Assembly (NCBI GenBank): GCA_023150915.1
Contig: JAKLKA010000058.1
Location: 1 to 40,975 of the forward strand
DNA: 40,975 bases
Direction: 5' to 3'
Source of the DNA: Polyangiaceae bacterium
Lineage (GTDB): Bacteria; Myxococcota_A; Polyangia; Polyangiales; Polyangiaceae
Below the pieces are notes generated by a model that was not told the DNA's origin, did no database searches, and worked only from the letters and a program-made list of their open reading frames with translations. This document shows positions 1-40,975 of this stretch, piece after piece; position 1 is the first letter of the stretch; every line of letters begins with the position of its first letter. The translations under genes and the position numbers were made by a program.

Positions 1-254
1 CCGCCGGTGCCGCCGCCGCCCGCCGCGCCACCGCTCCCGGCAGCGCCGCCGCTGGCGCTACCCGCTGCGCCGCCCGAGCCGCCACCGCCGGACGTGCCGC
101 CGCCAGAGGTGCCGCCACCGCCGGACGTGCCGCCACCGCCAGAGGTGCCGCCCGACGAGCTTCCCCCAGAGCCGCCACCGTCATCGTCGGACCCACAGCC
201 CAAAAGCCCGACAGAGCAGAGCACCACGACCGCGCAGAAGGTGGATGTACGCAT
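1..254 (-). CDS. Gly/Ser-rich lipoprotein, N-terminal part only
   Basis: The gene runs off the left edge of the window; only the first 84 codons are present. It starts at an ATG at 254 with a lipoprotein signal peptide: MRTS, a hydrophobic stretch, then the lipobox LLGC with the modified Cys at residue 20. The mature end continues with GSDDDGGG and then a low-complexity spacer of GGTSGGG and GGAAGS units to the window edge. The cysteine is followed by GSDDD, a start shared almost exactly by the lipoproteins at 2486 and 21662, so it probably belongs to the same surface set. The functional domain lies outside the window, so no function can be given. The lipoprotein call is secure; the role is unknown. 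Confidence 0.8.
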   Translation of the reverse strand, partial: MRTSTFCAVVVLCSVGLLGCGSDDDGGGSGGSSSGGTSGGGGTSGGGGTSGGGTSGGGGSGGAAGSASGGAAGSGGAAGGGGTG

Positions 255-310
255 GATCGCGCAGCATAGCTCACGCCGCCGCCCAGCGAAATGGCCTCGG
301 TCAGGCCACC

Positions 311-454
311 TCACCCGCTCGCGCGGACCTCCAGCGCTTCCCAGCGATCTCGGAGCGCCGCCGCTTCGGCGCGGGCGCGGTCGAGCTCGGCGAGGCGTCT
401 TTGACGGCCTGCCGACCATGCCTTCGTGGTGGCAGCCGACGCCTCACTTCCCAC
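311..454 (-). CDS. Possible small coiled-coil protein (47 aa)
   Basis: A short frame begins with a GTG at 454, overlapping the last codons of the exported-protein gene that ends at 444, and stops at 311. Its second half is a charged heptad-like helix (RLAELDRARAEAAALRDRWE) and its codons there have the G/C-rich third positions typical of real genes in this window. The overlap with the upstream stop would allow translational coupling. Against it: no clear ribosome binding site, a weak N-terminal half and very short length. It may be the end of a decayed gene instead. Low confidence. Confidence 0.22.
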   Translation of the reverse strand: MGSEASAATTKAWSAGRQRRLAELDRARAEAAALRDRWEALEVRASG

Positions 455-1118
455 ACGCTGCCGGCAGCACCGCGCCCAGCACCGGCAAGATGGCGTTGCG
501 GCCGAGGTCGAATCCAAAGCCCATGGCCCAGCTCTCGCCGCCAAGCCCGATGAAGTCACGGCGCCCGAGCGCCCAGACGTGCAGACCGCTCAGCACATAG
601 GTCGCGATCACTCCGCGGCGGCAGTGCACGGCTTCGATCAGCGTCTGGTAGAACGGGTAGCCCTCGACGCGGAGCGCGGCGCCAAACCCCGCGAGGTGCG
701 TGCTGTCGTCCTTGCTCTGCCAGAGCGGCGCTCCGGCCAGGCCGAGGGTGAGCGCCGGGCCGGGCGGCTGGTGGATCAAGAGGCCGGCGCCGAGGCCAGT
801 CGCCAGAAAGCCGAGCCGCGGTGAGTCGAAGTCGAGCGGGCGTTGCGCGTCCATACCGAAGATGGCCGTGACGCCCACCGTGTCCGAGAGGCGATGGACG
901 CGGATCTGATCTTCGAACGACAGCGACAGGATGCGCGCGCGCAGCAGCGTCGAATGCCCCACACCGACGCGCACCGAGCCGATGGCGTCGAGATCGATCG
1001 GGGGCTCTTCGGCGCGGGCGGCGGTGGAAACGGCGAGGGCGAAACCGACCACCCCGATGCAGCGCCGGAGTCGGGGCTGCCCGAGCAGCGAGACAGCCAA
1101 TAGCCAACGACGGGCCAC
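444..1118 (-). CDS. Exported protein of unknown function (224 aa)
   Basis: The start is set by the GTG at 1118, preceded five bases upstream by AGGAAGG; the frame is open further upstream but that part has no protein-like character. The N-terminus is a signal peptide: VARRWLLAVSLLG, a hydrophobic core around IGVVGFALAVS, and a likely cleavage at ARAEE near residue 44, with no lipobox cysteine. The mature part alternates short hydrophobic strands with glycines (LGFLATGLGAGLLIH, TLGLAGAPLW, GFGAALRVEGYPFYQ) and ends in Gly-rich strands. This resembles a small outer-membrane or periplasmic beta-barrel, but that is inference from pattern. It lies downstream of the pirin gene on the same strand, 71 bp away, and could share its transcript. 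The product family was not recognised. Confidence 0.7.
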   Translation of the reverse strand: MARRWLLAVSLLGQPRLRRCIGVVGFALAVSTAARAEEPPIDLDAIGSVRVGVGHSTLLRARILSLSFEDQIRVHRLSDTVGVTAIFGMDAQRPLDFDSPRLGFLATGLGAGLLIHQPPGPALTLGLAGAPLWQSKDDSTHLAGFGAALRVEGYPFYQTLIEAVHCRRGVIATYVLSGLHVWALGRRDFIGLGGESWAMGFGFDLGRNAILPVLGAVLPAACGK

Positions 1119-1121
1119 GAA

Positions 1122-1128
1122 CCTTCCT
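1122..1128 (-). promoter_or_regulatory. Ribosome binding site that fixes the GTG start at 1118
   Basis: On the minus strand the bases read AGGAAGG, three bases short of the GTG at 1118. This is the only good Shine-Dalgarno match in this long open frame and it sits directly before the signal peptide. Confidence 0.6.
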
Positions 1129-1189
1129 AGCGCGGGCGGCCCGGGAGAATCCACCCCCGCGTTCCTACTTCGGCGGCTGGCCCGGCACT

Positions 1190-2146
1190 TCAGCCGCCGA
1201 GCAGACGCCCCGAGCGGTAGTCGTCGAACGCCTGCCGGATCTCGTCGTCGGTGTTCATCACGAAGGGGCCGCGCCGCGCGACGGGCTCGCCGAGCGGGCG
1301 CGCGGCGAGCAGCAGGCCCCTCCCCTGCTCGGCGTCGCAGTGGGCTTCGAAGCTCTCGCCCGGAGCGAGCACCGCCAGCTGGCCGCGCCTGAGCTCGCGC
1401 TTCGACGGGCCCACGCGCAGCGCGCCCTCGACGATGTAGACGAAGGCCGAGTGCCCCGCCGGAAGGTCGTGGGCGAAACGCGCGCCCTTGGTCAGCGCGA
1501 GGTCCAGGAACAGCGGCTCGACGTCGATGCCCTGCACCGGCCCGGTGCTCCCCACGGCATTCCCTGCCACCACGCGGAGGTGGGCTCCGTCGAGGTCGCG
1601 CTCCGGGATCTTCTCGGCCGGGATGTCCTGATAGCGCGGCGCACGCCACTTGTTCTTCCGGGGCAGGTTCACCCAGAGCTGATAGCCCCACATCAGTCCG
1701 CGCTCTTGCTTGGGCATCTCAGAGTGGATGATGCCGCGGCCCGCGGTCATCCACTGCGCCGTGCCCGGGCCCAGGCGACCGTGGTTACCCACGCTGTCGC
1801 GGTGCTCCATGGCGCCGTGCAGCATGTAGGTCACCGTCTCGAAGCCGCGATGCGGGTGATCGGGGAAGCCAGCTATGTAGTCGTTGGGGTTGTCGGACTG
1901 AAACTCGTCGAGCAGCAGGAACGGGTCGAGCATCGGCAGCTCTCGGCCGCCGAGGATGCGGTTCAGGTTCACGCCGGCACCGTCGCTGGTGCGCTGCGCG
2001 GTGACCACGCGCTCGATCTCGCGCACGCGGCGCGGCCCTTCGGGGGTGACGGTGGGCATCGAGCTCTCCTTGCGTGACAGCGCGAGCACGCCGATCGGGA
2101 CCGCGGCGGCGGCCCCGAGGATCAAGCGGCGGCGCGTGAGTAGCAT
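1190..2146 (-). CDS. Pirin family protein, Tat-type exported (318 aa)
   Basis: Pirins are bicupin proteins that bind one metal ion; some oxidise quercetin, others have regulatory roles. The four metal ligands of the N-terminal cupin are all present: HPHRGFET gives His97 and His99, and GRGIIHSEMP gives His141 and Glu143. The C-terminal half carries the usual second cupin and the end motif GPFVMNTDDEIRQAFDDY. The chosen ATG at 2146 adds a 28-residue leader, MLLTRRRLILGAAAAVPIGV, with paired arginines before a hydrophobic stretch. It looks like a twin-arginine signal, which suits a protein that folds around its metal before export. Starting at Met30 instead would give an ordinary cytoplasmic pirin, so the export claim depends on this start. 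A second, leaderless pirin lies at 29171. Family assignment is firm; substrate is unknown. Confidence 0.9.
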   Translation of the reverse strand: MLLTRRRLILGAAAAVPIGVLALSRKESSMPTVTPEGPRRVREIERVVTAQRTSDGAGVNLNRILGGRELPMLDPFLLLDEFQSDNPNDYIAGFPDHPHRGFETVTYMLHGAMEHRDSVGNHGRLGPGTAQWMTAGRGIIHSEMPKQERGLMWGYQLWVNLPRKNKWRAPRYQDIPAEKIPERDLDGAHLRVVAGNAVGSTGPVQGIDVEPLFLDLALTKGARFAHDLPAGHSAFVYIVEGALRVGPSKRELRRGQLAVLAPGESFEAHCDAEQGRGLLLAARPLGEPVARRGPFVMNTDDEIRQAFDDYRSGRLLGG

Positions 2147-2485
2147 CGGGGAAAAGCGTAGGGTCGCGCGGGCCGAGCGGAAGCCCGGTCCTGGCCGGGC
2201 CATTTCCGGCCCGCAAGGCGCTCCGACGCACGCTTTGGCGTCCACGGCGACATGTCGTTCACCGCAGCACGCTCCGGCGCGCCCTCGATGTGTTGCGCGC
2301 GGTTCCGTGAGTGGACGCGGGGCGCGCGGCGGGTAGGATTGGCGCATGAGGCGCGGGCTCTGCTGGGCCCGCGGTGATCATCGAAGCCGGTCCGCTCGAG
2401 TAGCCCGCATCGTCCGCGGCGGCGCCGCGGCCCGCCCGACGAATTTCCACGCCGCGCTGGCCCACTGGCAGATAATCGGCGGACC
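2147..2485. other. Divergent intergenic region, no gene seen
   Basis: This 339-bp stretch separates the pirin gene (minus) from the FG-GAP lipoprotein gene (plus), so it should hold both promoters. Short frames on both strands lack ribosome binding sites and show mixed third-position composition, so none is called. No convincing -35/-10 pair, repeat or RNA gene was recognised. Confidence 0.5.
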
Positions 2486-4771
2486 ATGATCGGGAGCAGG
2501 CTTGGAACGGTTTCTCTCGTGGCGCTCGCTCTCGCGGCGTGCTCGTCGGACGACGACAGCCCGGGCGGCAGCAGCGGCGGGACGGGCGGTGGCGGGACGG
2601 GCGGGGCCGGCGGGTCGTCCGGCAGCGGCGGCGCCACGGGCGGCAGCGGCGGCGGCTCGGGAGGCGGAGTGACGGGCTGCACCACCGCGTGTGAAAACGG
2701 CGAGGTCTGCGTGGTGAGCGCGTGCTGCGCCGAAGAGCGCGCGTGCGGCAGCAAGTGCTGCGGCGCGAGCGAGGTGTGCTCGTTCCAGAAGTGCGTGACG
2801 CCGGGCGCGTCGTGCACCAGCTCGGCGCAGTGCGCGCCCGGCGAGTACTGCGAGCCCTCGCTCAGCTCGGGTCCGATCACCACCTGTGCTGCGCCCAAGG
2901 GCAAATGCCTGCCCCGCCCGCCGCAGTGCTCCCCCGGTCAGACCGAGAACTGCGTCGAGAAGTGCGAGGTGCCGGTGTCGCAGAAGTTCGACCCGGTGGT
3001 GAAGTACTCGTGGCCGGCCAACGTCACGTCGCCCACCGCGCCTTATGCCAACGACGTGATGATGACGCCGCTGGTGATCCAGCTCGACGACGACGATTGC
3101 GACGGCCAGGTGACCGCGATGGACGCCGCGGACATCTTGGTCACCACCTTCAGCGGCGGCGCGTGGCAGACCACTGGCGTGCTGCACGCGCTCTCGATCA
3201 AGAAGGGGGCGATTTCCGAGCTGTGGAGCGCGCCGGGCATCTCACCGGGCGCGTCGCTGGCGGGCGGCAATCTGGACGGCAAGAACGGCAACGAGATCGT
3301 GGCGTGCGCGGCCGGCGGCGGGTCGGTCCTGGCCTTCAGCGCAGACGGCAAGCCGCTCTGGACCGCGGCGGCCTCGTGCTTCATGCCAGCCATCGCCGAT
3401 CTGGACGGCGACGGCGCCCCCGAGGTGGTGGTGGGCGGCGGCATCATCGACGGCGCGACCGGCGCGGTGAAGAAGCTCTTCTCGCCGGTGCCCAGCGGGT
3501 ATCACACCGTTGGCGACCTGGACGGCAACGGCAAGCCCGAGATCGTGTTCGCCAACCGGGTGTACGACGGGGCGGGCGCCCTCACCATCGATCTGACCGC
3601 GAGCATCTCGGGGACGTGGCTCGTGCCTTCGCTGGTGGACTTCGACAAGGACGGCAAGCCCGAGGTGATCGCCACGCTGGGCGACTCGAACTCGGTGGTG
3701 CTCTGGCGCTACGACGCCGCCGAGCCCAGCAAGGCCAAGATCTTGCGCGCGCCCTTCAAGGCGCACGTCGATCCGGGCGGCGCTTGGGGTTGGTCGTTCG
3801 GCATGGGGCCGATCACCGCGGGCGACTTCGACGGCGACGGCACCCCCGACGCCGGCTTCGTCGGCTTCCGTGGGTATGTGGTGCTCGACGGCAAGAAGCT
3901 GATGAACGGCGGCTTGCCGAGCACGCTTGCCGGCCTCGCGCTCTGGTCCAAGCCCACGGACGAAGACAACGGCTCGACCGGCTCGGCGGTGTTCGACTTC
4001 GACGGCGATGGCAAGGTCGAGGTGCTCTACAACGACACCCAGCGCGTCCACATCTACGACGGCAAGACCGGGCAAGACACCGCCACCCCGATCTGCAACA
4101 CCACCGGCTCGCTGCTCGAGTACCCGGTGGTGGCCGACGTGGACGCCGACGGGCAGGCCGACGTGGTGCTGGTCGCCAACTCGTTCTCGAACAAGCCGGG
4201 TTCGACCCCCAGCTACATCTGCGACGGCACCATCCAGTCGGGCGTGCGCGTATTGGGCAGCGCGTCGAAGAGCTGGGTGCAGACGCGACCCGTCTGGAAC
4301 CAGCACACCTATCACGTGACCAACGTGGGCGACGACGGCACCATCCCCAAGAACGAGGCCAGCAACTGGACCGTGGCGGGCCTGAACAACTTCCGCCAGA
4401 ACAAGCAGGTGGGCGGCGAGTTCGGCGCCCCCGACGCCGTGGTCACCGTGCTGCCGAATTGCGCGAAGCCCTACGGCGTCCGCGTGTTCGTGCGCAACGT
4501 GGGCAGCGCGCCGATGCCCGCCGGCGTGACCGTGAACGTGCATCGCGAGGGCGGCAAGCTGCTGGGCACCACCACCACCACCCACCCGCTGTTCCCGCTT
4601 CAGGTCGAGACGCTGATCGTGCCCGTCCCGGCGCCCGACGACGTGGACCTCTCGGGCGGCAAGGCCAAGGCCTACGCCGTGGTCGATCCAGCCCCGAAGA
4701 AGCTGGTCGAGTGCCGCCCCGACAACAACCAGTCGCCGCTCACCGCCGTGGGCTGCGCCATCGTGCGCTGA
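2486..4771 (+). CDS. FG-GAP/VCBS-repeat surface lipoprotein (761 aa)
   Basis: The protein begins with a lipoprotein signal (lipobox ALAAC, Cys19), then SSDDD and a Gly/Ser/Thr spacer to about residue 65. A Cys-rich segment follows to about residue 160 (CENGEVCVVSACCAEERACG and similar). The rest is dominated by calcium-binding DxDxDG loops of the FG-GAP/VCBS type: DLDGDGAPEVV near residue 306, DLDGNGKPEIV near 345, DFDKDGKPEVI near 385, DFDGDGTPDAG near 447, DFDGDGKVEVL near 504 and DVDADGQADVV near 551. Together these predict an integrin-like beta-propeller. The last 140 residues (VRNVGSAPMPAGVTV, then YAVVDP and NNQSP) resemble a CARDB-type Ig-like domain. Known relatives act in adhesion or ligand binding outside the cell; the ligand here is unknown. 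No catalytic residues are seen. Confidence 0.9.
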   Translation: MIGSRLGTVSLVALALAACSSDDDSPGGSSGGTGGGGTGGAGGSSGSGGATGGSGGGSGGGVTGCTTACENGEVCVVSACCAEERACGSKCCGASEVCSFQKCVTPGASCTSSAQCAPGEYCEPSLSSGPITTCAAPKGKCLPRPPQCSPGQTENCVEKCEVPVSQKFDPVVKYSWPANVTSPTAPYANDVMMTPLVIQLDDDDCDGQVTAMDAADILVTTFSGGAWQTTGVLHALSIKKGAISELWSAPGISPGASLAGGNLDGKNGNEIVACAAGGGSVLAFSADGKPLWTAAASCFMPAIADLDGDGAPEVVVGGGIIDGATGAVKKLFSPVPSGYHTVGDLDGNGKPEIVFANRVYDGAGALTIDLTASISGTWLVPSLVDFDKDGKPEVIATLGDSNSVVLWRYDAAEPSKAKILRAPFKAHVDPGGAWGWSFGMGPITAGDFDGDGTPDAGFVGFRGYVVLDGKKLMNGGLPSTLAGLALWSKPTDEDNGSTGSAVFDFDGDGKVEVLYNDTQRVHIYDGKTGQDTATPICNTTGSLLEYPVVADVDADGQADVVLVANSFSNKPGSTPSYICDGTIQSGVRVLGSASKSWVQTRPVWNQHTYHVTNVGDDGTIPKNEASNWTVAGLNNFRQNKQVGGEFGAPDAVVTVLPNCAKPYGVRVFVRNVGSAPMPAGVTVNVHREGGKLLGTTTTTHPLFPLQVETLIVPVPAPDDVDLSGGKAKAYAVVDPAPKKLVECRPDNNQSPLTAVGCAIVR

Positions 4772-4894
4772 GGGCGTGCTTCATTCGAGCCGGGCTACAC
4801 CAGCTTCCGCGCGTGTCACTCGGCCCACGGGCGGGTGGCGCCAGCGCGCCCGCGCGTTGACGTCGTGGGCCCGCCGCGCCACACGTTGCCCACG

Positions 4895-5746
4895 ATGATC
4901 GCGTTCTTCGGCATGGGGTTGCTCGGTTCGAATTTCGTGCGCGCGCTGCAGAAGCGGGGTGACGCGGTGCACGTCTGGAACCGGACGGGGGACAAGGCGC
5001 GGGCCCTCGAGGGCGCCGGGGTGACGGCGTTCGCGGATCCGGCCGAGGCCGTGCGCGGCGCGGCGCGGCTGCACCTCACCCTTTCGGACGACGCCGCCGT
5101 GGACGACGTGCTCGAGCGCGCGCGTCCGGGCTTCGGGCCCGGGCTGGTGATCGTCGACCACACCACGACTTCCGCCACGGGCACGGCGGCTCGAGCCGCG
5201 CGCTGGGCCGAGCGCGGCGTCGCGTTCCAGCACGCGCCGGTGTTCATGGGCCCGGTCAACGCGCTCGAAGGCACGGGCCTGATGCTCGCCTCGGGCGAGC
5301 GCGCACGCTTCGATGCGCTCGAGCCGGCGCTCTCGGCCATGACCGGCAAGCTGGTGTACCTGGGCGAGCAGCCCGAGCGCGCCGCCGGCATGAAGCTCTT
5401 GGGCAACTCGTTCTTGATCGCCATGACCGCGGGGCTGGCCGACACCTTTGCGCTGGCCAAAGCGCTGGCGATCCCCCCGCGCGAAGCGGGCTCGCTCTTC
5501 GATCTGTTCAACCCGGGGCTGCTCTTGCCCATGCGGGTGAAGCGCATCCTGGACGAAGAGTTCGACAGCCCGTCGTGGGAGCTGGCGATGGCCCGGAAAG
5601 ACGCGCGCCTGATGCTGGAAGAAGCGGCACGCGCCCAGGTGCCGCTCGCGGTCTTGCCCGCCGTGGCCAAAGAGATGGATCGCTTCCTTTCGCGCGGCCA
5701 CGAGAAGCGCGACTGGACCGTGATCGCCAGCGACGCGCTGCACTGA
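4895..5746 (+). CDS. NAD(P)-dependent beta-hydroxyacid dehydrogenase, HIBADH type (283 aa)
   Basis: The family oxidises beta-hydroxy acids such as 3-hydroxyisobutyrate, tartronate semialdehyde or gamma-hydroxybutyrate with NAD(P). The Rossmann motif GMGLLG lies at the very N-terminus (MIAFFGMGLLGSNF), so the ATG at 4895 is preferred over an upstream GTG at 4835 that adds 20 unrelated residues. WNRT follows the second strand, as in NADP-using members, where Arg contacts the phosphate. The substrate segment is DHTTTSATGT, the glycine loop is APVFMGPVNALEG, and the catalytic region is GMKLLGNSFLI with the conserved Lys and Asn four residues apart. The helical C-terminal domain is complete and the length is normal. 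The gene is monocistronic and convergent with the amidase gene. Substrate cannot be deduced. Confidence 0.88.
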   Translation: MIAFFGMGLLGSNFVRALQKRGDAVHVWNRTGDKARALEGAGVTAFADPAEAVRGAARLHLTLSDDAAVDDVLERARPGFGPGLVIVDHTTTSATGTAARAARWAERGVAFQHAPVFMGPVNALEGTGLMLASGERARFDALEPALSAMTGKLVYLGEQPERAAGMKLLGNSFLIAMTAGLADTFALAKALAIPPREAGSLFDLFNPGLLLPMRVKRILDEEFDSPSWELAMARKDARLMLEEAARAQVPLAVLPAVAKEMDRFLSRGHEKRDWTVIASDALH

Positions 5747-5754
5747 GCGCGCCG

Positions 5755-7203
5755 TCAGGCGGCCCGCTGGCGCGGCTCGATCGGCGTGAGCACGCCCAGC
5801 TCTTGCTCGATGGCGCGGGCCACCGCCAGGCACAGGTGATCGCAGCCCTTGCCCGCCACCACCTGCACACCCAGCGGAAGCCCGCCCGGATCGAGGCCGG
5901 TCGGCACCTGGGTCGCGGGCAGCTCGAGCACGTTGAACACCCCGGTGAAGCCGCCGTCGAACGGCCGCAAGAGCGGCAACCGATGCCGCGGCGCGGGGCG
6001 CGCATAGGGTGGGTGGAGAATCACCGCGTTCTTCCCCAGCCGCTCGCCCAGCTCGCGCGAGAGCGAGCGCCCCAGCTCGAGCCAGCGCTCGCCGTGCTTG
6101 TCCGGCAGGCGACGGATCGCGCGCTCGGCGACGATCATCGCCAGCACCGGCCCGGTGTGCCGCGAGCGACCGAGGGCCAGCCGGACCAGCTCGCGACCGA
6201 CCGGCAGCGCGGGATCGCCGCTCACCAGCTCGGCGTAGCTCTTCCCCTCGACCTCGGCCAGCATGGCACCCCACACCCACAGCGCGTGGCGCAGCAGATC
6301 CGATCGCAGGCGCTCGATGCGCGCGCCGCGCCGCTCGAGCAGGCGTGCCGACCGGTGCACCGCGTCACGGACGGCGGGGGTGACGGTCGCGCTGCCCTCG
6401 TCCAGGGGGAAGACGGTGACGCCATGCAGATCGACCGCGTCCGGGTCCCCCAGCGACCACGGCTCGACCGCCCCCGAGTCGTCGGGGCCGGACACGACCC
6501 TCCAGACGGCGATCAGATCGTCCACGCTGCGGGCCATGGGGCCGCAGCTCAGGTAAGCGTTCAGCGCGCCTTCGAGCGGGGGAAAGTGGCCAGTGTTGGG
6601 GATCATTCGCCCGGTGGGCTTGTGCCCGGTGATGCCGCAGAACGCCGCGGGCAGGCGGATCGAGCCGCCGATGTCCGAGCCCATGCCAAAGGGGGAGCCC
6701 CCGGCGGCGATGATCGCGCCCTCGCCACCGCTGCTGCCACCCGACGTGCGGCCGAGATCCCAGGGGTTGTTGGTGCGGCCGTAGACGGTGTTGTGCGTCT
6801 CGAGCCAGAGGCCGCCTTCGGGGACGTTGGTGACGCCCAGCACGATGGCCCCGGCGGCGCGCAGGCGCTCGACCACCACCGCGTCTTGCTCGGCGACCTC
6901 GCCCCGCCGGCGCCAGAGGCCGCCCGTCTGCGACATGCCGGTGACGCCGTAGAACTCTTTGATGGTGCAGGGCACGCCGAAGAGCGGCGGCAGCTCGCCC
7001 ACCGGGGTGCGCGCCAGGCGCGCCTCTGCCGTGCGCGCTTCAGCCAGCGCTTGCTCGAAGCGCGCACCGACCACTGCGTTGAGCAGCGGGTTGACCGCCT
7101 CGATGCGCGCGATGTGCGCCGCGGCCACCTCCACCACGCCGAGCTCGCGCTGCCGGATGCGCCGCGCGAGCTCGAGCGCGCTCATTCGAACCAAGGGATC
7201 CAT
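5755..7203 (-). CDS. Amidase-signature hydrolase, FAAH-like branch (482 aa)
   Basis: Amidase-signature enzymes hydrolyse amide bonds with a Ser-cisSer-Lys triad. All three are present with canonical spacing: Lys82 in CTIKEFYG, Ser157 in GGSSGGEG and nucleophile Ser181 in GSDIGGSIRLP. The gaps of 75 and 24 residues equal those recalled for mammalian fatty acid amide hydrolase (Lys142, Ser217, Ser241). Surrounding text also follows FAAH/FAAH2 closely (TNVPEGGLW, NNPWDLGRTSGGSSGGEGA, AAFCGITGHKPTG, GPMARSVDDL). There is no N-terminal membrane helix or signal peptide, so the enzyme should be cytoplasmic. GatA is an alternative family member, but no gatB or gatC is nearby and the motifs fit FAAH better. 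An ATG at 7203 is chosen; Met7 at 7185 is possible. Natural substrate unknown; acyl amides or esters are likely by analogy. Confidence 0.87.
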   Translation of the reverse strand: MDPLVRMSALELARRIRQRELGVVEVAAAHIARIEAVNPLLNAVVGARFEQALAEARTAEARLARTPVGELPPLFGVPCTIKEFYGVTGMSQTGGLWRRRGEVAEQDAVVVERLRAAGAIVLGVTNVPEGGLWLETHNTVYGRTNNPWDLGRTSGGSSGGEGAIIAAGGSPFGMGSDIGGSIRLPAAFCGITGHKPTGRMIPNTGHFPPLEGALNAYLSCGPMARSVDDLIAVWRVVSGPDDSGAVEPWSLGDPDAVDLHGVTVFPLDEGSATVTPAVRDAVHRSARLLERRGARIERLRSDLLRHALWVWGAMLAEVEGKSYAELVSGDPALPVGRELVRLALGRSRHTGPVLAMIVAERAIRRLPDKHGERWLELGRSLSRELGERLGKNAVILHPPYARPAPRHRLPLLRPFDGGFTGVFNVLELPATQVPTGLDPGGLPLGVQVVAGKGCDHLCLAVARAIEQELGVLTPIEPRQRAA

Positions 7204-7295
7204 GGGGCCCCGAAGGATAGCGTCAGCGCCCGAGCTTGCCCGGAAATTCGTGGAGAGCTTCGCCTCGGGTCGGAACACGGTGGTATGCTCGGATC

Positions 7296-8579
7296 ATGCG
7301 TCTGCTCGCCGCCGTGCTGACCGCGCTGTCGGCGCTCGGCTGCGCCGAGCTCGAGCCGGTCAGCGACGAGCCCGACGGCGGCGGCGGCACGGGCGGGGCG
7401 TCGGATGGCGGCGCAGAGGCCTCGCCCCCGCCGGACGGTGGGCTGTGCTGGACGGACCAGAAGTGGTGCGGGGTCTGCGTGGATCTGGCTGACCCGAGCC
7501 ACGGTTGCGACAGCGCCGGGTGCGACGCTTGCCCGACGCCGCATGCAACCGCGAAGTGCGAAGCCGGGAAGTGCGCGGTGAAGGCCTGCGACGCAGGCTG
7601 GGCCGACTGCAACCAGAGTGCGACCGACGGTTGTGAGGTCGACACGGCGTCCGACCACTCCCACTGCGGCAAGTGTGGCGGCGCGTGCGCGGCCTCGGAG
7701 GTGTGTCTCGAGGGCGCCTGCGCGTCGAACTGCGGTTCGCTCCAGAACTGCGCTGGCTCGTGCGTGAACGTCGCCACCAACAGTCAGCACTGCGGCACCT
7801 GCAACCACGCCTGCGCCGGAAGCCAAACCTGCCAGGCCGGCATGTGCGTGTGCCCGGCCGGGCTGACCTCGTGCGCCGGTGCGTGCATCGACACCAAGGT
7901 CAGCAAGCAGCACTGCGGCGCGTGCAACAAGCCCTGCACCGATCCGGCGAACGGGCTGGCCGCATGCCAGGCCGGGCAGTGCGCGTTGGCGTGCCTTGCA
8001 GGCTTCTCGCTCTGCGGCGGCCAGTGCGTGGTCACCGCCACCCACGTCAGCCACTGCGGCGGGTGCAACAAGTCCTGCGGCATCGGCGAAGCGTGCCAAG
8101 ACGGCGCGTGCGTGGCGACGTTCTCGGCCTCGGCGGGCTTCTCGAGCGTGCAGGGCAAGAACGGGTGGAGCTATCTGAGCTCTGACGGCGCGGCGATGAG
8201 CTACGTCGCGGCGCAGAACTACTGGCAAGGTGCAGAGACGTACGTGATCGTGACCGCCGGTGGCGGGCACCCAGGCGTGAACCTGGACGCAGTGCGCCGC
8301 TGGACGGCGCCGAAGTCGGGCAGCGTCAAGATCACGGGCAAGGCCTTCGACACCCACGCGGGCTGCGGCGCCGACGGGGTCAACGTCTCGATCCGCAAAG
8401 GCACGACCGTGCTGTGGCAAGCGACCATCGCCAAGGACGACGCCACGGGCCAGAGCTACGACCTCACGGCGGCGGTCAGCGCGGGCGAGAAGATCGACTT
8501 CGTGCTGAACAAGGGTGCGGAAGATGCCTGCGACTCGTCGCACTTCGATCCGACCATTGTGCTGACCTACAAGCCCTGA
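7296..8579 (+). CDS. Cys-rich (Stig1-like) lipoprotein with C-terminal beta domain (427 aa)
   Basis: The ATG at 7296 starts a lipoprotein signal with lipobox SALGC (Cys16); an upstream in-frame Met only adds an unrelated tail. After a short Asp/Gly-rich linker, residues about 47-275 form repeated units of the pattern HCGxCxxxC...CxxGxC (HCGKCGGAC, HCGTCNHAC, HCGACNKPC, HCGGCNKSC), the spacing seen in Stig1-like proteins that are abundant in myxobacteria. These should be disulfide-bonded outside the cytoplasm. The final 150 residues have no such pattern and look like a beta-sandwich (WTAPKSGSVKITGKAFDTHA, TVLWQATIA, IDFVLNKG), probably a ligand- or carbohydrate-binding domain. The gene is divergent from the amidase and convergent with the lipoprotein at 8601. 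A similar Cys-rich lipoprotein lies at 28028. Specific function unknown. Confidence 0.87.
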   Translation: MRLLAAVLTALSALGCAELEPVSDEPDGGGGTGGASDGGAEASPPPDGGLCWTDQKWCGVCVDLADPSHGCDSAGCDACPTPHATAKCEAGKCAVKACDAGWADCNQSATDGCEVDTASDHSHCGKCGGACAASEVCLEGACASNCGSLQNCAGSCVNVATNSQHCGTCNHACAGSQTCQAGMCVCPAGLTSCAGACIDTKVSKQHCGACNKPCTDPANGLAACQAGQCALACLAGFSLCGGQCVVTATHVSHCGGCNKSCGIGEACQDGACVATFSASAGFSSVQGKNGWSYLSSDGAAMSYVAAQNYWQGAETYVIVTAGGGHPGVNLDAVRRWTAPKSGSVKITGKAFDTHAGCGADGVNVSIRKGTTVLWQATIAKDDATGQSYDLTAAVSAGEKIDFVLNKGAEDACDSSHFDPTIVLTYKP

Positions 8580-8589
8580 GCCCGTGCAT

Positions 8590-8608
8590 CGAAGTGACCT
8601 TCACTTCG
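8590..8608. terminator. Hairpin between convergent genes
   Basis: CGAAGTGA and its exact complement TCACTTCG are separated by three bases, giving an eight-base-pair stem. It lies just after the stop of the Stig1-like gene and includes the stop codon of the minus-strand lipoprotein. It may terminate both transcripts. There is no T-run on either side. Confidence 0.5.
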
Positions 8609-9554
8609 GGACGGCGAAAGGCGCGCAGGTGCTGACCGCCGCGCCGGCAATCAGGGCGTTCTGGCTGATCGAAACCTCGTCGAGCTTGACGAACGTGCCA
8701 GTGGTCGGGCTGTAGCGGCCGACGCGCACCTTCTTGTCACCCACCCCGCGGAACGCGAACAGGTCGCCCGCGAGCTGCGCGAAGCCGAGCCCACCGCCGT
8801 TGCCGGCCAGCTCTTGCACTTCCTTCATCACCTTCACGTTGCCGTTCTTCTTGTCGACCTCGCCGATGGGGGTGGTGAAGCCCATGGCGAACAGCTTCGC
8901 GTCGCCGGTTCCGGTCAGGCGCGGCAGGTTGATGTGGGGGCTCAGTTTGCCGACCTTGGTCACCTGCAGGCTGAGCGGGTCGATGGTGCCCAGCTCCCCG
9001 GTGGGCACATCGACGGCGAACAGCGTCTCGGTCTTCGCGCCCGGCGCGTCCGCCGCGAACGCGAGCTGCATCTGGTAGAAGCCCGAAGCCTTCGGGTCGT
9101 AGTCCAGCTCGGTGCAGGCCAGGGTGTGCAGGTCGAGCTTGTACAGGTTGCCGCTGGTGGCGCTGATCCACGCCGTGCCGTCCCGCGAGATGGTGAACGA
9201 GTAGACCGGCGGCGAGAACGGGCAGACCACCTTGCCCACTTCGGTGAAGGTGAACTTGTCGGCGTCGAAGCGCAGCAGGTGGGGTGTCTCGAGCGCCGTC
9301 AGCACGTAGATCTGCTTCAGCTGGTCCGAGCACTCCCCGGGCGCGAGGCCGGAACCCCCGCCCGCGTTGACCCCTCCGCCGCTGCCCCCGCCCGCGACCG
9401 CGCCGCCGCCGCCGGGGGCCCCTCCTGCGGCCGCACCGGCAGAACCGCCCAGCCCGGCGTCGGACACAGACTGGTCAGGCGCAAGCTCGGCCGGAACTGC
9501 ACACGCGGACGCCAAGAGCGAAAGAACCCAGATGGTCATGCTCGACTTCGTCAT
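8601..9554 (-). CDS. Lipoprotein, probable beta-propeller (317 aa)
   Basis: The N-terminus MTKSSMTIWVLSLLASAC is a lipoprotein signal with Cys18 as the lipidated residue. A Gly/Ala-rich spacer (GGSAGAAAGGAPGGGG and more) extends to about residue 72. The rest repeats a theme of short beta segments reading out values: YVLTALETPHLLRFDAD, TISRDGTAWISATSGNLYKL, FAVDVPTGELGTIDPLSL, FAMGFTTPIGEVDKKNG, DLFAFRGVGDKKVRVGRYSP. The style is that of YncE/NHL-type beta-propellers, which bind ligands or proteins in the envelope. No catalytic motif is visible. It is divergent from the kinase gene at 9659, about 100 bp away, so the two promoters face each other. Fold assignment is inference; the lipoprotein call is secure. 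Confidence 0.84.
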   Translation of the reverse strand: MTKSSMTIWVLSLLASACAVPAELAPDQSVSDAGLGGSAGAAAGGAPGGGGAVAGGGSGGGVNAGGGSGLAPGECSDQLKQIYVLTALETPHLLRFDADKFTFTEVGKVVCPFSPPVYSFTISRDGTAWISATSGNLYKLDLHTLACTELDYDPKASGFYQMQLAFAADAPGAKTETLFAVDVPTGELGTIDPLSLQVTKVGKLSPHINLPRLTGTGDAKLFAMGFTTPIGEVDKKNGNVKVMKEVQELAGNGGGLGFAQLAGDLFAFRGVGDKKVRVGRYSPTTGTFVKLDEVSISQNALIAGAAVSTCAPFAVPK

Positions 9555-9658
9555 GCGCTCACCCTCGAGTGCGCGGACTCTGGATCTGGGCCTCTGGGCT
9601 GTCGCCTGAAAACAAATGAAATGCGGGTCTGACTGAGGGTGCGCGCTCGGATAACCTG

Positions 9659-11707
9659 GTGCCGTTGAGCGCGCCCGACTCCTTCGTCATCGCCGATCGC
9701 TTCGAGACCGAACGCCTGGCGGGCTCGGGCGGAATGGGCTCGGTGTACCGGGCTCGCGATCGCGTAATCGGTGGCCCGGTGGCGATCAAGCTGCTCAACC
9801 CCGCGCCGAAGCACGAGTGGCGATTCGAGCGCGAGGCCGAGCTGCTGGCGCAGCTCAGCCACCCGGGGATCGTGCGTCACATCGCCCACGGCCGCCTCGA
9901 CGACGGTCGCCTCTATCTGGCGCTCGAGTGGCTGGAAGGTGAAGATCTCGAGGCGCGCCTGGCGGGGCGCGGGCTCACCATGCGAGAGGCGCTGATCTTG
10001 GCACGCCGCGTGGCCGAGGCGCTGGGCGCGGCGCACTCGCTGGGCATCGTTCACCGTGACGTGAAGCCGAGCAACGTCTTCTTGATCGACGGCGATCCGA
10101 CCCGGCCGAAGCTGCTCGACTTCGGCGTGGCGAGAGTGCTCTCGGCCAGCGCGACGCGAACGGGCACGGCGCTGGGGACGCCCGCTTACATGGCGCCCGA
10201 GCAAGCGAAGGGCGAGCGCGATCTGGATGCCCGCGCGGATGTGTGGTCGCTGGGCTGCGTGCTGTTCGAGTGCCTCTGCGGCTCGCCCCCGTTCACCGGC
10301 AATCACCCCATGGCCATCTTGGGCAAGATCGTGATCGCGCGGGCGCCGCACGTCACCGAGCTCAGGCCCGAGGTGCCGCCCGATCTCGACGACCTGGTGG
10401 CGCGCATGCTGTCGCGCGAGCGAGAGGCCAGGCCGGTGAGCGGCAATGCTGCCGCCGTGGAGCTTGCCGAGCTGGGCGAGCTGGGCGTTCCCGACCGCAC
10501 CACGCGCAGCGCGCGCATGCAGTCCATCGGCGCCACGGGTGAGGTGCTGGGCGACGTGCTGCTGCTCGAGAGCGCTGCGCGTGACTGGCAGGCCGACCCC
10601 GAAGGCGCGCTGGCTGCCGCCAAAGCCGCCGGCGCGGCCTTCCCGGCACCCTCGCCCGGCGCAGTGCGGGCTCGGCTCGAGGCGGCCATTCACGAGTCGC
10701 GGATCGGCAAGCTCGATCGGCTGGTCGAGGTGATCGAGGGTGTGGCGGAGGACCCGAGCGCGCTGGCCGACACACGGATCACCAGCGCGCTGGCGCTGGC
10801 GATTCCACAGCTCTTGCGCGCGGGCCGCCGTGATCTGGCCGAGGCAGTGGCGACGCGCATGGAGCAGGCGGTGGGCGACCTTGCCGCGGACCCCATGGCT
10901 GCCCACGCGGTTCACCTGGCGCGCGCGTGGGTCGCGCTGTTCGCCGGAGATCTGGCCGCCAGCCTGGCTCACGACGAAGCGGGCGCCGCCGCCGCCGAGC
11001 GCGCCGGGAACCTGCGGGTGGCTTGCCGGCAGCGCGCCGATGCGGGCTACGAGCGCTTGCTCTTGGGCGACGCCGAAGGGGCGCTGGGCGCGTGCCAGAG
11101 CTCGCTCGCGCAGTCCGAGCGGATGGGCCTCGAATCCGTCGCGCTGCAGTGCCTGCACAACGGCGGCCTGGCGCTCTTGCGGCTCGGACGCCTGGACGAA
11201 GCCCTGGACTACGAGCAGCGTGCGGTTCAGGGCTATGCCAAGGTGAAAGACTGGCGGTTGCAGGGTGCGTCGCACGCCTACCTTTCCCTGATCCACCTGG
11301 CCCGGGGTGATCAGGACGTGGCCGAGGTCGAAGCACGCATGGGAGCGGGCCTGATGGCAGAGACGCCATCGACTCACGCTTTCGGGCTGGCGTGTCTGGC
11401 CCGGGTGCTCTTGGCGCGCGGCAAGCTGGACGAGGCGCTGGCCACGGCCGCAGAGGCTCACGCAGAGCTGGAAGCCGCCGGGCAGGTCGAGGACGGCGCG
11501 CACCTGATCCGGCTGACCTTCGCCGAAGCGCTGCACGCAGCCGGTCGGTTGGCTGAGGCCCGCGAGGCCATCGCGCGAGCGCGCGACCAGGTCGACGAGA
11601 CCGCGGCGAAGATCCACGACCCGACGCACCGCCGGAGCTTCGTCGAGCGAGTACCCGAGAACGCCCGGACGCTCGAGCTGGCGCAGCGCTGGCTCGCTGC
11701 CGGCTGA
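9659..11707 (+). CDS. Ser/Thr protein kinase with TPR-like C-terminal half (682 aa)
   Basis: Residues 15-275 form a complete Hanks-type kinase: glycine loop GSGGMGSVY (22-30), Lys44 in VAIK, catalytic loop HRDVKPSN with Asp134 and Asn139, DFG at 155-157, and the APE motif in YMAPEQA (179-181). The catalytic core therefore looks active. From about residue 280 to the end the protein is alpha-helical and Ala/Leu/Glu-rich with repeated helix pairs (CLHNGGLALLRLGRLDEALD, LACLARVLLARGKLDEALAT), as in TPR or related solenoids that bind partner proteins. There is no membrane helix, so the kinase should be cytoplasmic. The GTG at 9659 is the first usable start and leaves a normal length before the glycine loop; a TTG at 9665 is also possible. 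Kinases with such helical tails are common in myxobacteria. Target unknown. Confidence 0.92.
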   Translation: MPLSAPDSFVIADRFETERLAGSGGMGSVYRARDRVIGGPVAIKLLNPAPKHEWRFEREAELLAQLSHPGIVRHIAHGRLDDGRLYLALEWLEGEDLEARLAGRGLTMREALILARRVAEALGAAHSLGIVHRDVKPSNVFLIDGDPTRPKLLDFGVARVLSASATRTGTALGTPAYMAPEQAKGERDLDARADVWSLGCVLFECLCGSPPFTGNHPMAILGKIVIARAPHVTELRPEVPPDLDDLVARMLSREREARPVSGNAAAVELAELGELGVPDRTTRSARMQSIGATGEVLGDVLLLESAARDWQADPEGALAAAKAAGAAFPAPSPGAVRARLEAAIHESRIGKLDRLVEVIEGVAEDPSALADTRITSALALAIPQLLRAGRRDLAEAVATRMEQAVGDLAADPMAAHAVHLARAWVALFAGDLAASLAHDEAGAAAAERAGNLRVACRQRADAGYERLLLGDAEGALGACQSSLAQSERMGLESVALQCLHNGGLALLRLGRLDEALDYEQRAVQGYAKVKDWRLQGASHAYLSLIHLARGDQDVAEVEARMGAGLMAETPSTHAFGLACLARVLLARGKLDEALATAAEAHAELEAAGQVEDGAHLIRLTFAEALHAAGRLAEAREAIARARDQVDETAAKIHDPTHRRSFVERVPENARTLELAQRWLAAG

Positions 11708-11724
11708 GCCCCACGCGACGCGCC

Positions 11725-11744
11725 GTGTCGCGGTCCCGCGGCAC
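11725..11744 (+). terminator. Hairpin after the kinase gene
   Basis: GTGTCGCG and CGCGGCAC pair over eight positions (one G-T wobble) around a four-base loop, 17 bases after the kinase stop. A second weaker GC stem (GGGGTTG/CAGCCCC) follows within ten bases. No T-run follows, as is usual in G+C-rich genomes. Plausible terminator, not proven. Confidence 0.4.
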
Positions 11745-11823
11745 AGCTGGGGTTGGCACAGCCCCGAGAGCCGGGAAATCGGCCCACCAGGTCCCGGCAC
11801 GCGCATTGCTCGAGGCAGGTCCC

Positions 11824-12477
11824 ATGCGCACGCGAGCCCTGCTTCTCACTGCAACGCTGGCCATGGCCTGTGGCGGTCAGACCGGTTCCGACACCGGCGG
11901 CACCGGCTCTACCTCGGGCAGCGGCGGCACCGCGAGCGGTGGCAACGGTGGCGGGGGCACGGGCGGCATCGACTGCTCGAACGTCGGCTGTGCCATGGCA
12001 CCAATGTGCGACGAGGGCTGCACCGCGGCCTGCGGGTGTTGCGGCTGCGCGGACGGCTCCGAAGTGCCCGTCGCCGGAGGCGTGAATCGCTGCACGGGCG
12101 GGTGCTATGTGTTCGTGCCCACCAAACCCTGCGGCGGGCTCGCGGGTGCCGCCTGCGCTGCCGACGAGTGGTGCGACCTGCCGAACGGCTGTGGGTCTCC
12201 GGACGCCCAGGGGACCTGCAAGAAGCGCCCGGACGGCTGCTTCGAAGACTGCCCGGGGGTGTGCGGGTGTGATGGCAAGCAGTATTGCAACACCTGCATC
12301 GCGAACACCCAGGGCGTGGACACCAGCGACGACAAGAGCTGCCTGGCCGGCAAGCCGTGCGCCACCGACAACGAGTGCTCGAGCGGGCTCAAGTGCTGCT
12401 ACCCCTGCGGCATCCCGGGTTGTCAGAACCAGTGCACCGTGCCAGATGCGAGCGGCGCTTGCCCGATGTACCCGTGA
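11824..12477 (+). CDS. Cys-rich lipoprotein with Kazal-like motif (217 aa)
   Basis: The ATG at 11824 begins a lipoprotein signal, MRTRALLLTATLAMAC, with Cys16 lipidated; the open frame upstream has no signal character. A Gly/Ser/Thr spacer runs to about residue 50. The remainder is very Cys-rich. Near residues 139-174 it reads CPGVCGCDGKQYCNTCIA followed by a further Cys, matching the core of Kazal-type serine protease inhibitor domains (CGCDG-x-Y-x-N-x-C). Other segments (CDEGCTAACGCCGCADG, CAADEWCDLPNGCG, CATDNECSSGLKCCYPCG) resemble small disulfide-rich modules. Kazal domains inhibit proteases in animals, but bacterial copies are mostly untested, so inhibition is only a possibility. The gene lies between the kinase and an amidohydrolase gene on the same strand with clear gaps. 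Confidence 0.83.
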   Translation: MRTRALLLTATLAMACGGQTGSDTGGTGSTSGSGGTASGGNGGGGTGGIDCSNVGCAMAPMCDEGCTAACGCCGCADGSEVPVAGGVNRCTGGCYVFVPTKPCGGLAGAACAADEWCDLPNGCGSPDAQGTCKKRPDGCFEDCPGVCGCDGKQYCNTCIANTQGVDTSDDKSCLAGKPCATDNECSSGLKCCYPCGIPGCQNQCTVPDASGACPMYP

Positions 12478-12492
12478 TGGGCTGGCCCCGCC

Positions 12493-12515
12493 GCGCATCG
12501 CGAGCGATGATGCGC
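12493..12515 (+). terminator. Hairpin after the Kazal-like lipoprotein gene
   Basis: GCGCATC and GATGCGC form a seven-base-pair stem with a nine-base loop, 16 bases after the stop at 12477 and before the amidohydrolase start. No T-run follows. Weak candidate. Confidence 0.28.
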
Positions 12516-12555
12516 CGGTGACGCAGGCAATCGGCCGCGCCACGCCGGCTGACGC

Positions 12556-13476
12556 ATGATCGAGCCCTGTCACCCCGATGGTTTCTTGGCACGCCCCCTG
12601 CCGGCGCTGGGGGACGAAGAAGGGGCCGGCGTCCCTGCGTCGCTTCCGCCGGTGATCGACGCCCACGTGCACGTGTTCTCGGACGGGCTGTTCGAGGCGA
12701 TCTGGCGCTGGTTCGACGCCCACGGCTGGCCGGTGCGCTACCGCCTGCACGCGCGCCCGGTGATCGACTTTCTGCTCTCGCGCGGGGTCGAGCATCTGGT
12801 GCTCTTGCACTACGCCCACAAGCCCGGCATCGCCCGCGCCATGAACCAGCTGGTGGCCGAGCTCGCGCGCGGCGAGCCGCGGGTGACGGGCCTGGCCACG
12901 GTGTTCCCGGGCGAGCCCGACGCGCGGGGCGTCGTCGAAAGCGCCATCGCGCTGGGCTTGCGCGGCGTGAAGCTCCACTGCCACGTGCAGTGCTTCGCGG
13001 CGGACTCTTCGGAGCTCGAAGACGTGATCGCGCCACTGGTGGCCCACGACCTGCCGCTGGTGATCCACGCGGGGCGCGAGCCGAAGAGCCCAGCGTATCG
13101 CTCTGACCCTCACCTGCTGTGCTCGGCCGATCGCACCGAGGCGCTCTTGCGCTCGTACCCGAAGCTGCGCGTGTGCGTGCCCCACCTGGGCGCGGACGAG
13201 TTCGACGCGTATGCGCGCTTGCTCGAGCGCTACGACAACCTCTGGCTCGACACGACCATGGCCCTTGCCGGGTATTTCCCCGTGGCAGATCCGTGGTCGC
13301 TGGTCGAAGCGCGCCCCGATCGCGTGCTGTACGGCACCGACTTTCCCAACCTTCCGTTCGCGTGGGACCGCGAGCTGCGGCGCATTGCCGCGCGGGGCTT
13401 CAACGAGGCGACCCTGGCCGCGGTGCTCGGTGAAACGGCCCGCAGGCTGCACGCTATCCCTGCGTCAGCGCGCTAA
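12556..13476 (+). CDS. Metal-dependent amidohydrolase, amidohydrolase-2 type (306 aa)
   Basis: This TIM-barrel family hydrolyses or decarboxylates small molecules using one or two metals. The strand-1 motif DAHVHVF (His37, His39) is present after a short N-terminal extension. Further expected barrel motifs are GVKLHCHVQC, LVIHAGRE with its His, VCVPHLGADEF with a later His, and the strand-8 motif LYGTDFPNLPF with the catalytic Asp. All the metal-binding elements therefore look intact. The length is usual for the family, which includes aminocarboxymuconate-semialdehyde decarboxylase-like and lactone-hydrolase-like members. No signal peptide is seen, so it should act in the cytoplasm. The neighbours are unrelated surface-protein genes and give no clue to substrate. 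Family assignment is firm; reaction is not known. Confidence 0.87.
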   Translation: MIEPCHPDGFLARPLPALGDEEGAGVPASLPPVIDAHVHVFSDGLFEAIWRWFDAHGWPVRYRLHARPVIDFLLSRGVEHLVLLHYAHKPGIARAMNQLVAELARGEPRVTGLATVFPGEPDARGVVESAIALGLRGVKLHCHVQCFAADSSELEDVIAPLVAHDLPLVIHAGREPKSPAYRSDPHLLCSADRTEALLRSYPKLRVCVPHLGADEFDAYARLLERYDNLWLDTTMALAGYFPVADPWSLVEARPDRVLYGTDFPNLPFAWDRELRRIAARGFNEATLAAVLGETARRLHAIPASAR

Positions 13477-13545
13477 CGCGTCCGCGCCCAGCCCAGAGAA
13501 CGCCGGCAGATCTGCACGGCATGCCGATTGCTTGATGCGCGCGCC

Positions 13546-14694
13546 ATGCGAACGACCTTCCTCTTCACCCTGGCACTGCTCGGCTTCGCGACCGGCTGCG
13601 GCGATGGTGGCTCTTCGGGCGGCGACGCCACCGGCGGTGCCGGCGGCGCGGGCGGGGGCAGCGGCGCCACCGGCGGCAGCGGCGGCGGATCGGCCGGAGC
13701 GGGCGGCGGCGCGGGAAACCCGGCCGGGCCGTGGACGGCGGAAGCGACGAAGGTCGAAGCGATCCCAGCGCTGTGGGGCGCGCAGGTCGCCCAAGAGTCG
13801 GGCACGCGGGCTTTTCTCACGGGCGGCCTCGCCTCCACCGGTGGCTCGGCATCCACCAAGGTGCTGCGCGTGGAGCAGAAGGGCGCCGAGATCGCCGTCA
13901 CCACCGTGGCCGATGCGGTCGCCGATCGCTATTGCGGGTGCGCGCTGGTGGATCCGAAGCGCGGCGAGCTGGTGGTGATCGGCGGGCGTGACGAAAGCTT
14001 CATGGAAACGTCCACGGCCGAGCTGGTGGACCTGGCCAGCGGCAAGGTCTCGTCGCTCGACGCGGGCGGCGCCGCCTCGCATCCGGTGGGCTGTCACGCG
14101 GTGTTCCTGGCCGACCGCGACGAAGGGTACGTGTTCGGCGGTGCGTCGCAGAGCTCGGGCTTCGGCGACACGCTGTATCGCTATTCACCGGCCGACCACA
14201 GCTTCACCCAGGTCGAGGTCGATGGAGCAGCCCCGCCGGCGCGCTACGACGGCGCGTTCCGTTATCCCGCGGCGGGGGGCCCGATCTACCTGGTGAGCGG
14301 CATGGGCAGCGGCCAGTTCTACGGCGACGTCTGGACGTACGATCCGGCCAGCAAGAAGTGGAGCGAGCTCGTTCCCCAGGGCGACGAGCCGCCGGGGCGT
14401 CGGCTGCCCTGGGTGACGTTCGCGGGGGACGGCAGCGCGCTGGTGATGGCCTTCGGCTCGGACTCGCCCATGGGCCAGTCGATGCTGGCCGATCTCTGGC
14501 GCCTCGACCTCTCGACCAAGGCCTGGTCCCAGCCGGGCTTCGCCGGCACCGCGCCGCCGCTGCGGGGCTTTGCGCAATGGCTGCCCGGCCCCGAGGGCAC
14601 CGCGGGCCTGCTCAGCGGGGGTCTGGGCGACATGGGCATGGTCACCGAGCAACAGGTGCTGAAGCCGCCGACGTCGAGTGGTGGGTGGCGCTGA
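13546..14694 (+). CDS. Kelch-type beta-propeller lipoprotein (382 aa)
   Basis: The ATG at 13546 starts a lipoprotein signal (MRTTFLFTLALLGFATGC, Cys18); a TTG 18 bases upstream is open but unneeded. A Gly/Ser/Thr/Ala spacer runs to about residue 64. The rest is built of Kelch-like blades with double glycines after beta strands and an aromatic pair later: RAFLTGGLASTGGS, LVVIGGRDESFMETS, EGYVFGGASQSSGFGDTLYR, IYLVSGMGSGQFYGDVWTYD, ALVMAFGSDSPMGQSMLADLWR, GLLSGGLGDMGM. About six blades are visible, as expected for a closed propeller. Kelch propellers bind proteins or sugars; some are galactose-oxidase-like, but the copper ligands were not recognised here. It is followed 22 bp later by another small lipoprotein gene and the two may be co-transcribed. 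Confidence 0.86.
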   Translation: MRTTFLFTLALLGFATGCGDGGSSGGDATGGAGGAGGGSGATGGSGGGSAGAGGGAGNPAGPWTAEATKVEAIPALWGAQVAQESGTRAFLTGGLASTGGSASTKVLRVEQKGAEIAVTTVADAVADRYCGCALVDPKRGELVVIGGRDESFMETSTAELVDLASGKVSSLDAGGAASHPVGCHAVFLADRDEGYVFGGASQSSGFGDTLYRYSPADHSFTQVEVDGAAPPARYDGAFRYPAAGGPIYLVSGMGSGQFYGDVWTYDPASKKWSELVPQGDEPPGRRLPWVTFAGDGSALVMAFGSDSPMGQSMLADLWRLDLSTKAWSQPGFAGTAPPLRGFAQWLPGPEGTAGLLSGGLGDMGMVTEQQVLKPPTSSGGWR

Positions 14695-14716
14695 GCCGCG
14701 TGGTACCCTGGCGCGC

Positions 14717-15118
14717 ATGCGCATCTGGATGATGCTGGTGTGCGTTCCGCTCGCGACGGCCTGCAAGAAGGAAGCTGCGGCCACCAGCTCGGCGTCGACG
14801 AGCGCCAGCGCGGCGACGACAGCGGCGACGTCCAAGCTCGGAGGGCAGCTCCTGGGCAAGTGGAACGACGCCGAAGACGGCACGCTGGCGTGGGAGTTTC
14901 TCGGGGGTGGCAAGTGCAAGCTCTTCGGCAACATGGATTGCCAGTACGAGCTGGGAACCGAGTCCGGCTCGGTGCTGCGCCTGCGCTACAAACCCACCGA
15001 CAGCTGGGAAGAGGTCGAGGTCACGTTCGACGGCACCGACAAGGCCAGCTGGAAGAACCTGACCGAGACCCAGGCCGATCCGAGCGCGGCACCGACCCAG
15101 CTGGTGCGCGCCAAGTAG
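14717..15118 (+). CDS. Small lipoprotein (133 aa)
   Basis: The signal MRIWMMLVCVPLATAC carries a lipobox with Cys16, followed by KKEAAATSS and an Ala/Ser/Thr-rich linker to about residue 38. The remaining 95 residues look like a compact beta domain (GKWNDAEDGTLAWEFLGGGK, CQYELGTESGSVLRLRYKP, VEVTFDGTDKASW). The pattern resembles small lipocalin-like or META-type envelope lipoproteins that report a quantity of bound ligand, but I do not recognise a family. The charged residues after the cysteine differ from the Gly-rich neighbours. The gene ends one base before the end of the convergent gene at 15120, so the two transcripts must overlap or share a terminator. Confidence 0.8.
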   Translation: MRIWMMLVCVPLATACKKEAAATSSASTSASAATTAATSKLGGQLLGKWNDAEDGTLAWEFLGGGKCKLFGNMDCQYELGTESGSVLRLRYKPTDSWEEVEVTFDGTDKASWKNLTETQADPSAAPTQLVRAK

Positions 15119-15119
15119 C

Positions 15120-16085
15120 TCAGATCAGATCCAGGCCGAGCCTCAGCGTCAGCGTGGGCGAGTACCCGTACTTCTCGAGCCCTTGATCGATGGCGCCCGT
15201 GGCGTCACGCAGGGCCGGATCGTCCGCCGCACCGTCGTTCGGCGTGGCGTGGGTGCTGGCGCTCATCACCTTGGTGACCCCGAGCCCCGCGGCCAGCACC
15301 ACGCGCTCCGCGATCTTCGCCTGATACCCGAGCTCGACGAAGCCGAAGCCCAGCGTGCTGTCGATGGCGTAGCTGCCGGTGACGCCAGGAATGTTCACGA
15401 CGTCGCTGGTGGCGAGATCGCCTCGCAGATTCACGCGCGCATAGCCCGCGTCGAGGTAGACCCCAACGCTGCGGAACGGCCGCCAGCCCGCGCCGATGCG
15501 CCAGGCGCGGCCGCTCTGAAAACCATTTTCGAGCATCGACGCCACGATCGGATCCGAGCTCAGGCTGGCGCCGGCGCGAAGAATGCTTCCCAGGTACATG
15601 TCGGGCACCCAGCCATAGCCGCCGAACAGCCGAAGCCCCACCGGGGTCTCGAGCGTGACCTGACCGCCGATGTCGATCGGGGCGCGCGTGGCGCCCTCGA
15701 TGGACAGCATCCACAGATCGCGCTCACGGCTCGAGCGCTCGCGCGGGGCAGGAACGTCCTGGACCGGGCCCCGGGACCAGTTGCGGCGGGGTTGGAACGA
15801 GCTGACTTCCCAACCCGAGTCGCGTGGCTCGGCGGGCGGCTCGGGTCGGACGCGCGGCGTGGGCGGCGGGACGCTCGGTGCAACCGCCGTCGGCGCCGGA
15901 GTCAGCGGCGGCGGGAGGGCGGCGACGGCCGTCGGGGTTCTGTTCAGGCTCGACGGTCGCTCGGGCGCTGCCGCTTCGGCGGCCGTGGGCAGCGGGAAGC
16001 TGGCCTTTCCGGTGGGCGGCTCGGCGGCAAACGCTGCGCCCGAGAGGCTCAGGACGAACAACGCGGCGTGAGTGCGTCTTGGCAT
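15120..16085 (-). CDS. Probable outer-membrane beta-barrel protein with Pro-rich linker (321 aa)
   Basis: The ATG at 16085 begins a Sec signal peptide, MPRRTHAALFVLSLSGAAFA, with a likely cut at AFA-AEP. A Pro/Ala-rich linker of about 90 residues follows (PLPPPLTPAPTAVAPSVPPP), then RPEPPAEPRDS. The C-terminal 200 residues alternate aromatic and small residues as in barrel strands (VGLRLFGGYGWVPDMYLG, RSVGVYLDAGYARVNLRGDL, LGFGFVELGYQAKIAERVVL) and end with LTLRLGLDLI. The last residue is not the usual aromatic, but the alternation supports a barrel. Such proteins sit in the outer membrane, and the Pro-rich linker would span the periplasm or peptidoglycan. No specific transporter or adhesin family was recognised. 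Confidence 0.75.
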   Translation of the reverse strand: MPRRTHAALFVLSLSGAAFAAEPPTGKASFPLPTAAEAAAPERPSSLNRTPTAVAALPPPLTPAPTAVAPSVPPPTPRVRPEPPAEPRDSGWEVSSFQPRRNWSRGPVQDVPAPRERSSRERDLWMLSIEGATRAPIDIGGQVTLETPVGLRLFGGYGWVPDMYLGSILRAGASLSSDPIVASMLENGFQSGRAWRIGAGWRPFRSVGVYLDAGYARVNLRGDLATSDVVNIPGVTGSYAIDSTLGFGFVELGYQAKIAERVVLAAGLGVTKVMSASTHATPNDGAADDPALRDATGAIDQGLEKYGYSPTLTLRLGLDLI

Positions 16086-16215
16086 GATCAGTGGACGCCT
16101 GGATCGATGCAGGCGCTCCGACAGGGATTCACGGCGAAGTACGCGGGAGCTGTAGGGCGCGGTTACAAATAGCCGTGTCCAAGTGCGCTGAAGTCGCACC
16201 TGCGCCGTGCGAGGG

Positions 16216-18255
16216 CTACCTGCTCGCGACCCACTGCACTACGTCGTCGACGATCAGGTGGCCCCAGCTGCCGGTCACCTCGTCCACGATCTCGAGCTCG
16301 GCCGTTTGGCCCTTGAAGGCGCTCACGTCCCACTCGCGGCGCCCCAGGGTTTCGCTGCGCGCGCCGGTCTCGGAGAAGCGTCGCTCGCCGCCGACGATCA
16401 GGCTCACGCGCAACAGATCGGGCTCGTGGCCCCCCGCGACTCTCAACAAGATGCGATCGCCGACCAGCAGGAACGGCGCGCTCTTCAGGCGCCCGACCGC
16501 TCGATCGCCCAGGGCGGGGTGGAAGGACGAGACGAAATGACCCTCGGCGTAGGAGATGCTCATCTGTCGCGGCGCCGGCCGATTCGTCGGCCAGGCTTCG
16601 AAGGCGTTGCCGCTGGTGGTCCAGCCCTCGTACCGCGCTTCACCAAAGCGAAAGCTATGCGCTTCGTCGACGTGGCCGCGACCGCGCAGATCGTCGCGCA
16701 CCCAGAGCCCCAGCATGCCGACGTCCATCGGGATCGAGGTGTCGAAGTAGTAGCCATGCTCCCAGAACACGCCGGGCAGGTAACCCCACTTGATGTACTT
16801 CGGCCGGCGACTGAGCACGTAGTCGACGTCGGCCGTCTTCTCGTGGCCAGCCTTGCCCCTGCCGAGCAGCGGACTCTCCTGGTGCGCGACGTAGGCGTCG
16901 ATCACGCCGTAGTAGTCGATCACGCGCAGATTGGCGTACAGGCCTGCCGACCCCACGTCGCCCACGCAGATGGTCTCGTCGGGTGAGCTGTGCCGCGCGA
17001 GCCAGCTCATGTAGCGCCGCTGTTCGTCCACCTTGTGGCGCCAGGCACGGATCTCCAGGGCGATGGGCCCCTTCTTCACCCCGATGGCCCAGAGCTCGCT
17101 CAGGGCACCCCCCACGTAGAGCGCGGAGAGCGCGCAGAGCGCCCCGCTGGCCGAGGCCCGCCCGAGCAGGTGGGCAACGCGGGGCCGGCGGGCGAAGTCA
17201 CCGAACGCGAACACCGCGTGCCCCACCAGCAGCGCCAGTGCCGGGATCAACGGCACCAGGAAGCGATGGCCGGGATAGAAGTCGCCGCCGACCTTCGCCA
17301 CGTAGACCAGGTGCACGACCACCCAGAGCGCCAGCGTGCGCAAGCTGGCGTTTCGCAAGAAGGGCACTGCCAAGAGCGCGAGCAGGGGCAAGTCAGCGCG
17401 CTCGTCGAGGAAGCCCTTCAGGTACTCGAGGCCGCGTTTCGTACCATCGAAGCTCGAGCTGCCCAGCTTGAGGTAATACGTGTTGGGCAGCGGCCAGCCG
17501 TAATAGCGCCACCGCCAGGCAAAGTAGGCGCCGAACACCGCGGCCGCCACCCCGCCCGCGAGCGCCAGGGCCCGCAGCCGGCGTGCCGCCAGCACGCGGT
17601 CGCGCTTCACCAGCGGCGCGAGCACGTGCAGCGCTTCGCTCAGCGCGAAGGCGCCGACGAACAAGGCGCCGTCCGGACGTGCCATGGGCACCGCCGCCAG
17701 GCACAGGCCGGTGGCCAGTTCGCGATGCCGAAGCGACGACGTCCACGCCGCGAGGGTCGCGAGCACCCACAACGCCACGTAGTGACCCTCGAGGGCCATC
17801 ATGGCCCAGACGGTGTACGAGTTGTCGAGCACGCACCAGCCCAGAGCGAGCGCCAGGGGCAGGATGCGGTCGCCCCAGAGGCGACGCGCAACCAGTGCGA
17901 CCAGCCCGAGATCGATGGCCGACACCAGCACGCTGGCACCCACGCACCAGTCGACGAACTCGCCGTGCATCAGGCGCGAGAGCCAGTAGACGGGCGCCAG
18001 CGTCACGGTCCAGAGGAAGTTGGTGTAGCCCTCGACGCGCTCGCCGGGGTTGAAGACCAGGCCGTCACCGGTCGCGAGCCGCCGCGCGTAGACCATCGAG
18101 ATCAGCGCGTCGTCGACCACGTTGCGGTGGTACTCGACGAACCATCGCCACGAGAGCGCCGAGGCGGTCACCACCGCCAGCGCCACGAGCGCGATGCCCC
18201 CGGCCCGGCGCACCCGGGCCCGGCGCTCGGCAGAGAGCTCGACCCCGGCTGACAT
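16216..18255 (-). CDS. GT-C type membrane glycosyltransferase (679 aa)
   Basis: The protein has a first membrane helix at about residues 20-36 followed by a periplasmic loop with the acidic pair VVDDALISMVYARRL (Asp48-Asp49) and then GDGLVFNPGERVEGYTNFLW. This is the signature of GT-C enzymes of the AftB/LphB-like group that transfer sugars from polyprenyl-phosphate donors on the outer face of the inner membrane. About ten further helices follow to residue 430, then a roughly 250-residue soluble C-terminal domain with a beta-rich end. Acceptor and sugar are unknown; polysaccharide, lipid or protein glycosylation are all possible. The ATG at 18255 is preferred because the in-frame ATG at 18324 would overlap the promoter and operator of the divergent regulator gene. 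Confidence 0.86.
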   Translation of the reverse strand: MSAGVELSAERRARVRRAGGIALVALAVVTASALSWRWFVEYHRNVVDDALISMVYARRLATGDGLVFNPGERVEGYTNFLWTVTLAPVYWLSRLMHGEFVDWCVGASVLVSAIDLGLVALVARRLWGDRILPLALALGWCVLDNSYTVWAMMALEGHYVALWVLATLAAWTSSLRHRELATGLCLAAVPMARPDGALFVGAFALSEALHVLAPLVKRDRVLAARRLRALALAGGVAAAVFGAYFAWRWRYYGWPLPNTYYLKLGSSSFDGTKRGLEYLKGFLDERADLPLLALLAVPFLRNASLRTLALWVVVHLVYVAKVGGDFYPGHRFLVPLIPALALLVGHAVFAFGDFARRPRVAHLLGRASASGALCALSALYVGGALSELWAIGVKKGPIALEIRAWRHKVDEQRRYMSWLARHSSPDETICVGDVGSAGLYANLRVIDYYGVIDAYVAHQESPLLGRGKAGHEKTADVDYVLSRRPKYIKWGYLPGVFWEHGYYFDTSIPMDVGMLGLWVRDDLRGRGHVDEAHSFRFGEARYEGWTTSGNAFEAWPTNRPAPRQMSISYAEGHFVSSFHPALGDRAVGRLKSAPFLLVGDRILLRVAGGHEPDLLRVSLIVGGERRFSETGARSETLGRREWDVSAFKGQTAELEIVDEVTGSWGHLIVDDVVQWVASR

Positions 18256-18276
18256 CGCGCCGGCAGCATACGTCGG

Positions 18277-18305
18277 TTGACAGCCGGCCCGGCCCGAGGC
18301 ACAGT
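18277..18305 (+). promoter_or_regulatory. Promoter of the FadR-type regulator operon
   Basis: A perfect TTGACA (18277-18282) is followed after 17 bases by CACAGT (18300-18305), a three-of-six match to the -10 consensus. The start codon lies 30 bases downstream. The spacing and the exact -35 make this the clearest promoter in the window. Confidence 0.5.
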
Positions 18306-18316
18306 GGCTGAGCCAC
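18304..18316. promoter_or_regulatory. Candidate operator palindrome
   Basis: GTGGCTGAGCCAC is a perfect inverted repeat with six-base arms and one central base. It overlaps the -10 element and likely transcription start. It resembles the TGGT-N3-ACCA style of FadR-subfamily operators with C/G in place of T/A at the fourth arm position. Autoregulation by the adjacent regulator is the simplest reading. Confidence 0.45.
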
Positions 18317-18335
18317 TCATTCACCGGACCGGGCC

Positions 18336-19073
18336 ATGCCGCCAGAAACCCCAGAAAACAGCGTAGAACCCCTGGAGCGACAGAGCCTGGTGGACCGGGT
18401 CACGGCCCGGCTGGGCGAGGCCATCCTGGCCGGGCGCTACGACCGCGGCGCCACGCTGCCCCCCGAGCGCGATCTGGCGCGGGCGCTGCAGGTCAATCGG
18501 ACCTCGCTGAAGCACGCGCTGCAGCGCCTCGAGCAGCTCGGCTTCATCGCCACGCGCCACGGCATCGGCTCGGTGGTGCTCGACCCCACCGAGACGGCGG
18601 GCGCGCGCTTGCTGTCGTATCTGGTGTTCCGCGCCTCGGGCATCGACACCGCCGTGCTCTCGGATCTGATCGAGGCGCGGACGCTGCTGGGCGCGTTCTT
18701 GACGCGCCTGGCCGCCGAACGCCGCTCGGACGACGACGTGAAGAGCCTGGGCCGTGTGCTGGAAGACCTCGGCCGGGTCGCGGACGAGCCCGACGCGGTT
18801 CAGCGGCTCGAGCTGGTGTTCTTCCGTAACATCATGCGCGCGACGAAGAACCAGATCTTCGTGACCCTCGCCAGCTCGATGTTCGCGGTCTACCTCGGTC
18901 GCGCCCACGTGTTCCGCGACGCGTTCACCGACCGCGCGGGGGTCCAGAAAGCGCTGGGCCGCGTGCTCGATGCGGTGCAGGCCCGCGATGCCGACGCCGC
19001 CGAGCGGGCCGCGCACGACTACCTGAAGAAGAACGGCAAGGCGCTGCTCGATGCAGCGAAGCGTTTGGGCTGA
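18336..19073 (+). CDS. GntR-family regulator, FadR subfamily (245 aa)
   Basis: Residues 15-85 form a winged helix of the GntR type: LGEAILAGRYDRGATLPPER, then DLARALQVNRTSLKHALQRL as the helix-turn-helix and GFIATRHGIGSVV as the wing. The remaining 150 residues are helical and fit the ligand-binding domain of the FadR/FCD subfamily, whose members bind fatty acyl-CoAs or small carboxylates and usually repress. The usual metal-binding Asp/His set of FCD domains is not obvious, so it may be closer to the acyl-CoA-binding FadR type. It is the first gene of a three-gene operon with a GMC oxidase, which suggests it senses the oxidase's substrate or product. A perfect palindrome over its promoter supports self-control. 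Confidence 0.9.
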   Translation: MPPETPENSVEPLERQSLVDRVTARLGEAILAGRYDRGATLPPERDLARALQVNRTSLKHALQRLEQLGFIATRHGIGSVVLDPTETAGARLLSYLVFRASGIDTAVLSDLIEARTLLGAFLTRLAAERRSDDDVKSLGRVLEDLGRVADEPDAVQRLELVFFRNIMRATKNQIFVTLASSMFAVYLGRAHVFRDAFTDRAGVQKALGRVLDAVQARDADAAERAAHDYLKKNGKALLDAAKRLG

Positions 19074-19074
19074 G

Positions 19075-19083
19075 AAGGAGGAG
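19075..19083 (+). promoter_or_regulatory. Strong ribosome binding site for the small beta-domain protein
   Basis: AAGGAGGAG begins directly after the regulator's stop codon and ends four bases before the ATG at 19088. It is the strongest Shine-Dalgarno sequence noticed in the window and implies high translation of the second gene. Confidence 0.65.
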
Positions 19084-19087
19084 TGGG

Positions 19088-19555
19088 ATGAGCTTTCCTT
19101 TGTATGGATTCACGGAGACGATGCGAGGCACCTGGACCCCGCTCGACGGCAGCGGCCGCAAGACCCTGTGGTTCCGGGCCGAAGCCGACGTGACCGATGC
19201 GGGCGCGTACCTGAAGCACGGGCGGCTTTCGCTCAGCGGCGCGCTGCACGCCGAGGGCCTGGCCGACGAGGTGCCGGCGCGCGGCCACCTGGAAATTCAG
19301 CCGCTCTCGCGGCGCATCGGCTACGAGCTCGACTTCACCGCGGACGATGGGCGGCGCTGTCGCTTCGTCGGCGAGAAGACACCCAGCCTGCGCCACCTGC
19401 TCAAGTCGATGACCACCCTGCCGGGGGACGTGCTGGACGCTGACGGCAGGCGTCTGGGCACCGCGCTGCTCTACTTCGATCTGAAGAACGATCTGGTGCC
19501 GTTCCTCGGGACCTTCCGGCGCGGTCGACGCGCGCTGATCGAGGTGGGGCCATGA
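19088..19555 (+). CDS. Small beta-domain protein of GMC-oxidase operon (155 aa)
   Basis: The protein begins MSFPLYGFTETMRGTWTPLD and has no signal peptide or membrane helix. The FTETM-x-G-x-W/Y start, the DVTDAGAYLKHGRLSLSGAL segment, the IGYELDFTADDGRRCRFVGE segment and the end YFDLKNDLVPFLGTFR recall a domain that, as far as I remember, accompanies or is fused to cholesterol-oxidase-like GMC flavoenzymes and some hydrolases in actinobacteria. That recollection was not checked. Its predicted fold is a beta barrel of lipocalin size, which could hold a lipid substrate. The stop overlaps the start of the GMC oxidase gene (ATGA), so the two are translationally coupled and likely act together, perhaps as substrate-delivery subunit and enzyme. 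Confidence 0.82.
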   Translation: MSFPLYGFTETMRGTWTPLDGSGRKTLWFRAEADVTDAGAYLKHGRLSLSGALHAEGLADEVPARGHLEIQPLSRRIGYELDFTADDGRRCRFVGEKTPSLRHLLKSMTTLPGDVLDADGRRLGTALLYFDLKNDLVPFLGTFRRGRRALIEVGP

Positions 19556-21540
19556 TCAGCCTGCCGGTGGTGAACGAAGGCGCACCGCGCCCTCGCGCCG
19601 AGCCCGCCGTACGAGCAGAGGCCGGCGCCATCGCCCGCGACGCGTTCGGAGCGCGGCACGCCGAGACCGCGCGGGCTCTGATGGAGGCGGTCGTCCCCGG
19701 CGGGCGCGTCTTGCCGCGGGCCGACGCCGCTGCGGCCGATCGCCTGGCGCGCCTCCTCGGCTCGTTCGACTCGCGCTCCGTCGGCCACTACGGAAAGCTG
19801 CTCGGCATGCTCGACGCGCTGGCGTTCACGCGGCACGGGCGGCGCTTCGCCGCGCTCGACGTCGAGACCCGCGGAGCGCTGATCTGGTCCCTGCACTCGG
19901 GCAGTGACCCGGTGCGCCGGGCGCTGTTCCTGGCCTTCACCTACCCGGTGAAGATCGCCTATTTCGACGACCTGAGCGTGCACCAGAGCCTGGGCTGCGT
20001 CTGGGAGAAGCCCGTTGCGGCGGAGAAGCCCGCGGCCTGGCTGCGCCAGATCACTGCTGCTCGCGACCTCTCGCCCGGCGAGACCCTGGAGTGCGACGTG
20101 GTGGTGGTGGGCACCGGCGCCGGCGGCGCGGTGGTCGCCAAAGAGCTGGCCGAGCAGGGCATCGCCGTGCTGATGGTCGAAGAGGGCGAGCTGCACCAAC
20201 GGCAAGATTTCACGCGGCGCTCGATGCCGGCCACGCAGCAGCTCTACCGCAACGCCGGGCTCACCGGCGTGATCGGCAACTCGGTGATCCCCATCCCGCT
20301 CGGGCGCGCGGTGGGCGGCTCGACGGTGATCAACTCGGGCACCTGTTTCCGGGTGCCCGACTGGATCTTGGAGAACTGGCGGACCGAGATGGGCCTGTTC
20401 GAGCTCACGCCAGACGCCCTGGCCCCGTTCTACGAGAAGGTCGAGGCCACGCTCGAGATCGCGCCGTCGAGCAAAGAGGCGCGAGGCCCGGTGAGCGACG
20501 TGATTGGGCAGGGCGCCGAGGCCCTGGGCTGGAGCCACTTCCCCGTTCGCCGCAACGCCCCGGGCTGCGACGGACAGGGCGTATGCCAGTGGGGCTGCCC
20601 CACCGACGCCAAGAAGAGCATGAACGTGTCGTACGTGCCGATGGCGCTCTCGCGCGGCGCGCAGCTGGTCACCGGGCTCACGATCACGAACGTGATCGTC
20701 GAGAACGGGCGCGCGGTGGGCGTGCGGGGGCGCGCTGCACCCGACGGGCGACGGGTCGAGGTGCGGGCGCGGGCGGTGATCTTGGCCTGCGGCGCGCTGC
20801 TCACGCCGGCGTTGCTGCTCAAGAACGGCATCGCCAACCACAGCGGGCAGGTCGGGCGTAACCTGTCGGTCCACCCGGCCACCAGCGTGAGCGCGATGTT
20901 CGATCGGCCGATCCGCGGGTACAACCACGTGCCCCAGGGTCACGGAGTGGATCAGTTCCACCGTGAAGGCATCTTGATGCTGGGCGCCAGCGCGCCCCTC
21001 GACATGGGCTCGACCATGTTCCCCTTCGTGGGCCAGCGCTTCGTCGAGACGATGGAGCAATACGACAACGTGGCCTCGTTCGGGGTGCTGGTCGAAGACG
21101 GCCCGAACGGCCGCGTGGTGCTCGGCCCGGGCGGGCACGCCATCACGCTCTACCACCTGGGGAAGCACGAGCGCCGGCTCTTGGCCAAGGGAAGCGCCGC
21201 GGTGGCCCGCATCTTCCGCGCCGCCGGCGCGCGCACTTGCTACACCGAGATCCAGAGCCACGCGGTGCTCGAGACCGAAGCCGACGTCGACCGGCTCGAG
21301 CGCGCCACGCCGCCGGGGCACGAGATGACCATGGTCGGGTTCCACCCCCTGGGCAGCTGCCGCATGGGCAAGAGCGCCTCGTCCAGCGTGGTCGACACGT
21401 CGTACGAGAGCCACGACGTCCCGGGCCTCTACTTGGTGGACGGCAGCGTGGTTCCGACCAGCATCGCGGTGAATCCGCAGCTGACGATCATGGCGCTGGC
21501 GACGCGCGCGGGGGAGATCATCGGCAAGCGGATGGGGTGA
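19552..21540 (+). CDS. GMC oxidoreductase, long-chain-alcohol-oxidase-like (662 aa)
   Basis: GMC flavoenzymes oxidise alcohols, sugars or sterols with FAD. The FAD-binding motif VVVGTGAGGAVVAKEL lies at about 185-200, preceded by a helical N-terminal domain of 170 residues as in long-chain fatty alcohol oxidases. A Cys cluster CDGQGVCQWGCPTDAKKS (Cys339, Cys345, Cys349) matches the element typical of that group. The C-terminus holds the catalytic region GFHPLGSCRMG with its His and the closing motif LYLVDGSVVPTSIAVNPQLT with the Asn. No export signal is seen. The start ATG overlaps the stop of the preceding gene. With an upstream FadR-type regulator, oxidation of a fatty or sterol-like alcohol is likely, but the exact substrate is inference. 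Confidence 0.9.
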   Translation: MISLPVVNEGAPRPRAEPAVRAEAGAIARDAFGARHAETARALMEAVVPGGRVLPRADAAAADRLARLLGSFDSRSVGHYGKLLGMLDALAFTRHGRRFAALDVETRGALIWSLHSGSDPVRRALFLAFTYPVKIAYFDDLSVHQSLGCVWEKPVAAEKPAAWLRQITAARDLSPGETLECDVVVVGTGAGGAVVAKELAEQGIAVLMVEEGELHQRQDFTRRSMPATQQLYRNAGLTGVIGNSVIPIPLGRAVGGSTVINSGTCFRVPDWILENWRTEMGLFELTPDALAPFYEKVEATLEIAPSSKEARGPVSDVIGQGAEALGWSHFPVRRNAPGCDGQGVCQWGCPTDAKKSMNVSYVPMALSRGAQLVTGLTITNVIVENGRAVGVRGRAAPDGRRVEVRARAVILACGALLTPALLLKNGIANHSGQVGRNLSVHPATSVSAMFDRPIRGYNHVPQGHGVDQFHREGILMLGASAPLDMGSTMFPFVGQRFVETMEQYDNVASFGVLVEDGPNGRVVLGPGGHAITLYHLGKHERRLLAKGSAAVARIFRAAGARTCYTEIQSHAVLETEADVDRLERATPPGHEMTMVGFHPLGSCRMGKSASSSVVDTSYESHDVPGLYLVDGSVVPTSIAVNPQLTIMALATRAGEIIGKRMG

Positions 21541-21622
21541 CCGCGCTCCCCCCGCGGCGAAGACCCGCGGCTGCTCCGGGCCGACCGCCGGCGAAGCGAC
21601 GTTTCCGACCTACGGCTGCCTT

Positions 21623-21650
21623 GCGCGGCGCGCTAGGGCGCGCGCCGCGC
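21623..21650. terminator. GC hairpin between convergent genes
   Basis: GCGCGGCGCGC and its complement GCGCGCCGCGC form an eleven-base-pair stem around a six-base loop (21634-21639). It lies 82 bases after the GMC oxidase stop and 12 bases beyond the end of the minus-strand lipoprotein gene. It may stop both transcripts. Confidence 0.45.
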
Positions 21651-21661
21651 CGCGCCGGCCG

Positions 21662-22960
21662 TCACAGCGCTGTGACGATGTCCATGTTCGTGGGGAACGT
21701 GCCCGCAGCAAACGACCCCTTCGCCGCGCTGAAAGGTGAGGTTTCGCTGAACACCACGCTGCCGGCGATCCCGTCCGAGGCTCGATAGAAGAAAGTGTAA
21801 CCGTTGCGCAAGAGCACGATGTGGGACCAGTTCCACGAGAAGGTGGTCCAGCTGGCAATGGGCGCGGTGGGCGCGGTGTTGCCCCACTGATAGAGCCAGC
21901 CGTTGCCGTTGGCGGGAGCGTAGACGAAGATCAGACCCTTGCTGGAGTCGACGCACGTCGCAATGGCGCCCTTGTTGATGGTGATCTTGGTCCCCGAGGT
22001 GAGAAGCCCGCCGGACGTGTACTCGTGCCGGACCAGCTGATCGGTGTCCTTTTCGTGGAAGTAGACGTACTTCTGGTCATTGCACGCGAACATCGAGGTG
22101 TGGGAGGCCGAAGCGAAGGTGCCTTCCTTGGCCGTAGCCGTATCCCAAGCGGTCGCGCCCCAGCCACCGGCGATCCAGTGGCCGGTGGCGTTGTCGAACC
22201 ACAGGCCGCGGCCTTCGTCGACTTTCGTCCCAAGGTCGTGGGCGAGCCCGAAGAAGTTGTTGGTCTTCTGCGCTGACGTGGTGTCGTTGTTGATGACCAC
22301 GTCCGCGATGACGTGCTGGGTGCCAGAGCTGGCGTGGGTATGAAACACCAGCTCTGCCCCCGCGCCCGCCAGCTTCTTGACACTGGTGATGGTCTGCCAG
22401 TTGCTCGACAGAGCGTACGTGGCCGCCACGCGCTGCGTGCCGTCGCTCTTGATCCAACGAAGGGTGTTGGACGCATCGCTCTTCTTGTAGAGGAGCACGC
22501 CCACCTCGTCCGCCGTGGCAGCGGCCGCGCCGCTCCCACCCGTGCCGCCCGTGCTGCCACCCGTGCCACCCGTGCTGCCACCCGTGCCGCCCGTGCTGCC
22601 ACCCGTGCCGCCCGTGCTGCCACCCGTGCCACCCGTGCTGCCACCCGTGCCACCCGTGCTGCCACCCGTGCCGCCCGTGCTGCCACCCGTGCCGCCCGTG
22701 CTGCCACCCGTGCCACCCGTGCTGCCACCCGTGCCACCCGTGCTGCCACCGGCACCGCTGCTTCCGCCCGAGCCGCTGCTTCCGCCCGAGCCGCTGCTTC
22801 CGCCGCTGCTCGTCCCGCCGCTGCTGGTCCCGCCCGTGGCGCTGCTACCGCCGCTGGATGCGCCTCCGCTCGACGAACCGCCGCTGCCACCCCCGCCGTC
22901 GTCGTCCGATCCGCAAGCCACCAAGGAAATCGCAATGAGACCCAAAGCCAGTCGTTTCAT
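21662..22960 (-). CDS. Lipoprotein with tandem-repeat Gly/Ser/Thr spacer (432 aa)
   Basis: The signal MKRLALGLIAISLVAC gives a lipidated Cys16, followed by GSDDDGGGGSGG, the same start as the lipoproteins at 254 and 2486. A spacer of about 130 residues follows, the second half of which is ten perfect heptapeptides (GGSTGGT). The C-terminal 280 residues are propeller-like, rich in Trp and Asn, with short repeated readout motifs (TLRWIKSDGTQRVAATYALS, GLWFDNATGHWIAGGWGATA, YVYFHEKDTDQLVRHEYTSG, WNWSHIVLLRNGYTFFYRAS). The style recalls lectin or tachylectin-like propellers. The spacer would hold the domain well away from the membrane. The leader carries a hairpin at 22992-23015. Ligand unknown. 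Confidence 0.86.
   Translation of the reverse strand: MKRLALGLIAISLVACGSDDDGGGGSGGSSSGGASSGGSSATGGTSSGGTSSGGSSGSGGSSGSGGSSGAGGSTGGTGGSTGGTGGSTGGTGGSTGGTGGSTGGTGGSTGGTGGSTGGTGGSTGGTGGSTGGTGGSTGGTGGSGAAAATADEVGVLLYKKSDASNTLRWIKSDGTQRVAATYALSSNWQTITSVKKLAGAGAELVFHTHASSGTQHVIADVVINNDTTSAQKTNNFFGLAHDLGTKVDEGRGLWFDNATGHWIAGGWGATAWDTATAKEGTFASASHTSMFACNDQKYVYFHEKDTDQLVRHEYTSGGLLTSGTKITINKGAIATCVDSSKGLIFVYAPANGNGWLYQWGNTAPTAPIASWTTFSWNWSHIVLLRNGYTFFYRASDGIAGSVVFSETSPFSAAKGSFAAGTFPTNMDIVTAL
22541..22750 (-). repeat. Ten 21-bp tandem repeats encoding GGSTGGT
   Basis: The array is ten copies of a 21-base unit, identical except for one synonymous third position (G or A on the plus strand). In order the variable base reads G A G G A A G G A A. 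Units 3-6 (22583-22666) and 7-10 (22667-22750) are identical 84-base blocks, so the last growth step looks like one four-unit duplication. The array keeps the reading frame. Confidence 0.9.
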
Positions 22961-22991
22961 GCGATTGCTGCTAGATCAGGGGCTCGGAGCA

Positions 22992-23015
22992 GGCACCTCC
23001 CATTTGGGAGATGCC
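22992..23015 (-). promoter_or_regulatory. Leader hairpin upstream of the repeat lipoprotein gene
   Basis: GGCACCTCCC and GGGAGATGCC pair over ten positions with one mismatch around an ATTT loop. The stem is followed by a run of seven cytosines on the plus strand (guanines on minus). It sits 31 bases upstream of the lipoprotein ATG. It could be an operator, a leader structure or a terminator; which one cannot be told from sequence. Confidence 0.35.
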
Positions 23016-23124
23016 CCCCCCTCGCCCGCGGCCCCCATGGGCGGGTCGCTCGCGGCCACAAGCGGTGGTATGCGCTCCCCGGGGCACGGTCCGGGTAGGG
23101 GTGGGGCGTGCCAGAGACCCGCCG

Positions 23125-23661
23125 ATGTCACGCATCAAGCTCGCTCTACTCTCGTTCGCCGTGGCGCTCGTGGTGAGCGGTGCGGCCCCAGCCAAGGGCA
23201 AAGCGTCTCGCTCGCGCTGTCGCCATGGTGGGCTTTCCGACTCGCGCGGGCGACACGTGAGGTGCCTGACCCGCGCCGAGGCGCAGCAGCTAGAAGACGA
23301 GTCCGCTGCGCCCGAGCCCGAGAGCGGTGACGACGCGCAGAGAAAGAGCCTGCCCGTAGTCGAGGTCCGCGCCACCTTCGAGCGGGGCAAGACCGGCGTG
23401 GCCAAGCAGCGGCTCTCGGCGAACGCCAACGTCTTCGCCCGCTGCGTCGCCGATCATGGGGGCCTCACGAAGGAACGCGGCGAGGTGCGCATTCGCTTCC
23501 AGGTGGCGAAGTCGGGAAGGGCGCGCGAGGTATCCGTCTCGAAGCGGCGCTTCGTCGCTCCTTCCGCCGCGCGCTGCATCGCCGAGGCCATCGACGGCAC
23601 CTTCGTCGGCGTTCCGTCCGAGCAGCCGACGGTCGGGACCGCCGTGCTGCGATTGCGCTGA
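23125..23661 (+). CDS. Exported protein with AgmX/PglI-like C-terminal domain (178 aa)
   Basis: The ATG at 23125 starts a Sec signal, MSRIKLALLSFAVALVVSGA, with cleavage near GAAPA; the frame upstream has no signal. A basic, Cys-containing linker and an acidic stretch (EDESAAPEPESGDD) follow. From about residue 90 the text reads VFARCVADHGG, then GEVRIRFQVAKSGRAREVSV, then SAARCIAEAI. This is the pattern of the AgmX/PglI C-terminal domain known from myxobacterial gliding-associated proteins, in which two cysteines flank a TonB-like beta segment. Those proteins usually carry the domain at the end of a larger protein; here it stands nearly alone. A role in envelope assembly or motility is a guess from the domain. 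The gene is divergent from the repeat lipoprotein. Confidence 0.78.
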   Translation: MSRIKLALLSFAVALVVSGAAPAKGKASRSRCRHGGLSDSRGRHVRCLTRAEAQQLEDESAAPEPESGDDAQRKSLPVVEVRATFERGKTGVAKQRLSANANVFARCVADHGGLTKERGEVRIRFQVAKSGRAREVSVSKRRFVAPSAARCIAEAIDGTFVGVPSEQPTVGTAVLRLR

Positions 23662-23671
23662 CGATTCAGCG
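23656..23671 (+). terminator. Hairpin at the end of the AgmX/PglI-like gene
   Basis: CGCTGA and TCAGCG form a six-base-pair stem around CGAT, with the gene's own TGA stop inside the left arm and TTT just after the right arm. A short terminator-like element between convergent genes. Confidence 0.4.
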
Positions 23672-23722
23672 TTTCGCCAGGACCTGCCCCGACGCCCCGC
23701 CGCGCCGGGACCGAATCGGCGT

Positions 23723-24964
23723 TCACGGAGGAATCGTCGCGACCTCGACCGCCGGCTGAGGTGTGCGCTTTCCTTGCCACGGCCAGCACTGCAGGCTGTC
23801 GTCTCTGCGAACCGCACAGAACTTGCTGGAGCCACAGCCCGTCACCAGGCGCTCCACGTCGGTCAAGTCTGGCACCGGGGCGGGCTCGGTCCGGGCGGCT
23901 ACTCGCCCCTCGACACCGAGCTGCCCGCGTTGGCCGTTGCCCCAGCACCAAACGCTGCCGCCCTTGCGGACTGCGCAGGTCGCGCTGTCGTGCACCGCCA
24001 CCGACAGAGCGTCATCGATCCCCTTGACGGCGACGGGCACGAACTCCGCGTTGGCCGGGCCGCTGCCGCGCTTGCCGTTGCCCAATTGTCCAAAGGCGGC
24101 CTCACCCCAGCACCAGACTTGCCCGCCCTGGGTGACCGCGCAGGCATGACCCGCCGCCGCGGCTACCTGCACGGCGTCCTTCACCGCCCGCGGGTACGCC
24201 CGGTCCCGCACCGAATCGTCACTCCCGGAAACGGCGTGGCCGTAGCTCCAGATCCGCCCGTGCACCAGACCCCAACAACCAACGCTGCCGTCCACGCGGA
24301 TCGCGCAGCCCTGGGTCGTGCCCGACGAGAAGGACCGAGTCGGACCGAGGTCGGGAACCGCGCGGGGCTTCTTGTCTATGAAGTAGTCGTCCCGCATGCC
24401 CCAGCAGTGTACTTCGCCGGAGTCGACACGGGCGCAGCCATAGAAGCTGCCGATCTGCACGTCGCGCACCTCGGTGAGCTCCGGCACTTTGCCAAGCGCC
24501 AAGCGCTGAGTCGCCGCGTGGTTGCCCCGCGCGATGGCAGCGCCGAAGGTGTTTCCCCAGCAGCCCAGGGTGCCATCACGAAACAGCGCGCACGCGTGAT
24601 CGGAAGCCGGCGCGATTCGCGAAACGTCATGCAGCCCGGCCACGGCCGTTGGCGCTGTCACGCTCGTCACTTTGCCGTCCGTGCCGACCACACTTCCCCA
24701 CGCCCAAACGTCGCCCTGGGAGCGCACGACCCAGAACGCGCCCGCGCATTCGAGCCCGGCCAGCTTCGAGCGGCGGGGCGTCAGTGCCACCGGCGGCAAG
24801 GGTACCGGTGCTGCCGAGGCCGACGATGCCGAGGACGGCGCCAGCCCGGCTTGCGAGGCCACGGCGGTCACAACCGTCGTGCTCGGTGCCGGAGTTTGCT
24901 CGTTCGGACGCTCGCGCCGGCACGAGCCGAGTGCCAGAAGTGCCAGGACCCAACCTCGATTCAC
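23723..24964 (-). CDS. RCC1-repeat lipoprotein (413 aa)
   Basis: The start is the GTG at 24964, giving the signal MNRGWVLALLALGSC with Cys15 as the lipidated residue; the long frame upstream is unlike protein. An Ala/Ser/Pro linker runs to about residue 55. The rest is a seven-bladed RCC1-type propeller: units read as ACALFRDGTLGCWGN, GCARVDSGEVHCWGM, GCAIRVDGSVGCWGL, ACAVTQGGQVWCWGEAAFGQ, TCAVRKGGSVWCWGNGQRGQ and FCAVRRDDSLQCWPW. The paired cysteines in each blade are typical of exported myxobacterial versions and probably form disulfides. Bacterial RCC1 propellers are binding domains; the partner is unknown. It is convergent with the AgmX/PglI-like gene. Confidence 0.86.
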   Translation of the reverse strand: MNRGWVLALLALGSCRRERPNEQTPAPSTTVVTAVASQAGLAPSSASSASAAPVPLPPVALTPRRSKLAGLECAGAFWVVRSQGDVWAWGSVVGTDGKVTSVTAPTAVAGLHDVSRIAPASDHACALFRDGTLGCWGNTFGAAIARGNHAATQRLALGKVPELTEVRDVQIGSFYGCARVDSGEVHCWGMRDDYFIDKKPRAVPDLGPTRSFSSGTTQGCAIRVDGSVGCWGLVHGRIWSYGHAVSGSDDSVRDRAYPRAVKDAVQVAAAAGHACAVTQGGQVWCWGEAAFGQLGNGKRGSGPANAEFVPVAVKGIDDALSVAVHDSATCAVRKGGSVWCWGNGQRGQLGVEGRVAARTEPAPVPDLTDVERLVTGCGSSKFCAVRRDDSLQCWPWQGKRTPQPAVEVATIPP

Positions 24965-25525
24965 GCGACCGCTTATCGCCTTGCGGCTCGCGGCCGTCCA
25001 CCCCACCCGCCGACGCACCAGGCCCGATCGGTTCTCGTCAGGGCGACGTGCAGCGTCCGGCTCAGGAGCGAGGCGACCGGACCGGGGTCGAGGCGCGAGG
25101 CCCGTCTCTTGCCGCCACGGGCGCCACCGTGGTGATGGTCGTCGCCACTTCCGGCCGACCGCTGACCCACGGAGCGCGTTTCGAGCACCCGGACGCGTCG
25201 AAAGTCGTCGCGCGCGCGAAACCGAGTGAGCGCTCGACGTCATGGGCGCACTGCCGTCCGTGGTCTGTGGCAGCGGCAGCGTCATGGGCTCGCCGGCTCG
25301 CGAGGCGGCGTGGTCGAAGACGTGTCCCTTTTCGCAACCGTCCGGCCCGACTTCCGGGCGGGGATGCCACCCCACCGGGCCTGCGCGTGTCTTTCGGCGC
25401 CCGGCGCGTGCTTCGCGTGCCTTGCGTCGTCGTGCTGCGGCCAGCTCGCCCAGTGCCAGTCGGTCGCAGTCTGCAGCGCTCAGCTCCCGTGCTTGACCCG
25501 CGAGCCGCCGATAGCGGGCAGCACG
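24965..25525. other. Gene-poor stretch with one possible coding remnant
   Basis: This 561-bp region lies between two minus-strand lipoprotein genes. Frames in its left half have poor codon bias and no ribosome binding site on either strand. The right end holds a Cys-rich plus-strand segment, described separately. No RNA gene, repeat or insertion sequence was seen. Confidence 0.5.
25382..25492 (+). pseudogene. Possible remnant of a Cys-rich domain
   Basis: One plus-strand frame reads CACLSAPGACFACLASSCC and continues with GQLAQCQSVAVCSAQLPC. The spacing C-x2-C-x4-CC-x4-C-x5-C-x5-C resembles Cys-rich modules of myxobacterial secreted proteins. Third positions are G/C-rich only within this segment; the frame before it is poor, and after it the frame runs antisense through the neighbouring lipoprotein gene. 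No signal peptide or start with a ribosome binding site belongs to it. It is best seen as a fragment of a decayed gene, or chance. Confidence 0.3.
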
Positions 25526-26512
25526 TCAAGCTGCGTCGAAGCAGACCTCGACGCGGTTCACCACCAGCGCACCGGAGGGCCCGCCCGGCCGGATGCGGAG
25601 CAACACGCCCGACTTGCCAGGGACGAAAGCAGCCGTAGCGTTGGCGCCGTACCACTGATACGGCGCGCTGTTGGCGACGCCGCCCGACGGCGACGCGCCC
25701 GTTCCCTGGAGGGTCTGCCACGTGAAGCTGCCGCTCGCGGTGGTGTTGAAGCTGCGACCGTAGATCGACAGAGTCACGTTCTTGATCGACGAAAGGCCGA
25801 GGGTGCTCAAGTTGACGTCGATGAACACGGTGCCTGACAGGTCGAGCCCCCCTTGCCCGAGATACGTGTCCGTGAACACCGGCGTGTAGCCGATGCTCTG
25901 GGAGTACGCGCCGACTTTCCAGCCCGCGGTGTCGGGCAGGTTGTTCAGCTCGTAGACGACGTACGCGGTCGAGCTCGGCCCATTGCCGGCCCAGCGGAAG
26001 CGCAGCGCGTGCGTCCCGACCGCGCCCGACAGGCAGCCTCCCGCTCCCCCGGTACCACCGCTTCCGCCGCCGCCACCGCTTCCGCCGCCGCCACCGCTTC
26101 CGCCGCCGCCACCGCTTCCGCCGCCGCCACCGCTTCCGCCGCCGCCACCGCTTCCGCCGCCGCCACCGCTTCCGCCGGCACCACCGCTTCCGCCGCCGCC
26201 ACCGCTTCCGCCGGCACCACCGCTTCCGGCGGCACCACCGCTTCCGGCGGCACCACCGCTTCCGCCGGCACCACCGCTTCCGCCGATGCCACCGCTTCCG
26301 GCGATGCCACCGCTTCCGCCGCCTCCGCCGCCTCCGAAGCTGCCCCCGGTCCCGGACGCACCGCCGGTGGCTCCAACCCCACCACCTGCTCCGCCAGAGG
26401 GCGAGCCCCCGAGCCCTGCATCGTTGGCGGGACCACCACCACCGCCCGCGCTGCCGCAGCCCCAGAGCGCGAGCGCCCCCACCACGAGTCCCGGCCAGTG
26501 CACGCTTCGCAT
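25526..26512 (-). CDS. Lipoprotein with hexapeptide Gly/Ser spacer and beta domain (328 aa)
   Basis: The ATG at 26512 is chosen because it gives a tight lipoprotein signal, MRSVHWPGLVVGALALWGC, with Cys19; an ATG at 26545 adds 11 residues. The mature protein begins GSAGGGGG and has a spacer of over 130 residues, including fifteen hexapeptides of the SGGxxG type, ending at GGTGGAGGC. The C-terminal 160 residues are a beta-rich domain (THALRFRWAGNGPSSTAYVV, LSGTVFIDVNLSTLGLSSIK, SIYGRSFNTTASGSF, GVLLRIRPGG). It may be a carbohydrate- or surface-binding module, but no family was recognised. It follows the beta-helix lipoprotein gene on the same strand after 97 bp. Confidence 0.82.
   Translation of the reverse strand: MRSVHWPGLVVGALALWGCGSAGGGGGPANDAGLGGSPSGGAGGGVGATGGASGTGGSFGGGGGGGSGGIAGSGGIGGSGGAGGSGGAAGSGGAAGSGGAGGSGGGGGSGGAGGSGGGGGSGGGGGSGGGGGSGGGGGSGGGGGSGGGGGSGGTGGAGGCLSGAVGTHALRFRWAGNGPSSTAYVVYELNNLPDTAGWKVGAYSQSIGYTPVFTDTYLGQGGLDLSGTVFIDVNLSTLGLSSIKNVTLSIYGRSFNTTASGSFTWQTLQGTGASPSGGVANSAPYQWYGANATAAFVPGKSGVLLRIRPGGPSGALVVNRVEVCFDAA
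26045..26314 (-). repeat. Fifteen 18-bp tandem repeats encoding SGGxxG
   Basis: Fifteen consecutive 18-base units encode hexapeptides that start SGG. Six adjacent ones are SGGGGG; others read SGGAGG, SGGAAG, SGGIGG, SGGIAG and SGGTGG. The unit anchored on CCACCGCTTCC is visible at each step. Unlike the 21-bp array at 22541, the units differ in amino acids as well as silently, suggesting an older array. Confidence 0.85.
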
Positions 26513-26591
26513 GGCGAGCGAACGGTACCACGACCGAGCTGCCACGCGCGGCTCGAGCGGTTCATGAACGATGCGCGAGTAGCGCCGCCAC

Positions 26592-26611
26592 GAGCCCCCC
26601 CGGGGGTGCTC
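26592..26611 (-). terminator. Hairpin at the end of the beta-helix gene
   Basis: GAGCCCC and GGGGTGCTC pair with one bulged base around a C/G-rich loop, overlapping the stop codon of the beta-helix lipoprotein. It could separate that gene from the next lipoprotein gene on the same strand. Weak evidence. Confidence 0.3.
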
Positions 26612-27920
26612 AGAAGTACGTCGGCCCGGTGCCCGGCGTGCCCGCGCAGTTGTTCCCGGTCCAGGCGTTCACGTCGGTCATCCACTGCCCGGGCTTGAAG
26701 TCGTCGGCGCAGCCCACCACCGATCCGAACACGTCGTTGTTCTGGAAGGTGTTGTTGCGGGGAGCAAAGTAGGGTTTCAGCTCGTCGGCGCCCACGCTCA
26801 AGATGCCGTAGTAGCTCGAGGTCTTGTTCCCGCGGATGACGTTGCCGTTGACCACCAGGTTGCCGGCGTCGGTGTCCTGGCACAAGAAGATGCCGGCGGA
26901 GTGCCCCCCGCTCGGGCCGGCGGCGCAATAGGGATGATACGGCTGCGGAGGCTGGTTTGCGGGGTGGCTCACCTGGTTGTTCTCGACCAGCCAATTGCTT
27001 GCGCCGTAGAGACTGACCGCGGCCCACGCCGTGTTGTCGCTCACCACGTTGTTCTTGAACACACCGCCCCAGGCGCCGTTGATGTCCAGCGCCGGGCCAA
27101 AGCTGCCCTGGATGGTGTTGCCGTCGATCACCGTCCCGTAGTCCTCGGCCGCGCCCTCGGAATAGATTGCCGCGCCCTCGGCCACGCCGCCAAAGTTGCC
27201 GGTGGCGCAGCTGATCTTGCCCTTGCCCGGGACGTCGGTGGGCTGCGCGCTGTCGAGCATCTGGTTGTTCTTTGCGGTCACGCCCTTGCCCGCAGCCCCG
27301 ATGGCCGAGCAGCGTGAGCGACGGAGCACGCTGCCCTCGACGACGTAGCCGCGACAGCAGACGTTGTAGGTCGCGACCCCTGCCCCATCGAGCGTGAGGT
27401 TCTTGACGCGAAACGGGTTGGTTTCTGGGCTCGAAGGCAGGGTGTCGGTGATCTGCGAGTCGCAGCATCCGAACTTCCACTGGCTCTGGGCGGCCTTGAT
27501 GATCGACTCGGCCGCGCTCACGCCGCGCAGCGTGTGGCCCGGCTTCATCGCGACCGGCGCGGCGAGCGTGTACGTTCCGGCCTGCACCTCGACGCACGCG
27601 TGCTCGTTCACGGCGGCCTGAAGCTCCACTTGGTTCTTCCACTTGAAGCACCCGTCGGGGGTGAAGCTCGGGTTGCCGGCAGCGCCGCCGCTGCCACCGC
27701 CCGCCGCGCCGGCGCCGCCGCTTCCCGCTGCGGCGCCGCCCGACGACGTCCCGCCCTGGCTGGCGCCGCCGGACGAAGCGCCGCCGGTCGGCCATGCGCC
27801 GCCGGTGCTCGATGCGCCACCGCTCGGCGCACCGCCGGTGGAGCTTCCGCCGCCGGACGTCTGCTCCGAGTCGCCACACCCGCACACGACCAGAGCGGAC
27901 AGCACCAGGGCGCTTCGCAT
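26610..27920 (-). CDS. Right-handed beta-helix lipoprotein (436 aa)
   Basis: The ATG at 27920 begins a short lipoprotein signal, MRSALVLSALVVCGC; Cys15 or Cys13 is lipidated. A Gly/Ser/Ala/Thr spacer runs to about residue 85. Then comes a parallel beta-helix of the pectate-lyase type: coils with stacked asparagines and short hydrophobic strands (GHTLRGVSAAESIIKAAQS, FRVKNLTLDGAGVATYNVC, GVTAKNNQMLDS, YGTVIDGNTIQGSFGPALDI, GGVFKNNVVSDNTAWAAVSL, NWLVENNQVSHP, NLVVNGNVIRGNKTSSYYGI, NTFQNNDVFGSV). Such proteins bind or cleave polysaccharides. Catalytic residues of a lyase could not be identified by eye, so binding or a novel hydrolase role both remain open. It is divergent from the Stig1-like lipoprotein at 28028. 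Confidence 0.85.
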   Translation of the reverse strand: MRSALVLSALVVCGCGDSEQTSGGGSSTGGAPSGGASSTGGAWPTGGASSGGASQGGTSSGGAAAGSGGAGAAGGGSGGAAGNPSFTPDGCFKWKNQVELQAAVNEHACVEVQAGTYTLAAPVAMKPGHTLRGVSAAESIIKAAQSQWKFGCCDSQITDTLPSSPETNPFRVKNLTLDGAGVATYNVCCRGYVVEGSVLRRSRCSAIGAAGKGVTAKNNQMLDSAQPTDVPGKGKISCATGNFGGVAEGAAIYSEGAAEDYGTVIDGNTIQGSFGPALDINGAWGGVFKNNVVSDNTAWAAVSLYGASNWLVENNQVSHPANQPPQPYHPYCAAGPSGGHSAGIFLCQDTDAGNLVVNGNVIRGNKTSSYYGILSVGADELKPYFAPRNNTFQNNDVFGSVVGCADDFKPGQWMTDVNAWTGNNCAGTPGTGPTYF

Positions 27921-28027
27921 CGGGAAGAAGGTATCACCCTTCGCGCCCGCCGAAGGCAGGCTGCGCGCGCGACCTGCCTTGCCGAACCGCGCGATCCAGC
28001 GTTCAATACCTGCTGGGACGGTGCGCC

Positions 28028-29074
28028 ATGAAGCATCTCGTTTCGTCGATCGTGGCAGGGGGTCTGGTGTGGGTCGCGGCAGCGTGCTCGGGGGGCAGCT
28101 CTGGGTCGACCCACTCGGGGTCCGACGCCGCCGCCGGAAGCGGCGGCAGCTCCACCGGCGGGGCAACTAGCGGCGGCAGCGCGGGCGCCAGTGGATCGGG
28201 AAGCGGTGGGACCTCTGCGACCGGGGGCGCGAGCGGCGCGGCGGGGGCAGGCGGCGGGGCAGGCACCGGCGCGACCAGCGGGGCTGGTGGCGCCGGCGCG
28301 AGCGGCGGGGGAGGCAGCGGCGGCAATGGCGGCAGCGGCGCGACCGGCGGCAGCGCAGGCACCGGTGCGACCAGCGGCGGCGGCGGCAGCGGGGGCGGAA
28401 CGAGTTGCCTCTCTGCGGGGTCCGTCTGCACCTGGAGCACCGCCAAGAACTGCTGCAGCGGGAAGTGCGACGGCGACTCGTGTTGCGGCATGCTCGGTGA
28501 CTCGTGCCCCAAAGGGTTCGGCTGCTGCGCCGGCTCGTGCATCGCCGGCAAGTGCGGCTGCGGCCCGGGCGAGGCGTATTGCGGGGGGACCACGTGCACC
28601 GGCATCTTGTGGAACTCGAACCACTGCGGCGCCTGCGGCAACGTCTGCGGGTCGGGTCAGACCTGCAACAACGGCAAGTGCGTATGCGACAACAGCCAGC
28701 CCCCGGGTGCCATCATGTGCGGCGCGCAGTGCATCGATTCGTGGACCGACGAGTCGAACTGCGGCGCGTGCGGCACGGTCTGCACCGGTGGCAAGCAGTG
28801 CTACGCCGGCACGTGCAAGTGCGCGACGGGCCAGGTCGAGTGCGGGGGCGTGTGCACCAACCTCGGAACGAACACCAACTGCGGCGGCTGCGGCATCGCC
28901 TGCGCCGCCGACAAGACGTGTTCGCAAGGCACCTGCGTGTGCAAGTCGGGCACCAAACTGTGCCCGGGCAGCGGCACGGTCTGCATCGACACGCAGAATG
29001 ACGAGTCGAACTGCGGCGCGTGCGGCGTGGTGTGTGTGGGCAACAAGACCTGTCAGGCCGGCGTCTGCAAGTGA
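28028..29074 (+). CDS. Cys-rich (Stig1-like) lipoprotein (348 aa)
   Basis: The ATG at 28028 begins MKHLVSSIVAGGLVWVAAAC, a lipoprotein signal with Cys20. The mature end has an Ala/Gly/Ser/Thr spacer of about 110 residues. The remaining 215 residues repeat the unit NCGxCGxxC...CxxGxCxC (HCGACGNVC, NCGACGTVC, NCGGCGIAC, NCGACGVVC), with CSGKCDGDSCC before them. This is the same Stig1-like module as in the lipoprotein at 7296, but here the protein ends with the last repeat and has no beta domain. All cysteines should be oxidised outside the cell. Such proteins are numerous in myxobacterial genomes; I know of no tested function. It is a paralogue by design, not by close sequence identity. Confidence 0.86.
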   Translation: MKHLVSSIVAGGLVWVAAACSGGSSGSTHSGSDAAAGSGGSSTGGATSGGSAGASGSGSGGTSATGGASGAAGAGGGAGTGATSGAGGAGASGGGGSGGNGGSGATGGSAGTGATSGGGGSGGGTSCLSAGSVCTWSTAKNCCSGKCDGDSCCGMLGDSCPKGFGCCAGSCIAGKCGCGPGEAYCGGTTCTGILWNSNHCGACGNVCGSGQTCNNGKCVCDNSQPPGAIMCGAQCIDSWTDESNCGACGTVCTGGKQCYAGTCKCATGQVECGGVCTNLGTNTNCGGCGIACAADKTCSQGTCVCKSGTKLCPGSGTVCIDTQNDESNCGACGVVCVGNKTCQAGVCK

Positions 29075-29170
29075 CCCCCTGACCCGGCTTGGACCCGCGC
29101 GCACCCGAAGAAAATGGCGGCGGGGCGACTCGGGGCTGGGCCCGGTCGCAGCGAGACTTACGCTTCCGCC

Positions 29171-30205
29171 ATGGCCAGCACCGTCCTCGAGACCGGGCCC
29201 CTGGGCTTCCCCTGGGTGACCGTCGACCCATTCCTGTTCTGCGTCCACCACCTGGACGCCTACCCCGCGGGCAACGACCGCTTCGGCCCTGCAGTGTCGC
29301 TGGCGGGGCGCGACCTGGGGCAAGACTTCGAGATCCGCGACGGGTTCCGCATGTACCACGGCCACGTGGTGCCCGGGTTTCCGCAGCACCCGCACCGGGG
29401 CTTCGAGACCGTCACCATCGTGCGCCGGGGCCTGTGCGATCACTCGGACTCGCTGGGCGCCGCGGCGCGCTTCGGCAACGGAGACGTGCAGTGGATCACC
29501 GCAGGACGCGGCATCGTGCACTCGGAGATGTTCCCGCTCTTGCGACGTGACGCGCCCAACCCGCTCGAGCTGTTCCAGATCTGGCTCAACCTGCCCGGCG
29601 AAGACAAGCTGGCGGAACCCCATTTCTCCATGCTGTGGAGTCGTCAGATCCCCGTGCTGTCGGCGGTGGACGACCGCGGTGCACGCTCGGAGGTCCGGAT
29701 GATCGCCGGCGCGCGGGGCGCTGGCCCCGCACCGGCGCCCCCGCCCCGTTCGTGGGCGTCGCGACCGGGCAGCGACGTCGCGATCTGGACGCTGCGCCTG
29801 GACGCCGGAGCCTCGTTCGAGCTGCCACCCGCCACCAGCGCCGAGACCGTCCGCACGCTGTACTTCTTCCGGGGCGCTCGTCTGGCCATCGGCGACGACC
29901 TCTTGACCTCGCACGCCGCGGCGGTGGTGCGCGCCACCGAGCCGGTGCGGGTGCACGCCGCCGAGGGCGAGTGCGAGCTCTTGATGCTGCAAGGGCGGCC
30001 GATCGGCGAGCCGGTGGTGCAACACGGCCCGTTCGTCATGAACACCCGCGCCGAGATCGAGCAGACGATGCAGGACTATCGGCGCACGCGCTTCGGGGGC
30101 TGGCCCTGGCCGAGCGATGACCCGGTCCACGGCAGCGACCCGACCCGCTTCGCGCGGCACGTGGATGGCCGGACCGAACGGGTCGAAGATCCGCTCAGCG
30201 CATGA
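29171..30205 (+). CDS. Pirin family protein, cytoplasmic type (344 aa)
   Basis: The cupin metal ligands are all present: QHPHRGFET gives His73 and His75, and GRGIVHSEMF gives His117 and Glu119. The C-terminal half ends GPFVMNTRAEIEQTMQDYRR and then a 30-residue extension rich in charged residues. There is no export signal: the ATG at 29171 begins MASTVLETGPLGFPWVTVDP, so the protein stays in the cytoplasm, unlike the Tat-type pirin at 1190. It is also longer than usual for pirins because of the tail and inserts around residues 180-205. Pirins include quercetin dioxygenases and regulators; which applies is unknown. Its last codons overlap the end of the convergent membrane gene by 11 bases. 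Confidence 0.88.
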   Translation: MASTVLETGPLGFPWVTVDPFLFCVHHLDAYPAGNDRFGPAVSLAGRDLGQDFEIRDGFRMYHGHVVPGFPQHPHRGFETVTIVRRGLCDHSDSLGAAARFGNGDVQWITAGRGIVHSEMFPLLRRDAPNPLELFQIWLNLPGEDKLAEPHFSMLWSRQIPVLSAVDDRGARSEVRMIAGARGAGPAPAPPPRSWASRPGSDVAIWTLRLDAGASFELPPATSAETVRTLYFFRGARLAIGDDLLTSHAAAVVRATEPVRVHAAEGECELLMLQGRPIGEPVVQHGPFVMNTRAEIEQTMQDYRRTRFGGWPWPSDDPVHGSDPTRFARHVDGRTERVEDPLSA

Positions 30206-32234
30206 TGGGCACGATGCTGGCGCGGTCGTCGGTCCAGAGCACCTCGGGCCCGCTCGCTTCGGAGAGCGGCAAGCCAACCGCCAGCGAGGCCAGCGCCTGC
30301 GGGTCCCGCGCCATGAGGGCCCACTCTGCACGCACCACGTGGTGGGCCGCATCGGTGTTCGTCTTCACCACCGCGCAGGCCAGCCCGCTGGCGCGCGCGC
30401 TGGCCCGCACCACTCGGTCGAGTGACAGGAATCGGTTCGAGAGGTTGGCCACCAGCACGCCGTCCGGCGCGAGGTGCCGCAGGTAGATCGCAAAGGCCTC
30501 TCGCGTGAGCAGGTGGACCGGCACCGAGTCGCTGGCAAAGGCATCCAGCACCAGCACGTCGAACCCCCGCGGCGACTCGCGCTCGAGCGCCAGCCGCCCG
30601 TCGCCCAGCGTGGTCGAGATCTCTGCCGCCGAATCGGCCAGGAACGTGAAGTCGCGCCGTGCCAGATCGATCACCCGCGGATCGAGCTCGTAGAACCGAA
30701 GGGTGTCCCCCGGGCGCCCATAGCTGGCCAGGGTGCCGATCCCCAGGCCGAGCACGGCCATGCGCCGCGCGCGCTCTCGGGGCCCGGCTTCCATCACCCG
30801 CGCAATGCCAGTCCCCACGCCGAAGTACAGGGTCGGCGTGCGCCGGAGCGCTGGGTCCTGGAGCTGCAGACCATGCTGGATGCGCCCGTGCGTGAGAACG
30901 CGCCCCGCGGCGGCGTCCACGACCCTGAGCGGGCCCAGGAAGCTGCGGCTGCGCTCGACCACGACGCCCTGTCGCTTCGGCGGCAGCGCCCGGACCAGCA
31001 CGCTGGCGGCCAGCAGCGGGACCGCGAGCGCCGAACCGAGGAGCAGCGCCCGACGTTCGAAGGGTGTCCATTCCGCCCCCGTCCGCGGCGCGAAGAACAG
31101 GACCGCGAACACCAGCACCGCCCCCAGCTCGAGCTCGTAGTAGTCGCTGAACACCAGGGGAGCCACCAGGCTGACGAAGACCCCGCCCAGCGCGCCCCCC
31201 GACGCGATCACCAGGTAGTAGCCGGTGAGCCCGCGCCGGTCGGGCCGCGCACCGGCGAGCTCGCCATGACAGAGCAGGCAGGCTGATCCAAGCGCGATCA
31301 GCGTGCCGGCGAGCTGCGTGGGCAGCGGGGCGGCCGCCTGCGCGAACGCGTTCACGCCAAGGGCGGCGGCGCCGACGACCCACGCGACCAAGAGGGGCCC
31401 TCGCCACGCGCGCTTCCAGACACTGAACGCGACCACGAACGACAGCAGGTAGATCAGCAGCGGCACGACCCACAGCAGAGGCATGGGTGCGATGTCGACA
31501 GTGAGGTGCTGCGTGGCCGAAAGCAGCAGCACGCTGGGCACGAAGGCCAAGACGAGCCAGCGTGAGCGCTGGGCTGGGATGGGCGGCGGCGCGGGCGCCG
31601 CGCTCTCCGGGGTCGCGACGGAGGGTTCCAGCCGCCACAGCCGCGCGAGCGTCAGCACGGTGGACGCTCCGAAGATCCAGAACAGGGCCCGCCACGCCGA
31701 CCGCTCGGCGTGGAGCGAGAGCACGGGCTCGAGCACGAACGGGTGGGCCAGAAGCCCGACCACGGATCCCGCGTTGGACAGCGCGTACAGCCAGTGTGCC
31801 TCGCGCTGAAGCGCCAGCGCCGCCCAGGCCTGCAGCAGGGGCGCGCTGCTCGCGAGAACGAGGTACGGCAAACCCACCGCGCGCAGCAGCGCCCAGGGAA
31901 TGGTCAGCGCGGGCTCGCCAGCCGCGAGCACGGGGCTGCGATCGACAGGTGTGATCACCAGGACGACCGCCGCGGCGACGACCAGGAACGCGTGGAGAGT
32001 GAGCTGCTGGCGCGGCGCAAACCTTCGTGTGATGAAGTGGGCGTAGGCGTAGCCAGCCAAGAGCAGCGTCTGGAAGAAGAGCAGGCACGCCGTCCAGGTG
32101 GACGGGCTACCGCCCACCGCAGGCAAGAGCCACTTGCCCAGCATCGGTTGCACCACGAACAACAGGGCGGCGCCCAGGAAGGTCGGCACACCGAAGAGCG
32201 CGCTCGTGCGCGGCGAAACCCGCGAGCGGATCAC
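30195..32234 (-). CDS. Membrane protein fused to spermidine-synthase-like domain (679 aa)
   Basis: The N-terminal half has about ten membrane helices and the typical opening of this fused family (VVQPMLGKWLLPAVGGSPST, then LLFFQTLLLAGYAYAH). The C-terminal 200 residues form a Rossmann methyltransferase/spermidine-synthase fold: MAVLGLGIGTLASY at about 493, FYELDPRVI, TTLGDGRLAL and DVLVLDAFASDSVPVHLLTR. True spermidine synthases have GGGDG where this reads GLGIG, so aminopropyl transfer is uncertain; a different donor is possible. The protein lies in the inner membrane with the enzyme domain probably cytoplasmic. The GTG start at 32234 overlaps the stop of the upstream FAD-oxidase gene (GTGA), so synthesis is coupled to it. 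No experimentally settled role is known to me. Confidence 0.86.
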   Translation of the reverse strand: MIRSRVSPRTSALFGVPTFLGAALLFVVQPMLGKWLLPAVGGSPSTWTACLLFFQTLLLAGYAYAHFITRRFAPRQQLTLHAFLVVAAAVVLVITPVDRSPVLAAGEPALTIPWALLRAVGLPYLVLASSAPLLQAWAALALQREAHWLYALSNAGSVVGLLAHPFVLEPVLSLHAERSAWRALFWIFGASTVLTLARLWRLEPSVATPESAAPAPPPIPAQRSRWLVLAFVPSVLLLSATQHLTVDIAPMPLLWVVPLLIYLLSFVVAFSVWKRAWRGPLLVAWVVGAAALGVNAFAQAAAPLPTQLAGTLIALGSACLLCHGELAGARPDRRGLTGYYLVIASGGALGGVFVSLVAPLVFSDYYELELGAVLVFAVLFFAPRTGAEWTPFERRALLLGSALAVPLLAASVLVRALPPKRQGVVVERSRSFLGPLRVVDAAAGRVLTHGRIQHGLQLQDPALRRTPTLYFGVGTGIARVMEAGPRERARRMAVLGLGIGTLASYGRPGDTLRFYELDPRVIDLARRDFTFLADSAAEISTTLGDGRLALERESPRGFDVLVLDAFASDSVPVHLLTREAFAIYLRHLAPDGVLVANLSNRFLSLDRVVRASARASGLACAVVKTNTDAAHHVVRAEWALMARDPQALASLAVGLPLSEASGPEVLWTDDRASIVPIMR

Positions 32235-33352
32235 CGAGCGCCGCCAAGGCTCTGCCCAACCGGCGTGGCGACGAGCCGCCCCGGCGCCGTTGCTTCGAGC
32301 AACGGATCGCTCTCGCCCACGATGCACTTCGCCAAGAGCTCGCCGGCGGCCACGCCCGCGGTGAGGCCGTGCCCACCGAGCCCAGCGAGCCAGCACAGAC
32401 CACCAACGCGCGGATCGGCCCCGACCACGCTGGCCTTGTCGGGCGCGAAGGTCCGCAGGCAGGCCCAGAAGCGACGCACGCGCGCGCTCGCCAGCGACGG
32501 GGCCATCTGGGCAAGGCGCTCTGCCAAGAGCTCGAGCGCCGCCGGATCTGCCACGGGGTCGGCGGCGTGCCACGGCACGGCGTCGCCGGGGCTGGAGAGC
32601 AGCGCGCCCGACTCGGGCCGGAAGTACGCGCCGAGCTCGGCGTCCCAGACCGTGGGAGAGCGCGGGGCCGGCAGCGCGTCGGGCTCGAGCATGACCAGGT
32701 GGCGCCGCACGGGCGTGAGCGGCAACGCCGCACCGCAGGTGGCACCGACCTGGCTCGCCCACGCGCCGCCCGCGATCACCACCCGATCGGCCGGCCACAG
32801 CTCGCCACCACTCTCGACGCCGACCACCCGGCCCGCCTGCGCGCGCACGCTTGCGGCGTCGTGCCCCAGCTCGATCCGCCCGCCACAGGCGCGGATCTCA
32901 CGCGCCAGCGCGGTGGAGATGGCGTGGTTGTCCAGCACACCGCCGCCGGGGACCCACAGCGCCGCCGTGGCGTGGCCACCAGCGATGGCAGGCGCACGGC
33001 GCACCAGCTCGGCCTGGTCGAGCCACTCGTGCTCGATGCCGACCCGCGCCGAGACCTCGGCCAGGGGCACCAGCGGCTCGCGGGTGCGCGCGCTGAGCAG
33101 TAGCCCGTCCGCGCTGAGCCACGCCGAACGCGCGCCCAGAAGCTCATCGAGCAGCCCGGCGCTGCGCACGCCGAGCTCGGCCACCACCTGCGGCGACTCG
33201 ACACAGCGGTAGATGGCCGCGTTCTTCCCCGAGCTGTGCGCAAAGAGCTGGCCCTCGCGCTCGAGCAGCGTCACCGAGCCCGCCTTCGCGCGGCAGAGAC
33301 CCCAGGCGGCCGCGAGCCCAGCAATGCCTCCACCAATCACCACGACTTTCAT
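32231..33352 (-). CDS. FAD-dependent oxidase, DAO/glycine-oxidase type (373 aa)
   Basis: The N-terminus MKVVVIGGGIAGLAAAWGLC is the FAD dinucleotide motif (GxGxxG at 8-13), followed by Glu in LLERE that binds the ribose. The family (D-amino acid oxidase, glycine oxidase, sarcosine oxidase) oxidises amines or amino acids to imines with hydrogen peroxide release. Further family features are HSSGKNAAIYR after the first helix, DRVVIAGGAWASQVG in the middle and LCWLAGLGGHGLTAGVAAGE at the C-terminal FAD-contact site. The length is usual. It overlaps the downstream spermidine-synthase-like gene by four bases and is divergent from heme A synthase. The pairing hints at amine or amino-acid metabolism, but substrate is unknown. 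Confidence 0.87.
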   Translation of the reverse strand: MKVVVIGGGIAGLAAAWGLCRAKAGSVTLLEREGQLFAHSSGKNAAIYRCVESPQVVAELGVRSAGLLDELLGARSAWLSADGLLLSARTREPLVPLAEVSARVGIEHEWLDQAELVRRAPAIAGGHATAALWVPGGGVLDNHAISTALAREIRACGGRIELGHDAASVRAQAGRVVGVESGGELWPADRVVIAGGAWASQVGATCGAALPLTPVRRHLVMLEPDALPAPRSPTVWDAELGAYFRPESGALLSSPGDAVPWHAADPVADPAALELLAERLAQMAPSLASARVRRFWACLRTFAPDKASVVGADPRVGGLCWLAGLGGHGLTAGVAAGELLAKCIVGESDPLLEATAPGRLVATPVGQSLGGAR

Positions 33353-33438
33353 GCACGCGCTCGACGCCGGCGCCTTGACGCCCGAAAGATCCGCGGCAAA
33401 GCATACGCGCCCGCAGCCTTCGGCGCGACGACCAACTC

Positions 33439-34545
33439 ATGTCGAACGAGCCCGCCCTCGCCCTGCCCAAAGCCCGCCGCGCGGTCGTGGTCTGGCTGTG
33501 GCTGTGCGTGCTCGCGCTCTTGACCATGATCGTGCTCGGCGGCGTGGTGCGGCTGACCGGCTCCGGGCTCTCGATCACGGTCTGGCAGCCGATCATGGGC
33601 GCCATCCCCCCGCTGTCGGACGCCGACTGGGAGCACGCCTTCTCGCTCTACCGCCAGAGCCCCGAGTTCCGCCACGTGAACCCCGACATGACCCTGGCGG
33701 GGTTCAAGACCATCTTCTGGCCCGAATACCTGCACCGCCTGCTGGGCCGCAGCATCGGTGTGCTGGTGGCGGTGCCGTGCGTGGTGTTCTTGATGCAAGG
33801 CGCCCTCGGTCGCCGACTGGTGCGCCGGCTGGTGGTGCTGTTCGCGCTCGGCGGTCTGCAAGGTCTTTTCGGCTGGCTGATGGTGGCCAGCGGCCTGGTC
33901 GATCTGCCGCACGTCAGTCACTATCGCCTGACCCTGCACCTGGGCATGGGCTTCTTGCTCTTCGGGTATGCGACCTGGCTCGCCATCGAGCAAACGCTGG
34001 GCGGCTTCGTGGTCAGCGAGGGTTGGCCAGGGCTGCGGCGCGCAGTGGCGGCGTTCACCGGGCTTGCGGCGCTGACCGCGCTCTCGGGCGGGCTGGTGGC
34101 TGGGCTGCGCGCCGGACACGCGTTCCCGACCTTTCCGCTCATGGCCGGCGCCTGGGTTCCCACCGGCCTCACGGCCCTCTCACCCGCTTGGCGCAACGGC
34201 TTCGATAACGCCATCACCGTGATGTTTCAGCATCGGGTGCTCGGCATCGGCGTCTCGGTGTTCGCGCTCGGGCTGGCTTGGGCCTGCCGGGCGCAGCGCG
34301 TACCGCGCCATGCACGCCTGGGCTTCGATCTGATCGTGGCCGCGGTGGCCGTGCAGGTGACCCTGGGGATCACCACGGTGGTGATGCACGTGCCCGTCGC
34401 CATCGCCGCTGCGCACCAGGGCAACGCCGCGCTGGTGCTGGCAGCGGCGCTTTACACCAGCTACGCCCTCACCCGCTGGCCCGAGCACGTGGAGCTGCCG
34501 ATTGGGCTCCGCGCCTCGCCGGGCGCGCTGCCCCAGGCGACCTGA
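33439..34545 (+). CDS. ctaA: Heme A synthase, COX15/CtaA type (368 aa)
   Basis: Heme A synthase converts heme O to heme A for cytochrome oxidase. Eight membrane helices are visible, and the four heme-ligand histidines are present: His99 in FWPEYLHRLLGR, His167 in YRLTLHLG, His265 in MFQHRVLG and His326 in AAHQGNAALV. The segment FKTIFWPEYLHR with its long first loop is the COX15 style of alphaproteobacteria and mitochondria rather than the short Bacillus style with a cysteine pair. No cysteine pair is seen. The expected first helix WLWLCVLALLTMIVLGGVVR is followed by LTGSGLS. No other oxidase-assembly genes are in the window, so ctaA is away from the oxidase operon here. Confidence 0.93.
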   Translation: MSNEPALALPKARRAVVVWLWLCVLALLTMIVLGGVVRLTGSGLSITVWQPIMGAIPPLSDADWEHAFSLYRQSPEFRHVNPDMTLAGFKTIFWPEYLHRLLGRSIGVLVAVPCVVFLMQGALGRRLVRRLVVLFALGGLQGLFGWLMVASGLVDLPHVSHYRLTLHLGMGFLLFGYATWLAIEQTLGGFVVSEGWPGLRRAVAAFTGLAALTALSGGLVAGLRAGHAFPTFPLMAGAWVPTGLTALSPAWRNGFDNAITVMFQHRVLGIGVSVFALGLAWACRAQRVPRHARLGFDLIVAAVAVQVTLGITTVVMHVPVAIAAAHQGNAALVLAAALYTSYALTRWPEHVELPIGLRASPGALPQAT

Positions 34546-34556
34546 GCCGCGCCGCT

Positions 34557-34594
34557 TGGGGGCCCGAGCCACCAGTCGACGGGGCCGGCCCCCA
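34557..34594 (+). terminator. Hairpin after heme A synthase
   Basis: TGGGGGCC and GGCCCCCA form an eight-base-pair GC stem with a 22-base loop, starting 12 bases after the ctaA stop. It also lies just past the end of the small minus-strand ORF at 34601. No T-run follows. Confidence 0.4.
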
Positions 34595-34600
34595 CAGCGG

Positions 34601-34789
34601 TCAGCGCTGGCGAAGCTTGCGGTCGATGGTGCCCAAAGGCTCTTCGACGGGGGCGCGCCGAACGGGCGAGCGGTCGTCCGGGCTCCTCAAGATCAGGACC
34701 CCGCGGCGAGGTTCCACGCGGCTTGGCCCCGGCTGCACCGGTTGCCACGTGGTCGCTGAGTAGGAACGCTGGCGCTTCGCTCGACTCAC
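34601..34789 (-). CDS. Small Arg-rich protein downstream of the tandem radical SAM gene (62 aa)
   Basis: A GTG at 34789 is preceded by AGGAG with a seven-base spacer, and the frame then runs 62 codons with G/C-rich third positions. The product is basic and contains over ten arginines and several Pro/Ser (VSRAKRQRSYSATTWQPVQP, then EPRRGVLILRSPDDRSPVRR). It has no signal, membrane helix or cysteine. It lies 139 bp downstream of the double radical SAM gene, on the same strand, with no obvious gene between. It could be an RNA- or DNA-binding peptide or, speculatively, a substrate peptide for the radical SAM enzyme; no family was recognised. The call rests on ribosome binding site and codon bias only. 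Confidence 0.4.
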   Translation of the reverse strand: MSRAKRQRSYSATTWQPVQPGPSRVEPRRGVLILRSPDDRSPVRRAPVEEPLGTIDRKLRQR

Positions 34790-34928
34790 CTCGGCTCTCC
34801 TCGGTCGTTTCGCCGTGCAACGCGCGTGCCGCCACACTCGTTCCCACAGACGCCGAAAAATTTCACTCCCCAGCTCGAGAGCGCCGGCGAGATCGTTAGG
34901 GCAGTGACGCCCGACCGTTGCTGCTGGG
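34790..34928. other. Intergenic, between tandem radical SAM gene and small ORF
   Basis: Apart from the ribosome binding site noted above, this 139-bp stretch holds nothing recognised. It would be transcribed if the radical SAM mRNA reads through to the small ORF. Confidence 0.4.
34797..34801 (-). promoter_or_regulatory. Ribosome binding site for the small Arg-rich ORF
   Basis: AGGAG on the minus strand, seven bases upstream of the GTG at 34789. It selects this GTG over an ATG at 34837 that would add 16 residues and has no such site. Confidence 0.4.
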
Positions 34929-37187
34929 TCACACCGGGGTCGCTTCGACCGGCGGCGGCAGGTCTTCGGGACCGGTCAACCAGGCGGGCGCCGGAACGTT
35001 GGTGCGCCGGTAGAACCCTCCGCAGAACACCTTTCGCGCGCAGGTCGCACATCCGGGCTCGAACGAGCGTTGGGTGCGAAGGTAGTCGAACAGGTTCACT
35101 CCCTGGTCGTTCAGATAGAGCACCTCGCGGTCGAGCACGACCGGGTCGGGTGCCAGGAAGCGCTCGTACCCCGCCAAGAGACACCACGGCAGGTTGAACA
35201 CGCGGATCCGCAGGCGCTCGGACCACTCGTCGATCAGCCGCATCACGCTCTCTTGGGCCGCGGGCGCGTCGGGCGCAACGGAGTCGGTCGCAGGCCCGAA
35301 CGGCGTCACCGCCTGAATGTCGAGCTGATCGACGCCCAGCGTGAGCGCCAGCGCTGCCACCGCCGCCAGGTGCGGCAGATTCGAGCGCGTCAGGGTGAGC
35401 GCCAGCGCAAGCTCCACCCCGGGCGGCGCCGCGCGCTTCACGTTTCGGATCCCTTCCACGGTTTGATCGAAGGCCTCGGGCACGCCCACGTTCTCGCCGT
35501 GGATCGCGGGGCTGGGGCCGTGCAGGCTGAAGCGTATGCGAGCCGCGCCGCTCATCGCCAGCTGCCGCGCGTACCCCGGGTAGAACGCGCGTCGTCCGTT
35601 GGTGGTCAGGGTCACGGGGTCGTAGCCGATGCTGCGCGCAAAGCCGATCAGCTCGAACAGTTGCGGATGGAGCGTCGGCTCGCCGCCCTCCAGCTCGAGC
35701 CGGGTCGCGCCCAGGCGGCGGTGCTCGGTCAACAGCTCGCGCTGCCGCCCGTAGTCTCCATCCACTTGCGCGCCGGTGCCGGTCGCACAGAACGTGCAGC
35801 GGTTGTTGCACTTCCGGGTGGTACACAAGACCACCGTCTTCGGCCCGCGCATTGCCGCAAGCCTCTGCTCGAACGTCTGCTTGAAGGTCTCGAGCTCCCG
35901 TGGGCTCACCGTCTCGTTGGTCGGGCTGGCGTGCTGCTGGAAGTGCGGGCCATAGTCGGCCACGTGGGGCAGCGCACGCAGCGTTCCCGCGAGGCGCGTG
36001 CCAGGCAGCGGCGTCGCAAACTGCACACTGGGCGCGGCCCCGGTGCGCCGGCAAAGGTCCTGCGCGTACGCCAGGGTCTGATTGATCTCTTCACGGGTCT
36101 CGCTCGGAAGCCCGATGATGAAGTGCACCAAGACCGGCAGGCCCACGGCCGCTGCGTGCTCGGCGACGCGGCCGATGTGCGCAAGGTCGAGATCCTTCCC
36201 GACGACCTCGCTGACCACCCGCTGAACGCCGCTCTCGGCGCTGACGCTGAGAGTGGTGATCTGGCCCCGCAGGGCGTCGATCTGGGGGTTGCTCAGGTGG
36301 TCGGCTCGCAGCCCGTTGGGAATTTCGAGCCCGAGCCCCCGCTGGCGCGCCAGCGCGAGCAGCGCGTCGAAGTGACCGACGTTCGCGTTGCAGAGCTCGT
36401 CCAGCACGTGCACCCGACGGGCACCCAGCCGCAGCAGCTGGTCCAGATGGCGCGCCATGGCCGGCGGCGAGAGCCGCCGCTGACGCTTCGGTGCGCCGGG
36501 TGCCAGCCCCGGGTTCGACGAGCAGTGGATGCAGCGATACGGGCAGCCGCGCGAGGTGATCAGCGGCAGCGAGTGGCCGTCGATGGGAAAGGCCCAGCTC
36601 GGGCGTCCCAGCTCGGCCATCACCCGCTGGTTCAACGCGAAGCGTGCCTCGAGGTCGATGCGCTCCCAGGCCGGCAGCGGCAGCGCGTCCAGATCCGGCG
36701 GCTCTCTTCCCAGCACCACCTGCCGCGTGGACGGCAGGCCTTCCACCAGCGACGCCAGCGTCGCTTCGGCTTCGTAGCGCAGCACCGCGCGAACCTCGGG
36801 ATAGGCCGCCAGGATCTCGGCGCCCGGCACGTCGATGAAGTGTTGCCCGCTCTGGTAGAGATCGGCGAGCACCACCGGGCGCCCGGCAACGCGCGCCAGC
36901 ACTTCCGCGATCATCGGGTCCCGACCGGGCGGGCGGTGAAACGGCGTTTGCGCGAGCACGAACACGTCGGCCTCGGGCAGCGCGCCGGGCAGCGCGCCCA
37001 GCTGCAGCCGGTTCGAGCCGACCCGCTGGACCTCGGGCCGCGACAGCGCGTCGTCCACGTGCACCTGGTGCCCGGCTGCCGCCAGCGCCCCCCCAGCGGA
37101 CAGCGCGCCCAGGTCGGCGAAGTACGGGTAGTCGACGAAGTCGCGGGACACGACCAGCGGCGGGAAGACGACCGCGACCTTCGCCAT
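34929..37187 (-). CDS. Tandem double radical SAM protein with B12-like N-terminus (752 aa)
   Basis: Two complete radical SAM domains lie in one chain. Residues 1-165 resemble the Rossmann-like cobalamin-binding domain of BchE-type enzymes (VAVVFPPLVVSRDFVDYPYF) but without the DxHxxG cobalamin-His motif. The first radical SAM core has CPYRCIHC (Cys215, Cys219, Cys222), ESG at 318-320 and the sheet LVHFIIGLPSETREE. The second has CNNRCTFC (Cys460, Cys464, Cys467), then the SAM-binding GGEPTLHP at 501-508 and RFSLHG near 552, and ends with CATCARKVFC (Cys713, Cys716, Cys722), a SPASM/twitch-like set of cysteines for an extra iron-sulfur cluster. The product should carry three clusters. Reaction and substrate are unknown. 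The ATG at 37187 opens directly on the first beta strand. Confidence 0.9.
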   Translation of the reverse strand: MAKVAVVFPPLVVSRDFVDYPYFADLGALSAGGALAAAGHQVHVDDALSRPEVQRVGSNRLQLGALPGALPEADVFVLAQTPFHRPPGRDPMIAEVLARVAGRPVVLADLYQSGQHFIDVPGAEILAAYPEVRAVLRYEAEATLASLVEGLPSTRQVVLGREPPDLDALPLPAWERIDLEARFALNQRVMAELGRPSWAFPIDGHSLPLITSRGCPYRCIHCSSNPGLAPGAPKRQRRLSPPAMARHLDQLLRLGARRVHVLDELCNANVGHFDALLALARQRGLGLEIPNGLRADHLSNPQIDALRGQITTLSVSAESGVQRVVSEVVGKDLDLAHIGRVAEHAAAVGLPVLVHFIIGLPSETREEINQTLAYAQDLCRRTGAAPSVQFATPLPGTRLAGTLRALPHVADYGPHFQQHASPTNETVSPRELETFKQTFEQRLAAMRGPKTVVLCTTRKCNNRCTFCATGTGAQVDGDYGRQRELLTEHRRLGATRLELEGGEPTLHPQLFELIGFARSIGYDPVTLTTNGRRAFYPGYARQLAMSGAARIRFSLHGPSPAIHGENVGVPEAFDQTVEGIRNVKRAAPPGVELALALTLTRSNLPHLAAVAALALTLGVDQLDIQAVTPFGPATDSVAPDAPAAQESVMRLIDEWSERLRIRVFNLPWCLLAGYERFLAPDPVVLDREVLYLNDQGVNLFDYLRTQRSFEPGCATCARKVFCGGFYRRTNVPAPAWLTGPEDLPPPVEATPV

Positions 37188-37231
37188 GACCCTGAGAGCG
37201 TAGCGTGGATGCCGCCCGGAGCGAGAACCCC

Positions 37232-37261
37232 TTGACCTGAGGCGGGAAGGCGGCAGATACC
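37232..37261 (+). promoter_or_regulatory. Possible promoter of the barrel-like gene
   Basis: TTGACC (37232-37237) is followed after 18 bases by GATACC (37256-37261), only nine bases before the ATG at 37270. The -35 is good; the -10 is poor and the leader would be almost absent. Weak. Confidence 0.25.
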
Positions 37262-37269
37262 GGGAACCG

Positions 37270-37905
37270 ATGAGACGCTGGGCGTCGGCGATGAGCCTCA
37301 CTGCGGCATTGGTCGCGGCACCGAATGCGCTCGCGGTCGAGAACGACTGGGAGGGCGACTACGGCCAGACGGCAGAGCGTCGCAGCGACTTCACGGCCGG
37401 CGTGTCGTTCGGCCTCTTCACCGGAGCCGCCTACGGGTACCCGAACAAGGCGGGGAAGATCGACGACGATCGTTACGTGGCGGACACCGGCGTCGGCTTC
37501 GGCACCGCACAGACCCTGTGGCTGGGCGGCGCGCTCCGCGACTGGTTCACGTTCGCCATCGGGTACACCAGCCTGGGTTACTCCGCGAACGACCTCGATG
37601 CCGAGGGTTTCGGTGTGCTCTTCCGGGTCGAGGCGTTCCCCCTCTGGTCACAGGGCGGGGTGTGGCGAGACGCCGGCGTGTACACCGACTTCGGCATCGG
37701 CGGCATGAAGCTGAAGTCCGGCGGCGATACCGAGGCCGACGGCGGCGCGCTCAGCATCATCGGCCTCGGGGCGTTCTGGGAGCCGGTGCGTTTCAGCATC
37801 TTCTCGTTCGGGCCCAACATCGAATACGTGCACGCCTACAGCCGCACGCTGCACCTGAGCAGCGCCACCGTGGGCGCGCGCCTGGTGCTGTACACCCGGC
37901 CCTGA
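37270..37905 (+). CDS. Probable small outer-membrane beta-barrel protein (211 aa)
   Basis: The N-terminus MRRWASAMSLTAALVAAPNALA is a Sec signal with cleavage at ALA-VEN. The mature protein alternates hydrophobic and polar residues in barrel-like strands separated by turns: DFTAGVSFGLFTGAAYGYPN, GVGFGTAQTLWLGGALRDWF, FTFAIGYTSLGYSANDLDA, GFGVLFRVEAFPLWSQGG, AGVYTDFGIGGMKLKSGG, LSIIGLGAFWEPVRFSIFSF, SATVGARLVLYTRP. About eight strands fit the size of OmpA/OmpW-like barrels. No family-specific motif was recognised, and the last residue is not aromatic. It is divergent from the tandem radical SAM gene with an 82-bp gap. Function unknown. Confidence 0.76.
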   Translation: MRRWASAMSLTAALVAAPNALAVENDWEGDYGQTAERRSDFTAGVSFGLFTGAAYGYPNKAGKIDDDRYVADTGVGFGTAQTLWLGGALRDWFTFAIGYTSLGYSANDLDAEGFGVLFRVEAFPLWSQGGVWRDAGVYTDFGIGGMKLKSGGDTEADGGALSIIGLGAFWEPVRFSIFSFGPNIEYVHAYSRTLHLSSATVGARLVLYTRP

Positions 37906-37917
37906 GCCCGGGGCTCA
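37903..37917. terminator. Palindrome joining two convergent stop codons
   Basis: TGAGCCCGGGGCTCA is a perfect inverted repeat with seven-base arms and one central base. It begins with the TGA of the barrel-like gene and ends with the complement of the TGA of the minus-strand membrane gene. As a hairpin it would have a five-base-pair stem and a small GC loop. Confidence 0.45.
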
Positions 37918-38943
37918 CGCGCCGATCAGCGCGCCGATCAGGCCCAGGCCGAAGGTCGCGAGCGCCCCCAGGCCCAGCAGCCCGGCAACGGCCACGCTGG
38001 CGCCCCCCAGCCACTTGCCCACGGCCGTGCGGCCGCGCTTCGCCACCGCAAAGTGAAGCTGAGCACCGATCGCAAACTCGGTAGAGAGCAGCAAGAGCAC
38101 GAACGCCAGAAGCGCGAACGCGACGAACGCGTTCTGCGGGCCACCGCCCCGCGTCATGGCGTCGAGACCCATGCCCACCTGGAGGGCCGACACGAGGAAG
38201 ATGGCCACGGCGAGCAGCATTGCGGCGCCGCGACCCAGCACCGCGGCGGTGCTGGTCACCTTGCCCGAGAGGGCCAGGACCAGCCCGCCAAGACCCAGCG
38301 CTGCGCTCACGGCGACGCCGCCCAGGCCCCAGAGCAGCGTCCGGGTGTCCTGGGCCACGCGCAGCGCGTCCAAGAACAGTGTGCCGCCCACACCGCCAAA
38401 GACCAGCGCCGACAGCCCGCACGGCACCGCGAGCACCAAGCAGATCACGGACAGGGCGCGCGACAGCGAGTCCGCCCGGGCACGATGCACTCGAGCGTAC
38501 AGCTTGGAGGCGTAGCCAAGCTCTGCCGTGAACGCGAGCGCCGCCGCCATCGGGATCACCGAGAAGCAGCACACCGCGGCCAGGTTGCCGGCCACGCGCG
38601 ACTCGACGATCACCATCAGTGCCAGCGTGAGGCAGAACGCCGAGCCGACCAGGGTGGACAGCGCCACGACCGCGATCACGCCGCGCGTGAGCACCAGGAA
38701 GCTCGAGTCCAGCGCGGCCACGAACCTGGGCGAGAACGCCACCAGCGCCAGCGCCACGCCGACCAAGAGGCCCAGGCTGGCGAAGGGCGTGAGCCACCAG
38801 GCCAGCAGCCGAACCACCTCTTTGCCGAACAGCTGCGGCGTGGCGCTGTTCGCCCACGCGCGCGCACTGGTGAGCACCAGCGCGCCGCCCATCAGCGCGC
38901 CGAGCCACGCTGTGCGCCCGGGTGAGCCGGCTTCCGTTCGCAT
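37915..38943 (-). CDS. Polytopic membrane protein of unknown function (342 aa)
   Basis: The ATG at 38943 starts MRTEAGSPGRTAWLGALMGG, a first hydrophobic segment that could be a signal or helix (cut near ARAWA-NSA). About eight further membrane helices follow, very rich in Ala, Leu, Val and Gly (RLLAWWLTPFASLGLLVGVA, GVIAVVALSTLVGSAFCLTL, VCCFSVIPMAAALAFTAELG, ICLVLAVPCGLSALVFGGVG, AFVAFALLAFVLLLLSTEFA, VAVAGLLGLGALATFGLGLI). Loops are short and contain no catalytic or channel signature that I recognise. It is divergent from the FHA-GGDEF gene with only 26 bases between start codons, so their expression may be linked. Function unknown. Confidence 0.8.
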   Translation of the reverse strand: MRTEAGSPGRTAWLGALMGGALVLTSARAWANSATPQLFGKEVVRLLAWWLTPFASLGLLVGVALALVAFSPRFVAALDSSFLVLTRGVIAVVALSTLVGSAFCLTLALMVIVESRVAGNLAAVCCFSVIPMAAALAFTAELGYASKLYARVHRARADSLSRALSVICLVLAVPCGLSALVFGGVGGTLFLDALRVAQDTRTLLWGLGGVAVSAALGLGGLVLALSGKVTSTAAVLGRGAAMLLAVAIFLVSALQVGMGLDAMTRGGGPQNAFVAFALLAFVLLLLSTEFAIGAQLHFAVAKRGRTAVGKWLGGASVAVAGLLGLGALATFGLGLIGALIGA

Positions 38944-38969
38944 CCCGGCTCTGCATATCATGTCGGGCG

Positions 38970-39881
38970 ATGAGCCAGCGCAAGCAGCCGATCTCGACCA
39001 CGGTGCAGCAGAGCGGGGCGTCACCCATCTCGGCGGGCAGCCTGCCCAAGAACCGCAGCCTGTTCACCGTGCTGACCGGGCCCGAGCCGGGTCGCATCTT
39101 CGCCCTCGACGCCGACGAGCTGGTGTTCGGGCGAGAAGAGCCGGCGGTCGGTCGCATCGTGGACGACGGCCTGTCGCGCCGACACGCGCGGGTGATCGCG
39201 CGCGGCGGGTCGACCTACATCGAAGACCTGGGCAGCACCAACGGCACCTTCGTGGGCGAGCAGCGCCTGACCGGGCCCCGCAAGCTGGACGACGGCGATC
39301 GCATCGCCCTGGGGCAGAACGTGGTGGTGAAGTTCTCGCTGGTCGACGCGCTGGAAGAAGAGGCGCAGCGCTCGCTCTACGAGTCCACGGTGCGCGACCC
39401 GCTGACGCGGGCGTTCAACCGGCGTTACCTGGAAGAGCGCCTGACCAGCGAGCACTCGTATGCGGCGCGCCACGGCAGCGACCTGACCCTGGCGATGTTG
39501 GACATCGACCACTTCAAGCGCATCAACGACACCTGGGGACACGCCGCCGGTGACCTGGTGCTCAAGAAGGTCTCGGCCGCCGTCAGCCGCTCGCTGCGCA
39601 CCGAAGACGTGTTCGCGCGCTACGGCGGAGAAGAGTTCGTGGTGGTCTTGCGCGGCATTCCCCCGGACAAGGCCCTGCAGTTCGCCGAGCGCGTGCGGGC
39701 GCTGGTCGAGGGAATGGCCATCGTGTTCGAAGGGCACAGCCTGCCCGTGACCACCAGCGTGGGCGTGGCCACCATGACCGCCACGCGCGCCTTCGCTTCC
39801 TCTGCAGAGCTGCTCTCGGCCGCCGACGGGGCGCTCTATGCCGCCAAGAACGCCGGGCGCAACCGCGTGGCCCAGGCCTGA
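38970..39881 (+). CDS. FHA-GGDEF diguanylate cyclase (303 aa)
   Basis: The N-terminal FHA domain spans about residues 30-125 with the phosphothreonine-binding motifs FGREE, SRRHARV and GSTNGTFV. FHA domains bind phosphothreonine, so input from a Ser/Thr kinase is likely. The C-terminal GGDEF domain (about 135-300) makes cyclic di-GMP from GTP: DPLTRAFNRRYLEER, the metal-binding Asp in MLDIDHFKRINDTWGH, and the active motif YGGEEF at 218-223. The allosteric I-site RTED (210-213) stands five residues before GGEEF, so product inhibition should work. No membrane helix or signal is seen. The architecture links phosphorylation to cyclic di-GMP. The kinase at 9659 is one possible source of the signal but there is no direct evidence. 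Confidence 0.93.
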   Translation: MSQRKQPISTTVQQSGASPISAGSLPKNRSLFTVLTGPEPGRIFALDADELVFGREEPAVGRIVDDGLSRRHARVIARGGSTYIEDLGSTNGTFVGEQRLTGPRKLDDGDRIALGQNVVVKFSLVDALEEEAQRSLYESTVRDPLTRAFNRRYLEERLTSEHSYAARHGSDLTLAMLDIDHFKRINDTWGHAAGDLVLKKVSAAVSRSLRTEDVFARYGGEEFVVVLRGIPPDKALQFAERVRALVEGMAIVFEGHSLPVTTSVGVATMTATRAFASSAELLSAADGALYAAKNAGRNRVAQA

Positions 39882-39918
39882 CCCGCGCGGCGCCCGCGAT
39901 CCCCACGCGCGCGGGTCA
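39879..39918. terminator. Eleven-bp hairpin joining two convergent stop codons
   Basis: TGACCCGCGCG and CGCGCGGGTCA are exact complements separated by 18 bases. The left arm begins with the TGA of the FHA-GGDEF gene; the right arm ends with the complement of the TGA of the GreA/GreB-like gene. A bidirectional terminator is likely. Confidence 0.5.
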
Positions 39919-40401
39919 CGCCACCGTGACGATCATCAGCTCGCTGCCCTTCACCTCGATGGCTTCACCCTCGCAGAGCCCCAGCAGCGCCTGACCGCGG
40001 GGGGACTGCGGGGTCAGCACCTGCACCTCGCGATCGCCGGCGGTGAGGCGCGCGCCCCCGCCCACCGGCACGAAGAAGAAGGTGGTTCGCACGCCGGCTT
40101 CGTCTTCCAGCGTCACCAGCGCCGACGCCTGAATGGTCTTGCCCCCGGCGAAGCTGAGCAGCGGCATGGTCGCCAAGGTCTTGATCGCGACCTCGATCTC
40201 GCGCACCCGGGCCGCCTGCGCGCCTGCCAGGTAAGAAGCCTCGAGCGCCCGCGTGTCCTTGTCGTTCTCGGGCTTCGCCTCTTCGTGCGTCGCGGCCTCG
40301 CGCGCCTGCTGGGCGGCGCGTTGCATGGTCGACAGCTCGTCTTGTAGCTGGCTGACCAGCTGCGCCACCAGGCCGCGCTTGAGCTCTGCGAAGTCGGTCA
40401 C
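39916..40401 (-). CDS. GreA/GreB-like transcription elongation factor family protein (161 aa)
   Basis: The start is the GTG at 40401, giving MTDFAELKRGLVAQLVSQLQ. The first 80 residues form a helical hairpin with an acidic tip (EEAKPENDKDTRALEASYLA), as in Gre factors, whose coiled coil enters the RNA polymerase secondary channel and stimulates RNA cleavage. The C-terminal half is the small beta domain of the family: KTIQASALVTLEDEAGV, TTFFFVPVGGG, VQVLTPQSPRGQALLGLCEG and AIEVKGSELMIVTVA. The DxxxLEASYLAGAQ motif is typical of the GreB-like group often annotated GreAB rather than of housekeeping GreA. Whether it acts on elongation or initiation is unknown. It is convergent with the FHA-GGDEF gene. 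Confidence 0.86.
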   Translation of the reverse strand: MTDFAELKRGLVAQLVSQLQDELSTMQRAAQQAREAATHEEAKPENDKDTRALEASYLAGAQAARVREIEVAIKTLATMPLLSFAGGKTIQASALVTLEDEAGVRTTFFFVPVGGGARLTAGDREVQVLTPQSPRGQALLGLCEGEAIEVKGSELMIVTVA

Positions 40402-40447
40402 GCGGGGATGATGCCATAGACGGGCCGAGGCCGGCGGGCAGCACGAG

Positions 40448-40975
40448 TCACTGCACCCACCCCGGCGTGTCCTGGCACTGCCACTTGAAGCCCGCGTAGT
40501 CGAGGTCGATGTCGACCAGGCGCACTTCATTCGCCTTCTTGTCGAGCCACTGCGCATAGACATGCCTGCCGTGGACGGACTTGTGACCGAGCGGGAGGCC
40601 CCCAGCAAGCTGGCAGCGTTTCCCCGTGGCCAGGTCGAGCGTCGCGAGCGCCGTGCTTCCTCCGTAGTACGAGTCGAAGTTTTCGGGATTCGGATTCGCC
40701 GCGCCAAGCGGAGGCTCGTTCCACACCACCAGCCCGTCACCAATGCCGGGATAAACCTTCGCTCGCGGCTTGTCGGGCGAGTCGAACGTCCCGCGCCGTG
40801 TCTTCCCCGTCGTGAAGTCGTGGAAGTACACCTCGCCGCCCTTGCGGGTCGAGAACGCGTGGGACCCCGGCCCTGGCGGGTCCCGGTAGTCGATCCAGAC
40901 GTACTGCTTGCGATCGGCCGAACCGCTCCCGTCGAACTGGAGCTCGGTGCCGTTGTCGATCTTCTGCATGTTCAT
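40448..40975 (-). CDS. Probable beta-propeller protein, truncated by window edge (at least 175 aa)
   Basis: The frame is open to the last base of the window, where an ATG happens to fall; the true start is probably beyond the edge. The visible part alternates short strands with loops and looks like a TolB- or YncE-like propeller: QYVWIDYRDPPGPGSHAFST, GGEVYFHDFTTGKTRRGTFD, KVYPGIGDGLVVWNEPPLG, STALATLDLATGKRCQLAGG and HVYAQWLDKKANEVRLVDID. No catalytic motif is visible. A single cysteine pair occurs (CQ in KRCQLA and WQCQD). Given its neighbours it may be another surface lipoprotein, but the signal peptide, if any, is outside the window. Confidence 0.65.
   Translation of the reverse strand: MNMQKIDNGTELQFDGSGSADRKQYVWIDYRDPPGPGSHAFSTRKGGEVYFHDFTTGKTRRGTFDSPDKPRAKVYPGIGDGLVVWNEPPLGAANPNPENFDSYYGGSTALATLDLATGKRCQLAGGLPLGHKSVHGRHVYAQWLDKKANEVRLVDIDLDYAGFKWQCQDTPGWVQ

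Follow-up and report, generated by a model that had tools for sequence, protein, structure and literature searches.

The window analysed here, a 40,975-nucleotide contig of a Polyangiaceae bacterium, contains a gene whose single product appears to carry two radical SAM domains, and this raises the questions of whether the fusion is genuine, what its two halves do and on what substrate they might act. The gene (here called the tandem gene), its parts and its neighbours are as follows:

34929..37187 (-): tandem radical SAM gene, 752 amino acids, with a homologue-supported ATG start
36693..37187 (-): Rossmann-like, B12-binding-type N-terminal domain, residues 1-165 (from the structural model, fold matches and conservation)
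35898..36590 (-): first radical SAM domain, residues 200-430, limits approximate (Pfam, fold and profile)
36522..36545 (-): CPYRCIHC, residues 215-222, first SAM-cluster motif (in 52 of 52 homologues)
35208..35852 (-): second radical SAM domain, residues 446-660, limits approximate (GGE at 501-503; Pfam, fold and profile)
35787..35810 (-): CNNRCTFC, residues 460-467, second SAM-cluster motif (in 51 of 52 homologues)
35013..35195 (-): residues 665-725, with C669, C713, C716 and C722 as proposed ligands of one putative auxiliary cluster (in 52 of 52 homologues)
33439-34545: neighbouring gene, convergent with the tandem gene, which from its sequence we take to be ctaA-like
37270-37905: neighbouring gene, divergent from the tandem gene, whose product is small and probably exported

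The reading frame is uninterrupted from its ATG at 37187, which agrees with the starts of the aligned homologues; an alternative GTG upstream, at 37301, would yield 790 amino acids. A first-pass annotation of this DNA had described two radical SAM domains fused in one chain, and this holds: both cysteine motifs lie in the one frame at the residues it gave, and Pfam PF04055 (Radical_SAM) matches two stretches of the protein (111.2 bits against a cut-off of 29.5; 7.7e-32 for the whole protein), so that both domains, each with its own CX3CX2C, belong to the radical SAM superfamily. A frameshift or assembly error joining two neighbouring genes was considered and rejected, given the intact frame and the end-to-end homologues in many genomes. 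Nine full-length homologues on named contigs align from end to end with 47-76% identity, and the protein was matched in 25 of 59 genomes at 1e-60 or better and in 63 of 282 Myxococcota genomes at 1e-80 or better (the host is counted in both figures; most matches are full length and some are partial). Named carriers include Polyangium fumosum DSM 14668 and Minicystis rosea DSM 24000. A contig search that reached close relatives only returned nine loci, all titled as myxobacterial groups or Deltaproteobacteria, and a plasmid search gave no match to the protein. The tandem architecture is confirmed as real and widespread in Myxococcota.

Conservation was followed in an alignment of 52 proteins, the window's own included (96 before identical copies were collapsed; L047, a contig-edge fragment, was dropped; here G, L and C numbers designate genomes, loci and contigs). 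C215, C219 and C222 are present in all 52, and C460, C464 and C467 in 51, the remaining protein being without the second triad. In the N-terminal domain Y-P (20-21), D109 and G114 are invariant, and D19 and H116 occur in 90% or more. Of the core motifs said to follow each triad, the second half has GGE at 501-503, and the first has D263-E264-L265 in its place. The three C-terminal cysteines that had been pointed out, Cys713, Cys716 and Cys722, are where they were said to be; Cys669, which had been missed, is equally invariant, so that a third cluster site is favoured by four tail cysteines present in 52 of 52 proteins. SPASM domains have a seven-cysteine motif ending in CX2CX5CX3C and hold two auxiliary clusters. 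In the tandem protein residues 713-722 form CX2CX5C but the cysteine of CX3C is absent, so that it is not a SPASM protein; it shares the CX2CX5C tail with SPASM/twitch maturases that resemble its second half in fold (SuiB, SkfB and anSME) or in sequence (PqqE), but differs from them in having only four invariant tail cysteines. These leave room for one auxiliary cluster, and we infer that they fit a single [4Fe-4S] cluster. Of the 80 residues that 90% of homologues conserve, the window's own second half (35013-35852) keeps 67, the third lowest value among chains with an intact triad, and it may be drifting.

The AlphaFold2 model of the protein (mean pLDDT 91.5, pTM 0.90) contains the anticipated Rossmann-like N-terminal region, and Foldseek and fold-comparison matches agree with the earlier assignment of a B12-type first half. 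The best VIA fold match is AprD4 (Z 27.5, rmsd 3.7, 409 residues aligned, model range 1..719), followed by MgmA (Z 25.6, model 3..453), CysS (Z 22.9, model 1..722), OxsB (Z 21.7, model 1..447) and TsrM (Z 21.4, model 1..447), and TokK is among the Foldseek matches. From about residue 446 onward the model matches viperin (Z 22.1), SuiB (22.1), SkfB (21.7), BlsE (21.5), MoaA (19.1) and anSME (19.0). The first half therefore folds like the cobalamin-dependent radical SAM enzymes, and the second half like members of the viperin/MoaA/SPASM group. By sequence the nearest solved relatives of the first half are MgmA and AprD4 (the latter the top profile match, 2.5e-26), and those of the second are PqqE, which is the best, and others. 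A Rossmann domain followed by a radical SAM domain, the arrangement of class 1 cobalamin-dependent enzymes, is seen in the model and in its fold matches; the class 1 enzymes OxsB, TsrM and TokK, as well as CysS and MgmA, share this fold with the first half, but in the tandem protein a second radical SAM domain follows and cobalamin is only putative.

Whether the first half uses cobalamin is a separate matter. AprD4, a radical SAM diol dehydratase and the top match both by fold and by profile, differs from the tandem protein in having one radical SAM domain, and it is not known to use cobalamin. The DxHxxG motif is absent from the first half, as had been noted; this says little about cobalamin, since the cofactor is bound without a His ligand in OxsB, TsrM and TokK, where an Asn, Arg or Trp from the loop that follows strand 3 lies beneath the cobalt (as described in an excerpt of PMC13331322, which gives two class 1 hallmarks: a β-hairpin that follows strand 5, and a lower-face residue supplied by the strand 3 loop). 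In the window this loop reads T-P-F-H-R-P-P, and 92% of the 52 proteins have P82 and 94% have R85. It is possible that the first half binds cobalamin. The first-half fold usually goes with methylation, and the second-half fold often with cross-linking or oxidation. Methylation is not obligatory, since AprD4 is a dehydratase (its substrate is paromamine, according to an excerpt of PMC5461906).

The layout as a whole belongs to no known family among those compared: for each of the best 25 of 69 NCBIfam families the score falls far short of the cut-off. HxsC4, HxsC and AhbD lead for the second half, and B12-type families (TIGR04013 and HpnJ, for example) for the first. The radical SAM core of HxsC4 and HxsC resembles the second half, but the protein stays below the cut-offs of both (98.6 of 500 bits and 81.2 of 267.9 bits, respectively). 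The searches made returned no full-length homologue with a known reaction, and a literature search returned no paper pairing two or tandem radical SAM domains with each other or with cobalamin. FbiC (FO synthase) is a characterised chain with two radical SAM domains. It differs from the tandem protein in layout and substrates, is not known to have a B12-type domain or an auxiliary-cluster tail, and does not appear for the tandem protein in the top 25 of 69 NCBIfam families. The earlier statement that no characterised enzyme was known with such a layout stands as far as our searches went. In other organisms the parts of FbiC are the separate proteins CofG and CofH (excerpt of PMC11917521).

In the window the tandem gene stands alone between the ctaA-like and small-protein genes; elsewhere it lies among further radical SAM genes. 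The proposed survey of full-length homologues and their gene neighbours, when carried out, connected the protein to the His-Xaa-Ser system (HxsA4, NF038313; HxsB, TIGR03978; HxsC4, NF038332; HxsD, TIGR03976; HxsD-like, NF038315), which is found in the same genomes and often in the same island. This pathway was proposed by Haft and Basu, as cited in an excerpt of PMC9062424 that also places HxsB and HxsC in a similarity network; literature searches on it named no product among the matches listed. The connection is not visible from the window, as the Hxs genes lie outside it, and a scan of the window for repeats found no place with three or more consecutive His-Xaa-Ser units. The host genome contains every part, spread over five contigs: HxsA4 on C166, HxsB on C159, HxsD (named by clustering), HxsD-like and the radical SAM family c2 on C4, HxsC4 on C282 and the tandem gene on C283.

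HxsB occurs in 98 of the 282 Myxococcota genomes and the tandem protein in 63, with both in 62 (Fisher p = 2e-35, kinship not corrected); the sole tandem genome with no HxsB match, G313, is 67% complete. Thirty-six HxsB genomes have no tandem gene, which is therefore not essential to every Hxs system. We picked by hand a subset of 80 of these genomes, favouring complete ones: 40 with the tandem gene, 20 with HxsB only and 20 with neither (from the rows listed, the last are mostly of families near the host). The HxsA4-type profile matched 40/40, 19/20 and 2/20 of these groups, respectively (some matches span the repeat alone), and the c2 profile 39/40, 17/20 and 1/20, both profiles having been built from loci of tandem genomes, which favours the tandem group. 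HxsC4 was matched at 1e-60 in 26/40, 1/20 and 0/20, and above its curated cut-off in 17/40, 0/20 and 0/20. Two control families were too rare to inform (TIGR03942 in 2 of 80 genomes; TIGR03470 in none of the 80 and in none of 14 control genomes). The near-exclusive occurrence of the tandem protein with HxsB and HxsA4-type peptides is shown for the genomes sampled, and is new.

Physical linkage points the same way. Within 50 kb of the tandem gene on the same contig, HxsB is found in 9 of 39 tandem genomes, HxsC4 in 10 (two of these, in G083 and G116, score under the cut-off), c2 in 17 and HxsA4 in 7; at least one of the four is linked in 22 of the 39, and in 16 if c2 is set aside. (G258 is left out of the 40 tandem genomes here, one of two matches was used for G029, G144 and G255, and a weak contig-edge HxsA4 in G315, at 2.8e-11, is omitted; it would make HxsA4 8 and leave the totals the same.) The identities of the neighbours come from profile scans, in which HxsB scored 549 bits (cut-off 370), HxsD 61.5 (50), HxsD-like 62.6 (41) and HxsC4 567 (500). 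Two further radical SAM families recur, c1 (about 300 amino acids) and c2 (about 600), each in 18 of 49 clustered loci, a number that includes duplicate fetches (L010/L065, L017/L060, L013/L075 and L016/L078). The neighbour maps come from a simple ORF caller, which gave none for L094 and misses short or unusual genes, many of the His-Gly-Ser peptides included. In L010, L011 and L015 the tandem gene, HxsD, HxsB and a His-Gly-Ser peptide gene share one neighbourhood, and in G048, a single contig, 40 kb hold 12 genes with 14 CX3CX2C motifs (one secreted protein is left out of the count), among them HxsB, HxsC4 and the tandem gene; HxsD is there also.

The peptides found in the locus scan consist of a leader and 7-20 consecutive repeats of His-Gly-Ser type, and many lie beside HxsB or HxsC4. 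NF038313 (HxsA4) is above its cut-off of 55 bits in five of the six peptides scanned (82.5-116.5 bits); the sixth, in L015, scores 44.1 bits, and its Tat signal 16.8 bits against 16.7. TIGR03979 (HxsA) had been tried as the substrate model and was rejected: its matches were weak, in 30 of 60 genomes, none over the cut-off, and they appeared in 6 of 14 control genomes as well, and the repeat peptides are HxsA4 instead. HxsA4-type peptides usually end in Trp, and among the loci scanned the ends are mostly HGSW in tandem genomes and HGQW in HxsB-only genomes. The tandem genome G022 has peptides with both endings, and G041, with HxsB only, has another repeat, His-Arg-Ser/His-Ser-Ser. Two adjacent HxsA4-type genes, with 13 and 18 repeats, are present in G222 (L083:2132-2767(+)).

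HxsA4 and HxsB thus accompany the tandem gene in the same genomes and neighbourhoods, as befits a component of the HxsA4 system, and since it accompanies His-Gly-Ser peptide genes it probably takes part in modifying that peptide. Our main reading, to which we give a probability of roughly 0.6, is that the tandem protein is one of the radical SAM proteins that mature HxsA4 peptides in the HxsA4 branch of the His-Xaa-Ser system of Myxococcota. HxsA4 peptides would be modified by HxsB, HxsC4 and several more radical SAM proteins, the tandem protein included, its first half (B12-type fold, putative cobalamin) performing one radical step on the peptide and its second half (twitch-like, one putative auxiliary cluster) another. 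It would be an additional candidate maturation step for the pathway.

We infer that the substrate of the protein is the peptide and not a small molecule, and this has to be weighed against a rather unlikely alternative, in which the protein makes a small molecule or cofactor needed by the Hxs enzymes or by the finished peptide and leaves the peptide itself untouched. Enzymes of small molecules (AprD4, aminoglycoside; BlsE, nucleoside; viperin, nucleotides) rank beside SuiB, SkfB and MgmA among its nearest folds; Radical_SAM is the only domain Pfam finds in the chain, so no leader-recognition domain is seen there; and some islands also carry unrelated B12-type and methyltransferase genes. Yet the three best other matches of the tandem protein in the host genome are c2, HxsC4 and a radical SAM gene beside HxsB, so that the nearest host paralogues of its second half are Hxs-linked, and the HxsA4-type matches in 19 of the 20 HxsB-only genomes, all without the tandem gene, mean that not all such peptides require its product. 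We consider it improbable that the association is phylogenetic hitch-hiking, with the tandem protein serving an unrelated pathway in large-genome Myxococcota rich in radical SAM proteins. The co-occurrence figures ignore kinship, the control families are uninformative, and in the host the tandem and Hxs genes are unlinked, all of which would suit such an accident; it sits poorly, however, with linkage in 22 of the 39 genomes tabulated (16 if c2 is set aside), with HxsC4 above its cut-off in tandem genomes but in none of the HxsB-only ones, and with the agreement of tandem and HxsB presence and absence among the rows listed for f1 and f5, the families in which both states occur.

If maturation of HxsA4 is the role, do the two halves work as one catalyst? 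The first-pass annotation had proposed two coupled radical steps on one substrate, and a single catalyst whose halves act sequentially on one bound substrate, as in FbiC, has in its favour that precedent (excerpt of PMC11917521) and the presence of both halves in one chain in all 52 aligned proteins. The genomes in which the halves have come apart tell against it. G029, of the host's own family, has two full-length tandem copies about 25 kb apart on one contig. In one of them the first triad is retained, as are 79 of 81 conserved first-half residues, but three serines stand in place of the second triad and only 41 of 80 second-half residues remain; the other has lost the first triad (23/81) and keeps the second (79/80). 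In the latter copy D-Y-P-Y-F, T-P-F-H-R-P-P and S-G-Q-H are gone along with the first triad, so it is probably the first head that these motifs serve. Three further genomes, G060, G065 and G258, encode each half in a gene of its own, the two genes lying on different contigs. In G258 the first half is encoded by a frame of 758 residues, and in G060 and G065 the chain with the second half also contains another radical SAM domain. With the G029 activities on two chains and the halves of three other genomes in separate genes, the steps need not be coupled inside a single chain; the halves could still be coupled in a heterodimer, and we regard the coupled catalyst as unlikely. The pattern in these sequences suggests two separable catalysts within one pathway and fits this better than a single coupled active site; the two heads would be independent catalysts joined for supply or order. 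The named carriers and the natural split and half-dead variants allow each half to be tested separately. In G065 (L224/L225) the first half stands alone on one contig (489 amino acids), and another contig encodes a chain of 1050 amino acids in which a decayed first half is joined to the second half and to a third radical SAM domain.

Carrying the HxsA4 maturation reading further, one may picture, tentatively and with some doubt, a multi-enzyme radical line working on (His-Gly-Ser)n-Trp, in which the fused B12-type/twitch-type enzyme installs two modifications per repeat and the outcome is a histidine polymer dense with modifications, part of which may be Tat-exported. Such a product would define a RiPP class exceeding every one known to us in its number of radical SAM steps.

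Several other genes of these islands deserve mention. A model of HxsD, compared by Foldseek with an RRE-like leader binder in mind, had no match at 0.001 or better (the best, at 7.2e-3, was a ribosomal protein S6 permutant). Small proteins similar to one another are encoded near HxsD or HxsA4 (L169:6667-7164(+), L180:4609-5025(+) and L010:3955-4317(-)); some have a twin-arginine-like start, and no NCBIfam family matched them. Two genes from the tandem gene in G048, a 601-amino-acid chain (L134:16901-18706(-)) contains both CNQNCTYC and CNQACRFC and matches the HxsC4, HxsC and MoaA models in two stretches, below their cut-offs. A fusion of radical SAM and methyltransferase domains (L015:3146-5068(-)) recurs near Hxs genes. 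Finally, L011:5512-8205(-) and L074:16598-19765(+) encode large proteins with a Rossmann-like start, a radical-SAM-like stretch with CTFCLDN and a GYPxCCVxAF region, and that of L074 is also fused to a c1-type radical SAM domain.
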